DNA of 64,000 nucleotides. It comes from Microtetraspora malaysiensis. Its GTDB lineage: Bacteria; Actinomycetota; Actinomycetes; Streptosporangiales; Streptosporangiaceae. Made by a program: the position numbers and the translations under genes. The notes beneath the pieces are model-generated. The model made no database searches. It saw only the letters and a program-made list of their open reading frames with translations, and had not been told where the DNA came from. The stretch lies in the NCBI RefSeq assembly GCF_001528665.1, contig NZ_BBYJ01000011.1, positions 62,001 to 126,000 of the forward strand, read 5' to 3'. Below, in pieces: positions 1 to 64,000 of this stretch (position 1 is the first letter of the stretch; the number at the start of each line of letters is the position of its first letter).

Positions 1-2308
1 CGGCGCCCGTTTCACCGGACTGTTCAAGGACCGGACCTGGGACAAGGTGGACGGCGAGCTGGCCGTCGTCCGCGACGAGCGCCGCCCCCCGGTGGGTCCT
101 CCGGTGGTCTTCGGGACCGCTCGTCGGGGCCGTGTCGTCACCGGAGCGTCCGGCGCCTGGACCTGCTACCTGGAGATCGACGTCACCGGGCAGGGCGTGC
201 ACCACTTGCCCGGTGACCGGGTCGGCGTGCTGGCCGAGAACGACGACGAGCTGGTGCGCCGCACCGTCGTCGCCCTGCAGGCGACCGGCGATGAGCTGGT
301 ACGGCTCACCCCGGAGTGGCGAGCGGCGGTGGCCTGCCGGGCAGGCTACAGCGAGGCCGACGTGCTGCCGCTGCGGACATTGCTGCGCTTCGCCCGGCTC
401 CGGCCGGTCGGACGGGAGGTGGCGAAACGGCTGGTGAAACTGACGGCCGTGGGTTCGTGGCAGCGAGTGGTGGACGCCCGTATGGAAGACCAATGGGAGC
501 TGTGGGACGTCCTGAACTTGTTGTACGCGGGCGGATACGACGTCACCCGGCTGTGGAAGGCCGATCCGCGCGAGGACGACGCGTTCTGCGCGGTGATTCC
601 ACCCGAGCCGTTCCGGCTGTACTCGATCGCCTCGGCGCCGCCGCCCGGCGAACCGGCCACCACGCTGCAGTTGGTGGTCGCCGGCCTCGACTACACCTCC
701 GCCCGGACGCCGTGGTCGTACCCGCGGGAACGGCAAGGCACGGCATCGCATTTCCTGCGCCGGGCGAGCGTCGAGGGCCGGCATCGGTTGTCGCTGCAGA
801 TCGTCCCCACGCCCCGGTTCCGGCTGCCGGCCGATCCGGCCCGGCCCGTCGTCATGTTCGCGGCCGGCTCCGGGATCGCCCCGTTCCTGGGGTTCGTCGC
901 GGCGCGCACCGGGTCGGGCGAGAATCGGCTCTATCTGGGGATCCGGACGCCGGAGGAATTCGTCGAACGCACAGACGTGGACGCGGCGGCGGCCGCGGGC
1001 CGGCTGAGACTCTCCGTCGCGTTCTCCCGCGCCGACGCCGCGATCGGATTCGACGGCCGGCGCCATGTCGTCCACACCGGACAGCGGCGCCGGGTGGACG
1101 ACGTGATCCGCGCCGAGGCGGACGCGCTCTGGGAGCTGTTGCGGTCCACCGACGACGGCGGTCGCGGCGCGTTCGTCTACGTCTGCGGCAGCGCGCGGTT
1201 CGCCGTCTCCGTGCTCCAGGCGCTGACCGACATCGTGCCCGGAGACGGACGCGAATTCCTCCGCCAACTGGTGGCCGACGGACGTCTGGGCCAGGACGTC
1301 TTCACCACCTATCTGGGTCACGCGCAGCAGGGGCCCCGCTTCGAGGTGTCGGATCTGGCGCAGCACAACACCGCCGAGGCGGGCTACTGGATGGCGATCG
1401 GCGGCGCGGTGTTCGACGTCAGCGAATTCCTGCACCTGCACATCGGCGGGCCGCACATCATCCGTAATCACGTCGGGCTCGACGCGACCGCGGCGTATCG
1501 AAAAGTGCTGCACCACGCGCACGCCGAGATCGACGCCCAACTCGCGATGTACCAGATCGGCCATCTGCGCCGGCTGCAGTTCGGCGCGCGGTGGGGCGTG
1601 GTGCTCACCGAGGACGGTCTGCGCGCGCTGCCGCTGGAAGAACTGTTCCGGACCTGGGTGCGGTTCGTGTACCTGCTGGCCGGCATGGAGAACGCGTTGA
1701 CCGCCGACTACGGATTCACGACGTCGGTCACCACTTCGGGCGAAGATCCACGGGAGCTGACGCCCTTCAAGGCGCAGTACGTCCTCGAGGCGCACCGGCG
1801 GTTCCTGGTGAGCTATCTGGACGGACTGGTGCACGAGGATCTACGGACCCTGTGGCAACTCACCGTCGGCTTCTGCGACCCGCATCTGGACATCCGCTCC
1901 TTCGACACCGATCTCGCCGCCATGTCCGCGCGGCCGGATGCCGGGCTGGCCCGGCATTCCGTATCCGCCGTCAAGGAGCTCCTGCTCGCCGGGGACGACT
2001 TCCGGCGGGTAACGGCGCTGTGCCGCATCTACGCGCACGTCGACGTCCAACTGCTGCGCGACCTGAAAACCGCTGTGCTGGCAGGAATTCGGGCGTTCGA
2101 GATCCATGAGGCCGACGTCGTCGAGCAGGCGGGAGCCACGCTGCTGAACGCGGTGCGCGAGGCGCTCGCTGCGGTCTCGGCCTACTACGAGCGCATTGCC
2201 GAGCAGACCCGTGGCCAGGGCGTCACCGCCGACGACCCGGCCGAGGAGAGGATCCCGGCCGACCGGGGCCTGCCCGGCCACGGTGGTCCACTACCGCTTC
2301 CCGATTGA
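1..2308 (+). CDS. Flavoprotein reductase-cytochrome b5 fusion, 5' end outside window
   Basis: The frame is open from the left edge, with 768 codons visible and the true start upstream. Domains in order: a CPR/sulfite-reductase-type FAD domain (FAD motif RLYSIAS near visible residue 204), an NAD(P)H-binding domain (GSGIAPFLGF, then YVCGS near residue 390), a cytochrome b5-like haem domain (about residues 450-510; HIGG stands where b5 has HPGG), and about 250 mostly helical C-terminal residues I do not recognise. By family it passes electrons from NAD(P)H through FAD, and possibly FMN if a flavodoxin domain lies upstream, to a b5 haem. The acceptor is unknown. The last domain could bind a partner. 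Confidence is high for a diflavin-type reductase, moderate for b5, and none for the tail's role. Confidence 0.82.
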   Translation, partial: GARFTGLFKDRTWDKVDGELAVVRDERRPPVGPPVVFGTARRGRVVTGASGAWTCYLEIDVTGQGVHHLPGDRVGVLAENDDELVRRTVVALQATGDELVRLTPEWRAAVACRAGYSEADVLPLRTLLRFARLRPVGREVAKRLVKLTAVGSWQRVVDARMEDQWELWDVLNLLYAGGYDVTRLWKADPREDDAFCAVIPPEPFRLYSIASAPPPGEPATTLQLVVAGLDYTSARTPWSYPRERQGTASHFLRRASVEGRHRLSLQIVPTPRFRLPADPARPVVMFAAGSGIAPFLGFVAARTGSGENRLYLGIRTPEEFVERTDVDAAAAAGRLRLSVAFSRADAAIGFDGRRHVVHTGQRRRVDDVIRAEADALWELLRSTDDGGRGAFVYVCGSARFAVSVLQALTDIVPGDGREFLRQLVADGRLGQDVFTTYLGHAQQGPRFEVSDLAQHNTAEAGYWMAIGGAVFDVSEFLHLHIGGPHIIRNHVGLDATAAYRKVLHHAHAEIDAQLAMYQIGHLRRLQFGARWGVVLTEDGLRALPLEELFRTWVRFVYLLAGMENALTADYGFTTSVTTSGEDPRELTPFKAQYVLEAHRRFLVSYLDGLVHEDLRTLWQLTVGFCDPHLDIRSFDTDLAAMSARPDAGLARHSVSAVKELLLAGDDFRRVTALCRIYAHVDVQLLRDLKTAVLAGIRAFEIHEADVVEQAGATLLNAVREALAAVSAYYERIAEQTRGQGVTADDPAEERIPADRGLPGHGGPLPLPD

Positions 2309-2469
2309 CGCTCGATCGCGACAAGGGATCAGCGGCGCCGGTCCACGGGCCCGTGTATCGCCGGTACGGTGACCGGCGCGGCCGTCGACCGTGGTGTGAT
2401 CGGACTGCCGATGGCTCCCGGCCTCGGCGCCACTACGACCGACCAGCACGGACTACGGAGACAACTGAC

Positions 2470-3429
2470 ATGCGACTGCGCTGTGCCGTCCTCGACGACT
2501 TCCAAAACGCCGCCCTGGACTCGGCCGACTGGAGTTCGCTCGAGGACCGCGTCGAGGTCGTCATCTTCCGCGAGCACATCGCCGACGAGGACGAACTCGC
2601 TGCCCGCCTGGCCGACTTCGACATCGTGGTCACCCTGCGCGAGCGGGTCCTGTTCCCGGCCACGCTGCTGGACCGGCTGCCCCGGCTCAAGCTGCTCATC
2701 GCCTCCGGCATGCGTAACTCGGTCATCGACTACGCGGCCGCCGAGCACAACGGGGTGACGGTGTGCGGCACCGCCAGCTCCTCCACCCCGCCGGTGGAGC
2801 TGACCTGGGCTTTGCTGCTCGGCCTGGCCCGCAACCTCGTCACCGAGAACAACGTGCTGCGCGCGGGCGGCCCCTGGCAGTCCACCGTCGGCGCCGACCT
2901 GTGCGGCCGCCGGCTCGGCCTGCTGGGACTGGGCAAGATCGGCAGCCGGGTGGCCCAGGTGGGCCTGGCATTCGGGATGCAGGTCAGCGCCTGGAGCCAG
3001 AACCTGATCAAGGAGCGGGCCGACGAGGTGGGCGTGGAGCTCGCCGCCTCCAAGGAGGAGTTGCTGGCCGGCAGCGACTTCGTCTCCATCCACCTCAAGC
3101 TCAGCGACCGCACCCGCGGCCTGGTCGGCGTGGCGGAACTCGCCCTCCTGAAGCCGACCGCCTACCTGATCAACACCTCGCGAGCGGCCATCGTCGACCA
3201 GGACGCGCTGCTCGACGCGCTGCGCGCGGGCCGGATCGCCGGCGCCGGCCTCGACGTCTTCGACACCGAGCCCCTGCCCACCGGCCACCCGCTGCGCTCC
3301 GCGCCCCGGCTGCTCGCCACCCCGCACCTCGGCTACGTCTCGCAGGCCAACTACGCGACGTACTACAGCCACGCCGTCGAGGACATCCAGGCGTTCCTCG
3401 TCGGCGAACCGGTGCGCCGCCTCGGCTGA
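2470..3429 (+). CDS. D-isomer-specific 2-hydroxyacid dehydrogenase, 319 aa
   Basis: NAD(P)-dependent oxidoreductase of the D-2-hydroxyacid dehydrogenase (SerA-like) family. The Rossmann motif GLGKIG lies near residue 155. The catalytic Arg is in the NTSRAAIVD segment, Glu in DVFDTEP and His in ATPHLGYVS. The frame continues upstream to 2305, but ATG 2470 is chosen because GGAG lies about 10 bases before it and the family N-terminus (MRLRCAVLDDF) begins there. Length is normal for a single-domain member without an ACT domain. Substrate cannot be told from sequence; members act on phosphoglycerate, glyoxylate or aromatic 2-oxoacids. It stands alone, 160 bp after the b5 fusion and convergent with the next gene. 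Confidence 0.85.
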   Translation: MRLRCAVLDDFQNAALDSADWSSLEDRVEVVIFREHIADEDELAARLADFDIVVTLRERVLFPATLLDRLPRLKLLIASGMRNSVIDYAAAEHNGVTVCGTASSSTPPVELTWALLLGLARNLVTENNVLRAGGPWQSTVGADLCGRRLGLLGLGKIGSRVAQVGLAFGMQVSAWSQNLIKERADEVGVELAASKEELLAGSDFVSIHLKLSDRTRGLVGVAELALLKPTAYLINTSRAAIVDQDALLDALRAGRIAGAGLDVFDTEPLPTGHPLRSAPRLLATPHLGYVSQANYATYYSHAVEDIQAFLVGEPVRRLG

Positions 3430-3558
3430 CCGGATGCCCCGGCCGGTGCCAGTGGTGGCAGGGCCGTCTGCGGCAGAAGCGCGTACGTGGCCGACAATCC
3501 AGCGATAGGTGCAGCCGCGAAAGGCCGGCGGCGGTGCCGGGTCCGGTGCCGCCAGGGG

Positions 3559-4461
3559 TCAGGCGCCGTAGACGGGCTCGGGGCGGGCGGCCTCCTTCAA
3601 CAGGCCGCTGATCTCCGGGCCCAGCTCGGCGGGGTCCCAGCGGACGCCCTTGTCGGTGGCCGGGCCATGGCGGAATCCCTCCATCACGCAGATCCGGCCG
3701 CCCTCGACCTCGAAGACGCGGCCGGTCACGTCCCTGGACTCGGCCGAGCCGAGCCAGGCGACCAGCGGGGAGACGTTCTCCGGGGCCATCGCGTCGAAGG
3801 CGCCCTCCTCCGGCGCGGCCATCGTGGCGGCGAAGACCTCCTCGGTCATCCGGGTGCGCGCCGCCGGGGCGATGGCGTTGACGGTCACGCCGTACCGGCC
3901 GAGCTCGGCGGCGGCGACCAGGGTGAGGCCGACGATGCCCGCCTTGGCGGCGGAGTAGTTGCCCTGGCCCACGCTGCCGAGCAGGCCGGCGCCGGACGAG
4001 GTGTTGATCACCCGGGCGTCGGGCCGCCGGCCCGCCTTGGACTCCGCCCGCCAGTGCAGGCCGGCGTGCTTGAGCGGCAGGAAGTGGCCCTTCAGATGGA
4101 CCCGCATGACCGCGTCCCACTCCTCCTCGGAGAGGTTGACCAGCATGCGGTCGCGCAGGAACCCGGCGTTGTTGACCAGCACGTCCAGCCGTCCGAAGCG
4201 CTCCAGGGCGGTGGCGACCAGCGCGCGCGCCCCGGCGTCGGTCGCGATGTCGGAGGTCTCGGCCACGGCCTCGCCGCCGAGCGCGCGGATCTCCTCGACC
4301 ACCTGCCGCGCCGGGCCGTCCGAGCCGCCGTCGCCGGACCGGCTCACGCCCAGGTCGTTGACGACGACCTTGGCGCCCTGCCGGGCGAACTCCAGGGCGT
4401 GCGCGCGGCCGAGGCCGCGCCCGGCGCCGGTCACGATGACGACGCGGTCCTTGCAGATCAT
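3559..4461 (-). CDS. Short-chain dehydrogenase/reductase of the steroid (HIP) cluster, 300 aa
   Basis: SDR fold: the cofactor motif TGAGRGLG is at residues 11-18, NNAG is in the middle, and the active-site Tyr and Lys are in NYSAAKAG. At 300 aa it is longer than classical SDRs and resembles the longer steroid-linked type seen beside echA20 in mycobacteria. The start ATG has GGGAGAGCTGAGG just upstream. It is transcribed divergently from echA20-ipdABC across a 128-bp gap that holds a KstR2-like palindrome, so it probably belongs to the same regulon. The likely role is oxidation or reduction of a hydroxy/keto group in C/D-ring steroid breakdown. The exact step is inference. Confidence 0.82.
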   Translation of the reverse strand: MICKDRVVIVTGAGRGLGRAHALEFARQGAKVVVNDLGVSRSGDGGSDGPARQVVEEIRALGGEAVAETSDIATDAGARALVATALERFGRLDVLVNNAGFLRDRMLVNLSEEEWDAVMRVHLKGHFLPLKHAGLHWRAESKAGRRPDARVINTSSGAGLLGSVGQGNYSAAKAGIVGLTLVAAAELGRYGVTVNAIAPAARTRMTEEVFAATMAAPEEGAFDAMAPENVSPLVAWLGSAESRDVTGRVFEVEGGRICVMEGFRHGPATDKGVRWDPAELGPEISGLLKEAARPEPVYGA

Positions 4462-4557
4462 CCTCAGCTCTCCCTTTTTCTGCCTGTCGTCCGCCTGCTC
4501 GCGGCGACGCCCGGGACGGCGAGCCGTGTCCGGGGACGGTCCCTTCTGCTACTTTCA

Positions 4558-4576
4558 TTTCTAACAAATGTTTGGT
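4558..4576. promoter_or_regulatory. Putative KstR2-type operator, copy 1
   Basis: The 19-bp sequence TTTCTAACAAATGTTTGGT has a near-palindromic AACAAATGTT core. It recurs with a single base change at 20086-20104, between the other pair of divergent steroid genes. It lies 14 bases before the echA20 start and about 100 bases before the divergent SDR start, so a bound repressor could silence both. The published mycobacterial KstR2 site (AnCAAGnnCTTGnT) is related but not identical. That KstR2 binds here is inferred from position and recurrence. Confidence 0.6.
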
Positions 4577-4589
4577 GGAAAGGTAGCGC

Positions 4590-5351
4590 ATGGGAATCTC
4601 CACCAGGAACCATGGCAACGGCATCGCCGAGGTGGTCGTTGACGCGCCGCCCGTCAACGCGCTGACCGTGCGCGGCTGGTTCGACCTCGCCGACGCCGTA
4701 CGGAAGGCCGGGCGGGAGCCGGAGACCCGCGTCGTCGTGCTGCGCGCCGAGGGCCGCGGGTTCAACGCCGGCGTGGACATCAAGGAGATGCAGGCGACCA
4801 GCGGGTTCGACGCCCTGGTCGGCGCCAACCGGGGCTGCTACGCCTCGTTCTCCGCGGTGTACGAGTGCGAGGTGCCGGTCATCGCGGCCGTGCACGGTTT
4901 CTGCCTGGGCGGCGGGGTCGGCCTGGTGGGCAACGCCGACATCGTGGTCGCGTCCGAGGACGCGTACTTCGGGCTGCCCGAGGTGGACCGCGGCGCGCTC
5001 GGCGCGGCCACGCACCTCGCCCGGCTGGTCCCGCAGCACCTGATGCGGGCGATGGTGTACACCTGCCGGACCGTCACGGCGGCCGAGCTGCACGCGCACG
5101 GCTCGGTGCTGGAAGTGGTGCCGCGCGACCGGCTCAGGGACGCGGCCTTCGCGGTCGCGGCCCAGATCGCCGGCAAGGACCCGTACGTGATCCGCCGGGC
5201 CAAGGAGTCGCTGAACGGCATCGACCCGGTCGACGTCCACCGCAGCTACCGGTTCGAGCAGGGCTTCACCTTCGAGCTCAACCTCATGGGCGCCGGCGAC
5301 CGCCACCGTGACGACTTCGTCTCCGAGGGAGGAGCGGTGAGCGACCGGTGA
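4590..5351 (+). CDS. echA20: EchA20-type ring-opening hydrolase of HIP-CoA catabolism, 253 aa
   Basis: Crotonase-superfamily protein with the oxyanion-hole segments GRGFNAGVDIKEM (about residues 52-64) and GFCLGGGVGLVG (about 102-113). In mycobacteria EchA20 opens the steroid-derived D ring of a methyl-dioxo-indene-carboxyl-CoA intermediate. The call rests mainly on gene order: it is followed at once by ipdA, ipdB and ipdC as in the mycobacterial cluster, and is overlapped by ipdA at GTGA. GGAAAGG lies 7 bases before the ATG. The upstream palindrome suggests KstR2 control. A generic enoyl-CoA hydratase is the alternative, but the neighbourhood argues against it. Confidence 0.86.
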   Translation: MGISTRNHGNGIAEVVVDAPPVNALTVRGWFDLADAVRKAGREPETRVVVLRAEGRGFNAGVDIKEMQATSGFDALVGANRGCYASFSAVYECEVPVIAAVHGFCLGGGVGLVGNADIVVASEDAYFGLPEVDRGALGAATHLARLVPQHLMRAMVYTCRTVTAAELHAHGSVLEVVPRDRLRDAAFAVAAQIAGKDPYVIRRAKESLNGIDPVDVHRSYRFEQGFTFELNLMGAGDRHRDDFVSEGGAVSDR

Positions 5352-6220
5352 ATACCACCAAGATCATGACGATCGGGGAGATCGTCGGGTCGCTGGAGAG
5401 CGGCATGACGATCGGCATCGGTGGCTGGGGCTCGCGGCGCAAGCCGATGGCCCTGGTCCGCGCGATCTACCGCTCCTCCCTCAAGGACCTGACGATCGTG
5501 TCGCTGGGCGGGGCCGACGTGGGCCTGCTGTGCGCCGCCGGCAAGGTCCGCAGGGTGGTCGCCCCCTTCGTGACGCTGGACTCCGTGCCGCTCGAACCGC
5601 ACTTCAGGGTGGCCAGGCAGAGCGGCGCGGTCGAGTTCGCCGAGTACGACGAGGGCATGTTCATGTTCGGCCTGCTCGCCGCCGCGCACCGGCTGCCGTT
5701 CCTGCCCACCCGGGCCGGGCTCGGCTCGGACGTCCCGCGGGTCAACCCTGACCTGCGCACCGTCCGCTCGCCGTACGACGACGGGGAGGAGCTCCTCGCG
5801 GTGCCCGCGCTGACGCTCGACGCGGCGCTGATCCACATGGATCGGGCCGACACGCGGGGCAACGGCCAGTACCTCGGCCCCGACCCGTACATGGACGACC
5901 TGTTCGCCAAGGCGGCGGGCCGCTGCTACGTGAGCTGCGAGCGGCTGGTCGGCCCCGGCGAGCTGGACGGGCCACCGCAGACGCTGCTCGTCAGCCGGAT
6001 GCACACGGCCGGAGTGGTGGAGACCCCGAACGGCGGCCACTTCACCGACTGCGCCCCCGACCGCGCGAGGGACGAGGCGTTCCAGCGGCACTACGCGACG
6101 TCGGCGGCCGACCCGGAGGCGTGGGCGGCGTTCGCCGAGCGGTTCCTGAGCGGGGACGAGGCGGCCTACCAGGAGGCGGTCCGCCGCTGGCGCGAGGAGC
6201 AGGAGGAGAGGGCACGATGA
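5348..6220 (+). CDS. ipdA: IpdA, alpha subunit of the COCHEA-CoA ring-cleaving hydrolase, 290 aa
   Basis: CoA-transferase family I, subunit A fold, with the glycine-rich start MTIGIGGWGSRRKP near residues 18-31. In mycobacteria IpdA and IpdB form a complex that hydrolytically opens the last steroid carbocycle (COCHEA-CoA), despite their transferase ancestry. The gene starts with GTG overlapping the echA20 stop and ends in an ATGA overlap with ipdB, so the subunits are translationally coupled. Length and order match the mycobacterial Rv3551 type. The partner subunit and ipdC directly downstream leave little doubt about the pathway. Confidence 0.88.
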   Translation: MNTTKIMTIGEIVGSLESGMTIGIGGWGSRRKPMALVRAIYRSSLKDLTIVSLGGADVGLLCAAGKVRRVVAPFVTLDSVPLEPHFRVARQSGAVEFAEYDEGMFMFGLLAAAHRLPFLPTRAGLGSDVPRVNPDLRTVRSPYDDGEELLAVPALTLDAALIHMDRADTRGNGQYLGPDPYMDDLFAKAAGRCYVSCERLVGPGELDGPPQTLLVSRMHTAGVVETPNGGHFTDCAPDRARDEAFQRHYATSAADPEAWAAFAERFLSGDEAAYQEAVRRWREEQEERAR

Positions 6221-6969
6221 GCGCGACCCGTGCGGAGATCTGCGTGGCCGCCTGCGCCGAGGCGTGGCGCGGCGACGGCGAGGTCCTGGCCGCGGCGATG
6301 GGCACCTGCTCGATCCTGGGCGCCCGGCTGGCCCGGCTCACCTTCGAGCCGGGGCTGCTGACCACCGACGGCGGGGCGATGCTCACCGCCGAGCCGGTCC
6401 CGTTCGGCGCGCCGGCCGGGCCCGCCGAGGGCTGGATGCCGTTCCGCGACCACCTGTGGCTGGTGCAGAACGGCCGCCGCCACGTGATGATGGGCGCCTC
6501 CCAGATCGACCGGTTCGGCAACACCAACATCTCGGCCGTCGGCGCCTGGGATCGGCCGAAATCCCAGCTCCTCGGGGTACGCGGCGCCCCCGGCAACACG
6601 ATCTGCAACCCGACGAGCTACTGGATCCCCAAGCACTCCACCCGGGTGTTCGTCCCCAAGGTGGACATGGTCAGCGGCGTCGGCTACGACCGCGCGGCCG
6701 AGCTCGGCCCGGTGGCGTCCCGTTTCCACGGCCTGCGCCGGGTGGTCACCGACCTCGGCGTGTTCGACTTCGGCACGCCGGACGGCGCGATGCGGCTCGT
6801 CTCCACCCATCCCGGCGTCACGGTCGAGGAGGTCGCCGCCGCCACCGGGTTCGATCTCGTGATCGACGGCGACGTGCCGGAGACCCGGCAGCCGACGGAC
6901 GAGGAACTGCGGCTGATCCGCGAGGTGCTCGACCCGAGAAGCCTGCGCGACCGGGAGGTCCGGACGTGA
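6217..6969 (+). CDS. ipdB: IpdB, beta subunit of the COCHEA-CoA hydrolase, 250 aa
   Basis: CoA-transferase subunit B fold, carrying MGASQIDRFGNTNIS near residues 90-104 and GAPGNTICNPTSYW near 128-141. It acts as a complex with IpdA in steroid C-ring opening. ATG 6217 overlaps the ipdA stop as ATGA; the same frame is open further upstream, but the upstream codons read in the wrong frame of ipdA. It ends in a GTGA overlap with ipdC. No transferase-type catalytic Glu was evident in the expected stretch, which fits a hydrolase rather than a CoA transferase, though I could not align it. Confidence 0.88.
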   Translation: MSATRAEICVAACAEAWRGDGEVLAAAMGTCSILGARLARLTFEPGLLTTDGGAMLTAEPVPFGAPAGPAEGWMPFRDHLWLVQNGRRHVMMGASQIDRFGNTNISAVGAWDRPKSQLLGVRGAPGNTICNPTSYWIPKHSTRVFVPKVDMVSGVGYDRAAELGPVASRFHGLRRVVTDLGVFDFGTPDGAMRLVSTHPGVTVEEVAAATGFDLVIDGDVPETRQPTDEELRLIREVLDPRSLRDREVRT

Positions 6970-8030
6970 TCGAGCAGGTCCTGGACACCCCGCTGACCCG
7001 GCTCACCGGGGTACGCCACCCCGTCGTGCAGACCGGTATGGGCTGGGTGGCGGGCCCGCGGCTGGTGTCGGCGGTGGCGGACGCGGGCGGCCTCGGCATC
7101 CTCGCCTCGGCCACCATGACGCTCGATCAGCTCGCCTCGGCCATCGCGGAGGTCCGCTCGCGCACCGACGCGCCCTTCGGCGTGAACCTGCGCGCGGACG
7201 CCGCGGACGCGGGTGACCGCGTCGACCTGTTGATCAAGCACCGGGTGACGGTCGCCTCGTTCGCGCTCGCCCCCCGCCAGGAGCTGATCGCCAGGCTGAA
7301 GGACGCCGGGATCGTGGTGATCCCCTCCGTCGGGGCGCGGCGGCACGCGGAGAAGGTCGCCGCCTGGGGCGCCGACGCCGTCCTGGTCCAGGGCGGCGAG
7401 GGCGGCGGCCACACCGGAGCGGTCGCCACCACCCTGCTGCTGCCCCAGGTCGTGGACGCGGTCGACATCCCGGTGATCGCCGCCGGCGGCTTCTTCGACG
7501 GGCGCGGCCTGGCCGCCGCCCTCGCGTACGGCGCGGCCGGCGTGGCCATGGGCACCCGCTTCCTGCTCACCCGGGACAGCTCCGTCCCGGACGCGGTCAA
7601 GCGGACCTACCTCGGCACGTCGGACACCGTGGTCACCCGGCAGGTGGACGGCATGCCGCATCGGGTGCTGCGCACGCCGCTCGTCGACGCGCTGGAGCGG
7701 TCGGGGCGGGTGAGCGGGCTGGTCCGCGCGGTGCGCAACGCCGCGAGGTTCCGCCGCGTCTCCGGGATGTCCTGGCCCGGGATGATCCGCGACGGGCTGG
7801 CCATGAAACACGGCAAGGAGCTGACCTGGTCCCAGGTGCTGATGGCGGCCAACACGCCCATGCTGCTCAAGGCGGCCATGGTGGACGGACGCCCCGACCT
7901 CGGCGTGATGGCCTCCGGCCAGGTGGTGGCGCTCATCGACGACCTGCCCTCCTGCGAGGAGCTGATCGACGGGATCGTCACCCAGGCCGCGGGGGTCCTG
8001 CGGGGCCTCGGCGCCAACCTGGCCGGCTGA
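6966..8030 (+). CDS. ipdC: IpdC, nitronate-monooxygenase-like flavoprotein of HIP catabolism, 354 aa
   Basis: FMN-dependent TIM barrel of the nitronate monooxygenase/2-nitropropane dioxygenase family: GMGWVAGPRLVSAVADAGG near the N-terminus, GGEGGGHTG (phosphate-binding type) near residue 143 and AAGGFFDGRG near 175. In mycobacteria IpdC acts on 5-hydroxy-HIP-CoA derivatives before ring opening. GTG 6966 is chosen because it overlaps the ipdB stop and gives the length expected of the family (354 versus about 355). The gene ends the echA20-ipdABC operon and a strong hairpin follows. Confidence 0.87.
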   Translation: MIEQVLDTPLTRLTGVRHPVVQTGMGWVAGPRLVSAVADAGGLGILASATMTLDQLASAIAEVRSRTDAPFGVNLRADAADAGDRVDLLIKHRVTVASFALAPRQELIARLKDAGIVVIPSVGARRHAEKVAAWGADAVLVQGGEGGGHTGAVATTLLLPQVVDAVDIPVIAAGGFFDGRGLAAALAYGAAGVAMGTRFLLTRDSSVPDAVKRTYLGTSDTVVTRQVDGMPHRVLRTPLVDALERSGRVSGLVRAVRNAARFRRVSGMSWPGMIRDGLAMKHGKELTWSQVLMAANTPMLLKAAMVDGRPDLGVMASGQVVALIDDLPSCEELIDGIVTQAAGVLRGLGANLAG

Positions 8031-8043
8031 GCCGCCGCCGGCG

Positions 8044-8076
8044 ATGGCCGGTGCGCCCCTGGGGCGTACCGGCCAT
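8044..8076. terminator. Bidirectional hairpin between ipdC and the VOC gene
   Basis: ATGGCCGGTGCGCCCC and GGGGCGTACCGGCCAT form a 16-pair stem with one G-U, separated by a single T, so the top pairs must open to form the loop. It lies 14 bases after ipdC and 20 bases after the convergent VOC stop. There is no long T-run, as is usual in GC-rich actinomycetes. Confidence 0.7.
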
Positions 8077-8095
8077 TCTCAGGCGTGCCGTCGGG

Positions 8096-8473
8096 TCAGT
8101 ACGGCAGCTGCTGCAGCGTCCAGCCGTTGCCGTCCGGGTCGGAGAAGGCGGCGTAGGAGACGGTGGGCTTGCCGGGCGCGCTGAGGTCCTCCACTTCGGC
8201 GATGTCCACCCCGCGCTCGACGAGCAGGGCGCGGGCGGCGTGGATGTCCTTCACCACCAGGTGCAGGGCCTTGACCGACCCCGGCGGGGTGTCGATCATG
8301 CCGGCCCCGAACGAGATGGAGCAGGCCGACCCCGGAGGCGTCACCTGTACGACGCGGAACGCGCCGTTGCTGAAGTCCACGTCGCAGACGAACCCCAGCT
8401 TCTCCGTGTAGAACTCCTTCGCGCGGTCCACGTCCGAGACGGGGATCGGCACCAGTTCGAGCTTGAAGTCCAC
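8096..8473 (-). CDS. VOC (glyoxalase/bleomycin-resistance) family protein, 125 aa
   Basis: One vicinal-oxygen-chelate module pair: VSDVDRAKEFYTEKLGF at the N-terminus and FSDPDGNGWTLQQLPY at the C-terminus are the hallmark ends of the fold. The frame is open to 8521, but GTG 8473 is chosen: it has AGGAAGG about 8 bases upstream, and the family sequence (DFKLELVPIPVSDVDRA) starts there. Such small members are metal-dependent isomerases, dioxygenases or drug-binding proteins; substrate cannot be told. The gene sits alone and convergent with ipdC, and shares a divergent promoter region of about 150 bp with the TetR gene. Confidence 0.85.
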   Translation of the reverse strand: MDFKLELVPIPVSDVDRAKEFYTEKLGFVCDVDFSNGAFRVVQVTPPGSACSISFGAGMIDTPPGSVKALHLVVKDIHAARALLVERGVDIAEVEDLSAPGKPTVSYAAFSDPDGNGWTLQQLPY

Positions 8474-8573
8474 GGCACGCCTTCCTGACTTCGATGATCG
8501 CGGGCGATCCCACCCTTCCACGGAATCTCGGCCTGTGCTCCCGAGACGCGGTGATTCACCCCGGCGGGCGCAT

Positions 8574-8608
8574 ACTGTCCGATCGGTCAGAACTGTCCGA
8601 TCGGTCAG
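8574..8608. promoter_or_regulatory. Doubled operator upstream of the TetR-MMPL genes
   Basis: The 17-mer ACTGTCCGATCGGTCAG occurs twice, at 8574-8590 and 8592-8608, an 18-bp repeat period. Each copy is an imperfect palindrome centred on CCGATCGG. The second copy ends 13 bases before the TetR start codon. Two adjacent imperfect palindromes next to a tetR gene are the usual form of a self-regulated TetR operator. Binding is inferred. Confidence 0.75.
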
Positions 8609-8621
8609 CTAAGGTGATCGC

Positions 8622-9170
8622 ATGACTCGCTCCGCCACCACCATGCGCGCGGACATCCTGGAGTCGGCGGCGCGGCTGTTCGCCACGGTCGGCTTCCGCG
8701 GCACGTCGCTCCAGGACATCGCCTCGGATGTGGGCTGCTCCAAGGCGTCCCTGCTGTACCACTTCACCAACAAGGACGCGATCCTCACCGAGCTGTTGTC
8801 GCCGGTGGGGCGAGAGCTGGCCGAGCTGGAGGAGCGGCTCGCCGGGCTGGACGGCGACGAGGCCGCGCACGCGGCGGTCGCCGGGCTCGTCGAGTCGTCC
8901 CTGCGCTTCCGGCGCGAGATCACGATCCTCATGCAGGACCTGGACGCCATGACCGCCCGTCCCGAGCTGCCCGACATCAACGCCGTCATCGAGCGGCTGG
9001 TGGACGCGCTGACCGGCCGTTCCGGTGACCCGCGGGCCCGGGTCTGGGGCTGGATGGCGCTGCTGGGTGTCGCCCTGACGGGCGCCGGCGACCTCGCGGT
9101 GCCCGAGGAGACGCTGCGCGCGGAGCTGACCCGGGGCGCGCTGCGTACGCTCGGCCGCTCCATCGACTGA
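8622..9170 (+). CDS. TetR-family repressor of the MMPL exporter, 182 aa
   Basis: N-terminal TetR helix-turn-helix (about residues 8-55): ARLFATVGFRGTSLQDIASD then GCSKASLLYHFTNKDAIL. The variable C-terminal ligand domain follows. AAGGTGATC lies just before the ATG. The gene begins 13 bases after the doubled palindrome and is followed 28 bases later by the MMPL transporter, so it very probably represses itself and the exporter until a lipophilic effector binds. The ligand is unknown. Confidence 0.88.
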   Translation: MTRSATTMRADILESAARLFATVGFRGTSLQDIASDVGCSKASLLYHFTNKDAILTELLSPVGRELAELEERLAGLDGDEAAHAAVAGLVESSLRFRREITILMQDLDAMTARPELPDINAVIERLVDALTGRSGDPRARVWGWMALLGVALTGAGDLAVPEETLRAELTRGALRTLGRSID

Positions 9171-9198
9171 CCCTTCGACGAAAGAGATCCCGCTTCCG

Positions 9199-11355
9199 AT
9201 GTCAACCTTGCTGTACCGGCTGGGCCGGTTCTCCTTCCGCAGACGGGGGCGCGTGGCCGCCGTGTGGCTGCTGTTGCTGGCGCTGCTGGTAGGGGCGGTC
9301 GCCGCCTTCAGCGGGTCCACCACCGACAAGTTCGTCATGCCCGGCACCGAGTCGCAGCGGGCGCTGGACGCGCTGGCCAGGGAGTTCCCCCAGGCCGGCG
9401 GGGCCACCGGCAGCATCGTCGTCGCCGCCCCGCAGGGGAAGAAGCTGGACCCGGCGGCCGTCGCCCCCGTCGTGAAGGAGGCGGCCGCCGTCCCCGGCGT
9501 GGTCGCCGCCCTCGACCCGTTCCAGGTCGGCGCGGTCTCCGCCGACGGCCGCCACGCCCTGGTCCAGGTCCAGTTCGACCGGGGGCTCAATGACGTCACC
9601 GCGGCCCAGCGCGACGCGTACCTCAAGGCCGGCTCCTCGGTGACCGGGCTGCGGGTGGAGCACGGCGGCGAGATCATGACCACCGCGCCCGAAGTGGGCG
9701 GCTCCGAAGGGGTCGGCGTTCTGATCGCCGCAGTCGTGCTGGTCATCACCTTCGGCTCGCTGGTGGCCGCCGGCATGACGCTGCTGAACGCGCTGATCGG
9801 CGTCGGCGTCGGCATGGCCGGGCTCTTCGCGCTCAGCGGCGTCGTCGAGCTGACCTCGGTCACGCCGGTGCTGGCGCTGATGCTGGGCCTGGCCGTCGGC
9901 ATCGACTACTCGCTGTTCATCACGTCCCGCTACCGCCAGTTCCTCGCGGAGGGCATGGAGCGGGACGAGGCCGCCGGGCTGGCGACCGGCACCGCCGGCT
10001 CGGCGGTCGTGTTCGCCGGAGCCACCGTCGTGATCGCGCTCGCCGGTCTGTCGGTCGTCGGCATCCCCTTCCTCACCGTCATGGGCCTGGCCGCCGCCGG
10101 CACCGTGGGGGTCGCCGTCCTGGTCGCCCTCACGCTGCTGCCCGCCTTCCTGTCGTACGCCGGGACCCGCGTGCTGCCACGTGGGCAGCGCGCGGGCCAG
10201 GAAGCGAGCCCGGCCCGGGAGGGCTTCGGCTACGCCTGGGGGCGGATTGTCACCCGGCTGCGTGTGCCGATCCTGCTGGCCGGGATCGTCGGCCTGGGCG
10301 CGCTCGCGCTGCCCGCCCAGGACCTGCGCCTGGCCCTGCCGGACGCCGGCACCGCCGCCCCCGGCTCACCGGCCCGCGAGGCGTACGACCTGACCAGCGA
10401 AGGGTTCGGCGAGGGCTTCAACGCCCGGCTGATCGCCGTGGTCACCGCGGCCGACGCCAAGGCGACCACCGCGGCCGCCGGACAGGCCGCCGCGCTGATC
10501 CAGCAGACCGAGGGCGTCCTGGCCGTGGCCCCGCCCCAGACCAACGCCGCAGGCACCACAGCGCTGCTGACCATCATCCCGAAGGCCGGACCCACCGACG
10601 CGGCCACCGAGGACGCCGTCCACGCCATCCGCGCCAAGGTCGCCGACATCAAGGGCGCGGAGATCGCGGTGACCGGTGCCACCGCCGTGGGCATCGACGT
10701 CTCCGACAAGCTCGCCGACGCCATGCCGGTGTACCTGCTGCTGGTGATCGGCCTGTCGGTGCTGCTGCTGATGCTGGTCTTCCGCTCGATCCTGGTGCCG
10801 GTCAAGGCGGCGCTGGGCTTCCTGCTCACCGTCGGCTCGACCTTCGGCGTCACGGTCGCGATCTTCCAGCAGGGGCATCTGGCCGACCTGGTCGGGCTGG
10901 ACGTGCCGGGACCGCTGGTCAGCTTCCTGCCGATCCTGCTGATCGGCATCCTGTTCGGGCTGGCCATGGATTACCAGGTGTTCCTGGTCTCGCGGATGCG
11001 CGAGGACTACGTGCACGGCGACACGCCGCGCCAGGCCACGATCAACGGCATGGGACACAACGCCCGCGTCGTCACCGCCGCCGCGCTGATCATGACGGCC
11101 GTGTTCGGCGGGTTCGTGTTCATGGACGATCCGATCATCAAGTCCATGGGCTTCGCGCTGGCCGTCGGCGTGCTGGTGGACGCCTTCGTGGTCCGCATGA
11201 CGCTGGTCCCGGCCGTGATGTCCATGTTCGGCGCCGCCGCCTGGTGGCTGCCCCGCCCCCTGGACCGGGCGCTGCCCAACCTCGATGTCGAGGGCGAAAG
11301 CCTGCGTCACCACCTCGCCGCGGCCGTCCCGGAAACGGTCGGCGCCGGTCGCTGA
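9199..11355 (+). CDS. MMPL-family RND exporter, 718 aa
   Basis: Membrane transporter of the MMPL/RND class, proton-driven and normally exporting lipids, fatty-acid derivatives or drugs. Two repeats are visible: an N-terminal membrane helix (AVWLLLLALLVGAVAAF), a soluble loop, a five-helix bundle with the GLAVGIDYSLFITSRYR signature near residue 232, a second helix and loop, and a second bundle with GILFGLAMDYQVFLVSRMR near residue 582. The Asp-Tyr pairs GIDYS and AMDYQ are the conserved proton-relay positions. It is co-transcribed with the TetR gene. Steroid or lipid export would fit the setting but is speculation. Confidence 0.9.
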   Translation: MSTLLYRLGRFSFRRRGRVAAVWLLLLALLVGAVAAFSGSTTDKFVMPGTESQRALDALAREFPQAGGATGSIVVAAPQGKKLDPAAVAPVVKEAAAVPGVVAALDPFQVGAVSADGRHALVQVQFDRGLNDVTAAQRDAYLKAGSSVTGLRVEHGGEIMTTAPEVGGSEGVGVLIAAVVLVITFGSLVAAGMTLLNALIGVGVGMAGLFALSGVVELTSVTPVLALMLGLAVGIDYSLFITSRYRQFLAEGMERDEAAGLATGTAGSAVVFAGATVVIALAGLSVVGIPFLTVMGLAAAGTVGVAVLVALTLLPAFLSYAGTRVLPRGQRAGQEASPAREGFGYAWGRIVTRLRVPILLAGIVGLGALALPAQDLRLALPDAGTAAPGSPAREAYDLTSEGFGEGFNARLIAVVTAADAKATTAAAGQAAALIQQTEGVLAVAPPQTNAAGTTALLTIIPKAGPTDAATEDAVHAIRAKVADIKGAEIAVTGATAVGIDVSDKLADAMPVYLLLVIGLSVLLLMLVFRSILVPVKAALGFLLTVGSTFGVTVAIFQQGHLADLVGLDVPGPLVSFLPILLIGILFGLAMDYQVFLVSRMREDYVHGDTPRQATINGMGHNARVVTAAALIMTAVFGGFVFMDDPIIKSMGFALAVGVLVDAFVVRMTLVPAVMSMFGAAAWWLPRPLDRALPNLDVEGESLRHHLAAAVPETVGAGR

Positions 11356-11478
11356 TCCCTGACCGGCGGCGCGCGCCGTTTCCGGACCGGGCGACGGCCA
11401 CGGACCTGATCGAAAGCGCCCGGACGCGACGGGCCACCGATCGCCGCACGCGATCGGGGGCCCGTCGGCGGGGGAGGA

Positions 11479-11529
11479 GTCAGGCCAGGGTGGCGAGCAC
11501 CCGGGCGCGGTCGCCGAAGGGGGAGCCCC
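11479..11529 (-). pseudogene. 51-bp remnant of an acyl-CoA dehydrogenase 3' end
   Basis: Read on the minus strand it encodes GSPFGDRARVLATLA and a stop, closely matching the last residues (GSPSAHRARVLAALT, stop) of the dehydrogenase at 16987-17988. At DNA level it aligns to 16986-17036 with three C/T changes and two compensating one-base indels. Nothing further upstream on that strand resembles the dehydrogenase. It looks like the scar of a lost or rearranged paralogue at one edge of the accessory segment. The rest of the 270-bp gap (11356-11625) holds nothing else I recognise. Confidence 0.6.
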
Positions 11530-11625
11530 CATGGCTTGCCCGGCAGTTCGTCCGCTTGAGGGAGTGGTCGGCCAAGGGTGCGTGCGCCGCCTGGGTGGAG
11601 GTGAAGCGCAGGTTGTCCGATGATC

Positions 11626-12576
11626 TCAAGTGTCATCGGAGGCGGCGAGGACGGATTCCGCGACGGAGGTGCGTGCGTACAGCACTGTGCGGCCGGCCCG
11701 GTGGGCGGTGACGAAGCCGGCATTGCGCAGTGCCGCCAGGTTCTGGGAGACCCCGGCCATCGAGATCCCGGTGCGCTGAGCCAGCTCTGTCGTGGTGGCC
11801 GGAGCCTCCAGTTCGGTGAGCAACAGGGTCCGCGAACGGCCGAGCACGGCGACGACCGCTGCGGAACCGGTGGCGGTGCGGCGTTCCCACAGCGTGCCGA
11901 CGCCGCGCGCTCGGTAGGCGAGCTGCGGCGGGTCCGGCGGCGCAACCCGCGTGGACAGGCCCGGCCCCTTGAAAGCCGAGGGAATCAGGAGCAGCCCTGC
12001 GCCCGCGGTCTCCCGGGAGAGGGTCCGCTGCCGACGGACCACCCGCAGCACGTTGTCGTCCCAGCTGACCAATGGATGCAGCTCGTTGAGGAGGTGGCCG
12101 GCCCCGTGTTCGGCGACCTGCCGGGCCCGGTGGAAGACGTCGGCATCAAGCACTGCGCGGACTCGTGCCCAGTAAGGAGCGAGTGCCAGCTCCCAGTAGG
12201 TCCCGATCTCCGCCGCGACCCGCACCAGGCGGGCTTGCGGGTCGGCGTACAGGGATCGTAGACGGGGGCCGATGCTGCCCTGATGGTGCCTGAGGTGGTC
12301 GAGGTCCCGGCGGACACGGTCGGCCGGCGCGGCCGCGATCGCGGCCAGCTCCTCCGCCGGCGTGGGGGCCGGCCCGGTGGGTGCCGGGTTGAGGAAGTCC
12401 GGGGCGTAGCCCGAGGGCGGGATCAGTTCGGCGAGCCACCCGCTGTCCAACCCGGCAGCCGCGACCCGTGGCCGCACCTGCTCCAGCCAGCGCCGGTGCA
12501 CAGGGTCCGCGGCACCGGCCTTCAGCAGCCGGAAGCTGGTCCCGACCTGCCACATCGGTGAGACCGCGAACCGCAT
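11626..12576 (-). CDS. ArsR-type winged-helix regulator with N-terminal DUF5937-like region, about 316 aa
   Basis: The C-terminal 80 residues form an ArsR-like winged helix: GRSRTLLLTELEAPATTTEL, then RTGISMAGVSQNLAALRNAG and FVTAHRAGRTVLYARTS. The N-terminal 220 residues (RFAVSPMWQVGTSFRLL onward) match the DUF5937 type that precedes such domains in actinomycetes. The annotated ATG may be too late: the same frame continues upstream as LAELAFSASDLAQ, which looks like the family N-terminus, but only CTG codons are available before a stop. It is divergent from the aldo-keto reductase and probably controls it; inducer unknown. Confidence 0.78.
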   Translation of the reverse strand: MRFAVSPMWQVGTSFRLLKAGAADPVHRRWLEQVRPRVAAAGLDSGWLAELIPPSGYAPDFLNPAPTGPAPTPAEELAAIAAAPADRVRRDLDHLRHHQGSIGPRLRSLYADPQARLVRVAAEIGTYWELALAPYWARVRAVLDADVFHRARQVAEHGAGHLLNELHPLVSWDDNVLRVVRRQRTLSRETAGAGLLLIPSAFKGPGLSTRVAPPDPPQLAYRARGVGTLWERRTATGSAAVVAVLGRSRTLLLTELEAPATTTELAQRTGISMAGVSQNLAALRNAGFVTAHRAGRTVLYARTSVAESVLAASDDT

Positions 12577-12630
12577 CTGCGCCAGATCGCTCGCTGAGAA
12601 TGCCAGTTCCGCCAGGACGGTCGCCCCCAG

Positions 12631-12650
12631 GATTCACCTATACCTGAATC
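12631..12650. promoter_or_regulatory. Candidate operator between the ArsR-type and AKR genes
   Basis: GATTCA and TGAATC form a perfect 6-bp inverted repeat around the 8-bp spacer CCTATACC, in the short divergent gap. This is a natural site for the adjacent ArsR-type protein. The assignment is positional only. Confidence 0.4.
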
Positions 12651-12687
12651 GATGGCGGCTACCTTACCGGGGGGAGATCATTCCGCA

Positions 12688-13596
12688 ATGACCGCAGAGA
12701 CGATATCCGCCGCCGCGTCAGGCACCTGGAAGCTGGGAGACCTGACGGTCAATCGGATCGGCTTCGGGGCGATGCGCCTGCCGCAAACCGGCGAGGCGCT
12801 CGTGGCCGACGCCGTCCCGCGCGACCGCGACCAGGCGATCAGCGTGCTGCGCCGGGCGGTCGAGCTCGGTGTGAACCACATCGACACCGCGGCGTTCTAC
12901 TTCTCCCCGCTGCGCTCGGCCAACGAGCTGATCAACCGCGCCCTGGCCCCCTACCCGGATGATCTGGTCATCACAACCAAGGTGGGGCAGCCGCGCGACC
13001 CATCGGGTGCGTGGCTGCCCCACGCCACACCAGAGCAGTTGCGTGGACTGGTCGAGGAGAACCTGCGCCAGCTCGGCCGTGACCACCTGGACGTGGTGAA
13101 CCTGCGCATCGTCGGGACCGGTTCGATCGCCGAGCGCTTCGGTGCGTTGGCCGAGTTGCGCGAGGCCGGACTCATCCGTCACCTGGGCGTCTCCAACGTC
13201 CACCCCCATCACCTCGCCGAGGCCCAGGCCATCGCGCCGGTGGTGTGCGTGCAGAACATGTACGGCCTCGGAGTGCGGCCCGACCAGGACACGTTCGTCC
13301 GCACCTGCGGTGAGCAAGATGTCGCCTTCGTGCCGTTCTACGCGATCGCCGCCTCCGGGCGCCAAGCCGGTGCGAGCGACCGTGACCACCCGCGGATCCT
13401 GGCCGTCGCGCGGGCACACGGGGTCGGCCCCGCCCAGGTCCGGATCGCCTGGACGCTGCATCGCGGCCCGCATGTGCTGGCCATTCCCGGCACCGGCGAC
13501 CCGGACCACCTGGCGTCCAACGTGGCCGCCGGCGCCCTCCGCCTCTCCGAGGAGGAGCTTGCCCTCCTTGACTCCGTTCACCACCACAGTCTCTGA
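12688..13596 (+). CDS. Aldo/keto reductase, 302 aa
   Basis: NADPH-dependent (beta/alpha)8 reductase. Visible family marks are the GFGAMRLP start, GVNHIDTAAFYFS (Asp and Tyr of the tetrad near residues 62-69), LVITTKVGQ (Lys) and LRQLGRDHLDVVNLRIVG (in place of the usual LxxDYxDLYxxH). In the last stretch the usual catalytic His position is not obvious: NLRIVG replaces the common LYxxHR. ATG 12688 is chosen over ATG 12652 because GGGGGGAGA precedes it by about 10 bases. It is divergent from the ArsR-type regulator, a common pairing for stress-induced reductases. Substrate unknown. Confidence 0.85.
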   Translation: MTAETISAAASGTWKLGDLTVNRIGFGAMRLPQTGEALVADAVPRDRDQAISVLRRAVELGVNHIDTAAFYFSPLRSANELINRALAPYPDDLVITTKVGQPRDPSGAWLPHATPEQLRGLVEENLRQLGRDHLDVVNLRIVGTGSIAERFGALAELREAGLIRHLGVSNVHPHHLAEAQAIAPVVCVQNMYGLGVRPDQDTFVRTCGEQDVAFVPFYAIAASGRQAGASDRDHPRILAVARAHGVGPAQVRIAWTLHRGPHVLAIPGTGDPDHLASNVAAGALRLSEEELALLDSVHHHSL

Positions 13597-13620
13597 GCGG
13601 GTCACCGGTTGACGGGAGCG

Positions 13621-13640
13621 GGTCAGGCAGTTCCCTGACC
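13621..13640 (+). terminator. Short hairpin after the AKR gene
   Basis: GGTCAGG and CCTGACC form a perfect 7-bp stem with a 6-base loop, 25 bases after the AKR stop. Weak by itself, but well placed. Confidence 0.4.
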
Positions 13641-13865
13641 TGGCCACGACAGCGGTGCCAGATCCCTGGGTGAGACGTTCGTCGACCTGTTCCAGAAGGC
13701 GCAGACGTCGATCATCCGCTACCTGGAAGCGCAGGTGACCGAGCAGCCCATCCGGAGGCTCGTCGCCATCAACGGGCCGGGGCGGGGGCCGGGGCGGGGG
13801 CGCGGCCCGGCCACCACACGAGCTACACCCGCCGTATCGGTGGCCGGTAGAAGGACGGCGGCAGA
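13641..13865. other. Gap with a coding-like fragment, no gene assigned
   Basis: About 225 bases between two hairpins. Bases 13655-13760 read on the plus strand as an uninterrupted amphipathic stretch (LGETFVDLFQKAQ, then SIIRYLEAQVTEQPIRRL) without a start or an upstream reading frame. It then runs into low-complexity GGGGCCGGGG repeats. It looks like a gene remnant of unknown origin. I could not recognise a family. Confidence 0.3.
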
Positions 13866-13905
13866 GGCTGCTTCTACGCACGCTCTCCTGTCCGTAGAAG
13901 CAGCC
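13866..13905 (-). terminator. 13-bp perfect hairpin after the small-peptide genes
   Basis: GGCTGCTTCTACG and CGTAGAAGCAGCC pair perfectly over 13 bp around a 14-base loop. It starts 21 bases beyond the stop codon of the minus-strand peptide gene at 13927, the right place for its terminator. No T-run follows. Confidence 0.65.
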
Positions 13906-13926
13906 GCAGGTCAGTTCGCCGTTGCA

Positions 13927-14166
13927 TCAGTCCGTCGGGTGGTCCGTCGCGGGGTTCGCGTTGAGGCGCTGGCACTCCTCATAGACGGCGAGCGCCTCAG
14001 CGGAAGCCTTCTCGTGACTCCAGCCCTGACTGCGGAGGACGTTGTAGTTGTTGTTGTAGATCTGATAGCACTCGGCCTGGGTGGCAGCCTGGGCGGGAAC
14101 GGTGGCGGGGGCTACCCACGCGGCGGCCAGTAACGAGGCGATGACGAGGCGACGTGCGTGACGCAT
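13927..14166 (-). CDS. Small secreted protein with two cysteines, 79 aa
   Basis: The N-terminal signal peptide (MRHARRLVIASLLAAAWVAP...) has a likely cleavage after AQA (about residue 27). The mature part is about 50 residues, rich in Asn, Tyr and Ala, with two cysteines (AECYQIYNNNYNV and VYEECQRLN) that could form one disulfide. ATG 14166 is chosen within a longer open frame because AGGAAGG sits 8 bases upstream. It follows the 51-aa secreted peptide gene after 14 bases and shares its terminator. No family recognised; function unknown. The signal peptide, strong ribosome site and tandem arrangement support a real gene. Confidence 0.75.
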   Translation of the reverse strand: MRHARRLVIASLLAAAWVAPATVPAQAATQAECYQIYNNNYNVLRSQGWSHEKASAEALAVYEECQRLNANPATDHPTD

Positions 14167-14180
14167 GACGATCCTTCCTC

Positions 14181-14336
14181 TTACTTGGTTCCCCAGCCGG
14201 GCGAATGGCACGCGGGACCGTTCGGGCCGGTGGTGCAGGGCTCCGGGGGCCCGACCGCCAGGGCCGGGAGGGACAGTGCCCCCACGAAAGCCGCGGCCAA
14301 CAGCGCGACGGTGAATGCGGGACGAAGACGGGTCAC
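14181..14336 (-). CDS. Very small secreted peptide precursor, 51 aa
   Basis: GTG 14336 is preceded by GCAGGAGT at 6 bases. The product is a textbook signal peptide (TRLRPAFTVALLAAAFVG then ALSLPALA) followed by only about 24 residues, VGPPEPCTTGPNGPAC and SPGWGTK, with two cysteines nine residues apart and many Gly and Pro. After cleavage this would be a short, probably disulfide-looped extracellular peptide. It is the first of two tandem secreted genes on the minus strand. No known bacteriocin, toxin or pheromone family recognised. An ATG overlapping the GTG is out of frame and ends at once. Confidence 0.68.
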   Translation of the reverse strand: MTRLRPAFTVALLAAAFVGALSLPALAVGPPEPCTTGPNGPACHSPGWGTK

Positions 14337-14485
14337 ATGGACTCCTGCGGTGAGGTCGCGGCGTACGCGAGGTGCGGGCCCTGCATCTGTGGCGGCCACC
14401 GGATGCCCCGATAATCTCCGATGCCGCACTGCCGATTGTCGGCCAGTGACAGCGATCCGAACTCCTCTCGGAGGGTGATCCTCTG

Positions 14486-14549
14486 CGGCCTAAGGGAGGA
14501 TTCGTCTCCGGCCTAAGGGAGGACGGCACGCGAGGGAGGACGGCACGCG
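14486..14549. repeat. AGGGAGGA-based direct repeats
   Basis: CGGCCTAAGGGAGGA occurs at 14486-14500 and 14509-14523. The 17-mer AGGGAGGACGGCACGCG then occurs twice head-to-tail at 14516-14532 and 14533-14549. The AGGGAGGA core is thus present three times in 64 bases. It abuts the recombinase remnant on one side and lies 150 bases upstream of the secreted-peptide genes on the other. Confidence 0.75.
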
Positions 14550-14554
14550 CCGCG

Positions 14555-14743
14555 ACGCCTACGCCGCCCGTCGCGTTGGTGCTGCCCGCGGGCCGGTGCT
14601 TCGGCCGAGACGCGGGAGTGGCGAGCGAGGCTCGCGACGTTGGTGTGCCCGGAGAATGCCAGCAGCGTGGAGGTGTTCGCGCCCTCCTCGGCGGCGTGGG
14701 TCAACGCGCGGTGTCGGAGCGGGTGCAGGGTCCAGGGTTCGCC
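14555..14743 (-). pseudogene. C-terminal remnant of a tyrosine recombinase
   Basis: On the minus strand this encodes LHPLRHRALTHAAEEGANTS, then TLLAFSGHTNVASLARHSRV and SAEAPARGQHQRD. This is the end of an integrase-like tyrosine recombinase: HxxR box (HPLR), GH box (SGHTN), then the nucleophile region. The usual Tyr of the LARY segment is His here, so even this piece is inactive. The remainder of the protein is missing. It indicates that a mobile element once inserted in this segment. Only 80 bases separate it from the start of the plus-strand regulator. Confidence 0.72.
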
Positions 14744-14818
14744 AGGGGTCGGTGGCGTGTCTGTATTGGTGGGGTACGTGTCATTGCTGACGCCCATCAG
14801 CCGCTTCACACTTGATCC

Positions 14819-15787
14819 ATGAACGGGGCTGAGGTGCTGGTGGTGGTTTACGACGGTGTCCAGCTGCTGGATGTCGCGGGGCCGCTGGAGGCGTTCGACG
14901 GAGCGACCAGGGCCGTGCCGGGTTCATATCGGGTGCGGTTGGCCTCGCTTGGCGGCCGGGATGTGGTGACATCGTCCGGCGCGCGTTTGGGTGTCGAGAC
15001 CGATCTGGCCCGGGTGGAGGGCGGGCTGGACACGCTGCTCGTGGCGGGTGGCTGGGGTTACGCCGACGCGGTCAGCGACCACGAGCTGGTCGATCAGGTG
15101 CGGCGGTTGTCTGCAGTGGCCCGCCGAACCGTCTCGGTGTGCACGGGTGCTTTCGTGCTGGCCGAGGCCGGCATTCTGGCCGGGCGGCGGGCCACGACGC
15201 ACTGGGCGTATTGCGCCGAGCTGGCCGAGACCTACCCGGCGGTGACCGTGGAGCCGGATGCGATCTTCGTCCGCGACGAGGGAGTCGGCACGGCGGCTGG
15301 GGTCACTGCGGGGCTGGATCTGGCGCTCGCGCTTCTCGAGGAGGATCACGGGGCGGAGCTGGCTCGCAAGGTGGCCAGGTGGCTGGTGGTGTTCCTGCAG
15401 AGGCCAGGTGGGCAGTCGCAGTTCAGCATGTGGTCTCGAGCCTGCCCGCCGGGCGATGAGACGCTACGTCGGCTACTCGGAGAGATCACCGCTGATCCGG
15501 GGGCTGATTACTCGGTTGCTGCGCTGGCCGAGCGGCTGTCGGTGAGCGAGCGCCACGTCAGCCGCGTGTTCGCGCGGCAGGTCGGCATGACCCCGGGCCG
15601 GTATGTGGAGCGGGCCCGCGTCGAGGCGGCTCGGCTCCTGCTGGAGACCGGCGGCGACGGAGTGGAGAGCATCGCCCGGCGATGCGGCTTCGGGACCGCC
15701 GAGAGTATGCGCCGGGCGTTCATCAGGGAGATCGGCGTGCCGCCGAGCGCCTACCGCGACCGCTTCACCGGCACCACCGCGGTCTGA
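14819..15787 (+). CDS. GlxA-type transcriptional regulator (DJ-1/PfpI domain plus AraC HTH), 322 aa
   Basis: Residues 1-190 form a DJ-1/PfpI-like sensor domain, with the nucleophile-elbow-like VCTGAFVLAEAGILAGRRAT near residues 108-127. Residues 215-320 form an AraC-type double helix-turn-helix (LAERLSVSERHVSRVFARQV and ESIARRCGFGTAESMRRAFI). This architecture is the GlxA/FtrA class of activators. It is followed after 65 bases by a separate DJ-1/PfpI protein and a truncated oxidoreductase, which are probable targets. The start ATG has only a weak ribosome site. Confidence 0.85.
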   Translation: MNGAEVLVVVYDGVQLLDVAGPLEAFDGATRAVPGSYRVRLASLGGRDVVTSSGARLGVETDLARVEGGLDTLLVAGGWGYADAVSDHELVDQVRRLSAVARRTVSVCTGAFVLAEAGILAGRRATTHWAYCAELAETYPAVTVEPDAIFVRDEGVGTAAGVTAGLDLALALLEEDHGAELARKVARWLVVFLQRPGGQSQFSMWSRACPPGDETLRRLLGEITADPGADYSVAALAERLSVSERHVSRVFARQVGMTPGRYVERARVEAARLLLETGGDGVESIARRCGFGTAESMRRAFIREIGVPPSAYRDRFTGTTAV

Positions 15788-15852
15788 CCGCACCGCGTCT
15801 TCCAGAACACCCGTACTCAGACGCGCACCGTCACCGATAAGGAGAATTCGCG

Positions 15853-16479
15853 ATGAATGCGACCTTCGTGCTTTATGACCAGATGACCGCGCTCGACATC
15901 ATCGGCCCCTACGAAGCACTGGCCGGTCACCCACAGGTGAGGCCCTACTTCGCCGCCGCGCGGGCTGGCAGCGTGCGCTGTGACAACGGGCTCACACTCC
16001 AGGCTGACGTCGGGTTCGACGATCTGCCGAGGCCCGATCTCATCGTCGTTCCCGGTAGTTCTCGCTGGCGCCGGGCTTTGGAGGACGAGGCCCTCATCGC
16101 CTGGCTGGCCGCCACCTGTCCCACAGCCGCGTGCACCGTGTCGGTCTGTTCGGGTTCCACGCTGCTGGCCAAGGCCGGCATTCTGGCCGGACGCCCAGCG
16201 ACCACCCATTGGGCGGTGCGGGACGTCCTCGCCGCACACGGCGCCATCGTCAGCACCGAACGTGTGGTCATCGACAAGGACGTGATCACCTGTGCCGGGG
16301 TATCGGCCGGTATCGACATGGCCCTGACCCTCGCCGCTCGTCTGTGGGGCGAGCCGGCGGCCAAGACGATCCAACTCGCTCTCGAATACGACCCCCAGCC
16401 GCCGTTCGACAGCGGCTCACCAGACAAGGCAGCGCCCGAAATCATCGCCGCCGTACGAACCCTGCTCACTGGCGCGTGA
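15853..16479 (+). CDS. DJ-1/PfpI-family protein, 208 aa
   Basis: Single-domain DJ-1/PfpI fold resembling isonitrile-hydratase-like members: nucleophile region VSVCSGSTLLAKAGILAGRP near residues 96-115 with Cys in the elbow, then GVSAGIDMALTL near 152-163. AAGGAGAATTCGCG precedes the ATG. It follows the GlxA-type regulator and was probably regulated by it. A C-terminal fragment of a second copy of this family survives on the minus strand near 45990-46150. The reaction is not predictable; relatives act as glyoxalases, isonitrile hydratases or chaperones. Confidence 0.83.
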   Translation: MNATFVLYDQMTALDIIGPYEALAGHPQVRPYFAAARAGSVRCDNGLTLQADVGFDDLPRPDLIVVPGSSRWRRALEDEALIAWLAATCPTAACTVSVCSGSTLLAKAGILAGRPATTHWAVRDVLAAHGAIVSTERVVIDKDVITCAGVSAGIDMALTLAARLWGEPAAKTIQLALEYDPQPPFDSGSPDKAAPEIIAAVRTLLTGA

Positions 16480-16531
16480 AACACGTTCGGGGCGCCGCCA
16501 CGGCCAACAGGCCCGCGCCAGAAAGGTAATC

Positions 16532-16792
16532 ATGAAAGAGAAGATGCGTGCGATCAGCCAACGGTCACTGGGAGGCCCCCACATGCTGACCGAGGTCGAA
16601 GTCGATCGCCCCAAGCCCCGGCCGGTGGAAGTCCTGGTCCGCGTGCACGCCGTCGGGGTCAACCCAGCGGACTGGGAGGCGCGGGCTCATGGCTGGGGTG
16701 GGTCCAAGATCGAGCAGGAGCGGCGCAAGGACAAGCGTGCGCAGCTCCACCGCAACCCGCACCCGACCGGACCATCGTTGAACCCTTCGTGA
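16532..16792 (+). pseudogene. N-terminal fragment of an NADPH:quinone-type reductase
   Basis: The first 52 residues (MRAISQRSLGGPHML, then VEVLVRVHAVGVNPADWEAR) are the start of a medium-chain zinc-independent reductase of the quinone-oxidoreductase type. After AHGWG the sequence turns into unrelated charged residues and stops at 86 aa, where the family has about 310. The catalytic and cofactor domains are missing. AAAGG lies before the ATG, so the stub may still be translated. The following 190 bases, up to the dehydrogenase stop at 16987, hold nothing I recognise. The break may mark the right-hand edge of the accessory segment. Confidence 0.7.
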
Positions 16793-16986
16793 AGGGTCCT
16801 CCCGGCCCGAGCCCGGCACTCCGCGGCGGACGGCTTCGCCGCGGCCACCATCGAGCTCCCCTGGAGCGGTGACCGGCCCCGTTCCGCCGCCGCCGAGCAG
16901 GGCACACCGGCGTCCCGCAGTTCGCAGGGGACGCCGCGGCCCGGTTCTTCATCCGGCATCTGAGCTGGCCGCCGACCAGCCCGCCG

Positions 16987-17988
16987 TCAGGTCAGGGCGG
17001 CGAGTACCCGGGCGCGGTGCGCCGAGGGGGAGCCCCACGCGGAGTGGAGGGCCCGAGCCTTCCTGATCCACAGGCTCGGGTCGTACTCGTCGGTGTAGCC
17101 GATCGCGCCGTGCACCTGGAGCGCGATCTTGGCCGCCGCGTACGCCGCCTCCGACGCGGCGACCTTCGCGGCGGACACGTCGCGAGGGAAGTCCGGTGAG
17201 CCGTGGGCCAGGGCCGCGCCGTGGACCAGCGGCCGGGCGTACTCCAGGCCGACGAGCGCGTCCGCGAGGTGGTGCTTGACCGCCTGGAACTCGCCGATCG
17301 GCCGTCCGAACTGCCGCCGCGCCCGGGCGTACTCGACCGAGGCGTCCAGCAGCGCGCGGCCCACGCCGACGAGTTGGGCGGCGGTCGCCAGGGCGCCCAT
17401 GTCGCGGGCGGCCTCGGCCGCGGCGCGCACCGAGGGGCCGCGGGCGAGGAGCTCGCCGCCCTCGACGGGGAAGAGCCGGCGGGCCGGATCCAGGGAGACG
17501 CGCGCCGCGCCGGGGAGCGCCGCGCGCAGCTCGTCGCCGTCCACCGCCAGCACGAGCCCCGCCGCGTCCGCGTCCAGCGCGTACGGCACGGCCGGGGGCA
17601 GGGCCGCCGTCGCCACCGTGTTCCCCTCGGCGATGCACGCGAGCCACGCGTCCACCGTCTCGGGCGCGACGACGAGATCCTCGGGGGCCAGCCGGTCGAG
17701 CAGCGCGGCGACGGCGACACTCTCGGCGAGCGGCCCCGGTGCGGCGTGCCGTCCCAGCTCGTGGAAGGCGGTGACCATCTCGACGGGGAGTGGTCCCGCG
17801 CCGCCCGCCGACTCGGGCACGGCGACGGCGAGGACGCCCGCGTCGGCGAGTGAGCGCCACAGGGCCAGGCCGGGCCCGTGCGATCCGGCCGCCCACGCGC
17901 GGATCGCGGCCGGCGTGCCCGCCTCGGCCAGGAGCTTGTGCAGGGTCTCGCCGAACAGCCGCTGCTCGGCGTCGAGGATGAACTTCAC
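16987..17988 (-). CDS. Acyl-CoA dehydrogenase, small subunit type (FadE18/33-like), 333 aa
   Basis: Acyl-CoA dehydrogenase fold, with AVPESAGGAGPLPVEM in the N-domain and the C-domain signature ARRQFGRPIGEFQAVKHHLA near residues 224-243, then QVHGAIGYTDEYDPSLWIRK near 288-307. At 333 residues it is shorter than a normal FadE (about 380) and lacks a clear middle beta-domain motif, as in the short subunits of mycobacterial alpha2-beta2 steroid dehydrogenases. It is downstream of a 375-aa FadE in the same operon, which fits such a heterotetramer. By context it oxidises a CoA thioester in ring C/D steroid breakdown. Its last 50 bases are duplicated at 11479. Confidence 0.83.
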   Translation of the reverse strand: MKFILDAEQRLFGETLHKLLAEAGTPAAIRAWAAGSHGPGLALWRSLADAGVLAVAVPESAGGAGPLPVEMVTAFHELGRHAAPGPLAESVAVAALLDRLAPEDLVVAPETVDAWLACIAEGNTVATAALPPAVPYALDADAAGLVLAVDGDELRAALPGAARVSLDPARRLFPVEGGELLARGPSVRAAAEAARDMGALATAAQLVGVGRALLDASVEYARARRQFGRPIGEFQAVKHHLADALVGLEYARPLVHGAALAHGSPDFPRDVSAAKVAASEAAYAAAKIALQVHGAIGYTDEYDPSLWIRKARALHSAWGSPSAHRARVLAALT

Positions 17989-18113
17989 GGCCGCCTCCCG
18001 ATGGTCGTCACGGCGCCGCGCCCGCGGCAGGTGCGGGCGCCCCGGCTGTTGAAGCAGTCACAAGCGCAGTCACGTGTGCTTTCACGTGTGCTGCCTTGGT
18101 CGTGTCCCACCGG

Positions 18114-19241
18114 TCACCGCCCCGACCTGGGCAGGCCGAGGACGCGCTCGGCGATCACGTTGCGCTGGATCTCGTTGGTCCCGGCGTAGATCGGGCCGGC
18201 GAGGGAGAAGACGTAGCCCTCCAGCCACTCGCCGTCGAGCTCGCCGTCCGGGCCGAGCAGGTCGAGCGCGGTCTCGTGCAGCGCCACGTCCAGGTCCGAC
18301 CAGAAGATCTTGTTGACGCTGGACTCGGCCCCGATGTCCTCGGTGCGCGAGACGGTCTCGAAACCCTTCAGCCGGTACGCCCGGGATTTGATCCACGCGT
18401 CGGCCACCCGGTCGCGCAGTGCCGTGTCGGACGGGTCGCCGCGCTCCTTCCAAAGCTCCACCAGCCGGTCGGCGGCGGCGAGGAACCGCCCGGGACTGCG
18501 CAGGGTGAGCCCGCGCTCGTTGCCGGTGGTGCTCATCGCGACCCGCCAGCCCTCGCCCGGCGCGCCGATCACGTCCCGGTCGGGCACGAAGACGTCGTCG
18601 AAGAACAGCTCGGCGAAGGCCGGCTTGCCGTCGATGCGTCCGATCGGGCGGCGGGTCACGCCCTCGGCGTCCAGCGGGAACATGAGGTACGTCAGGCCGC
18701 GGTGCCGTTCGGCCTCCGGGTCGGAGCGGAACGGGCCGAAGCCCCGGTCGGCGAAGGCGGCGCGGGAGCTCCACGTCTTCTGGCCGTTGAGCAGCCAGCC
18801 GCCGTCCACCCGGGTCGCGGTGGCGCGCAGCGACGCCAGGTCGCTGCCGGCGCCCGGCTCCGACCACGCCTGGGCCCAGATCACCTCGCCCGACGCCATC
18901 GTGGGCAGGATCCGGTCGAGCTGTTCGGGCGTGCCGTGGTTGAAGAGGGTCGGGGCGAGGAGGTTGATGCCGTTCTGGCTGACCCGGCCCGGGGCCCCGG
19001 CCGCGTAGTACTCCTCCTCGAAGACCAGCCACTCCAGCGGCGTCGCGTCCCGGCCGCCGTACCGGCTGGGCCAGGAGACGACGGACAGCCGCGCCGCGTG
19101 CAGCTCGCGCTCCCACGCGCGGTGCGCGGCGAAGCCCTCCTCGACCTCCAGCGAGGGCAGGGGAGCGGCGGGGACGTGCGCGCGCAGCCACTCCCGGACC
19201 TCGGTCCGGAACGGTTCGACGGACGACAGGTCAAGATCCAT
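18114..19241 (-). CDS. Acyl-CoA dehydrogenase, large subunit type (FadE17/30-like), 375 aa
   Basis: Full-length acyl-CoA dehydrogenase: AWSEPGAGSDLASL near residues 133-146 (FAD/substrate loop), WLLNGQKTWSS near 157-167, TGNERGLTL in the helical domain, and AGPIYAGTNEIQRNVIAERV at the C-terminus. The start overlaps the hydratase stop by 11 bases. Order and sizes (hydratase, large FadE, small FadE) recall mycobacterial Rv1935c-Rv1934c-Rv1933c; the C-terminus also resembles FadE30, which desaturates HIP-CoA. The divergent ipdF-kstR2-fadA6 operon ties it to HIP catabolism. Which of the two FadE roles it fills is undecided. Confidence 0.84.
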   Translation of the reverse strand: MDLDLSSVEPFRTEVREWLRAHVPAAPLPSLEVEEGFAAHRAWERELHAARLSVVSWPSRYGGRDATPLEWLVFEEEYYAAGAPGRVSQNGINLLAPTLFNHGTPEQLDRILPTMASGEVIWAQAWSEPGAGSDLASLRATATRVDGGWLLNGQKTWSSRAAFADRGFGPFRSDPEAERHRGLTYLMFPLDAEGVTRRPIGRIDGKPAFAELFFDDVFVPDRDVIGAPGEGWRVAMSTTGNERGLTLRSPGRFLAAADRLVELWKERGDPSDTALRDRVADAWIKSRAYRLKGFETVSRTEDIGAESSVNKIFWSDLDVALHETALDLLGPDGELDGEWLEGYVFSLAGPIYAGTNEIQRNVIAERVLGLPRSGR

Positions 19242-20076
19242 CGGCGGCGGCCTTCATGCTCCTGGGGTCCATGCCGGCCAGGGAGTCGGCCGAGGTCTCG
19301 GCGTTGTGCGCGTGCGCGAGGTGGTGCAGGCCGAACACCGAATCCATCCCGGCGCGCATCCCCTGCAGGTCCTCGGCCTGGTTCACCGCCTTCTTCGTCA
19401 GCGCGAGCCCGAGGCGCGGCATGGCGGCGATCCGCTCGGCCAGCGCGAACGTCTCGGCCTCCAGCTCCTCGCGGGCGACGACCCGGTTGACCATGCCCAC
19501 CTCGTACGCCCGGCGGGCGGGCATCCGGTCCCCGGTGAAGAGGAACTCCTTGGCGATCCGCGGCGGCATCGCCCACGGGTGGGCGAAGTACTCGACGCCG
19601 GGGATGCCCATGCGCACCACCGGGTCGGCGAAGAACGCGTCGTCCGAGGCGACGATCAGGTCGCACACCCAGGCGAGCATGAGCCCGCCCGCGATGCAGG
19701 CGCCCTGCACCATGGCGATCGTCGGCTTGGGGATCTCGCGCCAGCGGCGGCACATGCCGAGGTACACCTCGGACTCGCGGGCGAAGCGGCTCTCGGCGCC
19801 CTCCTTGCCCACGTGGTCCCACCACAGGCTCGCCTTGCGCGTGAAGGAGACGTGCGCGTCGCGTTCGGGCGTGCCGATGTCGTGCCCGGCGGAGAAGTGC
19901 TTGCCCTCTCCGGCCAGCACGATCACCTTGACCTCGTCGTCGGCGACGGCGCGGTAGAAGGCCTCGTCGAGGGCGTAGGTCATCGCTGAGTTCTGCGCGT
20001 TGCGGTACTTCGGGCGGTTCATGGTGACCACCGCCACCGGCCCGCGCCGCTCGTAGCGGACTACGGTCATCGGCAC
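19231..20076 (-). CDS. Enoyl-CoA hydratase of the steroid cluster (EchA13-like), 281 aa
   Basis: Crotonase fold with oxyanion-hole segments GEGKHFSAGHDIG (about residues 55-67) and VQGACIAGGLMLAWVCDLIV (about 109-128), followed by the GIPGVEYFAHPW loop. At 281 aa it is a little longer than standard hydratases because of an insert around residues 70-100. First gene of a three-gene minus-strand operon with two acyl-CoA dehydrogenases, so it probably hydrates the unsaturated acyl-CoA they make. Its promoter region contains the second KstR2-like palindrome. Assignment to the EchA13 type rests on gene order. Confidence 0.83.
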   Translation of the reverse strand: MPMTVVRYERRGPVAVVTMNRPKYRNAQNSAMTYALDEAFYRAVADDEVKVIVLAGEGKHFSAGHDIGTPERDAHVSFTRKASLWWDHVGKEGAESRFARESEVYLGMCRRWREIPKPTIAMVQGACIAGGLMLAWVCDLIVASDDAFFADPVVRMGIPGVEYFAHPWAMPPRIAKEFLFTGDRMPARRAYEVGMVNRVVAREELEAETFALAERIAAMPRLGLALTKKAVNQAEDLQGMRAGMDSVFGLHHLAHAHNAETSADSLAGMDPRSMKAAADGS

Positions 20077-20085
20077 CCCTCATTC

Positions 20086-20104
20086 TTTCTAACAATTGTT
20101 TGGT
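20086..20104. promoter_or_regulatory. Putative KstR2-type operator, copy 2
   Basis: TTTCTAACAATTGTTTGGT, with the perfect palindrome AACAATTGTT at 20091-20100, lies in the 66-bp gap between the hydratase operon and ipdF-kstR2-fadA6. It differs from the site at 4558-4576 in one base. Position between kstR2's own operon and a divergent target is what a self-regulating TetR repressor would show. Binding by KstR2 is inferred. Confidence 0.65.
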
Positions 20105-20142
20105 AGAGTAACTCATGTGACGCTCACTGAGGAGGGCCGGGG

Positions 20143-20919
20143 ATGAAGCCGCCCTACGTTCCGGGCCACGGCCTGCTGCGCGACCGGGTGGCCGTGGTGA
20201 CCGCGGCCGCCGGCACCGGCATCGGCGGCGCCTGCGCCCGCCGCATGCTGGAGGAGGGCGCCCGCGTGGTGATCAGCGACGCCCACGAGCGGCGGCTGTC
20301 GGAGACCCGGGCCGCCCTGGAGAAGGAGTTCGGCTCCGGCTCGGTGACCGCCGTCCCATGCGACGTGACCTCCGAGGAGCAGGTCCAGCGCCTGTTCTCC
20401 GAGGCCGAGGAGTGCTTCGGCCCACTCGACGTGGTGATCAACAACGCCGGTCTCGGCGGCACCGCCACGCTCGTCGAGATGACCGACGAGCAGTGGAACA
20501 GGGTGCTCGACGTGACGCTGAACGGCACCATGCGCTGCACCCGCGCCGCGCTCGTCCGGATGCGGCCGCGCGGGCGCGGCGTGATCGTGAACAACGCGTC
20601 CGTCATCGGGTGGCGGGCCCAGGAGGGCCAGGCGCACTACGCGGCGGCCAAGGCCGGCGTCATGGCGCTCACCCGGTGCGCCGCCGTCGAGGCCGCGCCG
20701 TACGGCGTGCGGATCAACGCGGTGGCCCCCTCGCTGGCCATGCACCCCTTCCTGGCCAAGGTCACCACCGAGGAACTGCTGGCCGAGCTCACCAAGCGCG
20801 AGGCCCTCGGCCGGTACGCCGAGCCGTGGGAGGTCGCCAACGTCATCGTCTTCCTCGCCAGCGACTACTCGTCGTACATGACCGGAGAGGTGGTCTCCGT
20901 GTCCAGCCAGCACCCCTGA
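20143..20919 (+). CDS. ipdF: IpdF-type short-chain dehydrogenase, 258 aa
   Basis: SDR with an unusual cofactor motif TAAAGTGIGGACARR near residues 20-34, NNAGLGG near 94-100, the Ser of NNASVIGWR and the Tyr-Lys of HYAAAKAGVMALTR. The end, ASDYSSYMTGEVVSVSSQHP, and the beginning, GHGLL, agree with what I recall of the mycobacterial Rv3559c/IpdF protein, which oxidises the hydroxyl of a 5-hydroxy-HIP-CoA derivative. GGAGGGCCGGGG lies directly before ATG. It heads the operon with kstR2 and fadA6 and lies just downstream of the palindromic operator. Confidence 0.87.
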   Translation: MKPPYVPGHGLLRDRVAVVTAAAGTGIGGACARRMLEEGARVVISDAHERRLSETRAALEKEFGSGSVTAVPCDVTSEEQVQRLFSEAEECFGPLDVVINNAGLGGTATLVEMTDEQWNRVLDVTLNGTMRCTRAALVRMRPRGRGVIVNNASVIGWRAQEGQAHYAAAKAGVMALTRCAAVEAAPYGVRINAVAPSLAMHPFLAKVTTEELLAELTKREALGRYAEPWEVANVIVFLASDYSSYMTGEVVSVSSQHP

Positions 20920-20974
20920 GCGGGTCTGCCGCGCGAGCCCCGACCCCTACGGCACCGGAAAGGCCCACCGATCC

Positions 20975-21601
20975 ATGAGCCCACGTCGCCGAGACTCCGA
21001 CAGCACCGCGGCCGCGCGGGCCGAGCGGCGGGCCGAGCTGCTCGCCGCGGCGGCCGAGGTCTTCGCCTCCCGGGGATACGCCGTCACCACCGTGCGCGAG
21101 GTGGCCGACGCGGCCGGGATCCTCGGGGGAAGCCTCTACTACCACTTCGACTCCAAGGAGTCGATCGCCGACGAGATCCTGTCGGCGTTCCTCACCGACA
21201 TGTGGGCGGCGTACGAGCAGGTGCTGGGCGCGGGGCTCGGCGCCGGCGCGACCTTCCGTGCGCTGGTCGGCGCGTCGTTCCAGACGATCCACCGGCACCG
21301 CCCCGCCGTCGTGATCTACCAGAACGAGTCCAAGCACCTGGCGGCGAACCCGCGCTTCTCGTACCTGCTGGACAACCAGCGGCGGTTCCGCGAGGTGTGG
21401 CTGTCGGTCCTCGACCGGGGCGTCCTGGACGGCGAGCTGCGCGCCGACCTCGACACCGGCCTCATCTACCGGTTCATCCGCGACACCGTCTGGGTGGCCG
21501 CGACCTGGTACCGCTGCGACGGCCCGCTGCCCGCCGAGGAGATCGCCAGGCAGTACGTCGCGATGGTCCTCGAAGGGATCCTTCAACCTAAGGAGTTGTG
21601 A
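20975..21601 (+). CDS. kstR2: KstR2, TetR-family repressor of C/D-ring steroid catabolism, 208 aa
   Basis: TetR helix-turn-helix at residues about 20-65 (VFASRGYAVTTVREVADAAG, then GGSLYYHFDSKESI). The C-terminal domain contains NPRFSYLLDNQRRFREVW and YRFIRDTVWVAATWYR, then QYVAMVLEGI. These are segments I recognise from mycobacterial KstR2, which binds HIP-CoA and releases DNA. It lies between ipdF and fadA6, overlapping fadA6 as ATGA. The two matching palindromes at 4558 and 20086 are its likely targets. This gene is the strongest single argument that both halves of the cluster form one regulon. Confidence 0.9.
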   Translation: MSPRRRDSDSTAAARAERRAELLAAAAEVFASRGYAVTTVREVADAAGILGGSLYYHFDSKESIADEILSAFLTDMWAAYEQVLGAGLGAGATFRALVGASFQTIHRHRPAVVIYQNESKHLAANPRFSYLLDNQRRFREVWLSVLDRGVLDGELRADLDTGLIYRFIRDTVWVAATWYRCDGPLPAEEIARQYVAMVLEGILQPKEL

Positions 21602-22758
21602 TGGCGGAGGCGTACATCGTCGAAGCGGTGCGCACCCCGGTCGGCAAGCGGGGCGGCGGCCTGTCCGGCGTGCACCCGGCCGACCTCGGCGCGCACGTGC
21701 TCACGGCGCTCATGGCCCGCTCGGGCGTGGACCCGTCGGCCGTGGAGGACGTGGTGTTCGGCTGCCTCGACGCCGTCGGCCCGCAGGCCGGCGACATCGC
21801 GCGCACCTGCTGGCTGGCCGCCGGGCTGCCGGAGGAGGTGCCCGGCGTCACCGTGGACCGCCAGTGCGGCTCGTCCCAGCAGGCGCTGCACTTCGCCGCC
21901 CAGGCCGTCATGTCCGGCACCTCCGACCTCGTGGTCGCGGGCGGCGTGCAGAACATGTCGCAGATCCCCATCGCGTTCGCCTCGCGCGGCGCGGCCGACT
22001 CGCTCGGCTTCACCGAAGGTCCGTACGTCGGCTCACTCGGCTGGCAGGCCCGGTACGGCAAGCAGGACGTCTCCCAGTTCCGCGGCGCCGAGATGATCGC
22101 CCGCGACTGGGACATCTCCCGCGAGGACATGGAGGCGTTCGCCTACCGGTCGCACCGGCGCGCGATCGCGGCCATCGACGAGGGCCGCTTCACCCGTGAG
22201 ATCGAGCCGATCGAGGGCGTCAAGGACGACGAGGGCCCGCGGCGCGACACCAGCCTGGAGAAGATGGCCGGGCTGAAGACCCTGGAGGAGGGCGGGCGGC
22301 TCACCGCCGCGGTCGCCTCGCAGATCTCCGACGGCGCCGCCGCGCTGCTCATCGCCTCCGAGGAGGCGGTCCGGACGCACGGCCTGCGGCCACGCGCCCG
22401 CGTCCACCACCTCTCCGCGCGCGGAGAGGACCCCATCCGGATGCTGTCCGCGCCGATCCCCGCCACCGCGTACGCGCTGAAGAAGGCCGGGATGCGCATC
22501 GAGGACATGGACCTGGTCGAGATCAACGAGGCGTTCGCCTCGGTCGTGCTGGCCTGGCTCAAGGAGACGGACGCCGACCCCGGGCGGGTCAACGTCAACG
22601 GCGGCGCCATCGCCCTCGGCCACCCCCTCGGCGCCACCGGCGCCCGCCTCATGATCACCCTGCTGCACGAGCTGGAGCGCACCGGCGGCCGTTACGGCAT
22701 GCAGACCATGTGCGAGGGCGGCGGCCAGGCCAACGTCACGATCATCGAGCGCCTCTGA
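21598..22758 (+). CDS. fadA6: FadA6, thiolase of steroid C/D-ring catabolism, 386 aa
   Basis: Acetyl-CoA acyltransferase (thiolase) fold: nucleophilic Cys in DRQCGSSQQALHFAAQAV near residue 92, NEAF near 313, GHPLGATGARL near 341-351 and the second active Cys in MCEGGGQANVTIIERL at the end. Length equals the mycobacterial FadA6 (386). In that pathway FadA6 cleaves a 6-methyl-3,7-dioxodecanedioyl-CoA-type product after ring opening. It overlaps kstR2 and ends the operon, 24 bases from the convergent membrane-protein gene. Confidence 0.9.
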   Translation: MMAEAYIVEAVRTPVGKRGGGLSGVHPADLGAHVLTALMARSGVDPSAVEDVVFGCLDAVGPQAGDIARTCWLAAGLPEEVPGVTVDRQCGSSQQALHFAAQAVMSGTSDLVVAGGVQNMSQIPIAFASRGAADSLGFTEGPYVGSLGWQARYGKQDVSQFRGAEMIARDWDISREDMEAFAYRSHRRAIAAIDEGRFTREIEPIEGVKDDEGPRRDTSLEKMAGLKTLEEGGRLTAAVASQISDGAAALLIASEEAVRTHGLRPRARVHHLSARGEDPIRMLSAPIPATAYALKKAGMRIEDMDLVEINEAFASVVLAWLKETDADPGRVNVNGGAIALGHPLGATGARLMITLLHELERTGGRYGMQTMCEGGGQANVTIIERL

Positions 22759-22782
22759 TCCGGCCCGGCCGCCGCGCCGCGC

Positions 22783-24294
22783 TCACCGGTGTCGCGGCGA
22801 CTTGGGCGCGAGGGCGCTCGGCGGCCGGTAGAGGTACCACTGCTCGGTCGCCGTCGTGATCAGCGGGACCCGCCGCCAGGACGCCAGGAACCCGGCCGGG
22901 GTGTCTTTCTTGTTGCTGAGCACGCCGACCCAGTCCCCGCGGACGAGCGCGTGGTCGATCGGCGAGGGAAGGTTGTACCCGCCGTAGTTCGTGGTGATTC
23001 CGACCATGCCGCAGCCGGAGAGGTAGCCGACCTGGATCGCGGCGTGGCCGTACAGGAAGCACGGACGCGAGATGCCGAGGCCCTTCAGCGCCTCGGCGGC
23101 CAGGCTGTCGGGCTGCCGGGCGGCGCCCTCGATGTCGACGCGCTGGAGCAGCGTGCTGCCCTGGAGCACGAAGAACGCCAGCATCGCGGCGGCGACCAGC
23201 ACCCGGCCGACCCGGACCCGGGCCACCGAGGCGAGGCCGCACGCCACGGGCAGGGCGAGCAGCGCGTACGCCGGCAGGAGGAAGCGCGGCGCGGCGTACC
23301 CGATGGTGACGATGTACGACAGCGCGAGAGCGGTCCCGGAGGCGGTCGCGATGAGCAGCGGCCGCCGCCGCGCCGGCTTGCGCACCGCCCACAGGCCGAC
23401 CGCCGCCAGCACCGGGATGGCGGCGAACCACGCGACGTGGCCGAGCGGGATGTCGCCGCACGGGTGGCCGAAGCGGCACAGGACGGGGCCGTCCAGCGCC
23501 CGCAGGTGCTCGCCCAGGCTGAAGTGCAGCCCGGCCTCGTTCTTCGCGCCCGCCGCGGACAGCCGCGTGAGCGGGCCGCCGTAGCTCAGCGCCGCCTCGA
23601 CCAGCCACTCGCCCCAGCCGACCACGAGCCCCACGACGATGGCCCCGACCTGGCGGAACCGCCGGGTCACCAGCCCGTACACCACGAGGGGGAGCGCCAG
23701 CCAGGACGCGTCCGTCGGGCGGACCAGCGAGGCGATCGCGAAGGCGATCGCCAGCCCCGCCAGCGCCCCCTTGCGCTTGGTCTGGCAGAACAGGGCGACG
23801 CCGCCGACCGCGCAGAACGCGACCCAGATGTTCGGCATCGCCTCGCTGCCGTAGAAGAGCGTCGTCCACAGCCCGGCGAAAAGCGCGGCCGCGGCGGGGA
23901 CGGCGGCCCCCGGGCGCAGCCGCACCCAGGGCGCGTACGCGAGGAACAGGCCGAGCCCGGACAGCAGGCTGAGGTAGACGCGGATGGCGATGACCGACGA
24001 GGTGAACACGGTCACCGGCGCCACCAGGAGGGGCACGCCCCGGGCCCGCGGCGCGCTGAACCAGGCCGGAGGGATCCCCGGCGTGACCTGGCTGACGTAG
24101 ATGCTTTCGTCCCAGCCCAGCCCGACCCGGATCGTCACCATGAGCTGGACCGCCGAGTAGCAGACGGCCACCGCGGCGAGCGCCAGGTACCAGCGGCGCG
24201 AGGCCGCCCAGGCCCGGATCCCCTTGCGGGGGGACAGATCCGGCGCCGGTGAGGAGCCGCCACCCCGTGTGGCGGTCTCCGTAAGCTGATTCAT
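22783..24294 (-). CDS. Polytopic membrane protein, GT-C/PMT-like glycosyltransferase candidate, 503 aa
   Basis: About ten hydrophobic segments run from residue 30 to 410, beginning with WYLALAAVAVCYSAVQLMVT. The first extracytoplasmic loop has GLGWDESIYVSQ, an acidic pair of the type that is catalytic in GT-C/GT39 polyprenyl-phosphate-dependent mannosyltransferases. The last 90 residues form a soluble tail. ATG 24294 is chosen over GTG 24312 because GGGGAG lies 8 bases before it. It is alone, convergent with fadA6, and unrelated to the steroid genes by content. Donor and acceptor unknown; a plain integral membrane protein remains possible. Confidence 0.65.
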   Translation of the reverse strand: MNQLTETATRGGGSSPAPDLSPRKGIRAWAASRRWYLALAAVAVCYSAVQLMVTIRVGLGWDESIYVSQVTPGIPPAWFSAPRARGVPLLVAPVTVFTSSVIAIRVYLSLLSGLGLFLAYAPWVRLRPGAAVPAAAALFAGLWTTLFYGSEAMPNIWVAFCAVGGVALFCQTKRKGALAGLAIAFAIASLVRPTDASWLALPLVVYGLVTRRFRQVGAIVVGLVVGWGEWLVEAALSYGGPLTRLSAAGAKNEAGLHFSLGEHLRALDGPVLCRFGHPCGDIPLGHVAWFAAIPVLAAVGLWAVRKPARRRPLLIATASGTALALSYIVTIGYAAPRFLLPAYALLALPVACGLASVARVRVGRVLVAAAMLAFFVLQGSTLLQRVDIEGAARQPDSLAAEALKGLGISRPCFLYGHAAIQVGYLSGCGMVGITTNYGGYNLPSPIDHALVRGDWVGVLSNKKDTPAGFLASWRRVPLITTATEQWYLYRPPSALAPKSPRHR

Positions 24295-24764
24295 CGTATT
24301 TCTCCCCGTCACAGCCGGCTCAGGTTTCTCCCCTGGCTCGGCGAGTCATCTGCGCCAGATTAGTTAGCGATTCTTCAGTGACCGTTGAGCGTCAGGTAAA
24401 GGCCGGTTTAACTCCGCCGCCGGGGGTTACGAACCGGATTTTCCCGGCCGTCGTCCGGGATTCGTTCGCGCACGTCGTCCGGATTCTCGGAGGCGTCGGC
24501 GCCGCGCTCCGGGCGGTGGGGCTCTTTATCGGCGTGATCGCGACAGCTCCTGGGGAAAAGATGAAAATCCGGATAATTCCCCTGGCGTGGGCTTTTGGGG
24601 CAGGACGGGTATTCACCGGCATGACTCGGGGATTTCGACCGTCGAATTCGCGGGACGTCCCCGCTCGCGTTCCCAGAGCGGCGAGCCGCCAGGTCCGCCG
24701 TGGGTGGGCCGGCCGCGCACCGGCGCCCCGGGAACGCCGGGCGGCCGAGGAACGGTGGTGCCGA
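24295..24764. other. 470-bp intergenic stretch without an assigned gene
   Basis: The divergent region between the membrane-protein gene and the PadR gene. It is visibly less GC-rich than its surroundings around 24360-24440. A plus-strand frame is open from 24378 into the PadR gene, but its translation before the PadR start shows no family and no ribosome site at the beginning, so I treat it as non-coding leader. No clear operator or hairpin seen. Confidence 0.4.
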
Positions 24765-24770
24765 GTGAGC

Positions 24771-25124
24771 ATGTGGGAGCCGAAGAACCTGCTCAGCCCG
24801 TGCCTGCTCCTGCTGCTCGGCGAGCGCCCCGACCACGGGTACGAGCTGGTCCGGAGGCTGCGGCCCCTCGGCATCGTCGACGGCGACACCAGCACCGTCT
24901 ACCGCACCCTGCGCTCCCTGGAACGCCACGGATGCCTGTGCTCCGACTGGGCCCCCTCCGGCACGGGCCCGGCCCGTCGCGTCTACCGGATCACCGCCAA
25001 GGGGCGGACCGAACTGCTGAGCTGGCTGGGCACGCTGGAGGAGACGCGCAGGCGGCTCGACTACTACATGCGCCGGCTCGCGCCGCTGATCGAGAACCGC
25101 CACCCCCACCCCGACGGCGCTTGA
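24771..25124 (+). CDS. PadR-family transcriptional regulator, 117 aa
   Basis: Short PadR-type winged helix: LLLLGERPDHGYELVRRL near residues 14-31, then STVYRTLRSLERHG in the recognition region, GPARRVYRITAKGRTELLSW in the wing and a C-terminal dimerisation helix with LDYYMRRLAP. Start may be ATG 24771 or GTG 24765, six bases earlier; neither has a clear ribosome site. Convergent with the hydrogenase operon, and its own promoter faces the membrane-protein gene, so the target is not obvious. PadR proteins usually respond to phenolics or to drug or membrane stress. Confidence 0.8.
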   Translation: MWEPKNLLSPCLLLLLGERPDHGYELVRRLRPLGIVDGDTSTVYRTLRSLERHGCLCSDWAPSGTGPARRVYRITAKGRTELLSWLGTLEETRRRLDYYMRRLAPLIENRHPHPDGA

Positions 25125-25287
25125 TCGCCACGCCCCGCCGGGAACCGACAGGGCGAGCCGGTAGAGCAGGACGCGTGGCGACCGCGTTCATGGGTGATCA
25201 TGGAATCACAAGCCGGGGAACCCGGTAACCACGCTCACACAACGCTCGCGCGGGCTGGGGCGCCCTGAGGTGGCGGCCCGGGCACCG

Positions 25288-25395
25288 CTACATCCGCTTC
25301 AGTCTGAGGTAGCGGCGGATGTCCGGCCACTGCACCACGATGAGCGCAACCATGAGGCCGGCCAGGACCACGGCGGCCACCTTCAGCTTCTTCAT
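25288..25395 (-). CDS. 35-aa membrane peptide, last gene of the hydrogenase operon
   Basis: Product: MKKLKVAAVVLAGLMVALIV, then VQWPDIRRYLRLKRM. That is one membrane helix (about residues 5-22) followed by a basic tail. AAAGGGAGTGCGCCG stands before the ATG, which overlaps the protease stop as ATGA. The PDIRRYLRLKRM-type tail is what I recall for the DUF6893 mini-proteins of actinobacteria; this family name is from memory. Position at the end of the hhy operon suggests a role in anchoring or stabilising hydrogenase parts at the membrane, which is inference. Confidence 0.72.
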   Translation of the reverse strand: MKKLKVAAVVLAGLMVALIVVQWPDIRRYLRLKRM

Positions 25396-26279
25396 CGGCG
25401 CGCACTCCCTTTCTCCTCCGGGATCTCTCCCGGACGTCCGTCAGGATCGGCTCCGCCCGCCGCGTCGGCGACCAGGTCGGCCGCCACCGACACGACCATG
25501 CGGGCCGCGTCGTCCACCGCCGTCCGCACCGGGGCGCTGAGCTCGACCAGGACGTCCTCGTCGGGCGTCCCCCTCAGCACCGCCGACGGCTCGCAGCACA
25601 GGACGAGGACGCGCGGGGGGATCCGGCCGAGTTCGCGGGCGAGGCGCAGCACCTGCACCGGGTCCATGCCGTGCGTCTCCACCGGCGTTCCGCCCTCGTC
25701 CGAGAGGCGGGGCTCCAGGAGGGTGAGCGTCCCCGGGCGCTCGCCGCGCGGCGCGGCGTCCACGAACAGCACGGCCGCGTAGTCCCGCTGCAACGCGTAC
25801 GCGAGGTCCATGCCGCGGATCCCGAAGTCCACGATGTCCACCCCGGCGGGCAGCTCGGGCGGCCGGGACTGCGTCAGGCGCCGCACGACCTCGACGCCGA
25901 AGCCGTCGTCGCCGAGGAAGATGTTGCCGATCCCGGCGACGAGGACGCGGACCGGCCGGTCGCCGGCGGCGGCCTCCTCCTCGACCACCGGTTCCACCTC
26001 CTCGGCGGTGTAGAAGAAGCGGTGGCCGGGAAGCCGCGCCTCGCCGAGGTCGCGGCCCGGGTCGTCCTCCAGGGTGACCGCGAGGTGCGGCCGGCCCTCG
26101 TCGTCCTGCTCGACCGCCTCCACGACCGCGATCCGCCCGGCGAGCGCGAGATCGAAGATGTCCGCCCGGGAGGACCTCGGCCGCAGCCGCACCCGGCTGC
26201 CCGGGCCGACGGACACGCCGTCCACCTCCACCGTGCCGGGCCCCCGCCGCTCCATGCGCGCCCAGAAGTCCATGGTCAT
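25392..26279 (-). CDS. Hydrogenase maturation protease (M52) with extra N-terminal domain, 295 aa
   Basis: Residues about 108-260 are an M52/HyaD-HupD-type endopeptidase: VAGIGNIFLGDDGFGVEVVR (Ni-sensing Asp and Glu-like positions), VDIVDFGIRGMDLAYAL and the LVLCCEP segment. It removes the C-terminal tail of the hydrogenase large subunit once Ni is inserted. Residues 1-95 (GPGTVEVDGVSVGPGSRVRL onward) are an additional beta-rich domain not found in ordinary proteases of this type, where about 160 aa is usual. ATG 26279 overlaps the upstream stop (ATGA) and has GGAGGG before it; ATG 26273 is an alternative. The matching substrate is HhyL in the same operon. Confidence 0.85.
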   Translation of the reverse strand: MTMDFWARMERRGPGTVEVDGVSVGPGSRVRLRPRSSRADIFDLALAGRIAVVEAVEQDDEGRPHLAVTLEDDPGRDLGEARLPGHRFFYTAEEVEPVVEEEAAAGDRPVRVLVAGIGNIFLGDDGFGVEVVRRLTQSRPPELPAGVDIVDFGIRGMDLAYALQRDYAAVLFVDAAPRGERPGTLTLLEPRLSDEGGTPVETHGMDPVQVLRLARELGRIPPRVLVLCCEPSAVLRGTPDEDVLVELSAPVRTAVDDAARMVVSVAADLVADAAGGADPDGRPGEIPEEKGSARR

Positions 26280-27328
26280 GTCCCCGGTCCCTCCTCGGCC
26301 ATCGGCCGTACGGGCCGGACCGGGCGGATGTCGCGCAGGGTGCCGTGCAGCCGCATGAGCTGCTCCGGCGTCAGTGCGGCGCACCGGTCGAGGATCTCCC
26401 GGGCGCGGGGGTCGCCGTCGCGGATCTCGCGCCGCTCCTCGTCGGTCAGCGACAGCACGCTCAGGGTCAGCAGCTGGTCGATCTCGGTGGCGTCGAAGAG
26501 GTCGCCCGGGCTCTCCGGCGCGATCTCGGGGTTGTCGTACAGGATGATCGGCGCGGAGAGCATCGTGTCGCGCGTGCCGGAGGGGCCGACCAGGACCGGC
26601 CAGACGCCGACGTTGCGGCATCCCTCGGCGAGCGGCCGCAGCTCGTTCGGCGGGTCCGTGAGCGAGACGAAGCCCGCCCCGCCGTGCGCTCGCAGGACCG
26701 TGTGGCAGGACAGGAGCGTCCGCTTCAGCGCCTCCTCGCGGGAGTCGCCCTCCCATCCGCTCGTGTTGACCACCAGGACGGTGAGCCGGAAGACCCCGGG
26801 GGCCGGTTGCTCCGCGCGGATCTCCACCTCGCCGCGCACCTTGCGCCAGGCGCGCACGATCGCGCCGACCCGCCGCCCGGACGGCTCGGACAGCCACTCG
26901 ACCTCGCGCCCGGCGGGGAAGTCGACCGGCTCGCGGTGGGGGCGCTCCATGAGCGCGCCGAAGGTCAGGCCGAGCACGTGGACCTCGCGTTCGGTCGCCT
27001 CCTCGTGGGCGACATGCCGCTGGTCGCCCGCGGTCAGCTCCGGGACCGTCTCCAGGCGCAGGTTGTGGCCGTCGTCCCGGGGCCGGGCGGGGTCGCACGT
27101 GAGGGCGTGCAGGAAGCGCACCTCCACGTCCACCGCGTCCTCGGGCGCCGCCTCCACCAGGCACTGCGTCTGCGCGTACCACGCGTCGCCGCCCTCGGAG
27201 CAGAACGCCCTGGGGTGGATGCCCCCGATGGTCCAGCGGTGCCGGTTCTTCAGCGCCGACCGGCGGTAGGGCCACAGCAGGTAGCCCTCGTACAGCACGG
27301 CCTGGGCGATCCTCCGCACGTCGTCCAC
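26276..27328 (-). CDS. Conserved hydrogenase-operon protein of unknown function, 350 aa
   Basis: No motif I can tie to a reaction. The start, VRRIAQAVLYEGYLLWPYR, and WTIGGIHPRAF with a following Cys-containing segment, are distinctive and agree with proteins I associate with group 1h hydrogenase operons. It is soluble, with no signal peptide, and rich in acidic residues. It overlaps the protease gene at ATGA and follows the DUF6084-like gene after 7 bases, so it is translated with them. A structural or maturation role for HhySL is inferred only from the operon. Confidence 0.75.
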   Translation of the reverse strand: MDDVRRIAQAVLYEGYLLWPYRRSALKNRHRWTIGGIHPRAFCSEGGDAWYAQTQCLVEAAPEDAVDVEVRFLHALTCDPARPRDDGHNLRLETVPELTAGDQRHVAHEEATEREVHVLGLTFGALMERPHREPVDFPAGREVEWLSEPSGRRVGAIVRAWRKVRGEVEIRAEQPAPGVFRLTVLVVNTSGWEGDSREEALKRTLLSCHTVLRAHGGAGFVSLTDPPNELRPLAEGCRNVGVWPVLVGPSGTRDTMLSAPIILYDNPEIAPESPGDLFDATEIDQLLTLSVLSLTDEERREIRDGDPRAREILDRCAALTPEQLMRLHGTLRDIRPVRPVRPMAEEGPGT

Positions 27329-27335
27329 GGCCCCC

Positions 27336-27983
27336 TCACCGCCCTTCCAGCAGGGCGGAGATCACGTCGTCCCAGCCGGTGAGCGTGTTGCGGACCCGGT
27401 AGGCGTAGAGCCGGTCGAAGACCGAGCGGTCCAGGCGCAGCCAGGCGCTGCCGGGGAAGTAGTGGTCCATGAGGTCCTTCCAGACGCGTACCGGCATGGT
27501 GAAATCGGCCTCGGTGTCCCACGGGACGCGGGCCGCCCGCAGGAGCCCGTCCTCCAGGTAGAAGATCGTCCCGCTGAAGAGGAACTCCAGCGGGACCTCC
27601 CCGCCCGGCAGGGCGTGCAGGTATTTGGTCGCGACCACGTCGAAGTCGTACGTGCAGGTCACCGGGATCTCGGCGGCGCAGCGGCCGTCGTGGAAGGCGG
27701 GGGCCCGCACCGTGGCGTGCGTCCACAGGAGGCCGCGCAGCGTGCGGCCCCAATCTCGCGACGGACCGAACAGCTCGGCGAGGCGTTCCCGCGCCTCGTC
27801 GTCGTAGGAGCGGCGCGCCGCCGCGATGCGGATCTGCGCGTGCAGATCGAGTGAACGGATCTCGGCGGGGCCCGTGCTGTCGAGTCGCGCGTGGAACCGC
27901 AGCGTGGGGACGGCCGCGAACTCGGCCACCTCCACGCCCTCGACCGTCACCCGCAGCGCGGGCGGGCAGGCCGTCGTCGTCAT
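27336..27983 (-). CDS. DUF6084-like hydrogenase-operon protein, 215 aa
   Basis: Soluble protein of mixed alpha/beta character. The core segments RFHARLDSTG, LWTHATVRAPAFHDG and YDFDVVATKYLHALPGGEVP, ending with DVISALLEGR, resemble the DUF6084 family of actinobacterial hydrogenase loci (family named from memory). Function undescribed. It lies 18 bases after the 88-aa gene and 7 bases before the 350-aa gene, inside one minus-strand operon headed by hhyS-hhyL. Conserved aromatic and acidic residues but no cysteine pairs, so metal binding of the usual kind is unlikely. Confidence 0.75.
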   Translation of the reverse strand: MTTTACPPALRVTVEGVEVAEFAAVPTLRFHARLDSTGPAEIRSLDLHAQIRIAAARRSYDDEARERLAELFGPSRDWGRTLRGLLWTHATVRAPAFHDGRCAAEIPVTCTYDFDVVATKYLHALPGGEVPLEFLFSGTIFYLEDGLLRAARVPWDTEADFTMPVRVWKDLMDHYFPGSAWLRLDRSVFDRLYAYRVRNTLTGWDDVISALLEGR

Positions 27984-28001
27984 CGGATGCTCGCCTCCTC
28001 C

Positions 28002-28268
28002 TCAGGCCGGGGAGAGGTTCGGCATACGCGGGTCGATGGGGTCGTGCGCGCTCGGGTTGATCCCGGTGGATCGCGCCGCGGTCGAGCGGCCGTCGGGGAG
28101 GTGGCCCCGCTGGCGCTCGTAGTGCCCCGTCGCGTTGCCCTCGTTGACCCCCTGGAGATGCGAGGTGAAGTCCGGGCTGACCATGGCGCGCCCCGTCCTG
28201 ATCGCCGCGGGCGCCCTGCCCTTCCCGGCTTTGGGCTTGACCTTGGTCGCGGTGTTCGACTTCGTCAT
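28002..28268 (-). CDS. Small conserved hydrogenase-operon protein, 88 aa
   Basis: A very basic N-terminus (KSNTATKVKPKAGKGRAP) is followed by a polar, probably unstructured stretch with MVSPDFTSHLQGVNEGNATG, then PDGRSTAARSTGINP and DPIDPRMPNL at the end. It has almost no hydrophobic core, so it may fold only on a partner. ATG 28268 overlaps the DUF5947-like stop as ATGA. Presence in the tightly packed hhy operon is the main reason to regard it as a real gene. No function known to me. Confidence 0.65.
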   Translation of the reverse strand: MTKSNTATKVKPKAGKGRAPAAIRTGRAMVSPDFTSHLQGVNEGNATGHYERQRGHLPDGRSTAARSTGINPSAHDPIDPRMPNLSPA

Positions 28269-28981
28269 GGCCGGGCTCCTTCCGGTCGGTTCCCGTCACG
28301 TGCGCCGCGGGCGTCCATGGTCGCTGCCCCGCGGCGCAGCTCGGCGAAGAAGGCGGCGATCTCGCGCCAGACGTCCGGCCCACCGGCCAGGCCCTTCCAG
28401 TGCGTCCGGATCAGGCCCACCAGCGCGTAGCAGTCGTCGATCGGCACGATCCAGTGGTCGCGCGCGTCGCCCGTACGGTCGACCAGCAGCGCCTCCACGT
28501 CGGGGGTCAGCCCGCCGAGCACGGGATTGGCCGCCTCCAGCCGGGCCCAGGTCGCGCGGGCCAGCGGCGACTCGACCGCGCCTCCCGGGCTGGGGTAGAG
28601 GAGCACCGCCCGCCGCGCGGCCGAGTCGTGAGAGAAGAACGCCATCCGGACGGGGATGCGCAGGGCGTCCCAGGCCGTGTCGTCCAGCGCGAAGCCGCGC
28701 AGGTGCCAGCGGCGGTCGGGGACGGCCCGGTACTGCCGGCCGCCCGCCCCGGGCCGGTCGAAGAGCGTCGCGCAGGGGCGGCACGCGCAGCGCAGCTCGC
28801 GGCTGGACAGGTCCACCAGGTGCCGGTGCCCGTCCGTGACCGGTGTCCCGCAAAGGTCGCACCGCTCGACGGCCGCCGTGGCGTCCGCGCCCCTGGCGTC
28901 CTGCGGCGTGTCCTGCGGAGTGGTGTTCTGGCGCCGGGTGAGATACCGGCGCAGGGCGTTCGTCGTGATCCGTCGTTCCAT
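28265..28981 (-). CDS. DUF5947-like protein with cysteine cluster, 238 aa
   Basis: Residues about 40-75 hold five cysteines in the order CDLC, then CAC and CATLF (ERCDLCGTPV and LRCACRPCATLF), a likely zinc or iron-sulfur site. The rest is a compact alpha/beta domain with WHLRGFALDD and DHWIVPIDDCYALVGLIRTH. I associate this architecture with the DUF5947 family of actinobacterial hydrogenase operons (from memory). It lies between the NifU-like gene (10-base gap) and the 88-aa gene (ATGA overlap). A role in assembling or protecting the metal sites of HhySL is inference. Confidence 0.75.
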   Translation of the reverse strand: MERRITTNALRRYLTRRQNTTPQDTPQDARGADATAAVERCDLCGTPVTDGHRHLVDLSSRELRCACRPCATLFDRPGAGGRQYRAVPDRRWHLRGFALDDTAWDALRIPVRMAFFSHDSAARRAVLLYPSPGGAVESPLARATWARLEAANPVLGGLTPDVEALLVDRTGDARDHWIVPIDDCYALVGLIRTHWKGLAGGPDVWREIAAFFAELRRGAATMDARGARDGNRPEGARP

Positions 28982-28991
28982 CGCGGCCGCC

Positions 28992-29591
28992 TCACGACGT
29001 CCCGGCGCCGGAACGGCCGCGCAGCAGGCTGTCCACGGGGATCACGGCCGCCGGAGGGGCCGCCTCCTCGATCTCGACCCGCACGATCTCGGGCGCGGCG
29101 TCGCGGATCGCCTCCTCCAGCGCGGCGCGGAGCGCGGGCACCGTGGAGCGGCAGCCGCCGCGGCGGCGCAGCCGGACCCGGGCCACCGGACCGTCGGGGG
29201 CCGCGCCCGTTTCGTCGTCCGCCGGGCCGCCGTCCGCCTCGACCGCGACCAGCTCGGCGCTCGCCCCGCCCAGGCGAGGGGCGGCCCGCTCCACCGCCTT
29301 CCGTACGCGGGTCTCGGTGTCCGACGGGTGCAGGCCGTGCAGCAGGAGCAGGTGCCCGACCAGCTCGTCCGCCGCCAGGGCGCTCCCCAGCGAAGCGCCG
29401 CCCGCGGTCACGGCCGCCGCCATGATCCGCGCCAGGCCCTCGCCGTACAGCTCCAGCAGCGGCTGGAGGAGCTCCGTTACGGTGGCGCGGGCCTGCGGGT
29501 CGGTCATCGACTCGACCCGCTGGAGCAGCTCCTCCACGCGGTGCGCGCGGTCGGCGGCCTCCTCGTCCGTCAGCGGGATGTGCGCTGCCAT
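28992..29591 (-). CDS. NifU-C-terminal-like protein lacking the paired cysteines, 199 aa
   Basis: The C-terminal half resembles the NifU/Nfu Fe-S scaffold: VRLRRRGGCRSTVPALRAAL and EEAIRDAAPEIVRVEIEE. Standard members have two cysteines as CxxC; here only one Cys remains (GGCRST). The N-terminal half is helical, with a long amphipathic segment after DRAHRVEELLQRVES. Start ATG 29591 is chosen for GAGGTGGGAC just upstream. It begins 10 bases after hhyL stops, so it probably delivers or handles Fe-S clusters for HhyS, or acts as a structural partner if it cannot bind a cluster. Confidence 0.75.
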   Translation of the reverse strand: MAAHIPLTDEEAADRAHRVEELLQRVESMTDPQARATVTELLQPLLELYGEGLARIMAAAVTAGGASLGSALAADELVGHLLLLHGLHPSDTETRVRKAVERAAPRLGGASAELVAVEADGGPADDETGAAPDGPVARVRLRRRGGCRSTVPALRAALEEAIRDAAPEIVRVEIEEAAPPAAVIPVDSLLRGRSGAGTS

Positions 29592-29601
29592 CAGTCCCAC
29601 C

Positions 29602-31398
29602 TCAGCCCGACACACTCGTGCCAAGAGTGGGGGAGTGGACCTGCCTGAGCACCCTGCCCTCGCCGAGGTACATGTGCACGCCGCACGGCAGGCAGGGGTC
29701 GAAGCTGCGCACCGTGCGCATGATGTCGATGCCCTTGAAGTTCTCCGGGCCGTTCTCCTCGAAGATGTGCATCCCCTGCACCGCGTCCTCGTACGGACCG
29801 GGCGTCCCGTAGATGTCCCGCGGGCTGGCGTTCCACGGCGTCGGCGGGTACGGGTGGTAGTTGGCGATCTTGCCGTCGCGGATCACCATGTGGTGCGAAA
29901 GGACACCCCGGACGGCCTCGTGGAAGCCGCAGCCGAGCCCCTCCTCCGGGACGTCGAAGTCGGTGAAGACCTTGGTGCGCCCCGCCCTGACCTCGCCGAG
30001 GGCCTGCTCCACGAAGTGGACCGCCATCGCCGCCGCGTACGCGATGAAGTAGACGCGGGCGCGGTCCCGTTCGATGGTGTTGGACCACTTCGGGATCTTC
30101 CACTCGAACTGCATCTCGGGGAGCTGTCCGCTCTTGGGCAGGTTGATGATGACGCTGTGGCCGGTCGCCTTGACCGTTCCGGTGTCCACCAGGCCGGCGA
30201 GCGCCGTGGTCCAGAGGCGGGCGATGGGGCCGCCACCTGTGTCCAGCGCGAGGTGGTCGCCGGTGCGCGAGTCGTACCAGCGGGGGCTCATGACCCAGGA
30301 GTAGTTGCCGTTCTCCAGGTCGCGCTTCTGCGGCCGGGGCAGGGTCGTCTGGTTCCACGGGTGCCGCTGGTCCACCGGGTTGCCGAGCGGGTCGCGGGTG
30401 ACGAACGTCTCCTCGTTCTCCCAGTCGTCGTAGTAGGAGCTGCCCAGCAGGATGCGGATGCCGAGGTTGATGTCGACCAGGTTGGTCGTCAGGAGCTGCC
30501 CGTCCAGAACGATGCCCGGGGTCACGAACATCGCGCGGCCCCAGTCGTTCATCGTGCGGTAGTCGTAGTCGACCACGCCGGGGTTCTGGAACGCGCCCCA
30601 GCAGCCGAGCATGATCCGCCGCCGCCCCACCTCCTCGTAGCCGGGCAGCGCCTCGTAGAAGAAGTCGAAGACGTCGTCGTTCATCGGGACGGCCTTCTTG
30701 ATGAAGTCCAGCGCCCGCAGCAGCCGCACCAGGTAGTCGGTGAAGACCTGCGGCGTCGCGACCGTCCCCACGCCTCCGGGATAGATGGTGGACGGGTGGA
30801 CGTGCCGCCCCTCCATCAGGCAGAACATCTCCCGGGTGAGCCGGCTCATCTGCAGCGCCTCGCGGTAGACCGCCCCGGTGAACGGGTTGAAGGCGCGCAT
30901 GATGTCGGCGATCGTGCGATAGCCGTGGATGTGGCCGTGCGGCGCCTCGGCCGTCTCCGCCCGGCGCAGCAGGCCCGGGTTCGTCTCCTTGACCATCTGC
31001 TCGCAGAAGTCGACGAACACCAGGTTGTCCTGGAAGATCGTGTGGTCGAACATGTACTCGGCGGCTTCACCCAGATTGATGATCATCTCGCCGAGGGGTG
31101 GCGTCTTGATGCCGTACGCCATGTTCTGGGCGTAGACCGAGCAGGTGGCGTGGTTGTCGCCGCAGATGCCGCAGATCCGGCTGGTGATGAAGTGTGAGTC
31201 CCGCGGATCCTTGCCGCGCATGAACACGCTGTAGCCCCGGAACAGGGACGACGTGCTCTTGCACTCCACGACTTCCTTGTTGCTGAAGTCGATCTTGGTG
31301 TAGATGCCGAGGTTCCCGATGATCCTGGTGATCGGGTCCCAGGACATCTCCACCAGCGTCCGCTGCTCCTCGGCCGCCTTCTGCGATCGGATTGCCAC
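29602..31398 (-). CDS. hhyL: Group 1h [NiFe]-hydrogenase large subunit, 598 aa
   Basis: Carries both Ni-binding boxes: RICGICGDNHATC near residues 75-86 and DPCLPCGVH near 567-575. After the last His come 23 residues (MYLGEGRVLRQV onward) that the M52 protease should remove on Ni insertion. The L1 motif with DNHATC instead of the usual xxHxxxS is typical of the actinobacterial high-affinity group (1h, formerly 5). GTG 31398 is chosen: AGGGGA lies 9 bases upstream and the gap to hhyS is 17 bases. Function: oxidation of trace, near-atmospheric H2, normally during starvation, with electrons passed to the respiratory chain. Confidence 0.93.
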   Translation of the reverse strand: MAIRSQKAAEEQRTLVEMSWDPITRIIGNLGIYTKIDFSNKEVVECKSTSSLFRGYSVFMRGKDPRDSHFITSRICGICGDNHATCSVYAQNMAYGIKTPPLGEMIINLGEAAEYMFDHTIFQDNLVFVDFCEQMVKETNPGLLRRAETAEAPHGHIHGYRTIADIMRAFNPFTGAVYREALQMSRLTREMFCLMEGRHVHPSTIYPGGVGTVATPQVFTDYLVRLLRALDFIKKAVPMNDDVFDFFYEALPGYEEVGRRRIMLGCWGAFQNPGVVDYDYRTMNDWGRAMFVTPGIVLDGQLLTTNLVDINLGIRILLGSSYYDDWENEETFVTRDPLGNPVDQRHPWNQTTLPRPQKRDLENGNYSWVMSPRWYDSRTGDHLALDTGGGPIARLWTTALAGLVDTGTVKATGHSVIINLPKSGQLPEMQFEWKIPKWSNTIERDRARVYFIAYAAAMAVHFVEQALGEVRAGRTKVFTDFDVPEEGLGCGFHEAVRGVLSHHMVIRDGKIANYHPYPPTPWNASPRDIYGTPGPYEDAVQGMHIFEENGPENFKGIDIMRTVRSFDPCLPCGVHMYLGEGRVLRQVHSPTLGTSVSG

Positions 31399-31415
31399 CG
31401 TGTCGTTCCCCTCTT

Positions 31416-32462
31416 CTACCGTTGCGGCCAGCGCGGTGCGTATCCGCTGGTGAGCTTGGGCCGGTTGTGCCGCCAGCGGGGCTCCTCGTTGACGGCCGTG
31501 TTCGTGATCCCGCGCAGTCTGCGGATCATCCCCCCGTACACGCTGGACATCGCCGAGGAGACCTTGCCGCCGGGCGGCTCGTCCATGAACGGCATGAACT
31601 TGTCGGGGAACCCGGGCATGGTGCAGCCGATGCAGATGCCGCCCACGTTGGGGCAGCCGCCGATGCCGTCCATCCAGCCGCGCTTGGTGACGTTGCAGTT
31701 GACCACCGGGCCCCAGCACCCGATGCGCACCTGGCACTTGGGCGAGTTGTAGTCCTTGGCGAAGTCGCCCTGCTCGTAGTAGCCGGCCCGGTCGCAGCCC
31801 TCGTGGACCGTCTTGCCGAACAGCCACGTCGGCCGGAGCCGCTCGTCGAGCGGGATCATCGGCGCCAGGCCGGCGGCCTGGTAGAGCAGCCAGGTCAGGG
31901 TCTCCATGAAGTTGTCCGGCTGCACCGGGCAGCCGGGAACGTTCACGATGGGCAGCCCGCCCGCCGAGCGGAAGTCGGCCCCGAGGTAGTCGGTGAGCCC
32001 CATACAGCCGGTCGGGTTGCCCGCCATCGCGTGGATGCCGCCGTACGTGGCGCAGGTGCCCGCCGCGACGACCGCCCACGCCTTCGGCGCGAGCCGGTCG
32101 ATCCACTCGTTGACCGTGATGGGGTCGCCGGTGACCGGGTCGTTGCCCATGGACGTCCAGTAACCCTCGCCATTGATCTTCTCGTTGGGGATCGAGCCCT
32201 CGACGACGAAGATGAACGCGCCGAGCTCGTCCCGCGCGGCGCGGTGGAAGGCCGCCATGAACTCGTCGCCCACCTGCGGGGCCAGCACCTTGTTGTGCAG
32301 GTGTACCTTCGGCAGGCCGGGGACGAGGCCGAGGACGACGTCCTCGATGCTGGGCAGCGACGCGGCGGTCACCGACACCGTGTCTCCGTCGCAGCTCATC
32401 CCCTCTGAGGTCCACAGGATGTGCACCTCGTCCAGCGCCGCGGTAACCGCTGGTGCGCTCAT
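31416..32462 (-). CDS. hhyS: Group 1h [NiFe]-hydrogenase small subunit, 348 aa
   Basis: Electron-transfer subunit with Fe-S ligands in EGMSCDGDTVS (residues 20-30), GTCATYGG, VPGCPVQPDN, GCDRAGYYEQG, GCWGPVVNCN and GICIGCTMPGFPD. In the first motif an Asp follows the Cys where other hydrogenases have a second Cys; group 1h enzymes are known to use Asp as the fourth ligand of the proximal [4Fe-4S] cluster, linked to oxygen tolerance. No twin-arginine signal is present, so the enzyme is made without Tat export. First gene of the minus-strand operon; AGGGGGG lies before the ATG. Confidence 0.93.
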   Translation of the reverse strand: MSAPAVTAALDEVHILWTSEGMSCDGDTVSVTAASLPSIEDVVLGLVPGLPKVHLHNKVLAPQVGDEFMAAFHRAARDELGAFIFVVEGSIPNEKINGEGYWTSMGNDPVTGDPITVNEWIDRLAPKAWAVVAAGTCATYGGIHAMAGNPTGCMGLTDYLGADFRSAGGLPIVNVPGCPVQPDNFMETLTWLLYQAAGLAPMIPLDERLRPTWLFGKTVHEGCDRAGYYEQGDFAKDYNSPKCQVRIGCWGPVVNCNVTKRGWMDGIGGCPNVGGICIGCTMPGFPDKFMPFMDEPPGGKVSSAMSSVYGGMIRRLRGITNTAVNEEPRWRHNRPKLTSGYAPRWPQR

Positions 32463-32772
32463 GGCCTACCCCCCTCTTGGCCACAGCGGGGCGTCACGCG
32501 CTGCGCATCAACGCGGTGTGCGCCGACGCCGTGTGCCTCAACGTCTATCAACCTCCGGCTGTCTTGGTAAGTGCGTCGCGCACCTAGTGCACCCCAGCTG
32601 ACCTGCGGTTATTTGGCCGGTGGCGGCGGCCCCCGTTACCCGCGGAGGGGTTTGCCGGGAGGGGTGCGCCGGCGGCGCGACAGGGTTGATAGTTCGTCAG
32701 GATGTCCGGACAAACGTTTGACGCGGCATCGTTGGTCATTTACAACTGGAGGTCCGTGGGCAAGGAGTCGAC
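32463..32772. promoter_or_regulatory. Divergent control region of hhyS and iolC with a CAAACGTTTG palindrome
   Basis: 310 bases without a gene. The perfect 10-bp palindrome CAAACGTTTG lies at 32711-32720, 53 bases before the small leader ORF of iolC. Its central CG is usual for LacI- or GntR-type sugar regulators, so it may be the inositol operator. I see no distinct hydrogenase regulatory site on the other side. Confidence 0.4.
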
Positions 32773-32841
32773 ATGTGTGTGGGTTCGCCGGGCCTGGGCC
32801 GCGCCGGAGCGTTCGTCACGTCCCCGAGGAGCGCGGAGTGA
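32773..32841 (+). CDS. 22-codon leader ORF overlapping the iolC start
   Basis: ATG 32773 has AAGGAG six bases upstream, a better site than most genes here. The 22-residue product (MCVGSPGLGRAGAFVTSPRS plus two) ends at a TGA overlapping the iolC GTG start as GTGA. The product itself looks meaningless, so the likely purpose is translational coupling of iolC. No stretch of regulatory codons was seen, so classical attenuation is not supported. Confidence 0.45.
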   Translation: MCVGSPGLGRAGAFVTSPRSAE

Positions 32842-33800
32842 CGGACGTGCTCACCATCGGCCGGGTCGGTGTGGACGTCTACCCGCTGCAGATCGGGGTG
32901 TCGCTGCGGGAGGTGGAGACCTTCGGCAAGTACCTCGGCGGCAGCCCGGTCAACGTGGCGGTGGCCGCCGCCCGGCTGGGCCGGTCGAGCGCCGTGATCA
33001 CCCGCACTGGGGCCGACCCGTTCGGCCTGTTCGTCCACGACGCGCTGCGTGAGTACGGCGTGGACGACCGGTACGTCCTCCCGGTGCCCGGCCTGCCCAC
33101 GCCCGTGACGTTCTGCGAGATCCGGCCGCCGGAGGACTTCCCGCTCTACTTCTACCGCTTCCCCAAGGCGCCGGACCTGGAGATCCTCCCGTCCGAACTC
33201 GACCTGAACGCCATCGCGCGGGTGCCCCTGTTCTGGGGGACCGTGACCGGCCTGTCCCAGGAGCCGTCCCGGAGCGCGCACTTCGCGGCCTGGCGCGCCC
33301 GGGGGCGGCGCCCGCACACGGTGCTCGACCTCGACTACCGGCCGATGTTCTGGCCGAGCGGGGAGGCCGCCGCCGAGCAGGTGCGCCGCGCCCTCCCGCA
33401 CGTCACCGTCGCGGTCGGCAACGTCGACGAGGTCGAGGTGGCCACCGGTACGCGGGAGCCGTACGAGGCGGCGCGGGCGCTGCTGGACGCCGGGGCCGAA
33501 CTGGCGATCGTCAAGCGCGGCTCGGCCGGCGTACTGGGCATGAGCAGGGGAGAGGCCGTGGAGGTGCCGCCGGTCCCGGTGGACGTCGTCAACGGGCTCG
33601 GCGCCGGCGACGCCTTCGGCGGGGCGCTCTGCCACGGCCTGCTCGCCGGCTGGCCGCTGGAGCGGATCCTGCGGTTCGCGAACGCGGCGGGCGCGATCGT
33701 CGCGGGACGGCTGGCCTGCGCGCCCGCGATGCCCACGGCCGGCGAGGTCGAGGCCGTCCTGTCAGGCGACTCTTCGAGGAGGGACGCGTCAGATGCGTGA
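32838..33800 (+). CDS. iolC: 5-dehydro-2-deoxygluconokinase, 320 aa
   Basis: PfkB-family sugar kinase: GGSPVNVAVAAARLG near residues 34-48 at the N-terminus, and NGLGAGDAFGGALCHGLL near 252-269 at the C-terminus with the catalytic Asp. It phosphorylates 2-deoxy-5-keto-D-gluconate in myo-inositol breakdown. GTG 32838 is chosen; GAGGAG lies about 8 bases before it. The open frame to 32571 has no start of this kind. The assignment as iolC rather than another PfkB kinase rests on iolD downstream. Other inositol genes (iolB, iolE, iolG, iolA) are not in the window. Confidence 0.85.
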   Translation: MTDVLTIGRVGVDVYPLQIGVSLREVETFGKYLGGSPVNVAVAAARLGRSSAVITRTGADPFGLFVHDALREYGVDDRYVLPVPGLPTPVTFCEIRPPEDFPLYFYRFPKAPDLEILPSELDLNAIARVPLFWGTVTGLSQEPSRSAHFAAWRARGRRPHTVLDLDYRPMFWPSGEAAAEQVRRALPHVTVAVGNVDEVEVATGTREPYEAARALLDAGAELAIVKRGSAGVLGMSRGEAVEVPPVPVDVVNGLGAGDAFGGALCHGLLAGWPLERILRFANAAGAIVAGRLACAPAMPTAGEVEAVLSGDSSRRDASDA

Positions 33801-33900
33801 GGAGGACCACCGCCGGCGGCCCGACGAGCGCGCGTGGCGGCCGGACCTGGTGGCCGACGCGGTCGGCCTGCTGGAAATATCGGGAGGAACGTCATCGTGA
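33793..33900 (+). CDS. 35-codon ORF bridging iolC and iolD
   Basis: ATG 33793 overlaps the iolC stop by 8 bases, and the TGA overlaps the iolD GTG start as GTGA, so the ORF fills the whole gap. The product (MREEDHRRRPDERAWRPDLV, then ADAVGLLEISGGTSS) is very polar and charged. The ribosome site of iolD (GGGAGGAAC) lies inside it. It may be a coupling ORF or the relic of a lost inositol gene. I recognise no family. Confidence 0.45.
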   Translation: MREEDHRRRPDERAWRPDLVADAVGLLEISGGTSS

Positions 33901-35771
33901 GACTCACCACGGCCCAGGCGCTGGTCCGCTTCCTGTCCCGGCAGTGGAGCGAGCGGGACGGCGTGGAGCGGCGGCTCATCGAGGGCTGCCTCGGCATCTT
34001 CGGCCACGGCAACGTCGCGGGAGTCGGCCAGGCGCTGGCCGAGCAGGGCGCCGGCGCCCGGTCGGCCCTGCCGTACTGTCCGGCGCGCAACGAGCAGGCG
34101 ATGGTCCACACCGCCGTCGGCTACGCGCGGGCGGCGAACCGGCTGTCCACCTTCGCCTGCACCAGCTCGATCGGCCCCGGCGCGACCAACATGGTCACCG
34201 GCGCGGCGCTGGCCACGATCAACCGGATCCCGGTGCTGCTGCTGCCCGGCGACGTCTTCGCCACCCGGGTCTCCGCGCCGGTGCTCCAGCAACTGGAGGA
34301 CCCACGCTTCTCCGACGTGACCGTCAACGACACGCTGCGTCCGGTCTCCCGCTTCTTCGACCGGATCAACCGTCCCGAGCAGCTGCCGTCGGCGCTGCTC
34401 GCCGCGATGCGGGTGCTCACCGACCCGGCCGAGACCGGCGCGGTCACGCTCGCCCTGCCCCAGGACGTGCAGGCCGAGGCGTACGACTGGCCGGAGGAGC
34501 TGTTCCGCGACCGCGTGTGGCACGTCGCGCGGCCGGTGCCCGAGCCCGCCGCGCTGGCGCGCGCCGTACGCGCGATCGAGTCCGCGCGGCGGCCGCTGAT
34601 CGTCGCGGGCGGCGGGGTGAAGTACAGCGAGGCGTGCGAGGAGCTGCGGCGATTCGCCGAGAAGCACGGCATCCCGGTCGCCGAGACGCAGGCCGGCAAG
34701 GGCGCGTTGCCGTACGACCACCCGCTCGCGGCGGGCGCCGTCGGCCACACCGGCACCGCGGCGGCGAACGCGCTGGCCCGCGAGGCCGACCTGGTGATCG
34801 GCATCGGGACGCGGTACACCGACTTCACCACCGCCTCGCGCACGCTCTTCGGCGGCGCGCGGTTCCTCAACATCAACGTCGCCGCGTTCGACGCGGCCAA
34901 GAACGCGGGCGAGACGCTCGTCGCCGACGTGAAGGAGGCGCTGTTCGCCCTCGACGCGGCGGTCGGCAGGACGGTCGGCGCACCGGCCTGGCGGGCCGAC
35001 CCCGAGTGGTCCGCGCGCGCGGCCCGCCTCGCCGGAGAATGGCGGGAGGAGATCGGCCGCGCCACCTCGGGCGGCGAGCTGACCCAGCCGGTGCTCCTCG
35101 GCGTCGTCAACGACGCGCTCAACGACCTGCCGGACGGCGGCGTGGTCGTGAACGCCGCCGGGTCGATGCCCGGCGACCTGCATCGGCTGTGGCGGCCGGG
35201 CGACCCCGACCAGTACCACGTCGAGTACGGCTACTCCTGCATGGGCTACGAGATCGCGGGCGGGCTGGGCGTGAAGCTGGCCAGGCCCGAGCGTGAGGTG
35301 GTCGTGCTGGTCGGCGACGGGTCCTACCTGATGATGGCCCAGGAGATCGCCACCGCCGTGCAGGAGGGCGTCAAGCTCGTCGTCGTCCTGGTCGACAACC
35401 ACGGGTTCGCCTCCATCGGCGGCCTGTCGGAGTCGGTGGGCGCGCGGCGGCTCGGCACCGCGTACCGGCTGCGCGGTAGCTCCGGCGAGCTGGACGGCGG
35501 CCCGCTCCCCGTCGATCTGGCCGCCAACGCGGCCAGCCTCGGCGCCGACGTGCTGACCGCCAGGGACACCGGCGGCCTGCGCGCCGCGCTCGCCAAGGCG
35601 CTCGCGGCCAGGACCACCACGGTCGTGTACGTCGAGCCGGTCCCGGGGGAGGGGCCGCCGGCCCAGGCCTGGTGGGACGTCCCGGTCGCGGAGGTGTCGC
35701 GCGCCCCCGAGACGCGGGCGGCGCGGGAGCGGTACGAGGAGCGCAAGCGCGACCAGCGGCCCTACCTCTGA
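33897..35771 (+). CDS. iolD: 3D-(3,5/4)-trihydroxycyclohexane-1,2-dione hydrolase, 624 aa
   Basis: Thiamine-diphosphate enzyme with all three domains: N-terminal PYR domain (LPYCPARNEQAMVHTAVGYA near residues 60-79, with the activating Glu), a central domain (GGGVKYSEACEELRRFAEKH) and the C-terminal PP domain with GDGSYLMMAQEIATAVQEG near residues 470-488. It opens the ring of the inositol-derived dione to 5-deoxy-glucuronate. GTG 33897 is chosen: GGGAGGAAC lies about 6 bases before it. It is the third gene in line with iolC. Length agrees with the family (about 620-640). Confidence 0.9.
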   Translation: MRLTTAQALVRFLSRQWSERDGVERRLIEGCLGIFGHGNVAGVGQALAEQGAGARSALPYCPARNEQAMVHTAVGYARAANRLSTFACTSSIGPGATNMVTGAALATINRIPVLLLPGDVFATRVSAPVLQQLEDPRFSDVTVNDTLRPVSRFFDRINRPEQLPSALLAAMRVLTDPAETGAVTLALPQDVQAEAYDWPEELFRDRVWHVARPVPEPAALARAVRAIESARRPLIVAGGGVKYSEACEELRRFAEKHGIPVAETQAGKGALPYDHPLAAGAVGHTGTAAANALAREADLVIGIGTRYTDFTTASRTLFGGARFLNINVAAFDAAKNAGETLVADVKEALFALDAAVGRTVGAPAWRADPEWSARAARLAGEWREEIGRATSGGELTQPVLLGVVNDALNDLPDGGVVVNAAGSMPGDLHRLWRPGDPDQYHVEYGYSCMGYEIAGGLGVKLARPEREVVVLVGDGSYLMMAQEIATAVQEGVKLVVVLVDNHGFASIGGLSESVGARRLGTAYRLRGSSGELDGGPLPVDLAANAASLGADVLTARDTGGLRAALAKALAARTTTVVYVEPVPGEGPPAQAWWDVPVAEVSRAPETRAARERYEERKRDQRPYL

Positions 35772-35797
35772 CGGGGCGGACGCCGGACGATCCGCGT

Positions 35798-35834
35798 GGG
35801 ACCCCGGCGATGTCGTGACGCTGTCGCGGGGCCC
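35798..35834 (+). terminator. Imperfect hairpin after iolD
   Basis: GGGACCCCGGCGA pairs with TCGCGGGGCCC over 11 bp with two one-base bulges and a 13-base loop, 26 bases after the iolD stop. Plausible intrinsic terminator of the iolC-iolD operon; no T-run. The rest of the gap to 36008 holds nothing recognisable. Confidence 0.4.
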
Positions 35835-36008
35835 GATGCCGTCGTGCCTGAGGGTGCTGGTGAGGTCGCTTTGAGTAGTGTGCCCGATGTTGGCATGGTG
35901 TGTGTATCTTTGCCGGGTTAATTCACTTACCTCCGTCGAGGCTGGGCGATCTATCGGGTACTGCGTGATCAAGCGCATTTCTCCCACTTCCTCGCTCGGG
36001 GGTGCCCT

Positions 36009-36785
36009 GTGCCCGGCCAATCCATCTATGTCGAGCAAGATGAGAAGTTCCAGGGGAGTTCCCCACAGTGGTGGTACGAGCAGTTCTGGCATGAGGCCCG
36101 GCCCTCCCGGATCAAACGACGACGCTGGATCGCGGGCATCGGCGCCGTGGCCGGGCTCCTGTTGTCGGTCCGGTTCGGGCTCATGCCGGTGTTGACGGTC
36201 CCCCTCGGCGCCGCGGTCGCGGCCGGAGGCGACCTGCTCTTTGTCTGGTGGGACCACGAGTCCACCGCCGTGTGGCGGGGCAAACGGCGCGGCGAGATCC
36301 GCACCGGCAAGCTGCTCCGCCGCGCCCTGCGGCGACGCGGATACAACGTGCTGGACGGCCGTGCCGTACCGGGGGAGCCCTCGATCGACCACCTCGTGAT
36401 CGGCCCCGGCGGGGTGTGGATCGTGGACAACGAGGCATGGGGCCCCGACATCTACATCGCCCGCTACGGCGACCGGCTGTTCTTCGACGAGAAGTACGGC
36501 AGCGCCTTCGCCAAGGGGCTGACCGACGCGGCGGCCGCCATGGCCGAGCGCCTGAGCCGCGAGTCCGGCATCGAGGTGACCGTCCAGCCGATCCTCGCGG
36601 TGCACGGCGGCAAGCTGTTCACACCCCATGGGCCGCGCGGGTTGGTGGTCGCCGAGGGGCTCGCCCTCGCCTATCCCCGGGTGGTGTCGCGGATCATCCT
36701 CGGCACGGGTGAGGCGAGCTACGACGAGAAAGACGTCGAACTGCTCACCCGCACCGCCGCCCGGATCCTGCGCCGCGTGTTCTGA
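36009..36785 (+). CDS. Membrane-anchored NERD (nuclease-related) domain protein, 258 aa
   Basis: The N-terminal cytoplasmic part has two adjacent membrane helices (about residues 42-80, with GIGAVAGLLLSVRFGLMPVL), followed by a NERD-like domain: GYNVLDGRAVPGEPSIDHLV and IGPGGVWIVDNEAWG. In the common NERD core the segment IDHxxxGxxGVxxIxxK ends in a catalytic-type Lys; here Glu stands there (VDNEAW). The fold is therefore probable but nuclease activity is doubtful. Start GTG 36009. It is alone between iolD and a broken hydrolase gene. Function unknown. Confidence 0.7.
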   Translation: MPGQSIYVEQDEKFQGSSPQWWYEQFWHEARPSRIKRRRWIAGIGAVAGLLLSVRFGLMPVLTVPLGAAVAAGGDLLFVWWDHESTAVWRGKRRGEIRTGKLLRRALRRRGYNVLDGRAVPGEPSIDHLVIGPGGVWIVDNEAWGPDIYIARYGDRLFFDEKYGSAFAKGLTDAAAAMAERLSRESGIEVTVQPILAVHGGKLFTPHGPRGLVVAEGLALAYPRVVSRIILGTGEASYDEKDVELLTRTAARILRRVF

Positions 36786-36820
36786 GGCCTTCCGGCGCAT
36801 TCTGGCGCCGCCCGTGAACG

Positions 36821-36854
36821 GCCCGGCCCGCGGAGGGAAACCCGTTGGCCGGGC
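36821..36854 (+). terminator. Hairpin after the NERD gene
   Basis: GCCCGGCC and GGCCGGGC form a perfect 8-bp stem around an 18-base loop, 35 bases after the stop codon. Modest support. Confidence 0.35.
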
Positions 36855-37095
36855 TGGGGCGCGTGCCTAGTGCCCCTCCCGCCAATTTTTGCCCCGTCGC
36901 GTCGCCCAGGGCGGCACCTCGCTGCGTTGACGCCCCACCCACGAAAAGTCCTCGCAGGCTCGGACTTTCCGCGGGGCCCGGGATTGTCGGCCGTAGGCTC
37001 CGCTACGGCCTCCTCCTCCGCCTTGCGATGCACCACCCTGGATCACCGCTCCGTCCGGGCGAACCTTGCCGGTCACGGCACTGGAATGGCCGGTC
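36855..37095. other. Gap with two perfect hairpins
   Basis: No gene is seen. AAAGTCC (36945-36951) pairs with GGACTTT (36962-36968) over 7 bp. GGCCGTAG (36989-36996) pairs with CTACGGCC (37003-37010) over 8 bp with a 6-base loop. Between 36855 and 36944 is an AT-richer segment containing CCAATTTTTGCCCCG, unlike neighbouring gaps. It may be an intergenic repeat or a structured RNA; I cannot decide. Confidence 0.35.
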
Positions 37096-37470
37096 ATGAT
37101 TCACGGAGTGAGCGCCCCGGATCTGCTCGGCGAGACGGAACTGCCTGACGGCCGCACGCTGGGATGGGCGCGGTGGGGGCCGCCGGAGGGCACCCCGGTG
37201 TTGTTCTTCTCCGGCGCGGCGATGGGGCGCGGCCTCGGGTTCGGCGCCGACGCGCTCGGCCGGCTCGGCGCGCGGCTGATCGCCGTTCCCGTGGACCTCT
37301 GGTACGGCGGGCACGACGCGAGCAGCGTCCACTCCCCGGACCACGGGGCCGAGCTGGCGCGCCGGATCCCCGCCTCGCGCAGGCACCTACTGCCCGAGGC
37401 GGGCGGCTCGCTGCTGTGGACCCACGCCGAGGAGATCCTCACGTCCCTGCTGGACGCGGTGCGTCGCTGA
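37096..37470 (+). pseudogene. Alpha/beta hydrolase with the middle deleted
   Basis: The N-terminal part is the beginning of an alpha/beta hydrolase (ELPDGRTLGWARWGPPEGTP, then VLFFSGAAMGRGLGFGADAL). After LGARLIAVPV the sequence jumps to its C-terminal end (DLWYGGHDASSVHSPDHGAE, where the acid residue normally lies, then LLPEAGGSLLWTHAEEIL with the terminal His). The nucleophile elbow GxSxG and the cap, about 130-150 residues, are missing without a frameshift. It is a clean in-frame internal deletion, so it is translated at most as an inactive stub. ATG 37096 or 37066 could start it. Confidence 0.7.
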
Positions 37471-37520
37471 CGGCGGAGCAACGGGTCACGGTGTATCCGG
37501 CGCCCCCCGGCGCCGGTGCG

Positions 37521-37781
37521 TCATGGGGCGGACGCGTCCGGCTCCCCGCCCGGCCCCGCGTCGGGGACGGTGGCGAGGCGGTCGAAGATCTCGATGGCGG
37601 CCTGCCGTACCTCGTCGGGCGTGATGCCGTCGAGCGCGACGCGTGCCTGGTCGATGTCGCGGGCGGTGGCGCAGCTGATCGCGACGGACGCGGCCGCGGC
37701 CTGGCGCAGCGACCCGGCCGGCGCGCTGTCCGCCATTTCCCTGGCGCTCATGGCGACGTCGAGATTGTCTTTGAGGTTCAC
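37521..37781 (-). CDS. Small conserved-looking hypothetical protein, 86 aa
   Basis: GTG 37781 has AGGAGAG at 5 bases. The product is a soluble helical protein: NLKDNLDVAMSAREMADSAP, then RQAAAASVAISCATARDIDQ and TPDEVRQAAIEIFDRLATVP, ending with an acidic Gly-Pro tail. Codon use is typical of the window. It lies 85 bases after ureD on the same strand and could be the last gene of the urease operon. I recognise no family. Confidence 0.6.
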   Translation of the reverse strand: MNLKDNLDVAMSAREMADSAPAGSLRQAAAASVAISCATARDIDQARVALDGITPDEVRQAAIEIFDRLATVPDAGPGGEPDASAP

Positions 37782-37866
37782 GGCTCTCCTCACGGTCGTA
37801 GGCGGTTTAGGCCATTGTCGGGCACGCATGTGGCCGCCGGACGTCCAGGCGGCGGAAGTGCGACGC

Positions 37867-38877
37867 TCATCGCTTGCGCGACTCGGGCGCGGGCACGCCG
37901 ATGACGAGCCGGCGAGCGGCGTCCCAGGCGGCGCGCAGCGCGCGGCCGACCTCGGGTGACTCCTGCCCTAGGAGACGGATCCACGCGCCGCGCTCCCCGG
38001 GCAGCACGCTGGCGCCGCCGCGCAGGCCGGCGCCGCCCGGCGTGATCAGCGGGGCGAGTGCGTGGTGCAGGGTGTCGGCCACCTCGGACGCAGGGACCGC
38101 GCCGGTCACGACGAACAGGGAGGCCATCACCCCGAAGTCGCCGAACACGGCGGGTCCGGTCACCCCGGCGTCGCCGGGCACCAGCCGTAGGGTGTCGGCG
38201 AAGATCGGCTCCCCCTCTGGACCGGCCACCTCCAGGTCGGCGCAGAAGGCCGCGTACGCGTGCCGCTCGCCATGCGCCAGACGGCCGGTGAGCAGCGTCT
38301 CGCCGATCACTACCGTGGCGGACGGATTCGCCGCGACCTCGATCCGCTGGTAGTAGCGGGAGTCCGCGTAAGGGATGGTCGCATCGGGGAGGTACTCCAG
38401 GTAGCTGTCTGCACCGGCGGTGAGGCGGAGGAGGTGTGTGGCATAGTCCTGCTCCATCCGGTAGATCTTGGTGGCCGCCTGGGTGGTCAGGTGGACGGCC
38501 GTCCCCGGCCCGCACACGACGTCCGTCCGGTAGCGGTCGGCCTGCAGGACACCTCCGCCGGACGACAGCAGCATGACGTAGGCCATGTCCGGCCGCAGCG
38601 GGTCGTAATAGTGCGGCCGCATGATCTGCAGCGGCGGCTTCTGGAAGTGCCCGGACAGCTCGGTACGCCGTACGGACCGGGTGAACGCCAGGTCCAGGAC
38701 GCCCACCTTGCCGGGGCTTCCCACTGGAAGGGTGTCGGGGACTCGCGCGTACCGCGTCACGGCCTCCGGGACGCGGGGGAGCGTGTACCACTCGGGGGTC
38801 AGCCGATCGACGGGACGGGCAGGCGCGGGCTCCATCGGGATCGGGCGCTCCGGGTCCGCTACCGTGCCGATGGACAT
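37867..38877 (-). CDS. ureD: Urease accessory protein UreD, 336 aa
   Basis: UreD/UreH family beta-helix scaffold that, with UreF and UreG, opens apo-urease for nickel loading. Recognisable segments: LDLAFTRSVRRTELSGHFQK and PPLQIMRPHYYDPLRPDMAY, LSSGGGVLQADRYRTDV and HLTTQAATKIYRMEQDYA (the QxxTKV-like motif). The length is in the upper part of the family range. The start overlaps the end of ureG by 19 bases. Last accessory gene of the operon ureA-cbiX-like-ureB-ureC-ureF-ureG-ureD. No UreE is present. Confidence 0.9.
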   Translation of the reverse strand: MSIGTVADPERPIPMEPAPARPVDRLTPEWYTLPRVPEAVTRYARVPDTLPVGSPGKVGVLDLAFTRSVRRTELSGHFQKPPLQIMRPHYYDPLRPDMAYVMLLSSGGGVLQADRYRTDVVCGPGTAVHLTTQAATKIYRMEQDYATHLLRLTAGADSYLEYLPDATIPYADSRYYQRIEVAANPSATVVIGETLLTGRLAHGERHAYAAFCADLEVAGPEGEPIFADTLRLVPGDAGVTGPAVFGDFGVMASLFVVTGAVPASEVADTLHHALAPLITPGGAGLRGGASVLPGERGAWIRLLGQESPEVGRALRAAWDAARRLVIGVPAPESRKR

Positions 38878-39488
38878 GTCACCGCCATGCGCTCCTCGAC
38901 GAAGTCGGCGACCTCGGGAACACCGGTCCCGGTCAGGCAGTCGGTGAGGATGACCGGCCGCTCGCCGCGAACGTCGTGCGCCGCCCCCTCCATGACCGCC
39001 AGGTCCGCCCGTACATACCTCGCGATGTCGATCTTGTTGATGATGAGCAGGTCTGAGTCGGTGATGCCGGGGCCGCGCTTGCGCGGCATCTTGTCGCCCT
39101 CGGCCGTGTCCAGCACGAACACGAAGACATCGGTGAGCGCCGGGCTGAACGTCAGTGTGAGGTTGTCGCCGCCGCTCTCGTACAGGAGCACGTTGATGTC
39201 AGGGAAGCGGTCGAGCAGTTCGGCGCCCGCGGCGAGGTTCATCGTCGGGTCGTCGCGTACGGCCGTGTGTGGGCAGGCGCCGGTCTCCACGCCGACGACC
39301 CGCTCGGGTGCGAGGACCCCGGCGAGCACCCGGCGGACGTGCTGGGCGTCCTCCTGGGTGTAGATGTCGTTGGTGATGACTCCGGGCCGGTGGCCCCGCT
39401 CGATGAGGATCGGCACCAGCGCCTCGATCAGGGCGGTCTTGCCGGAGCCGACCGGCCCGCCGATGCCTACCTTGAACACGTTCTGCAT
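38859..39488 (-). CDS. ureG: Urease accessory GTPase UreG, 209 aa
   Basis: SIMIBI-class GTPase with P-loop GIGGPVGSGKTALIEALVP at the N-terminus, LAAGAELLDRFPDINVLLYE, then ESGGDNLTLTFSPALTD and INKIDIARYV (NKxD). The metal-binding Cys-Pro-His motif that bridges the UreG dimer and holds Ni is present as GACPHTAVRDD. ATG 39488 is preferred (GGAGGA 5 bases before); ATG 39515, overlapping the ureF stop, would add nine residues. It drives GTP-dependent Ni delivery to UreC. Confidence 0.92.
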   Translation of the reverse strand: MQNVFKVGIGGPVGSGKTALIEALVPILIERGHRPGVITNDIYTQEDAQHVRRVLAGVLAPERVVGVETGACPHTAVRDDPTMNLAAGAELLDRFPDINVLLYESGGDNLTLTFSPALTDVFVFVLDTAEGDKMPRKRGPGITDSDLLIINKIDIARYVRADLAVMEGAAHDVRGERPVILTDCLTGTGVPEVADFVEERMAVTCPSAR

Positions 39489-39511
39489 GGATTCCTCCTT
39501 CTTCGTGTCGG

Positions 39512-40204
39512 TCATGTGGTGAAGAGGCGGGCCGGGGCCCGCTCGTGCGCGGCGGACGCGGCGTCGGCGGCCGGGCTGGAACTGTGGATGTCGTACGGGT
39601 AGCGCGCCGCGAGGGCCACCCGAGCCGCGTGCCCGATCTCGTCCCGCACGTCGTACAGGATCGACTGGGCCTGGCGGAAGTCGATCCTGGCGAGCCGTAC
39701 GGCGGCGCTCGCCACGCCGGACGCGAAGGAGAAGAGGTCGCCGATGACGGCGTTCTCGGTGCTCACTCCGGAGGCGGCGTGCAGCGCGCCCACCACGACC
39801 GCGTGGTTGCCCGGCGTGGCCTTGGCGCGGATCAGATCTGACAGCTGTTCAGGCGCCTGCCCGCCGAAGACCACGCGAGCCGTTTCGAGCACCTGGCGCC
39901 CGGTCCTGACGGCGGCCGCGCGGATCTCACTGTTGAGTTTGACCGCGTGCAGTCGTCGGTCGGCCGCGATCAACGCGTCCCAGTCGCCGGAGGTGACGGC
40001 TCGGTGCGCGAGGACCAGCGCCCTGCCGTCGCCGGGCCCGGCCGAATGGCGTAGCAGGTCCACCAGGAAGGCGGTGACGTCCACCGGTCCTTCCTGGACG
40101 AGCTCCTCCAGGCCGTACGACAGCGTGTACCGGCCGCTCGGAAACGCCGAGTCGGTCAGCTGGAGCTGGGCCAGCAGCGGTCCCGGATTCGTACGCACAC
40201 TCAC
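39512..40204 (-). CDS. ureF: Urease accessory protein UreF, 230 aa
   Basis: All-helical UreF family: [20 protein letters not shown] near residues 14-33 is the diagnostic start, then [19 protein letters not shown] and [20 protein letters not shown]. It links UreD to UreG and gates GTP hydrolysis. It overlaps ureC upstream (4 bases) and ureG downstream at ATGA, so the accessory proteins are translationally coupled to the catalytic subunit. Start is a non-ATG codon at 40204. Confidence 0.9.
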
Positions 40205-41925
40205 GCCAGAAAGAACAGCTGGGTGAGCGGTAGCGTGCGGGCCGGTTCGATCGTGGCGTGCTCGCCGTCCACCGTGACCTTGTACGTCTCCGGGTCCACC
40301 CGGATCTCCGGCAGAGCGTTGTTGCGGATCATGTGCTGCTTGGTGATCGTACGGGTGTTCCGGACGGGGCGGATCATGCGCTCCAGGCCCAGCTTCTCCG
40401 GGACGCCCGCCGCGATGGCCGCCTGCGACATGAAGGTGACGTTCGTCGCGGGCAGGGCCCGGCCGAAGGCCGCGAACGTGGGCCGGAAGTAGACCGGCTG
40501 CGGAGTGGGAAGCGAGGCGTTCGGGTCGCCCATCTGGGACCAGACGATCATCCCGCCCTTGATCACGATGTACGGCTTGGCGGCGAAGGACGTCATCGGC
40601 CAGATCACGATGTCGGCGAGCTTGCCCTCCTCCAGGGAACCGATCGTCTCCGCCACGCCCGTGGTGCGGGCCGGGTTGATGGTGAGCTTCGCGATGTAGC
40701 GCAACACCCTGAAGTTGTCATTGCGCTCGGAGTCCTCCGGCAGCTTGCCGCGCCGTTCCTTGCAGAGGTGGGCGACCTGGAACGCCCGGGTGAAGGTTTC
40801 GCCGATCCGGCCCATCGCCTGGGAGTCGGACGAGACCATGCTGATCACGCCCAGGTCGTGCAGCACGGTCTCGGCGGCGATCGTCTCGGCGCGTACGCGA
40901 CTATCGGCGAAGGCCACGTCCTCCGGCACGTCGTGGCTGAGGTGGTGGCAGACCATCACCATGTCGAGCAGTTCGTCGACGGAGTTCACCGTGTAGGGCA
41001 GCGTCGGGTTGGTCGACGAGGGCAGCACGTTCGGCTCGCCCGTGACGCGGAGCAGGTCGGGTGCGTGCCCGCCGCCCGCCCCCTCGCTGTGGAACGTGTG
41101 GATGGCGCGGCCGTTGAAGGCGCTGATCGTGTCCTCGACGTAGCCGCTCTCGTTGAGGCTGTCGGTGTGGATCGCGACCTGGATGTCGTACTCGTCGGCG
41201 ACACGCAGGGAGGTGTCGATGACGGCCGGTGTCGTGCCCCAGTCCTCGTGGACCTTCAGCGCACACGCCCCGGCGAGGATCTGCTCGGTGAGCGGCCCGG
41301 GGAGACTGCTGTTCCCCTTGCCCATCAAGCCGATGTTGATCGGCAGTGCCTCGAACGACTTGAGCATGGCGCCGATGGCCCACGGTCCCGGCGTGCAGGT
41401 GGTCCCCCGGCTCCCGTCGGAGGGACCGACGCCGCCGCCGATCAGCGTGGTGAATCCGTTGCTGAGCGCGGCCTGGACCTGTTGCGGGGAGAGCAGGTGG
41501 ACGTGGGAGTCCATCGCTCCCGGCGTGGCGATCATGTGCTCGCCGGAGAGCACCTCGGTACCCGGGCCGATGACGAGCCGCGGGTCGACGCCGTTCTGGG
41601 TATGTGGGTTTCCCGACTTGCCGATCCCGGCGATCAGGCCGTTCTTGATGCCGATGTCCCCCTTGACCACGCCGAGGATCGGGTCGATGACCACCACGTT
41701 GGTGATCACCATGTCGAGGGCGACGGCGGAGTTGGTCGCGGCCGGGGCCGAAGCCATGCCGTCCCTGACGGTCTTGCCGCCGCCGTACACGGCCTCGTCG
41801 CCGTAGAAGCCGACGTTGTGGTCCTTCTCCACCTCCACGACGAGGTTGGTGTCCGCGAGCCGGAACCGGTCGCCGACCGTGGGCCCGAACATGTCGGCGT
41901 ACTGCCGGCGGCTCATGGTGGTCAT
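40201..41925 (-). CDS. ureC: Urease alpha (catalytic) subunit, 574 aa
   Basis: Amidohydrolase hydrolysing urea to ammonia and carbamate. Active-site elements visible: [14 protein letters not shown] (first Ni ligands), [16 protein letters not shown] (carbamylated Lys), HTDSLNESG and the flap [20 protein letters not shown] with the mobile-flap Cys-His. ATG 41925 overlaps the ureB stop at ATGA; the open frame continues through the ureB region but in the wrong frame. Length agrees with bacterial UreC (about 570). Its flap reads CHHLSHD where many have CHHLDPR, a modest change. Confidence 0.94.
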
Positions 41926-42503
41926 CAGGACTCTCCCTTCTTGGCGGTCCGGGGCTTGGTCGCCCTCTTCGGTTTCCCCGGCGCCTCGGCGGCTTTCGCG
42001 GCCTTCGCGGGTTTCGCGGGTTTCGCGGGTTTGGCGGCCTTGGCCGGAATTCCCGGTCTCTCGGCCGGCGCCACCGCGACCGGTGTCATGCCCTCGCCGG
42101 TATCGATGAAGCCGAAGGCCCGCAGCTTCATCAGGGCGAGGGCGTGGGTCCGCTCCGAATGGATCCCGCCGTTGACCAGGCCGCTGAAGCCCATCAGGCG
42201 CATGCCGCCGCCGTACTCGACGAGCGGAACCTCGTGCGTGTCGCCCGGTTCGAGGCGGACCGCGGTGCCTGCCGGGAGGTCCAGGTGCATGCCGAAGGCT
42301 GCATCCCGGTCGAAGGCGAGCGCCCGGTTGGCCTCGAAGAAGTGATAGTGCGAGCAGACCTGGATCGCCCGATCCCCGGTGTTCCGCACGGTCAGGGTCG
42401 TCTTCCGGCGGCCCACGTTGATCTCGATGGGCTCGTCGGCGTACAGGTATCTCTCGCCGTGCGGCAGACGCTCGTGCGTGTCGGCTCGTTTCGTGGGTGC
42501 CAT
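41925..42503 (-). CDS. ureB: Urease beta subunit with a Lys/Ala/Pro-rich C-terminal tail, 192 aa
   Basis: Residues 1-140 are a normal UreB ([20 protein letters not shown], then [20 protein letters not shown] and [20 protein letters not shown]), where the family usually has 100-130 residues. Then follow about 45 residues of low complexity with repeated [10 protein letters not shown]-like units and [18 protein letters not shown], similar to histone-H1-like tails. The DNA for this part contains the 9-bp unit GGGTTTCGC repeated. The tail is very basic and may bind nucleic acid, metal-loading factors or the cell envelope, which is guesswork. It starts 23 bases after the CbiX-like gene. Confidence 0.9.
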
Positions 42504-42526
42504 GGCTCGCCTCCCAGTTGTGCCTC

Positions 42527-43258
42527 TCAGTGGTGGTGGTCGTGCCGCGCGGACGGCGCGACGACGAGGCCGTCATCGTGGTGTTCATCCCACCGGTGCT
42601 CGGCGGCCGTGACCCGTTGCCCGATCAGTTCCTCCAGGGCGGCGGGGGAGAGCAGCGGACCCGAAGCGATCGTGCCCGGGGGTGTGGCGGGCTCGACGAA
42701 CGATGCAGGGACGACGACCACCTGCCGGGCGCCGAGCAGGCGACATCGGGTCACGCCCTCGGCCACGTTCGGGTCCCCGCCGATCAGCGCGACCTCGACC
42801 CGGTGGCATCCGCTGTGCTCCCGGGCGAGCCGGGCCACCCGGAACAGCTCGGCGTCCTCGTCCGCCGTTGCCGCCGGCGCGACGATCAGGACCGCCCCCG
42901 CCTCGGGCTCCGGTACGGCGACCCGCCTGGCCGCGGCCCGGATCCACCCGACCAGGTGGTCCACCGTGGCGAGCGGGGGCGCGAGCAGTAGCTCACCCGG
43001 CTCGCGCTCCCGGCTGTTCCAGCGGAGCACCCGTGCGATGTCGGCGACGACCCCGGCGTCCCGCCCCAGGGTCATGGGGACGACGACGGCCGGCCCGCGA
43101 GTCAACGCGTGCAGCCCCGACCCGACGCCGGTCACCATCTCCCGGCAGAGCCCGCGCAGGGCGCCGCCGTACCCGCTCTCGTGCCCTCCGACGAGTACGA
43201 CCTCGCGCCTCATCGTCACCGCGGCCGACCCCGCCGTTTCCGTCCGGACCGCCGTCAC
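42527..43258 (-). CDS. CbiX/SirB-like chelatase-family protein with His tail, inside the urease operon, 243 aa
   Basis: Two CbiX-like halves: [20 protein letters not shown] and [20 protein letters not shown] in the first, then [20 protein letters not shown] with [20 protein letters not shown] and [12 protein letters not shown] in the second. CbiX proteins insert Co, Ni or Fe into tetrapyrroles. The usual GHGS active-site motif is altered (VGGHES). The C-terminus has [21 protein letters not shown], a metal-binding tail like that of UreE. It starts two bases after ureA and ends 23 bases before ureB. No cobalamin genes are nearby, so a nickel carrier for urease is more likely than a chelatase. 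That is inference. Confidence 0.8.
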
Positions 43259-43260
43259 GC

Positions 43261-43566
43261 TCAGCCGCCGATGGGGTCGTGGCAGGAGACCAGCTTGGAT
43301 CCGTCAGGGAAGGTCGCCTCGATCTGCATGAGCGGGAGCATCTCCCGCACCCCGTCCATCACGTCCGCGGAGCCGAGGACCTGCTTGCCCAGCTCCATGC
43401 AGTCGGCGACGCTCCTGCCGTCGCGCGCGGCCTCCAAGATGGCCGCGCTGACCATCGCGACCGCCTCGCTGTAATTCAGCTTCAGCCCGCGTGCCCTGCG
43501 CTTGGCGGCCAGGTCGGCCACGATGTAGATCAGCAGTTTGTCCAGCTCGCGCGGTGCGAGGTTCAT
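43261..43566 (-). CDS. ureA: Urease gamma subunit, 101 aa
   Basis: Typical Ure[21 protein letters not shown] at the start, [20 protein letters not shown] and [20 protein letters not shown], then MEGVREMLP-like [20 protein letters not shown]. The frame is open far upstream, but ATG 43566 with AAAGGGAA before it gives the family length (100). It follows the urea transporter after 38 bases and is separated from ureB by the CbiX-like gene, an unusual interruption, since ureA and ureB normally adjoin or are fused. Confidence 0.93.
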
Positions 43567-43604
43567 GGGTTTCCCTTTCTCGCGTGCTTCCTCTTCCGCC
43601 CTCG

Positions 43605-44594
43605 TCATGTCCGGCGGAGCCGGGACAGCACAGGGATGGCGGCGAGGAACACCCAGGTGACGAGGACGAACGGCCAGGTGAGCGTGTGGCCGCCGAACGG
43701 CAGGAAGAAGTCGGTGATGGCCGCGGTCAGCGCCGTGGCCGAGGCCGCGCCGATCACCGCGAACAGGACGCCGAGCGGTGACAGGACGACGAAGACGCCG
43801 CAGAGCGCCATCGCCGTCAGGACGGCGTTGTAGCCGTACAGGCCGGCGGCGACGTCGGCGGCAGGTGCGCCCAGAGCCCAGGCGACGAACATGCCGAACA
43901 GGCTGGACAGGACCGCGGCGGCCGCGGCGACACGGCTCGCCATCAGCAGCCCGACCAGGAAGATGAGGCCGACGTACCACTTGTCCTGGAAAAAGACCTG
44001 ACCGATCCCCCGGAACATGCCCTGCCAGACCTCGTTCCAGGACAGTGGGATGGCACCGCGCGTCGCCGACGGCGGCGGCGGGCCGATCCTGCCCTGCGCC
44101 ACATGCCGGAAGGAGGAGGCGGCGAGCAGCATGACCGTGGTGATCACGCAGAACGGCGCGGTGAGTGTCGGCAGGCTGTACGGCGTCAGTACGCTGTTCA
44201 TCGCCGACGTGAGCACGCTCCCGCCGATGCACCCGCCGATGGTCAGCAGCATGGTCACCCAGCTCGTCCCGAAGTACAGGACGAAGGCCACGCCGATGAG
44301 CGTGCCGGGAAAGCCTTCGAGGCCGAGCCTGACCCGGTCGGACGCGGCGCCGAACACGTACGCGGTGAGCGTGGCCACCCCCGAACCGAGCAGGCCGAAC
44401 ATCCCGTACTGCCAGCCGCCGACGAACAGGGCGACGATGAAAAGGATGCCGGCCCAGTAACTCGCCATGAAGTCGACCTGTCCGACGCCCCTGATCACGG
44501 GAAGCAGCGCGCTCAACGGCGGGCGTCGCATGGCCTCGACGAGCCGAGTTGGGGTCGCGGGTGTCAAAGAGTGGCCCCCCGGGAACGAGGACAT
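43605..44594 (-). CDS. Urea transporter (UT family), 329 aa
   Basis: Integral membrane protein with about ten helices arranged as two similar halves: [40 protein letters not shown], then [20 protein letters not shown] and [17 protein letters not shown]. The half-repeat signature (EGFPGTLIG and YGYNAVLTA) is that of UT/Yut urea channels. It heads the urease operon and is divergent from the ammonium transporter across 176 bases. It brings urea in passively for UreABC. Confidence 0.86.
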
Positions 44595-44770
44595 GCCGTG
44601 GCGAGTGCGTGCTTTCTCGCAGGCTGTATTTCCTCGCAGCAGTGGCCGGACGCGCCCGGGACCATGAAGGGACCAGTTGCGGAGGAAGGCTTTGCTTTGC
44701 TCGTGCCTCGCCGATCCGCGCGGGAGGAAGGAACAGAAGGTGATCCTGCTCCGCTAAGCGAGGTTCCGTG

Positions 44771-45979
44771 ATGCCGGTCGGACTCAACACAGGCGACTCC
44801 GCCTGGGTGCTGGTGAGCACCGCGATGGTGCTCCTGATGACCCCCGGCCTGGCGTTCTTCTACGGCGGCATGGTCCGCGCGAAGAACGTCTTCAGCATGG
44901 TCTTCATGAGCTTCGTCTCGATCAGCATCGTGACGATCATCTGGTTCGGCTACGGGTACGGCCTCGCGTTCGGCAAGGACGCGGGCGGGCTCGGGCTGAT
45001 CGGCTGGGGCGACTTCCGCTTCGCGAACATCCTGCCGTCAGATCTCACCGGCAGGGTCCCGAAGTACGCCTACGCGCTCTTCCAGCTCACCTTCGCGATC
45101 ATCACGGTGGCGCTGATCAGCGGCTCGGTCGCCGGACGCACCCGGGTCGGGCCGTGGATGGTCTTCTCCCTGCTGTGGTCGACCTTCGTCTACTCGCCGG
45201 TCGCGCACTGGGTGTTCGACCGTACGGGCTGGATCAACAAGATGGGGACGCTCGACTTCGCCGGTGGGCTGGTGGTCGAGCTCAACTCGGGCATGGCCGG
45301 GCTCGCGCTGGCGATCGCCCTGGGGCCGGGCATCCGCTACCGCCGCAGGGAACCGCCGGAACCGAGCAACATCCCGATGGTCATGATCGGTTTGGCCCTG
45401 CTGTGGTTCGGCTGGTTCGGCTTCAACGGCGGATCCGCGCTGGCGGACGGCAAGGTCGCGGTCAACGCCTTCGCGAACACGTTCATCGCAGGCTGCTCGG
45501 GGATGCTCACCTGGATGGCCGTCGAGTGGTTCAGGAAGCGGCGGCTCAGCAAGCTCGGCTCGGGCACCGGTGCCGTCGCCGGGCTGGTCGCCATCACGCC
45601 CTCATGCGCGTACGTGAACGTTGAGGGCGCCTTCGCGATCGGGATCTTCGCCGCGCTGCTCTGTTCGTTCGCGGTGCAGTGGAAGTTCGTGCTCGGGTAC
45701 GACGACACGCTGGACGTGGTCGGGGTACACGGCGTCGGCGGCATCGTCGGCCTGCTCGCGCTCGGCTTCTTCTCGACCGGCTTCCTCGGTCGCGCCGGGC
45801 TGTTCTACGGCGGTGGGGGAGCGCTGCTCGGCAGGCAGGTCCTGGCGATCCTCGCGGTGATGTTCTACACCTTCGTCGTCACGTACCTGATCGGCAAGCT
45901 CGTAGACCGGACGCTGCGGCTGAAGGAGACGGAGGAGGAGCAGCTCGCCGGATCGGATCTCCAGTTCGGCACGGAGTGA
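44771..45979 (+). CDS. amt: Ammonium transporter (Amt/MEP family), 402 aa
   Basis: Eleven predicted membrane helices. Amt marks: [17 protein letters not shown] near residues 22-38, the [10 protein letters not shown] segment and the pore-region [16 protein letters not shown] with conserved His. No long cytoplasmic tail. ATG 44771 directly follows GTG 44768; either may be used, with GAGG upstream. Divergent from the urea transporter/urease operon, so urea entry, hydrolysis and ammonium handling are adjacent. No glnK follows, unlike the usual amtB-glnK pair. Control by GlnR is likely in actinomycetes but I found no certain site. Confidence 0.92.
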
Positions 45980-45984
45980 CGCTC

Positions 45985-46160
45985 ACCGGGACCGGACGGC
46001 GGCGAGGTCGCCCCGGGGCACGGCGGCCGCGGGTCGTACTCGATCGCCAACTGCACCGCCTGGGCGGTCGCCGGATCGGTGGCCTCGGCCAGCAGGGTCA
46101 GCGCCATGTCGATCCCGGCCGATACGCCCGCCGCGGGCCGGGCGGGTGCGGCGAGCCGCC
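45985..46160 (-). pseudogene. C-terminal remnant of a DJ-1/PfpI protein
   Basis: Minus-strand translation gives PAAGVSAGIDMALTLLAEAT, then DPATAQAVQLAIEYDPRPP. This closely parallels the end of the DJ-1/PfpI protein at 15853-16479 (GVSAGIDMALTLAARLWGEP and IQLALEYDPQPP). Everything N-terminal to this is missing, and the upstream sequence is the promoter of the next gene. A relic of a second family member. Confidence 0.6.
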
Positions 46161-46170
46161 GGGCGGCGGA

Positions 46171-46236
46171 TTTGTATCAGCGAGTTGCAACAAGCCGCCG
46201 ATTGGGGCAGTCTTTGTGTCAACGGATTGATACAAA
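46171..46236. promoter_or_regulatory. YtrA/GntR-type operator cluster
   Basis: TTTGTGTCAA (46213-46222) and TTGATACAAA (46227-46236) form a 10-bp inverted repeat with one mismatch and a 4-base spacer, ending 9 bases before the start codon of the membrane gene. A further half-site TTTGTATCA lies at 46171-46179, 42 bases upstream of the first arm. The adjacent GntR gene is the probable binder. AAAGGAG, the ribosome site, overlaps the last arm. Confidence 0.65.
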
Positions 46237-46245
46237 GGAGTAGGC

Positions 46246-47130
46246 ATGGCGGCTGTGCTCGTCCTTCCCCTCACGGCGCTTCTCGTGCTCGTCGCCGTGC
46301 TTCTCGCGGTGCTGCTGTCGCTGAACCGGGTGGTACGCGTCCCGGCCGGCGGTGACGCGGCCGTGCTGCGCGCCACGTCGAGGCGGCTCCTGTGGCCCCG
46401 GCTGGCCGGGCTCGCCGCCGGAGTCGCGGCGTCCTGGGTCGTGTTCGCCTGGGACGGCCTCGGCCGGGGGCCGATGCTGGCGGCTCCCGTGCTGGGGGTG
46501 GGGCTCCTGGTCGGCACGCTGGCCGGCGAGCTGACCGTGCCGCGACCGCACGGTCCGGTCCGGGGGGCCTCGCTGGAGATCAGACGCGCCCGTGACTACC
46601 TGCCCGCATTCTCCGCGCCGCTGGCCGCGGTGCTGTCGCTGATCGCCGTCGTGCTGCTGACTGTCACCTCCGTCGCCGCCGCCGACGACGATCTCGGCCG
46701 GCCCGGGCGGGCGTTGGCGATGATCAGCGCCGACGGCACGGTGCGCAGCGCGGTGGGTCCGTGGCCCGGCTGGTTCTACGCGTGGCCGATGCTGGCCGTG
46801 CTGGCGGCGGCGTTCCTGCTCTCCGCTCTGGTCGTCCACCGGGTCGTCCAGCGCGGACGCCCCGGTCTCGACGCGGCGGCCAGAGCGGTGGACGACGCGC
46901 AGCGCGCCCACTCCGCTCGGGTCGTCACCGCGGCCTACGGCCTCTGCGTGGCCCTGCCGCTGGCCGGCGTCGCCGTCGTCGCCGCCGGTGCCCTCTTCCG
47001 GCAGAGCGACCTCGCCGGCTGGGCCGGGCCCGCCGGGTTCGCGGTGCTGGGGGTTGCCCTCATCGCCGTCGCCTCGGCCGTCTGGTACCTGGCTGAGCTG
47101 TTCTCCCGCCCCCGGATCAGGACGTCATGA
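46246..47130 (+). CDS. Membrane protein paired with the GntR/YtrA regulator, 294 aa
   Basis: About seven hydrophobic segments, the first at residues 3-24 (LVLPLTALLVLVAVLLAVLL); others begin AAPVLGVGLLVGTLAGE, AVLSLIAVVLLTVTSV, WPMLAVLAAAFLLSALVV and AGVAVVAAGAL. No transporter motif and no ATP-binding partner in the operon. ATG 46246 has AAAGGAG in the operator. It overlaps the GntR gene by ATGA, the usual arrangement of YtrA-type loci, where the regulator controls an envelope-stress membrane function. Function unknown. Confidence 0.75.
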   Translation: MAAVLVLPLTALLVLVAVLLAVLLSLNRVVRVPAGGDAAVLRATSRRLLWPRLAGLAAGVAASWVVFAWDGLGRGPMLAAPVLGVGLLVGTLAGELTVPRPHGPVRGASLEIRRARDYLPAFSAPLAAVLSLIAVVLLTVTSVAAADDDLGRPGRALAMISADGTVRSAVGPWPGWFYAWPMLAVLAAAFLLSALVVHRVVQRGRPGLDAAARAVDDAQRAHSARVVTAAYGLCVALPLAGVAVVAAGALFRQSDLAGWAGPAGFAVLGVALIAVASAVWYLAELFSRPRIRTS

Positions 47131-47489
47131 TCGAGGTCGACGTCACCAGTCCCTCGCCGCCGTACGAGCAGATCCGGGCACAGCTCGCTCAGCTGATCCG
47201 GTGCGGGGTGCTGGGCGCGGGCGCCCGGCTGCCGCCGGTCCGGCAGCTCGCCGCGGATCTCGGCCTGGCGACCGGCACGGTGGCGCGGGCGTACAAGGAG
47301 CTTGAGCAGGGCGGATACGTCACCGGAAAGCGTGGCGGCGGCACCCGTGTCCTGTCGCAACCCGAGCCCGGCCCGGCCCGGGAGGAGCTGATCAGGGAGC
47401 ACGCCCGTGCCTACCTCGCCGAGGTGGTCCGGCTCGGCGGCACCGTCGAGGAAGCCGTCGCCGCTCTGACGAGACCGGCCGCCGAGTGA
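47127..47489 (+). CDS. GntR-family (YtrA subfamily) regulator, 120 aa
   Basis: Winged helix typical of GntR: PPYEQIRAQLAQLIRCGVLG, ARLPPVRQLAADLGLATGTV and ARAYKELEQGGYVTGKRGGG. Only about 45 residues follow the DNA-binding domain, the hallmark of the YtrA subfamily. It overlaps the membrane-protein gene and probably represses the operon through the repeats at 46171-46236. Effector unknown; relatives respond to cell-wall antibiotics. Confidence 0.88.
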   Translation: MIEVDVTSPSPPYEQIRAQLAQLIRCGVLGAGARLPPVRQLAADLGLATGTVARAYKELEQGGYVTGKRGGGTRVLSQPEPGPAREELIREHARAYLAEVVRLGGTVEEAVAALTRPAAE

Positions 47490-47596
47490 TAGCCCTCGGG
47501 CACGCGCAGCCGGTCCCGCCGGATGGGCTTTCGCGCGGTTCGGCGCTGCCGGGGCCGCCGAGGGAAAGGCGACGACCGGCATGGCGGAACAGACGG

Positions 47597-48019
47597 TCAG
47601 CGACCGGATCCGGAGCGTCCGCGACGGAAGACGTCCCAGACGAGGAAGTACAGGGCGGCGGAGACGACCGCCCAGGCGCCGAGCCCGGCGAGCAGGGCGA
47701 GCGGCGTCGGGATCCGGGTCGCGAGCACCCAGACGCAGGCGGCGTACACGATCATGCCGGCCGCGCCGAGTATCGCGCCGCGCGCGTCCTGGGCAGCCGG
47801 CCTCCGGTTGTGCTCCTCATGCTGGATGAGCGTGAGCGTCGCCGCGAGGATGGCGGGGAAGGCCAGGAAGACCCCGCCGGTGACCTCGCCCCAGGCGCGG
47901 CCGATCAGCGCGGCGGCCACCGAGATCACCGCGCCGAAGACGAACCGCACCGCCATCTCACGCTTGGTGATCTTCTTCAGGTGTGCGGGCTCGACGCGGA
48001 TCTTCATCGACGGGCTCAT
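47597..48019 (-). CDS. DUF3147-like small membrane protein, 140 aa
   Basis: Four hydrophobic segments: FVFGAVISVAAALIGRAWG, GGVFLAFPAILAATLTLI, AILGAAGMIVYAACVWVLAT and LALLAGLGAWAVVSAALYFL. After the start comes a basic stretch (KIRVEPAHLKKITKREMA). ATG 48019 overlaps the stop of the upstream membrane gene (ATGA); ATG 48007 is possible. The two proteins resemble each other and the DUF3147 type (from memory) and probably form a heteromer. Function unknown. Confidence 0.65.
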   Translation of the reverse strand: MSPSMKIRVEPAHLKKITKREMAVRFVFGAVISVAAALIGRAWGEVTGGVFLAFPAILAATLTLIQHEEHNRRPAAQDARGAILGAAGMIVYAACVWVLATRIPTPLALLAGLGAWAVVSAALYFLVWDVFRRGRSGSGR

Positions 48020-48366
48020 CCGACCACTGTGAGCAGCACTCGGCAGACGGTGGCCGTGGCGGCCCAGGCAGCGAGTGCGGCCACGGTGCCGACCGTCGCG
48101 CCCAGACGCGTGACCAGCGGGACGGCCGAGGCGCAGTAGGCCACCAGCGCGATCGCACCGGCGATCATCCCGAGGGCGGACTCCGCGACCGGCACGGCTC
48201 CATTGACCGCCATCGTGATGGTCATGCCGGCGAGCGCGATGGACGGGGCGGCGGAGAAGATCCCGGCGAACTGCTTGGGCATGACCAGCTCTCCGATCAG
48301 CGCGAACGCCATGACGAAGAGGCCGCCGCAGAGCCCCCGAGCGGCGAGCACCAGCACCTCGCCCAA
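48016..48366 (-). CDS. DUF3147-like membrane protein, first of a pair, 116 aa
   Basis: Four hydrophobic segments fill the whole chain: LVLAARGLCGGLFVMAFALI, FSAAPSIALAGMTITMAVNG, MIAGAIALVAYCASAVPLV and GTVAALAAWAATATVCRVLL. The FAGIFSAAPSIALAG segment corresponds to GGVFLAFPAILAAT in the downstream partner, so they are likely ancient duplicates. Overlaps the partner by ATGA. The first conserved part, GELVMPKQFAGIFSAAPS, is what I associate with DUF3147-like proteins. Alternative: an uncharacterised SMR-sized transporter pair, but it lacks the Glu of SMR helix 1. Confidence 0.65.
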   Translation of the reverse strand: MGEVLVLAARGLCGGLFVMAFALIGELVMPKQFAGIFSAAPSIALAGMTITMAVNGAVPVAESALGMIAGAIALVAYCASAVPLVTRLGATVGTVAALAAWAATATVCRVLLTVVG

Positions 48367-48580
48367 TCTCGCCTCCCACAGTCCGCCCGGCCGCCGGCCT
48401 CACCGTCCTCCGCCGGAACCGGCGCGGGGGAGGCACGCGGATACCACGCTCGCGCGCGGCGGACAGAAGATCCCGCCTTTGTAACACCCGTCCGGGCGAT
48501 TCCGCCGGAGCCGTGCCGTACAGGTGACAGGCTTGGGCGGCCGATCACCGTTCCCGGACCCCGCCGCATGGCGGACGGCG

Positions 48581-49672
48581 TCAGGGGGCGAGCCGGGCCA
48601 GAGCTCCGGTGTAGATCTCGACGGCCTCCTCGATGCGCGAGATCACGCAGTACTCGTCGGTGACGTGGGCCTGCTCGGGCTCCCCGGGACCGCAGATCAC
48701 GGCCGGCGTTCCGCCACCGGCGGCGACCAGGACGGACGCGTCGGTGAAGTAGCTGGCCGCGGGCCGGTCGCCCGGCGGCGTGGCCCCCGCCGCGAGCAGC
48801 GCCTGGACGAAGGCGTCGTCCGGGTCGGTCCACACGGCGGGCAGGTCGGTCAGCACCTCGAGGGAGGTCTCCTCGCCGAGGGCGCGCCCCAGCCGCTCGC
48901 GCAGCTCGGCGTGGTCCTGGCCGGCGACGGTGCGCAGGTCCACGGTCGCCTCGGCCAGGTCGGGGACGGAGTTCACGTTGATCCCGCCGCGTACCGTGCC
49001 GACGTTGGCGGTGGGGGCGCCCAGCCACGGGTGGGCGGGCACGCCGGGGTCGAACCGCTCCACCGCGCCGATCGCGCGGGCCAGCTTGTAGATCGCATTG
49101 TCCCCCAGATGCGGCATCGAGCCGTGCGCGGTGCGCCCGCGGGCGACCGCCTTGAGCCACAGCGCGCCCTTGTGCCCGAGCAGCGCCCGGTTGGCGGTCG
49201 GCTCGGCCACCAGCATCGCCCGCGCCTCGCCCACCATCCCGGTGGCGATCATGTCGATCGCGCCCTCGCACCCGGTCTCCTCGCCGGCGGTGAGGACGAC
49301 CTCCAGGGCCGCCCGCGGGCCCGAGCCGCGCACGTGCCGTTCGGCGGCGACGACGAGCGCGGCCACCCCGGCCTTCATGTCGCTGGAACCGCGCCCGTAG
49401 AGGCGGTCGCCGTCCACCTCGGCGGCGTGCGGGTCATGCGCCCACGCCTGGCCGCCCAGCGGCACCGTGTCCAGGTGCCCGGTCAGGACGACCGGGACGC
49501 CGGCCCCCCAGCGGGCCACCAGTCCGGTGCGTCCCGGCGCGTACCGATGCTCCCGCACGTCGAAGCCCGCCGCCGACAGCCGCCGGGCGAGCGGCTCGGC
49601 GACCGCCGCCTCGCCGCCGCCGACCGAGTCGATCCTGATCAGGTCGCGGGCCAGCTCCACCGCCTCGTTCAC
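48581..49672 (-). CDS. M20-family metallo-deacylase (ArgE/DapE type), 363 aa
   Basis: Metal ligands visible: VVLTGHLDTVPLGGQAW (His, Asp), LYGRGSSDMKAGVAALV (Asp), TAGEETGCEGAI (catalytic Glu and Glu ligand) and HKGALWLKAVARGRTAHGSM in the dimerisation domain. It hydrolyses an N-acyl bond of an amino acid, dipeptide or related small molecule. GTG 49672 overlaps the lacI-type regulator stop as GTGA, so the two are co-transcribed and the deacylase belongs to the same regulon as the divergent ABC genes. Substrate unknown. Confidence 0.85.
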   Translation of the reverse strand: MNEAVELARDLIRIDSVGGGEAAVAEPLARRLSAAGFDVREHRYAPGRTGLVARWGAGVPVVLTGHLDTVPLGGQAWAHDPHAAEVDGDRLYGRGSSDMKAGVAALVVAAERHVRGSGPRAALEVVLTAGEETGCEGAIDMIATGMVGEARAMLVAEPTANRALLGHKGALWLKAVARGRTAHGSMPHLGDNAIYKLARAIGAVERFDPGVPAHPWLGAPTANVGTVRGGINVNSVPDLAEATVDLRTVAGQDHAELRERLGRALGEETSLEVLTDLPAVWTDPDDAFVQALLAAGATPPGDRPAASYFTDASVLVAAGGGTPAVICGPGEPEQAHVTDEYCVISRIEEAVEIYTGALARLAP

Positions 49673-50715
49673 GCGGTTCCCCTCCCCATTTCCGTTCCGT
49701 TCGCGCCGCCGGCGGCCACCGGTCGGCTGGTCTCCCGTACGACGAGCCGCGGGGCGATCGCGATGCGCTGGGCGGGCCTCGGGTCGCTCACCCGGACCTG
49801 CCCGAGCAGGCGCACCGCCTCGGCCGCCATCTCCTCGACCGGCTGCCGGACGGTGGTGAGCGGGGGGTCGCACATCGTGGCGTGGCCGACGTCGTCGAAG
49901 CCGACGACCGACATGTCGTCGGGCACCCGGACGCCGCCCGCCCGGAGCGCGCGCACCAGCCCCACGGCGATTTCGTCGTTGCCGCACACGACGGCGTCGG
50001 GCATGGTCGCGCCGTCGAGCAGCAGCAGGCGGCCCGCCTCGATGCCCCATTCGAGAGTGAACTCGCCGAGCAGCGGCGCCGTGGCGTTCACCCCGGCCCG
50101 GGCGGCGGCCCGCTCGAAGCCGGACAGGCGGGATCTGGCCGAGGAGTTCATCAGGCGGCTGCCCACGAACGTGACCGACCGCGCGCCGCCCGCGGCCACG
50201 TGCTCGACCGCCTGGGCCAGGGCGGAGTCGTCGTCCACGCCCACCCAGTCGGCTCCGCCGCCCTCGATGTGCCGGTCGACCTGGACCAGCGGGACGCGCC
50301 GGGCGGCGTTCAGCACCGCGGGTACGCTGGCCTCGATGTCACACGGGCTGATGATCAGGCCGTCCACCCGCCGGGCGAGCAGCGTCTCGAGCCGCCTGGC
50401 CTCGACGTCCGGCCGGTACTGCGACGCGCACAGGAGCAAATCGCGCCCGGTCTCCTGGAGCTGGTGCTCGACCGCCTCGACGATCGTGGTGAAGAACGGG
50501 TTGCCGATGCCAGGGACGATCATGCCGATCGTGCCCGTGGTCCGGTCACGCAGCGCCTTGGCGACCGCGTTCGGCTGGTATCCCAGCTCGGCGGCGGCGC
50601 GGGACACCCGCTCGGCGATCTCGGGGGTGACCTTGCGTCGCCCCGAGAGGGCGCGGGAGGCCGAGGCCACGGAGACGCCGGCCGCCCTGGCCACGTCGTG
50701 GATTGTCACGCCCAT
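49669..50715 (-). CDS. LacI-family transcriptional regulator, 348 aa
   Basis: N-terminal HTH and hinge: TIHDVARAAGVSVASASRAL near residues 4-23, then AERVSRAAAELGYQPNAVAK. The effector domain follows, with GTIGMIVPGIGNPFFTTIVE near 63-82 and CGNDEIAVGLVRALRAGGVR near 235-254. The frame is open to 50868, but ATG 50715 gives the exact family N-terminus. Two matching palindromes lie in the divergent gap. It very probably represses the importer operon and itself until a sugar or nucleoside binds. Confidence 0.9.
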   Translation of the reverse strand: MGVTIHDVARAAGVSVASASRALSGRRKVTPEIAERVSRAAAELGYQPNAVAKALRDRTTGTIGMIVPGIGNPFFTTIVEAVEHQLQETGRDLLLCASQYRPDVEARRLETLLARRVDGLIISPCDIEASVPAVLNAARRVPLVQVDRHIEGGGADWVGVDDDSALAQAVEHVAAGGARSVTFVGSRLMNSSARSRLSGFERAAARAGVNATAPLLGEFTLEWGIEAGRLLLLDGATMPDAVVCGNDEIAVGLVRALRAGGVRVPDDMSVVGFDDVGHATMCDPPLTTVRQPVEEMAAEAVRLLGQVRVSDPRPAQRIAIAPRLVVRETSRPVAAGGANGTEMGRGTA

Positions 50716-50727
50716 GGTGCCATCATT

Positions 50728-50743
50728 GTGTAATCGATTTCCC
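50728..50743. promoter_or_regulatory. LacI-type operator, proximal (autoregulatory) copy
   Basis: GTGTAATCGATTTCCC agrees with the palindrome at 50878-50893 in 12 of 16 positions including the whole TAATCGATT core. It lies 13 bases upstream of the regulator's ATG, in its leader. Confidence 0.5.
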
Positions 50744-50877
50744 TGTCCTGTCGGGGACGGACGGCTTGTTGTCGATCTGTGATCATCATCACTGATGAGT
50801 TCAGCAGAACGATAGATCGTCGTGGGGCTTACGTCACCTTGACGCCCGTTTGTGCTGCTCGCTAGCATCCCAGAAAT

Positions 50878-50893
50878 TGGTAATCGATTACCA
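50878..50893. promoter_or_regulatory. LacI-type operator, perfect 16-bp palindrome
   Basis: TGGTAATCGATTACCA is a perfect palindrome with the central CG usual for LacI-family sites. It lies 57 bases upstream of the substrate-binding protein gene and 150 bases from the second copy, a spacing that permits looping. Confidence 0.75.
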
Positions 50894-50949
50894 CACTCCC
50901 CACACTTTCACCTGCGGCTCCACTGGAGCGGCCCCCGAAAGGCTGTCTG

Positions 50950-51930
50950 ATGGCACGATCCATTCGACTCACCCGCATCACCACGGCGACCGCAATCCTC
51001 GCGACCGGCCTGCTGGCCGCCGCGTGCGGTGGCACGGACGACTCCGGCTCCGCGGCCTCCGGCGGCGGTGACAAGCCGAAGGTCGGCCTCGTCCAGATCA
51101 ACCAGCAGGCGATCTTCTTCAACGAGATGAACGCCGGCGCCGAGCAGGCGGCGAAGGAGGCGGGCGTCGATCTGACGATCTTCAACGCCAACGACGACCC
51201 CGCCAAGCAGAACGAGGCGATCGACAACTTCGTCCAGCAGCAGTTCGACGCCGTCGTCGTGGTCGCCATCGACGTCGAGGGCATCAAGCCCGCCGTCAAG
51301 ATCGCCAAGGATGCCGGGCTGAAGGTCGTCGCGGTGGACGCCATCGTGGACTCCCCGTCCGTCGACACCCAGGTCGGCGTGGACAACGCGGACGCCGCCC
51401 AGAAGGCCGGCGCGTTCGTCAACGACTGGGCCAAGGCGCAGAACCTCTCCGAGCCCAAGATCGGCGTCGTCGGCGCGCTCAACTCGTTCATCCAGAACAT
51501 CCGCAAGGACGACTTCGTCAAGACGGTCGAGGGCGCGGGCGCGAAGATCGTGCAGACGGTGGACGGCCAGAACAAGCAGGAGGCCGCCATGACGGCCGCC
51601 GAGAACCTGCTCACCTCCCGTTCCGACATGAACGTCGTCTACGCCACCGGCGAGCCGGCCCTCCTCGGCACCGTGGCCGCGGTCAAGTCGCAGAACGCGG
51701 CCGACCGGGTCAAGGTCTTCGGCTGGGACCTCACCAAGGAGGCGATCAGCGGCATCGACGCCGGGTTCGTCGCCGGTGTCGTCCAGCAGGACCCGAAGAC
51801 CGAGGGCTACGAGGCGGTCAAGGAGGCCAAGGCCCTGGTCGGCGGCGCCCAGGCCAAGAAGACGATCGACGTGCCGGTGACGATCGTGACCAAGGACAAC
51901 GTCGACCAGTACCGGGCCACCTTCAAGTGA
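50950..51930 (+). CDS. Ribose-type ABC substrate-binding lipoprotein, 326 aa
   Basis: Signal peptide with lipobox LLAAAC near residues 20-25 (ATAILATGLLAAACGG), followed by a Ser/Gly linker. The mature domain is a periplasmic-binding protein of the ribose/LacI class: VGLVQINQQAIFFNEMNAGA, QNEAIDNFVQQQFDAVVVVA and AIDVEGIKPAVKIAKDAGLK, then PKIGVVGALN and FGWDLTKEAISGIDAGFVAG. Lipid-anchored outside the membrane. First gene of the operon under the LacI-type operator. It ends in a GTGA overlap with the ATPase gene. Ligand likely a sugar or nucleoside-like molecule. Confidence 0.92.
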   Translation: MARSIRLTRITTATAILATGLLAAACGGTDDSGSAASGGGDKPKVGLVQINQQAIFFNEMNAGAEQAAKEAGVDLTIFNANDDPAKQNEAIDNFVQQQFDAVVVVAIDVEGIKPAVKIAKDAGLKVVAVDAIVDSPSVDTQVGVDNADAAQKAGAFVNDWAKAQNLSEPKIGVVGALNSFIQNIRKDDFVKTVEGAGAKIVQTVDGQNKQEAAMTAAENLLTSRSDMNVVYATGEPALLGTVAAVKSQNAADRVKVFGWDLTKEAISGIDAGFVAGVVQQDPKTEGYEAVKEAKALVGGAQAKKTIDVPVTIVTKDNVDQYRATFK

Positions 51931-52820
51931 GCGACGACACGGCACCGGCGACCGGACGGAAAGCAGAGGAGGTGAGACCCGTGGCCCCAGCGGACGGCGC
52001 CGCCGAGCGCACCGTCGACCGGGTGGTCATGCGCGACATCCGCAAGCGCTACGGAATGGTCGACGCGCTTCGCGGCGTGACGCTGCGCGTCGGCCCGGGT
52101 GAGGTGATCGGGCTCGTCGGCGACAACGCCGCCGGAAAGTCCACCCTGATGAAGGTGCTCGCGGGCGCGGTCGTGCCGGACTCCGGCGAGATCGTCTTCG
52201 ACGGGCAGACGGTCTCGTTCGCCACGCCGCGCGACGCGCGCGAGCTGGGCATCGAGATGGTGTACCAGGACCTCGCCCTCTGCGACGACATCGACGTGGC
52301 CGGCAACCTGTTCCTCGGCCGCGAGCCCCGCAAGGCCGGCGGCCTGCTGCTCGACGTCGCGCGGATGCACAGGGACGCCCGTCAGCACCTGGACGCGCTG
52401 AACATCCGGATCCCGCTCACCGACATCCCGGTGGGCGGCCTGTCCGGAGGGCAGCGCCAGGCCGTGGCCATCGCCCGCGCGGTGACCTTCGGCCCCAAGC
52501 TGCTCATCCTCGACGAGCCCACGGCGGCGCTGGCCGTCGCCGAGGTCGAGACCGTGCTCGAACTGATCAAGACGGTCTCCGCGCAGGGCGTCTCGGTCAT
52601 CCTGATCACGCACCGCCTGCAGGATCTGTTCCGGGTCTGCGACCGGCTCTGCGTGATGTACGAGGGCACCCTGCGGGCCGACCTCGACGCCCGGGCCACC
52701 AGCCTGGAGCGGCTCGTCTCCGAGATCGTCGCCCACGACCAGATCGACTCCGGCAAGAGCGACGCCGGAAAGGCCGACGGGCGGAAGGGGAACGACACGA
52801 CCGAGGGAGCGCGACGGTGA
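51927..52820 (+). CDS. ABC importer ATPase, single-domain ribose type, 297 aa
   Basis: Walker A GDNAAGKST near residues 67-75, Q-loop in MVYQDLALC, signature LSGGQRQAVAIARAV near 172-186, Walker B LLILDEPTAAL and H-loop LITHRLQ. Ribose-type ATPases are usually about 500 aa with two such domains; this has one, as in the fructose/FrcA-like variants, so it must work as a homodimer. The last 30 residues are polar and charged. GTG start overlaps the upstream stop, and the end overlaps the permease start. Confidence 0.92.
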   Translation: MSDDTAPATGRKAEEVRPVAPADGAAERTVDRVVMRDIRKRYGMVDALRGVTLRVGPGEVIGLVGDNAAGKSTLMKVLAGAVVPDSGEIVFDGQTVSFATPRDARELGIEMVYQDLALCDDIDVAGNLFLGREPRKAGGLLLDVARMHRDARQHLDALNIRIPLTDIPVGGLSGGQRQAVAIARAVTFGPKLLILDEPTAALAVAEVETVLELIKTVSAQGVSVILITHRLQDLFRVCDRLCVMYEGTLRADLDARATSLERLVSEIVAHDQIDSGKSDAGKADGRKGNDTTEGARR

Positions 52821-53854
52821 CCACGAGCGAGCCGACCACCACCGCAGGCAAGCCACCCGTCGTCAGCGAACGAGTCGTGACCACGCGCGCGGCCCGCGCC
52901 AACGCTCACATCGGCAAGCACGCGCAGACGATCGCGATCGGCGTCGTCCTGGTCCTCCTGCTGATCTTCTTCGCGTTCTCGGCGGACCGGTTCGCGACGA
53001 CCGGCAACCTGCTCAACCTGCTGCGGCAGATCTCGCCGACGCTGATCGTCGCCATCGCGATGACGTTCGTGATCAGCACGTCCGGAATCGACCTGTCGGT
53101 CGGATCCACGGTCGCGCTGACGGGGTCGCTGCTGGCGATCGTGCTGCAGCACGGCTGGGACCCGACGCTGGCGCTCGTCGCCATCCTCGCGCTCGGCGCG
53201 CTGATCGGGTTCATCAACGGCTGGTTCTCGTCGTACCAGAACATCCCGCCGTTCATCGTCACCCTGGCCATGCTGTCGATCATGCGCGGCACCGCGCTGC
53301 GCGCCACCGAGGGGTACTCCACCCCGATCGACGGCGACCTGTGGATCGTCCAGCTCGGGCAGGGACGCGTCGCCGGGATCCCGGTGCCGGTCATCCTCGC
53401 CGTCGTGGTCGCGGCGGTCGGCTGGATCACCCTGACCCGTACGCCGTTCGGCCGGTACGTGATCGGCTTGGGCTCCAACGGCGAGTCGCTGCGCCGTACC
53501 GGCGTGAACACCCGCAAGGTCGGGCTGGCCGTCTACGTGCTGACCGGCCTGGCCGCGGCCCTGGCCGGCGTGCTGATCGCCACCCGGCTCAGCTCCGGCT
53601 CCTCGAACGCGGGGAGCGGCTTCGAGCTCGAAGTGATCACGGCCGTGGTGCTCGGCGGCACCAGCCTCTTCGGCGGCCGGGGCAGCATGCTCGGCACCAT
53701 GCTGGGCGCGCTCACCCTCGGTGTCATCGCCAACGGCCTCGTGCTGCTGCATGTCTCGCCGTTCTACGTCCAGATCGTGCAGGGCGCGATCCTGCTGCTG
53801 GCCATCTTCGCCAACAGCAAGGTCTGGGCCAGATTCGGCGCGGTGCGCAAATGA
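52817..53854 (+). CDS. ABC importer permease, RbsC type, 345 aa
   Basis: About nine membrane helices, starting TIAIGVVLVLLLIFFAFSA. Family segments: ISTSGIDLSVGSTVALTGSL near residues 92-111, NGWFSSYQNIPPFIVTLAML near 134-153, GSNGESLRRTGVNTRKVGLA near 217-236 and AVVLGGTSLFGGRGSMLGTM near 276-295. Forms the channel with two copies. Overlaps both neighbours by four bases. The remaining genes of the operon are enzymes, so the imported compound is probably broken down at once. Confidence 0.92.
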   Translation: MTTSEPTTTAGKPPVVSERVVTTRAARANAHIGKHAQTIAIGVVLVLLLIFFAFSADRFATTGNLLNLLRQISPTLIVAIAMTFVISTSGIDLSVGSTVALTGSLLAIVLQHGWDPTLALVAILALGALIGFINGWFSSYQNIPPFIVTLAMLSIMRGTALRATEGYSTPIDGDLWIVQLGQGRVAGIPVPVILAVVVAAVGWITLTRTPFGRYVIGLGSNGESLRRTGVNTRKVGLAVYVLTGLAAALAGVLIATRLSSGSSNAGSGFELEVITAVVLGGTSLFGGRGSMLGTMLGALTLGVIANGLVLLHVSPFYVQIVQGAILLLAIFANSKVWARFGAVRK

Positions 53855-54948
53855 CCACGGGGGCGCGAGGCACCGGCGTCACCGTGACCACGGTGCTCGG
53901 CCCGGTGCCCGTCGAGGAGCTCGGCGTCACGCTCTGCCACGAGCACCTGCGCAACGACGGCGATCTGGCCTGGCACCCGGCGCCCGACGGCGACGCCGAG
54001 GGCGAGCTGATCGCCCGCGCGCCGGTGCGGATGGAGTTCCTCGGCCGGCTGCGTAACGACCCGTACCTCTCCCGCGACAACGTCTCCCTGGACGACACCG
54101 ACGTCGCGATCGAGGAGGTGGCGCGGTTCGCCGCGCGCGGCGGGCGCAGCGTCCTCGAGGTCACCCCGGAGGGCCTCGGCCGCGCCCCGGCCGAGCTGGC
54201 CGCGATCGCCCGCGCCACCGGTCTCAACATCGTGATGGGCTGCGGCTTCTACTTGGAGCGCACCCATCCCGAGCGGGTCCGCGGCATGAGCGTCGCGGAC
54301 ATCGCCGCCGAGATCGAGCGCGACCTCACCGAGGGCGTGGACGGCGTGCGCGCGGGCGTCATCGGCGAGATCGGCGTCTCCCCGGACTTCACCACCGAGG
54401 AGGAGAAGGTCCTGCGCGCCGCCGCGCGGGCGCAGGCCCGCACGCGGGTGCCGCTGTCCGTGCACCTCCCCGGGTGGGTACGGCACGGCCACCGCGTGCT
54501 CGACGTCATCGCCGAGGAGGGCGGCCTGATCGAGGCCACCGTCCTGTCGCACCTCAACCCCAGCGGAGGGGACCGCGACTACCAGGTCGCGCTCGCCACC
54601 CGAGGCGCCTACCTCGGGTACGACATGTGCGGCATGGACTACCTCTACCCGGGCGAGGGCCAGTCCCCGTGCGACGAGGACAACGCCGCCGCGGTCGCGT
54701 GGCTGCACCGCGCCGGGCTGGGCCACCGGGTGCTGCTGTCCCAGGACGTGTTCCTCAAGACCATGCTGGTCCGCTACGGCGGCACCGGTTACGCGCACAT
54801 CCTGACCCACTTCGTGCCGCGGTTGCACCGGCACGGGCTGACCCCCGCGGACACCACGCGGATGCTCGTGGACAACCCGCGCGACCTCTTCCTGGCCTTC
54901 GCGGCGCCAGGGAACCGCCACACTTCCGACACCATCGACACCCTCTAA
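53851..54948 (+). CDS. Phosphotriesterase-family (lactonase-like) metal hydrolase, 365 aa
   Basis: Amidohydrolase barrel: VTLCHEHLRNDG (HxH metal pair near residues 29-31), GVIGEIGVSPDFTTEEEKVL, VPLSVHLPGW and VLSHLNPSGG (His ligands) and LLSQDVFLKTML (Asp), ending with DNPRDLFLAF. At the position of the carbamylated Lys bridge the sequence has Glu (GEIG), as in some phosphotriesterase-homology proteins. ATG 53851 overlaps the permease stop. In such operons these enzymes open lactones or hydrolyse sugar-phosphate-like esters; here the substrate is unknown. Confidence 0.85.
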   Translation: MTTGARGTGVTVTTVLGPVPVEELGVTLCHEHLRNDGDLAWHPAPDGDAEGELIARAPVRMEFLGRLRNDPYLSRDNVSLDDTDVAIEEVARFAARGGRSVLEVTPEGLGRAPAELAAIARATGLNIVMGCGFYLERTHPERVRGMSVADIAAEIERDLTEGVDGVRAGVIGEIGVSPDFTTEEEKVLRAAARAQARTRVPLSVHLPGWVRHGHRVLDVIAEEGGLIEATVLSHLNPSGGDRDYQVALATRGAYLGYDMCGMDYLYPGEGQSPCDEDNAAAVAWLHRAGLGHRVLLSQDVFLKTMLVRYGGTGYAHILTHFVPRLHRHGLTPADTTRMLVDNPRDLFLAFAAPGNRHTSDTIDTL

Positions 54949-54960
54949 GGAGACATCCTC

Positions 54961-55710
54961 ATGACCCGCGTGCTTGTCGCCGGCGAATCGTGGGTGAGCG
55001 TTTCGACCCATTACAAGGGCTTCGACGCGTTCACCTCGACCACCTACCACACCGGTTTCGAGCCGCTGCGGGACGTCCTGGTCGCCGACGGCGTGGAGGT
55101 CGACCACCTTCCCGCGCACGACGTGCCCAAGCTGTTCCCCGGGACGCTCGACGCCCTGTCCGCGTACGACGTCATCGTGCTCTCCGACATCGGCGCCAAC
55201 AGCATCCTGCTGCACCCCGACACCTGGCTGGCCTGCGGCAAGACCGTCAACCGGATCGAGCTGCTGGCGGAGTGGGTTGAGCAGGGCGGCGGCCTCGCGA
55301 TGGCGGGCGGCTACCTGAGCTTCCAGGGCTTCGAGGCCAAGGCCGCCTACAGCGGCACCGCCGTCGAGCGGGTGCTGCCCGCCCGGATCTCCCGGTTCGA
55401 CGACCGGGTGGAGACGCCGCAGGGCGTGCCCGGCGCCCTCGCCGACGGCTCGCACCCGATCACCGCCGGCCTTCCCGCGGAATGGCCCGCGCTGCTCGGG
55501 TACAACCGGTTCGAGGTGCCGGAGGACGCGACCCTCCTCGCCACGGTCGGCGGCGACCCGCTGCTCGCCGTACGCGAGGCCGGGGCCGGCCGTACGCTCG
55601 CCTGGGCGTCGGACATCGCGCCGCACTGGTGCCCGGACGAGTTCATGGCGTGGGACGGGTATGCCACCCTGTTCACCCGCGCCGTACGGTGGCTGGCCAA
55701 GGAGATCTGA
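54961..55710 (+). CDS. ThuA/GATase1-like protein, 249 aa
   Basis: Class I glutamine-amidotransferase-like fold: RVLVAGESWVSVSTHYKGFD at the start, VIVLSDIGANSILLHPDTWL, VEQGGGLAMAGGYLSFQGFE where a catalytic Cys elbow would lie (here no Cys, Gly-Gly-Tyr instead), and WASDIAPHWCPDEFMAWDGY near the end. It resembles proteins of the STM3548/ThuA-like group, which are not amidotransferases. AAGGAG lies 6 bases before the ATG. Within the operon it sits between the phosphotriesterase-type enzyme and the nucleoside hydrolase. Role unknown. Confidence 0.75.
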   Translation: MTRVLVAGESWVSVSTHYKGFDAFTSTTYHTGFEPLRDVLVADGVEVDHLPAHDVPKLFPGTLDALSAYDVIVLSDIGANSILLHPDTWLACGKTVNRIELLAEWVEQGGGLAMAGGYLSFQGFEAKAAYSGTAVERVLPARISRFDDRVETPQGVPGALADGSHPITAGLPAEWPALLGYNRFEVPEDATLLATVGGDPLLAVREAGAGRTLAWASDIAPHWCPDEFMAWDGYATLFTRAVRWLAKEI

Positions 55711-55711
55711 C

Positions 55712-56653
55712 GTGCCCATCCCGGTGATCCTGGACTGCGACCCCGGCCATGACGACGCCATGGCCATTCTGCTCGCGGTGGCGAATCCGGCGATCGACCT
55801 GCGCGCGGTGTCCACCGTCGCGGGCAACCAGACCGTCGAGAAGACGGCGCTCAACGCCCGGCGGATGCTCAGCCTGGCGGGGGTCACCGGGGTGCCCGTC
55901 GCGGCCGGCTGCGACCGGCCGCTGACCGGGACCCTGGAGATCGGCGACTACGTGCACGGGGAGAGCGGGCTGGACGGCCCGGCGTTCGGCGAGCCGGACG
56001 TGCCCCTCGACCCGCGGCACGGCGTCGCGCTCATCCACGACACGCTCGCGGCGGCGGACGAGCCCGTCACGATCGTGGCGATCGGGCCGCTGACCAACAT
56101 CGCGACCCTGCTGCGGCGCCACCCCGAGGACCGGGAGCGGATCCGCGAGATCGTGATCATGGGTGGCTCGACCGAGCGGGGCAACCACACCCCGTACGCC
56201 GAGTTCAACATCGTCACCGACCCGGAGGCCGCCGCCGAGGTCCTCGGCAGCGGTGTCCCGACCACGTGGGTGGGGCTCAACGTCAGCCACCAGGCGCTGG
56301 TCACCACCGACGTGCTCGACCGCATCTCCACGCTCGGCACCCCGCTGGCCCGCGTCTGCGTGGAACTGCTCACCTTCTTCGGGTCGAGCTACCACCAGGC
56401 GTGGGGCTTCGAGGCGCCGCCGCTGCACGACCCGATCACCATCGCGTACCTGATCGACCCGCAGGTCATGACGTACGCGCGGGTGGGGCTGCGGATCGAG
56501 GTCGAGGGCAAGTACACCCGGGGCGCCACGGTCGCCGATCTGCACGGCCGGATGGACTGGGAGCCCAACGCGAACGTGGGCCTGGTCCTCGACCGCGACC
56601 GCTTCTGGGACCTGATGATCGGCGCGATCGAGACGCTGGGCGCCGCGAAGTAG
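55712..56653 (+). CDS. Inosine-uridine-preferring nucleoside hydrolase family, 313 aa
   Basis: Calcium-dependent N-ribohydrolase: the DCDPGHDDAMAILLAVANPA stretch near residues 8-27 is the metal- and ribose-binding signature (DxDxxxDD), then VIMGGSTERGNHTPYAEFNI near 150-169 and PPLHDPITIAYLIDP (His/Asp pair) near 231-245. It splits nucleosides into base and ribose. GTG 55712 is chosen, with AAGGAG 7 bases before; the open frame to 55661 is not family-like. The last gene of the importer operon; a terminator follows. Its presence is the best hint that the imported substrate is a nucleoside or ribosyl compound. Confidence 0.9.
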   Translation: MPIPVILDCDPGHDDAMAILLAVANPAIDLRAVSTVAGNQTVEKTALNARRMLSLAGVTGVPVAAGCDRPLTGTLEIGDYVHGESGLDGPAFGEPDVPLDPRHGVALIHDTLAAADEPVTIVAIGPLTNIATLLRRHPEDRERIREIVIMGGSTERGNHTPYAEFNIVTDPEAAAEVLGSGVPTTWVGLNVSHQALVTTDVLDRISTLGTPLARVCVELLTFFGSSYHQAWGFEAPPLHDPITIAYLIDPQVMTYARVGLRIEVEGKYTRGATVADLHGRMDWEPNANVGLVLDRDRFWDLMIGAIETLGAAK

Positions 56654-56729
56654 CCCAGGACCTGTAGGGACGTCTTTCGGGGATCCTCCGGGATCACCCG
56701 GTGTGCCGAGAAGGCTCACGCCGAGAGAA

Positions 56730-56764
56730 CCGGCCCGTCTCCCTTGCCGGGGGAGGCGGGCCGG
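56730..56764 (+). terminator. Terminator of the ABC-hydrolase operon
   Basis: CCGGCCCGTCTCCC pairs with GGGAGGCGGGCCGG over 14 bp with one G-U, loop TTGCCGG, followed by CGTCTGCTTG. It lies 77 bases after the nucleoside hydrolase stop and before the convergent terpene synthase, and may serve both. Confidence 0.7.
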
Positions 56765-56867
56765 CGTCTGCTTGACCCTGACCATGCGTAAGGCCCCGCA
56801 CCATCGCCTACGCCGAAAACTTCGCGGGCTGGCCCAGCGCGAGCTCGTCCCGCCGGCGGCGACGCCA

Positions 56868-57992
56868 TCAAGCCCGTGCTTCCGGGCGGCTCCCGAAATC
56901 GCGGAGAAACGCGTCCCGTTCCCACGTGGACAGCAGGCTCGAAGGGATCGTGAGGTCCCGCGCGGAATCCTGGCCGTGCGAGCCGGCGGCGGGCCGGTAC
57001 CGATCGGTGTCCCTGTGCCAGCGGTACGAGCCGGCAGCCCAGCCCTGGATGGCCTGGGCATGCCGCAGGACGGCACGCTGAGTCTCAGGATCCGCATGCA
57101 GATCATGCAGCGCTTGCGGGAGGTCAGTCTCGACATTCGCTTCGAGTGTCCTGACCCGGCCCGTCAGGATGCGGTCGACGAAGGAGACCGCATCGTTGAG
57201 GGAGACACCGAGAAGTTCCTGGGCCACGTGCACGATGTTGTTCCTCGCGACGCCCTCGCGGACCTCCTTGGGATAGGACACGATGTCGTTGTGCAGATCG
57301 ACCGTGTCCCGGAATGAGTCGATCAGCACAGTGAACGGCCGGGTGCCCCGGATGTCATCGGGGATCTCCCAACCGAGTGAGTGCTCCATCAGTAGTGCGC
57401 TGCACCCGGCCGCCCCGTAGTCGCGGCGCATCTCGGTCTGCTCGATGAGGTCGGGAGACCGGTGGCGTTCGAGGTTATCTGTCTCCCACAGCGATGCCTC
57501 CAGGAACTGCCGTACGGACCTGGTGTACAGCAGGCGCCACGGAATCGACGCCGAGGGCGCCGTGCGGCGCCACAGGTCGGCCAGCGCACGTTCCACGGGA
57601 TGCTCGGGGGGTGGCACCAAGCCGGGTGTCATGATCGGCATGAATGCCATCAGCCGCTCGATACGTCGCAGGATCTGCTCCCGGTTGCCGAGAGCTTCAC
57701 ACCCGGCGTTGAAGACGTCGTCCAGGCACCAGATGAGGCTGTGCCAGCCAGACAACAGCTCCAGCCCCTCGGCACAGGCATGGGGATAGGTCCAGGCGGT
57801 GAACCGGGTGAAGTCCGCCCGGTCGAAGGTCTCCGCACTCCAGCCGCCGTGGTGTGAGTCGGTGCCCAGCGGCTCAAGCAGCCCCACAGCGCATGCCCAG
57901 GCGCGAACGCGCGGGCGGACGGCCTCCAGGTGCGGATTCACCCTGGCCCGGAACGGCATATAGAACACGGGGAGCTGGAAGGCGTCCGTCAA
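56868..57992 (-). CDS. Class I terpene synthase, 374 aa
   Basis: Bacterial sesquiterpene-type cyclase. Start FQLPVFYMPFRARVNPHLEA is typical of the germacradienol/geosmin and related group. The first metal motif is LDDVFN (residues 90-95): the two Asp are present but the third acid of DDxxD/E is Asn. The second motif NDIVSYPKE (235-243) is complete. A final RY pair is at 331-332. TTG 57992 with AGGAGG five bases upstream is the start. One domain only, so not a full geosmin synthase (about 725 aa). It stands alone; no P450 or prenyl synthase is beside it. Product unknown. Confidence 0.88.
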   Translation of the reverse strand: MTDAFQLPVFYMPFRARVNPHLEAVRPRVRAWACAVGLLEPLGTDSHHGGWSAETFDRADFTRFTAWTYPHACAEGLELLSGWHSLIWCLDDVFNAGCEALGNREQILRRIERLMAFMPIMTPGLVPPPEHPVERALADLWRRTAPSASIPWRLLYTRSVRQFLEASLWETDNLERHRSPDLIEQTEMRRDYGAAGCSALLMEHSLGWEIPDDIRGTRPFTVLIDSFRDTVDLHNDIVSYPKEVREGVARNNIVHVAQELLGVSLNDAVSFVDRILTGRVRTLEANVETDLPQALHDLHADPETQRAVLRHAQAIQGWAAGSYRWHRDTDRYRPAAGSHGQDSARDLTIPSSLLSTWERDAFLRDFGSRPEARA

Positions 57993-58483
57993 CGCGGCCT
58001 CCTGGATGGCGCCGTCAGTTCGGGGTCACGCCCGCTGGAGAGCGGTGGGTTGCCGGCAGGCGGATCAAGGAGCGCGATATCGCCGGTGAGGCTACCCGGT
58101 GCGTCCGGTGGGTAAACAAGGCCGCTGGTTTCCAGCTTCGATCGGGTGGCGGGTCGTGGCGGCACATTCCCGGTCGGCCCGGAATCGTCTGATCGGACGA
58201 ACGTCCGGCGGCGGGGCGGGCGGGCCGAGGCGCGGCCAAGGCTTACCGGGCCGGTAAGAAGCCCCGTCACGCGGACTCTCGCTGCGCGCCTTCCAGCCAG
58301 ATCACGATCAGACCGCGATCCGGGCCACCGCTGATCAATAAACACGACAAGAGCTGCCTAAGAACGGAATGGCGGTGTTTGTCGTCTCACGGCGCCGGAG
58401 ATCCACACGATGCGGAAATAGCCCCATCGAGGGTTATCCGGGGCAATCTTCGGCATGGATGGCGGAGATGCTCGAGCGTCTAG
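57993..58483. other. 490-bp intergenic stretch, nothing assigned
   Basis: The divergent gap between the terpene synthase and the secreted low-complexity gene. Several short open frames show no family and no ribosome site. Around 58330-58460 the GC content drops visibly. The only clear element is the palindrome just after this stretch. Confidence 0.4.
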
Positions 58484-58497
58484 AGGAATCGATTCCT
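58484..58497. promoter_or_regulatory. Perfect 14-bp palindrome before the secreted low-complexity gene
   Basis: AGGAATCGATTCCT ends 18 bases upstream of the ATG. Its AATCGATT core is shared with the LacI-type operator at 50878. Possible operator or leader hairpin. Confidence 0.45.
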
Positions 58498-58515
58498 TTT
58501 CGGGGGAGAATCGCT

Positions 58516-58980
58516 ATGTCCAAGTTCAAGAGTCTCGTCGGGCTGCTCGCCGTGGGCGCCGCGTTGACCGGTGGGGCGGTCGCGCTGGGCGCCGCTACCA
58601 CCGTCACTGCGGCGAGCGCCGCCATCGTCCAGGCCGGCGGCTACATCCCCCCGCCGGCCCCGGTGGTGAAGCACGTAACGGTGGCGAAGCCGGTCACGGT
58701 GACGAAGCCGGTCACCGTGACGCCGTCGGTCAGCTTCCCCAGATGGGAGAGCAGCCGCAACCGCAACCACAACCGCAACCACAACCGCAACCACCAGCGG
58801 CAGCGCGGCGACCAGCGCCAGCAGCAGCGTCAGCGCCAGAACGTCATCAACAACATCCGGATCCGCCAGCCGGAGGTGCGGCGGGAGCGCGAGGTCAGGG
58901 AGGTCAGGGAGGACCGGGGCTTCGACTTCCCGGCCCAGGCCCCGTTCAACGGGTTCATCGGGGACGCAGGGCTGAACTAG
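58516..58980 (+). CDS. Secreted low-complexity Arg/Asn/His/Gln-rich protein, 154 aa
   Basis: Signal peptide KFKSLVGLLAVGAALTGGAV, continuing to an ASA cleavage site near residue 36. The mature part has three zones: VTVAKPVTVTKPVTVTPSV (six-residue repeats), then RNRNHNRNHNRNHQRQRGDQ followed by RQQQRQRQ (about residues 77-110), then a charged helix EVRREREVREVREDRGFDFP. GGGGGAGAA stands before ATG 58516. No family recognised. The basic repeats could bind nucleic acid, metal or wall polymers outside the cell. A perfect palindrome lies just upstream and strong hairpins follow. Confidence 0.78.
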   Translation: MSKFKSLVGLLAVGAALTGGAVALGAATTVTAASAAIVQAGGYIPPPAPVVKHVTVAKPVTVTKPVTVTPSVSFPRWESSRNRNHNRNHNRNHQRQRGDQRQQQRQRQNVINNIRIRQPEVRREREVREVREDRGFDFPAQAPFNGFIGDAGLN

Positions 58981-58992
58981 TCGGTCTCACTT

Positions 58993-59014
58993 GCCGGCTC
59001 GTAGAGGAGCCGGC
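58993..59014 (+). terminator. Hairpin directly after the low-complexity gene
   Basis: GCCGGCTC and GAGCCGGC, perfect 8-bp stem, 6-base loop GTAGAG, 12 bases after the stop codon. Confidence 0.6.
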
Positions 59015-59030
59015 CTGCTGATCTACACCA

Positions 59031-59068
59031 GAGCGCCCCGCCACCCTTCGCCAGGGTGCGGGGCGCTC
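59031..59068. terminator. Second, stronger hairpin after the low-complexity gene
   Basis: GAGCGCCCCGCCACCCT pairs with AGGGTGCGGGGCGCTC over 16 bp with one bulged C and a 5-base loop TCGCC. Followed by GACTGTGTG. A tandem terminator with the previous hairpin. Confidence 0.65.
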
Positions 59069-59213
59069 GACTGTGTGCGCGGCCCTGCCGCGGGGGCCGG
59101 CCTGTTCAGCCTCCACGGCATCACCAAGATCAAATAGGCCGTCCAAGCTATCGGTTCGTAAGCCCCGCTCAGCGGCCTCCATGGGGAGGCGCAAACCGGA
59201 GGCCGCCTTCCAA

Positions 59214-59267
59214 GTAGTCCGCTCGCCGTGCCGCCGCCGTCACGGCGAGCGGACTACGTTCCGTAGT
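59214..59267 (+). promoter_or_regulatory. Two overlapping hairpins in the hemC leader
   Basis: Hairpin 1: GTAGTCCGCTCGCCGTG (59214-59230) pairs perfectly over 17 bp with 59241-59257 around a 10-base loop. Hairpin 2: ACTACG (59253-59258) and CGTAGT (59262-59267), a perfect 6-bp stem with loop TTC. They share bases 59253-59257 and so exclude each other. They lie 60-110 bases before the hemC ATG, as an attenuator would. Alternatively hairpin 1 is just a third terminator of the preceding gene. Confidence 0.5.
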
Positions 59268-59327
59268 GACAGTTCGCTACATGGCGACCGACCGTCACCG
59301 GAAACGACTGGGAAAGCGACCTCACCC

Positions 59328-60332
59328 ATGACCGATGGCCCGCCCGATGTGCTGCTCTCCCGATTCGCGGAGAGTCCGTTGCGCATCGGCACCCGCACGT
59401 CCGCCCTGGCCCGGGTCCAGGCCGAGCACGTGGCCACGCTGATCGGCACGCACGTGCCGGGCATCCAGGCGGTGATCGTGCCCACCCAGGTCAGCGCCGA
59501 CCTGTGGCCCGGTGACCTCGCCGAACTCGGCGGCAAAGGCGCGTTCAGCAAGGAGATCGACCGCGCACTCGTGTCCGGCCAGATCGACGTGGCCGTCCAC
59601 TGCATGAAGGACGTCCCCGGAGACGTCCCCCTCGCCGAAGGCACCTCCTTCGGCGCCTACCTGCCCCGCGACGACGTCCACGACATCGTCGTGACCCGTG
59701 ACGGCACCCCGCTCGCCGAGATACCCGCAGGATCCCTGATCGGCACCAGCTCGGTACGCCGTCGCGCCCAGCTCGCCATGTACCGGCCCGATCTACGCAC
59801 CGAACGCATCCGCGGCAACATCGACACCCGCCTGGCCAAGCTCGAAGAGAACGACAGCCGCTACGCCGCACTGATCCTCGCCCGCGCCGGCCTGAAGCGA
59901 CTCGGCATCCTCGGCCGGCATCACCACGAGGTCCTGCCCGTGAAGTTCCACCCCTCCGACGCCGGTGTCGTCTCCATGGTGCCCGCGGTCGGCGCCGGGG
60001 TCATCGGCGTCCAGGCCCGCCAGGCGGACACAGCCGTCATGCGGCTGCTGGACGAACTCAACGACGACGCGACCGCGCGGCACATCCTGGCCGAGCGGAC
60101 GATGCTGCACCTGCTCCGCGGCCACTGCAACAGCCCCATCGCCGGATACGCCTCCACCACGGCCGACGGTGCGCTCTCGCTGTTCGGCATGGTGTTCAAC
60201 CGCGACGGCTCGCAGTTCGTCCGCTCGCACGCCTGGGGCGGGGCCGACGACCCGGCCGCCCTCGGCTCCCGCGTGGCCGCCGACCTGCTCCATCAGGGCG
60301 CCGGCCGCCTGATCGCCGCCACCCGCAAATGA
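59328..60332 (+). CDS. hemC: Porphobilinogen deaminase (hydroxymethylbilane synthase), 334 aa
   Basis: HemC fold: LRIGTRTSALARVQAEHVAT near residues 18-37, KGAFSKEIDRALVSGQIDVA with AVHCMKDVPGDVP (Lys and Asp of the active site), GTSSVRRRAQL and RIRGNIDTRLAKL. The Cys that carries the dipyrromethane cofactor is in LLRGHCNSPIAGYAS near residue 264. It joins four porphobilinogens to hydroxymethylbilane. ATG 59328 is the family start; the longer open frame upstream is leader. No other haem gene is nearby, and the sequence around the cofactor Cys (GHCNSP instead of GGCxxP) is divergent, so this may be a second, specialised copy. Confidence 0.87.
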   Translation: MTDGPPDVLLSRFAESPLRIGTRTSALARVQAEHVATLIGTHVPGIQAVIVPTQVSADLWPGDLAELGGKGAFSKEIDRALVSGQIDVAVHCMKDVPGDVPLAEGTSFGAYLPRDDVHDIVVTRDGTPLAEIPAGSLIGTSSVRRRAQLAMYRPDLRTERIRGNIDTRLAKLEENDSRYAALILARAGLKRLGILGRHHHEVLPVKFHPSDAGVVSMVPAVGAGVIGVQARQADTAVMRLLDELNDDATARHILAERTMLHLLRGHCNSPIAGYASTTADGALSLFGMVFNRDGSQFVRSHAWGGADDPAALGSRVAADLLHQGAGRLIAATRK

Positions 60333-60442
60333 CCACGCAACCGGCAGCGGACGGATGCGGCCCCCGCCTCCGGTGACTGTTCCAGATCGAGCCCCGGTCC
60401 TCGATGGCGGCCGTCCGCGCCGCGCTGGCATGAGCGGATGTG

Positions 60443-61096
60443 TCAGAGGCCGAACATCGGGCGGCAGGCTGCCATCCCGTCAACCCTTACCGGGGGCCGG
60501 TTCTGCTGAGTCCACTTCTGTCTGGTGAGCCGTAGACGGTCGGATACGACGGCCTCGTCACCGCGGGCGTCAACCGAGACGCCGTCGTGCTCGTAGCCGA
60601 GCTTGCGGGACACGCGCTGAGAGGCGTGGTTGTCCTGGAACACTTCGGTGCGTGCGGCACGCGCGCCGAGGTGATCGAAGGCCAGGGTGAGCAGGCCGGT
60701 CCGAGCCTCGGTTCCGTAGCCCTTGCCGTGGTGTTCGATGCCCAGCCACGAGGACGTTGTGACCTCCCGAACGACTGGGAAATCGCGTGCTCGAAGCGTG
60801 ACCGCGCCAAGAGGTTGGCCGCTGTGGAAGACCCCGAGTCCGAGCTGCCACGCTGCCACGTCCCATTCTGCGAGCTGGCTCCAGTGTCCCTGGAGCACAG
60901 ACCGTGCTCGATCCTCGGGACCGCCTTCGGTCCATGGAGTCAAGAACGGGCGCTCGTCTGCCCGGTGCACGCCCTTGGCTGCGAGATCTGCGAGTGCCGC
61001 CAGCTCTTCCCCGCGCGGCAGGCGGAGTTCAAGTCGTGGGGTGAAGATGGTCAGTCCGTATTGGGGCCACAGGTCGGCAAGCACGGGCCGGATCAT
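60443..61096 (-). CDS. GNAT-family N-acetyltransferase, RimJ/RimL type, 217 aa
   Basis: GNAT core: LTIFTPRLELRLPRGEELAA at the start, FHSGQPLGAVTLRARDFPVV, the acetyl-CoA loop GIEHHGKGYGTEARTGLLTL near residues 118-137 and FQDNHASQRVSRKLGYEHDG near 152-171. The family modifies N-termini or small amines. It is alone, convergent with hemC. No strong ribosome site precedes ATG 61096. Substrate unknown. Confidence 0.85.
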   Translation of the reverse strand: MIRPVLADLWPQYGLTIFTPRLELRLPRGEELAALADLAAKGVHRADERPFLTPWTEGGPEDRARSVLQGHWSQLAEWDVAAWQLGLGVFHSGQPLGAVTLRARDFPVVREVTTSSWLGIEHHGKGYGTEARTGLLTLAFDHLGARAARTEVFQDNHASQRVSRKLGYEHDGVSVDARGDEAVVSDRLRLTRQKWTQQNRPPVRVDGMAACRPMFGL

Positions 61097-61250
61097 TACG
61101 GCTCAGTCCGCGCCGCGCAACTCGATTACCGCCGAGATCAGAATTGCCATCGCCATGTCAGCGCGTCGCCATCGGGTGCGACATTGCCCCGTTGAGCCGC
61201 AGTGCTGAGAACCGCGCCGGCCAGGTCGGGCGCAGGCTGCCAAGGCGCCA
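61097..61250. other. Leader region of the GNAT gene, nothing assigned
   Basis: A minus-strand frame (61103-61351) is open and ends just before the GNAT start, but its translation has no family likeness and crosses the terminator at 61251-61298. I regard it as chance. No promoter motif is clear. Confidence 0.35.
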
Positions 61251-61298
61251 GAAGGGGGCGCGGCCGGTCGTCTGACCCGGCGGGCGCCCCCTTCTTTT
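61251..61298 (+). terminator. Intrinsic terminator with T-run, no obvious gene in front
   Basis: GAAGGGGGCGC (61251-61261) pairs perfectly over 11 bp with GCGCCCCCTTC (61284-61294), followed by TTTTCC. It is the most classical terminator of the window, yet the nearest plus-strand gene (hemC) ends 920 bases upstream with a minus-strand gene in between. It may end an unrecognised transcript. The following stretch to 61502 holds nothing recognised. Confidence 0.65.
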
Positions 61299-61502
61299 CC
61301 GCCCCTGAGGGTTTGGATCCCGCGGATCTCGAACTCCATCGCGCTCCCCAAGCTGGGGTGCTGCGACGACCGCTAGAACGGCAGTCAGGCGACGGGATGC
61401 CATCGTGCGTGTGGCCTCAATCCTCGGCCGGCCCCGGTCCATGGGTGAGCCGTACTGGCCGCGGCCGATCGGTATGCGAACCCGGCCGTGCCCGGCGGCC
61501 GT

Positions 61503-62549
61503 CTATACGATGGGGCCGGTCCAGTACCCGAAGGTCGCGCGGTAGACCGCGTACACCTCGCTGTCGAAGTACGGCGAGACGCTGGTGTCGTAGCGGTTGT
61601 CGCCGTCGGTGTCGGAAACGCCGATGGTGATGCCGTTGAGATAACCCGCGCCGTTCTCGCTGTCGCCGTAGTCGAGCAACCATGAGGAGCCGAGGGATCC
61701 TTCACCGGGGAAGGGCGAGTCGACGCCGATGAACCGGTCGGCGGGGAGGTCGGAGAGTGTCATGGCGAATGTCGGCCCGGTAGACCGTTCGAGGACCTGA
61801 CCTGTGTAGGGCGGCTGCGTTCCGTCCGGGTTGGGGCCGGCCGGGTAGCCGAAGACGTCGGTGGATGAGCCCGTCGTCCGGTTGTAGGCGAAGCCCTGCC
61901 CGCCGACGTTGTCGACCAGGTTCCCGATGCTGGTCAGTGCGCCGGTGGATGACGAGATGACGCCCTTGTATACATTCACGAAGGCGAAATCGCGGTCGTA
62001 ATCGGTGTACGCGTCGAAGTCGTCGTGGACGAAGGCATACTTTCCGACGTACAGGCTCCATGGGGTCGCGCCCTCCGAGTAACCCGGAACGAAGACCCAT
62101 TTGTCCAGAGTGACGGCACTGCTCTGGGTGTCGTATACGCAGTGACCTGCTGTGGCGACGACGTTGTGGAAGGACGAGGTCATGGCGGTGCCCGTACACC
62201 AATGCGGCTGACCGTCAGCGCCGATGAAGAACACCTTTCCCCAGGTTGTGGGCGTTTCCCCGTCAGGCGGGACCTGGCTTGGCAGAGGAGGGACCTGGCC
62301 GGGCTCGCCGTCCGGGACGATGGGAGTGGACACGCGCTCTCCGTGAACCACGGTCTGCACGGCGTAGGGCGTGGCGTTCTTCAGGTTGGCGCCCCCATCG
62401 GCGAGCCAAAACGTCGCTGCCTCCTGAGCGGACGACGCGGTCGAGGCCAGAGAGGTCCTCACCGGGCTCGCGGCCTGAGCCGGCGCGGCAACGACGGTGG
62501 ATCCCAGCAGACCTAAGCCGACACCTAACGCGACCAGTGCGCGCCTCAT
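61503..62549 (-). CDS. Secreted trypsin-fold (V8-like) protein with altered catalytic serine site, 348 aa
   Basis: Signal peptide MRRALVALGVGLGLLGSTVV, with cleavage near AQA (residue 26). The core is a chymotrypsin-fold peptidase: WCTGTAMTSSFHNVVATAGHC (residues 117-137, His136 and a likely Cys118-Cys137 bridge), RDFAFVNVY with Asp187, and PGEGSLGSSWLLDYG near 281-295, where family members have GxSGGPW. Here the Ser position is Leu286 (codon CTC). Ser285 or Ser288 might substitute, but the oxyanion loop would differ. It may be an inactive homologue. Start ATG 62549 has AGGGAGA before it. Convergent with nothing; alone. Confidence 0.8.
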   Translation of the reverse strand: MRRALVALGVGLGLLGSTVVAAPAQAASPVRTSLASTASSAQEAATFWLADGGANLKNATPYAVQTVVHGERVSTPIVPDGEPGQVPPLPSQVPPDGETPTTWGKVFFIGADGQPHWCTGTAMTSSFHNVVATAGHCVYDTQSSAVTLDKWVFVPGYSEGATPWSLYVGKYAFVHDDFDAYTDYDRDFAFVNVYKGVISSSTGALTSIGNLVDNVGGQGFAYNRTTGSSTDVFGYPAGPNPDGTQPPYTGQVLERSTGPTFAMTLSDLPADRFIGVDSPFPGEGSLGSSWLLDYGDSENGAGYLNGITIGVSDTDGDNRYDTSVSPYFDSEVYAVYRATFGYWTGPIV

Positions 62550-62780
62550 AATCGATCTCCCTGTCCAGTCGTGGGGCGTCCTTCACGGGCCCCGTCAGCA
62601 TGGAAAATCGGCCCGGATGATCAGCGCGACCGGGCAGGAGGATGATCTTACCCATTGTCGAATATCTTGTGAAGAATCCACTTTTGTGGATGCGAATCTG
62701 CATATTGCGCAGGCTGTCCAGATACGCGACTGGGGTCCGGTGAGCGGCGCAGGGCGGGTCTATTCGATGGAATAGGCGAG
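62550..62780. other. Promoter region of the secreted protease-fold gene
   Basis: The 230 bases upstream of the secreted gene are less GC-rich than neighbours around 62640-62720 (for example ATCTTGTGAAGAATCCACTT). No repeat, operator or open frame of note. Confidence 0.35.
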
Positions 62781-63093
62781 GCGGGTCTCGTCGTCGAGCG
62801 GATCCTCGACGAGATTCCGGTGGGCGTCGCCCTGGACGCCGCCTGCGGCACCGGCCGAGTCGCGACGTTGCTGGCCAAGCGCGGCCACCGGGTCCTCGGC
62901 GTGGACGGCTCGCGAGATACCGCCACTCGATCGGCGACTACCTGCGCGCGGGCCTGTCGGCCGGATTACAGGTACGCCGATGCGAGGAGCCCCGGCCGCC
63001 TCCCTGGATGGCGCGAGGACACCGAACTCGGTGCCTTACGGCCGGGCGGGTGCTTCCACGTTGTCACGCACGAGGCCCATCGGCGCACACCTT
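62781..63093 (+). pseudogene. SAM-dependent methyltransferase remnant
   Basis: Plus-strand frame: GLVVERILDEIPVGVALDAA, then CGTGRVATLLAKRGHRVLGV and DGS. This is the SAM-binding motif I of a small-molecule methyltransferase. After about 45 residues the sequence becomes unlike the family, regains LRPGGCFHVV (a motif-III-like piece) and stops. No start codon with a ribosome site precedes motif I. Internal deletion or decay; not functional. Confidence 0.6.
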
Positions 63094-63389
63094 GAGGATC
63101 GTCCCGGACCGGGTGTCCGCTGTATGTTCGAAAGCCTGCCGATCTTCGCCGGCCGGGGCCGTCCCGCATCGGGACGGGCGCGGTGCGAACACCGGGGACG
63201 CCGTCGCGAGCGGCTCGTCCACAAGGTGAGGCTCGGGCATCGGGCCGCCGGTGGCGATGCGGCAGACTGATCTGTAGGTCTTGTGAGTGTTCTGTAGTGA
63301 CCGGCCAACACGCGGGCCAGCGTGGCGGCCCGCGTGAAGGCCGGTGTGCCGGCCCGAGCGGGCCGACATTGAAGGAGCGTGAGAAGCCC

Positions 63390-64000
63390 ATGGCCCATGA
63401 GCGTGCGGGACTGCCCGCCCGGCCGTCCGATCTCGTCGACGTGGCCCGTCTCGTCACCGCGTACTACGCGCTGCGCCCGGACCCCGAGCAGGTGGGGCAG
63501 CGGGTGGCCTTCGGGACGTCGGGGCACCGCGGTTCGGCGCTGAACACGGCGTTCAACGAGGACCACATCCTCGCCACCAGTCAGGCGATCTGCGAGTTCA
63601 GGGCGATGAAGGGCGTGGACGGGCCGCTGTTCCTGGGCGCCGACACGCACGCCCTGTCCGAGCCCGCCCGGGTGTCCGCGCTTGAGGTGTTCGCCGCCAA
63701 CGGCGTGACCGTGCTGATCGACAGCAGGGACGGCTACACGCCGACCCCGGCCGTCTCGCACGCCATCTTGACCCACAACCGCGGCCGCACGTCCGGCCTG
63801 GCGGACGGCGTCGTGGTGACGCCGTCGCACAACCCGCCGGCCGATGGCGGCTTCAAGTACAACCCGCCGAACGGCGGCCCGGCCGACACCGACGCCACCG
63901 GGTGGATCCAGGACCGGGCCAACGCGCTGATCGCGAGCGGGCTGAAGGAGGTCAGGCGCGTGCCGTACGCGCGGGCCCTGGCCGCCGAGACGACCGGCCG
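63390..64000 (+). CDS. pgm: Phosphoglucomutase (alpha-D-glucose specific), 3' end outside window
   Basis: Runs off the right edge after 203 codons. N-terminal domain of the alpha-D-phosphohexomutase family: [34 protein letters not shown] near residues 37-56, [12 protein letters not shown] and the phospho-Ser loop [18 protein letters not shown]. The GTSGHRGS and TPSHNPP segments mark the Pgm type that interconverts glucose-1-phosphate and glucose-6-phosphate. ATG 63390 has GAAGGAG about 13 bases upstream. The 296-base gap before it shows nothing else. Confidence 0.93.

Follow-up and report, generated by a model that had tools for sequence, protein, structure and literature searches.

Nickel routes to urease and the class II chelatases

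Ureases of bacteria that lack UreE have so far been explained by a His stretch on UreG. The available text of PMC2770081 describes such a stretch in all but two of the ureE-less genomes, the exceptions being Bradyrhizobium japonicum and Frankia CcI3, which have neither UreE nor the UreG His stretch and for which HypB was suggested. The His-stretch UreG, of the Mycobacterium tuberculosis type, is thus a known second way of managing without UreE (PMC2770081, accessible part); in the operons described here, by contrast, the His stretch lies on a separate protein and UreG itself is His-poor. Hpn and Hpn-2 of Helicobacter, described in the portion of PMC4671568 that is available, are likewise small nickel proteins rich in His and connected with urease; they are compared below with the separate protein, which is called X in what follows.

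By descent and fold, X is a member of the class II chelatase superfamily. The metal triad of SirB consists of His10, Glu43 and His76, and CfbA, a homodimer that inserts Ni for F430, uses His9, Glu42 and His75 (accessible sections of PMC11301274). The C-terminal lobe of X superposes on CfbA, and the CfbA-type Ni site is absent from X. CbiX(L) of Bacillus megaterium has, as has X, a His-rich C-terminal extension, proposed in the available part of PMC7689651 to serve metal storage and delivery. With SirB and CbiX(L), X shares the fold, a CbiX Pfam match and the first metal His; unlike them it is shorter, has lost the second His and the segment on the Glu side, and is found in urease operons. The place in a urease operon, a His-rich C-terminus (at least 4 His in 51/51 tails) and the presumed role are shared with UreE, from which X differs in having no UreE domain, a chelatase-like fold and a slot between ureA and ureB. 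Since it has no UreE domain and fails the metal triad, X is filed here, as regards function, as neither a UreE nor a CbiX/SirB enzyme. Our search of the open-access literature, which placed most subscription papers outside its scope, turned up no publication dealing with a CbiX-like gene for urease, and the parts available of PMC11534348, PMC8538451 and PMC7055735 hold nothing that bears on one.

A chelatase-like gene between ureA and ureB

The window, a stretch of 64,000 nucleotides from Microtetraspora malaysiensis, contains the following features around X.

44768..45979, plus strand: ammonium transporter gene amt, often adjoining the cluster (Pfam)
43605..44594, minus strand: urea transporter gene (UT), first in the conserved cluster (Pfam)
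43261..43566, minus strand: ureA, urease gamma (Pfam)
42527..43258, minus strand: X, class II chelatase-like protein with a C-terminal His tail, 243 aa (ORF, Pfam, model)
43175..43189, minus strand: X motif GGHES, residues 24-28
43052..43081, minus strand: X segment of residues 60-69, including GRD
42530..42565, minus strand: X tail, residues 232-243
41925..42503, minus strand: ureB, urease beta with a Lys/Ala/Pro-rich tail (Pfam)
40201..41925, minus strand: ureC, urease alpha (match to ureC of related loci)
39512..40204, minus strand: ureF (Pfam)
38859..39515, minus strand: ureG, no His stretch at the N-terminus (Pfam)
37867..38877, minus strand: ureD (Pfam)
29602..32462: [NiFe]-hydrogenase

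Read along the minus strand, the order is UT, ureA, X, ureB, ureC, ureF, ureG, ureD, with amt divergent. X starts with GTG 2 bases past ureA and stops 23 bases short of ureB, so that the order from ureA to ureD and both gaps given in the initial annotation are confirmed. The junction with ureA is tight elsewhere too: each of the 19 order-set loci that retain ureA has a start codon of X at -4 to +2 bases from the stop of that gene; RNA folding of the ureA/X junction gave no structure signal (z 0.24). The UreB of the window has a Lys/Ala/Pro-rich C-terminal extension, and L137, L138 and L142 have similar termini. The operon of the window, which has X and a UreG without His, is accompanied in the genome by a second one, L130, of the type called class II below, which has a His-bearing UreG and no X; a third ureB match is also present.

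Further along the window, genes for small and large hydrogenase subunits stand with DUF5947 and DUF6084 genes (27336..32462), 5 kb from ureD. X had been proposed to serve this Ni-hydrogenase as well, a link which is unsupported: the hydrogenase subunits of the window are unmatched at all 55 of the named loci introduced below, with flanks of at most 8 kb, shorter than the 10 kb between X and the hydrogenase in the window. A HypA match is present in the genome, so a hydrogenase-type nickel supply for the urease may exist. It was also remarked that no tetrapyrrole pathway is near, which is not quite so, as hemC, for porphobilinogen deaminase, lies 16 kb from the urease operon (59328..60332).

Fold and altered chelatase site of X

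Pfam CbiX (PF01903) matches with 27.5 bits against a cut-off of 22, over the C-terminal half only, and is found at E<=0.01 in 42 of 50 X members; the NCBIfam scan gave no match for X, the family has no meaningful NCBIfam name, and when X was scanned with Pfam neither UreE_N nor UreE_C appeared with E<=1. The sequence alone retrieved nothing from the PDB, and a profile retrieved weak matches only, namely CfbA, SirB and one nucleoporin, the CfbA match (E 0.007) taking in a His-rich stretch of that protein. The AF2 model, built on a 50-row alignment, has a pLDDT of 91.3 and a pTM of 0.86, and its best structural match is B. subtilis SirB, at Z 14.9 and rmsd 4.2 over 211 aligned residues with 14% identity, followed by CbiK, ferrochelatases and CbiX. 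The fold is common with SirB across residues 14-232, and the C-terminal lobe alone matches CfbA with Z 11.7 and rmsd 1.8 over 84 residues. As modelled, then, X has the two-lobed class II chelatase fold, in keeping with its first description as a two-half CbiX/SirB-type protein, Pfam accounting for the C-terminal half and the model for both.

G25, H26 and E27, and G65, R66 and D67, are invariant in all 50 rows of the alignment, which omits L038, L045, L077, L078, L081 and L085. When 19 X rows were aligned with 12 chelatases, the first metal His was seen to be kept, as H26 within GHE; the second, expected right after GRD, falls at a position that is not conserved in X, the stretch GGFIELSPPPL of most relatives is deleted, and the C-lobe has no His pair. 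The deleted stretch would be, by inference from the alignment, the site of the triad Glu. Of the SirB-type triad, the first His alone remains. The motif VGGHES, read originally as an altered GHGS, is present, but the His of GHGS is kept with just the neighbouring G changed to E, and the true losses lie elsewhere.

The same genome has other members of the family. A SirB-like protein with both N-lobe His (C8) adjoins PAPS-reductase-like and sulfite-reductase-like genes, a CbiX-like protein (C31) adjoins a cobT-like gene, these labels being given by reading, and C12 is a weak further member. The C31 protein (C31:61852-62589; L002, L003) keeps the GGF stretch and has lost its Glu and the second N-lobe His; in its C-lobe it has GHG, where X has none. 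Loss of such residues is therefore no proof, by itself, of a lost chelatase, and losses of the C31 type probably occur in proteins that still work on tetrapyrroles.

Association of X with one clade of ureases

Three samples were searched: 200 genomes of the order, 394 of the class and 198 of the phylum, the last drawn differently from the class sample. X orthologues occur in 21 of the 200 order genomes, with 50-79% identity excluding the window genome, and the matches in 100 other genomes are weak only (E no better than 2e-11). In all 21, X is followed by ureB and ureC, the ureC being 70-100% identical to that of the window. In 19 it is preceded by ureA and UT; in the remaining two, L010 and L028, at most 15 bases lie between the beginning of the contig and the start of the X match. 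The linkage of X to urease is thus far above chance. In the class sample X was found at E<1e-50 in 5 of 394 genomes, with 29 more at 1e-12 to 1e-18, the level of an ordinary CbiX. These five are exactly the five with the UreG type of the window (at least 74% identity, the rest at most 58%), and two of them belong to another family (f28), where X lies again between ureA and ureB. The phylum sample gave X at E<=1e-25 in 1 of 198 genomes, the window genome itself, and a plasmid collection gave two matches, on large Streptomyces/Embleya replicons.

Two peptide patterns, run against named genomes in a scan that was not exhaustive and overlaps partly with the order sample, brought together 55 X loci from Microtetraspora, Streptosporangium, Nonomuraea, Spongiactinospora, Actinomadura, Actinocorallia, Streptomyces, Kitasatospora, Streptacidiphilus and one MAG. 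Loci of S. griseus and K. aureofaciens were found as well. The arrangement ureA-X-ureB is found in 42 of the 55 (40 if no match overlap is allowed, L045 and L063 being added with slight overlap). Six more are truncated by contig ends yet consistent with it (L038, L055, L074, L075, L078 and L081), four Actinomadura loci are rearranged to UT-X-ureB-ureF-ureG-ureD with ureA-ureC behind ureD (L051, L066, L068 and L084), and three have no adjacent urease (L046, L052 and L067). A UT match accompanies 49 of the 55. At 52 of the 55 loci X adjoins ureA, ureB or both, rather than sirohaem or cobalamin genes, none of which was recognised by eye among the gene calls of the three urease-less loci. Close homologues sit in urease loci, in favour of the initial annotation, against which a majority in cobalamin or sirohaem loci, with the site intact, would have told. 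Of the more distant ones, five whose neighbours were read (L029, L030 and L183-L185) all lie amid cobalamin-type genes, as judged by reading.

In Streptacidiphilus sp. 4-A2 (L077, 7971..9983) X and ureB share one open frame, either a fusion or an assembly error, the latter being as likely since the frame overruns ureB out of register with ureC. An X-UreB fusion was set aside as a candidate; the long frame of L085 resembles a frameshift within the tail.

UreE, UreG and the two urease classes

UreE was not found in the window genome, in line with its absence from the urease operon remarked at first: UreE_C is unmatched at E<=1 across its 8.8 Mb, and UreE_N has no match above the cut-off, the two that it gave (E 0.3 and 0.8) being at the level of chance. 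The wider claim, that X replaces UreE, does not hold in its plain form. No genome of the 200 in the order sample, with or without X, has UreE_C above the cut-off (there were two sub-threshold matches), whereas urease beta occurs in 145 and X in 21, so X is not simply found where UreE was lost; it tracks one urease clade, and UreE is missing beside many X-less ureases too. The expectation that a CbiX-type gene between ureA and ureB would go with absence of ureE is accordingly borne out for gene order, at the 42 loci given above, and not for absence, as ureE is absent with or without X. In the class sample four of 394 genomes, none carrying X, have UreE_C above the cut-off; the model is weak, its passing matches scoring 24.7-29.7 bits against a cut-off of 23, so a divergent UreE could escape it.

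For convenience we call class I those ureases whose UreG is at least 73% identical to that of the window, which are usually UT-linked and have UreC at 70-94%, and class II those with UreG at or below 57% and UreC mostly at 48-61%. All 21 order-sample X genes adjoin a ureC of class I level. In a UreC tree that took every fifth class II row and included two identical pairs, class I forms one branch (support 100/100; 59 rows, 53 with X), within which two losses of X are required. Class II loci cannot show how frequent the absence of X is, because the X-less loci L130-L169 were picked as ureB places away from X. Their UreG often begins with a stretch like MGAHHDDHHHAPDGRGRALRLGI, and at least 3 His stand in the 27 residues before the P-loop in 21 of 32 class II loci. 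Four class II ureases (L157, L158, L160 and L161) have neither His at the UreG start, nor X, nor UreE_C above the cut-off.

At least six class I operons without X were found, with UT alongside (L137-L142). Four of them have a His-rich UreG start; these form one sub-clade with a single gain on the tree, so they do not count as four independent cases. L137 and L142 have neither X nor such a start, and something else can therefore serve. In X-bearing loci the UreG start, taken as the one that aligns across loci (MELEQVYKIGI or alike), is His-poor in 50 of 51, L071 being a possible exception whose start is unsure. Two cruder counts, whose Fisher values both ignore shared ancestry, give 8/51 X-bearing against 4/6 X-less loci with the longest possible start (P 0.015) and 4/51 against 5/6 with a fixed 27-residue window (P 1.7e-4). 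The longest-start count was set aside as misleading, the raw positives other than L071 being in our judgement read-through over the upstream ureF region, and the extras of the fixed window, L137 and three of the four X-bearing loci, come from the ureF overlap.

Small membrane-protein pairs that resemble CrcB/Fluc by reading were seen beside urease clusters at the following places.

L137, 8445..9309: CrcB/Fluc-like pair
L138, 9702..10474: CrcB/Fluc-like pair
L170, 1655..2472: CrcB/Fluc-like pair
L171, 6944..7752: CrcB/Fluc-like pair
L172, 10546..11372: CrcB/Fluc-like pair

Fluoride inhibits urease, so this neighbourhood may be functional.

The His tail

The HH and HDHHH clusters noticed at the C-terminus of the window protein are there: X ends in RHDHHH, and EHHDDG directly precedes the tail. 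Across the family the tail starts after the conserved DDG, and its sequence varies between species while being rich in His, with Gly and Asp besides. Of the tails linked to urease 51 were counted, and each has between 4 and 75 His, which make up 26% of residues; that of the window, with 4, is the poorest among them. The three without adjacent urease have 3 His each, the lowest of all 54, for which the median is 12, and, two of these three being from sister species, they represent two events at most. The count leaves out L074, L077, L078, L081 and L085, takes in L055 and L075, which run into the contig end, and lacks L199, which gave no countable gene call. The tail in Streptomyces abyssomicinicus (L061, 7986..9701) has 349 residues with 75 His. 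Within Spongiactinospora the urease-linked L047 has the tail HGHGHHHDHHHH, compared with RDHDDRER or RDHDHQEG in the relatives without adjacent urease.

His tails are not peculiar to X, as they also occur on CbiX proteins of actinobacterial cobalamin loci; L029, L032, L034, L183, L191, L195 and L196 combine a Cys motif (CDTC or CDSC) with a His-rich C-terminus. Given these, and the extension of CbiX(L), the tail of X may have been inherited.

X without urease

In Spongiactinospora rosea and S. gelatinilytica the UT-X pair is retained with the same flanking genes and no adjoining urease. No urease alpha was found in the S. gelatinilytica genome, the completeness of which is not given; S. rosea has a divergent one elsewhere in its genome (44% identity), and for L046, the MAG locus, a class II-like one (54%) lies on a different contig of the same genome. 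Between the two species the X core differs by 18 nonsynonymous and 25 synonymous changes over 475 and 194 sites, which indicates purifying selection (one-sided P 7e-5 against neutrality with even mutation), and dN/dS is 0.29 for the core, 0.22 for UT and 0.52 for the tail. The core may thus act apart from urease: if urease was not lost recently, the core has some further role. No other finding speaks as strongly for X doing more than supplying urease with nickel, and it fits a split in which the core has another partner and the tail is for nickel.

Possible functions of X

We favour, with a probability of roughly 0.55, the reading that X is a nickel-binding urease accessory protein, a carrier on a recycled chelatase scaffold. 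Support comes from the linkage to urease, the junction spacing, the degraded chelatase site, the His tails, the His-poor UreG and the absence of UreE; against it stand L137 and L142, the C31 CbiX, the Spongiactinospora core, the His tails on cobalamin-locus CbiX, the weakness of the UreE_C model and the 4 His of the window tail. With the His tail kept and the usual nickel carrier missing, X probably holds nickel for urease. In outline, X would derive from a CbiX-type chelatase and no longer insert metal into tetrapyrroles, and gene order and spacing suggest that it is made together with the urease subunits. Its tail, judging from composition and from what is known of His-rich nickel proteins, would collect Ni(II), and the invariant residues suggest that the chelatase-fold core either anchors X to the maturation complex or provides a metal site of altered form. 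The nickel would then be handed on, perhaps by the core, presumably to UreG with UreF and UreD, and X would fill, for one actinobacterial urease clade, the role held elsewhere by UreE or the UreG His stretch.

A more specific version, considerably less probable, makes X a protein metallase, in which the remnants H26, E27 and R66/D67, with the His tail as loader, give nickel to apo-urease or UreG. The core would also have an older partner, perhaps UT, which would explain how X survives without urease.

About as unlikely as the metallase is a nickel store or buffer in the manner of Hpn, acting during urease synthesis and not delivering the metal in any specific step. The variability of the tails and their wealth of His, Gly and Asp, with up to 75 His in L061, suit such a store, and there is a precedent in Hpn, which is His-rich, sequesters nickel and interacts with UreA (PMC4671568, available part). 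A store, however, would have no need of a folded core that is conserved and keeps GHE and GRD invariant, or of a fixed operon slot. Hpn and Hpn-2, unlike X, are not known to have a chelatase-fold core.

Somewhat less probable still, the core could serve UT or urease assembly, for instance as a urea-binding or subunit-binding scaffold, with the His tail a secondary nickel-binding add-on. The UT-X pair kept without urease in two Spongiactinospora, with its core under purifying selection and a tail of 3 His, argues for this, as do the four Actinomadura loci in which X directly follows UT, ureA having moved off, and the position of X amid structural rather than accessory genes. Yet UT also accompanies the X-less class I operons L137-L142, the fold matches of X are chelatases, and S. 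rosea and S. gelatinilytica are sisters that perhaps record one recent event.

It is improbable that X remains a metal-tetrapyrrole chelatase, acting on Ni or Co sirohydrochlorin and co-regulated with urease by happenstance. The CbiX Pfam match above cut-off and the class II chelatase fold agree with an active enzyme, and the C31 CbiX beside the cobT-like gene, likewise without the second N-lobe His, makes one slightly likelier. Urease, though, uses no tetrapyrrole, and a SirB-like protein that has both His is encoded elsewhere in the genome. An active chelatase was judged unlikely from the residues lost in the alignment of 19 X rows, with two of three N-lobe metal ligands gone, a segment deleted and no C-lobe His pair. 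That X is a passenger gene without urease function, as its loss at least twice in the clade might suggest, is very improbable in view of the same slot across several families, the near-touching genes and the invariant residues.

Implications

Should the carrier reading be true, X would be a third solution to missing UreE, present in many soil actinobacteria, among them many Streptomyces relatives and kin, and would show a cofactor-synthesis enzyme becoming a metal-trafficking protein. X turns the nickel route to these ureases into a single-gene question.
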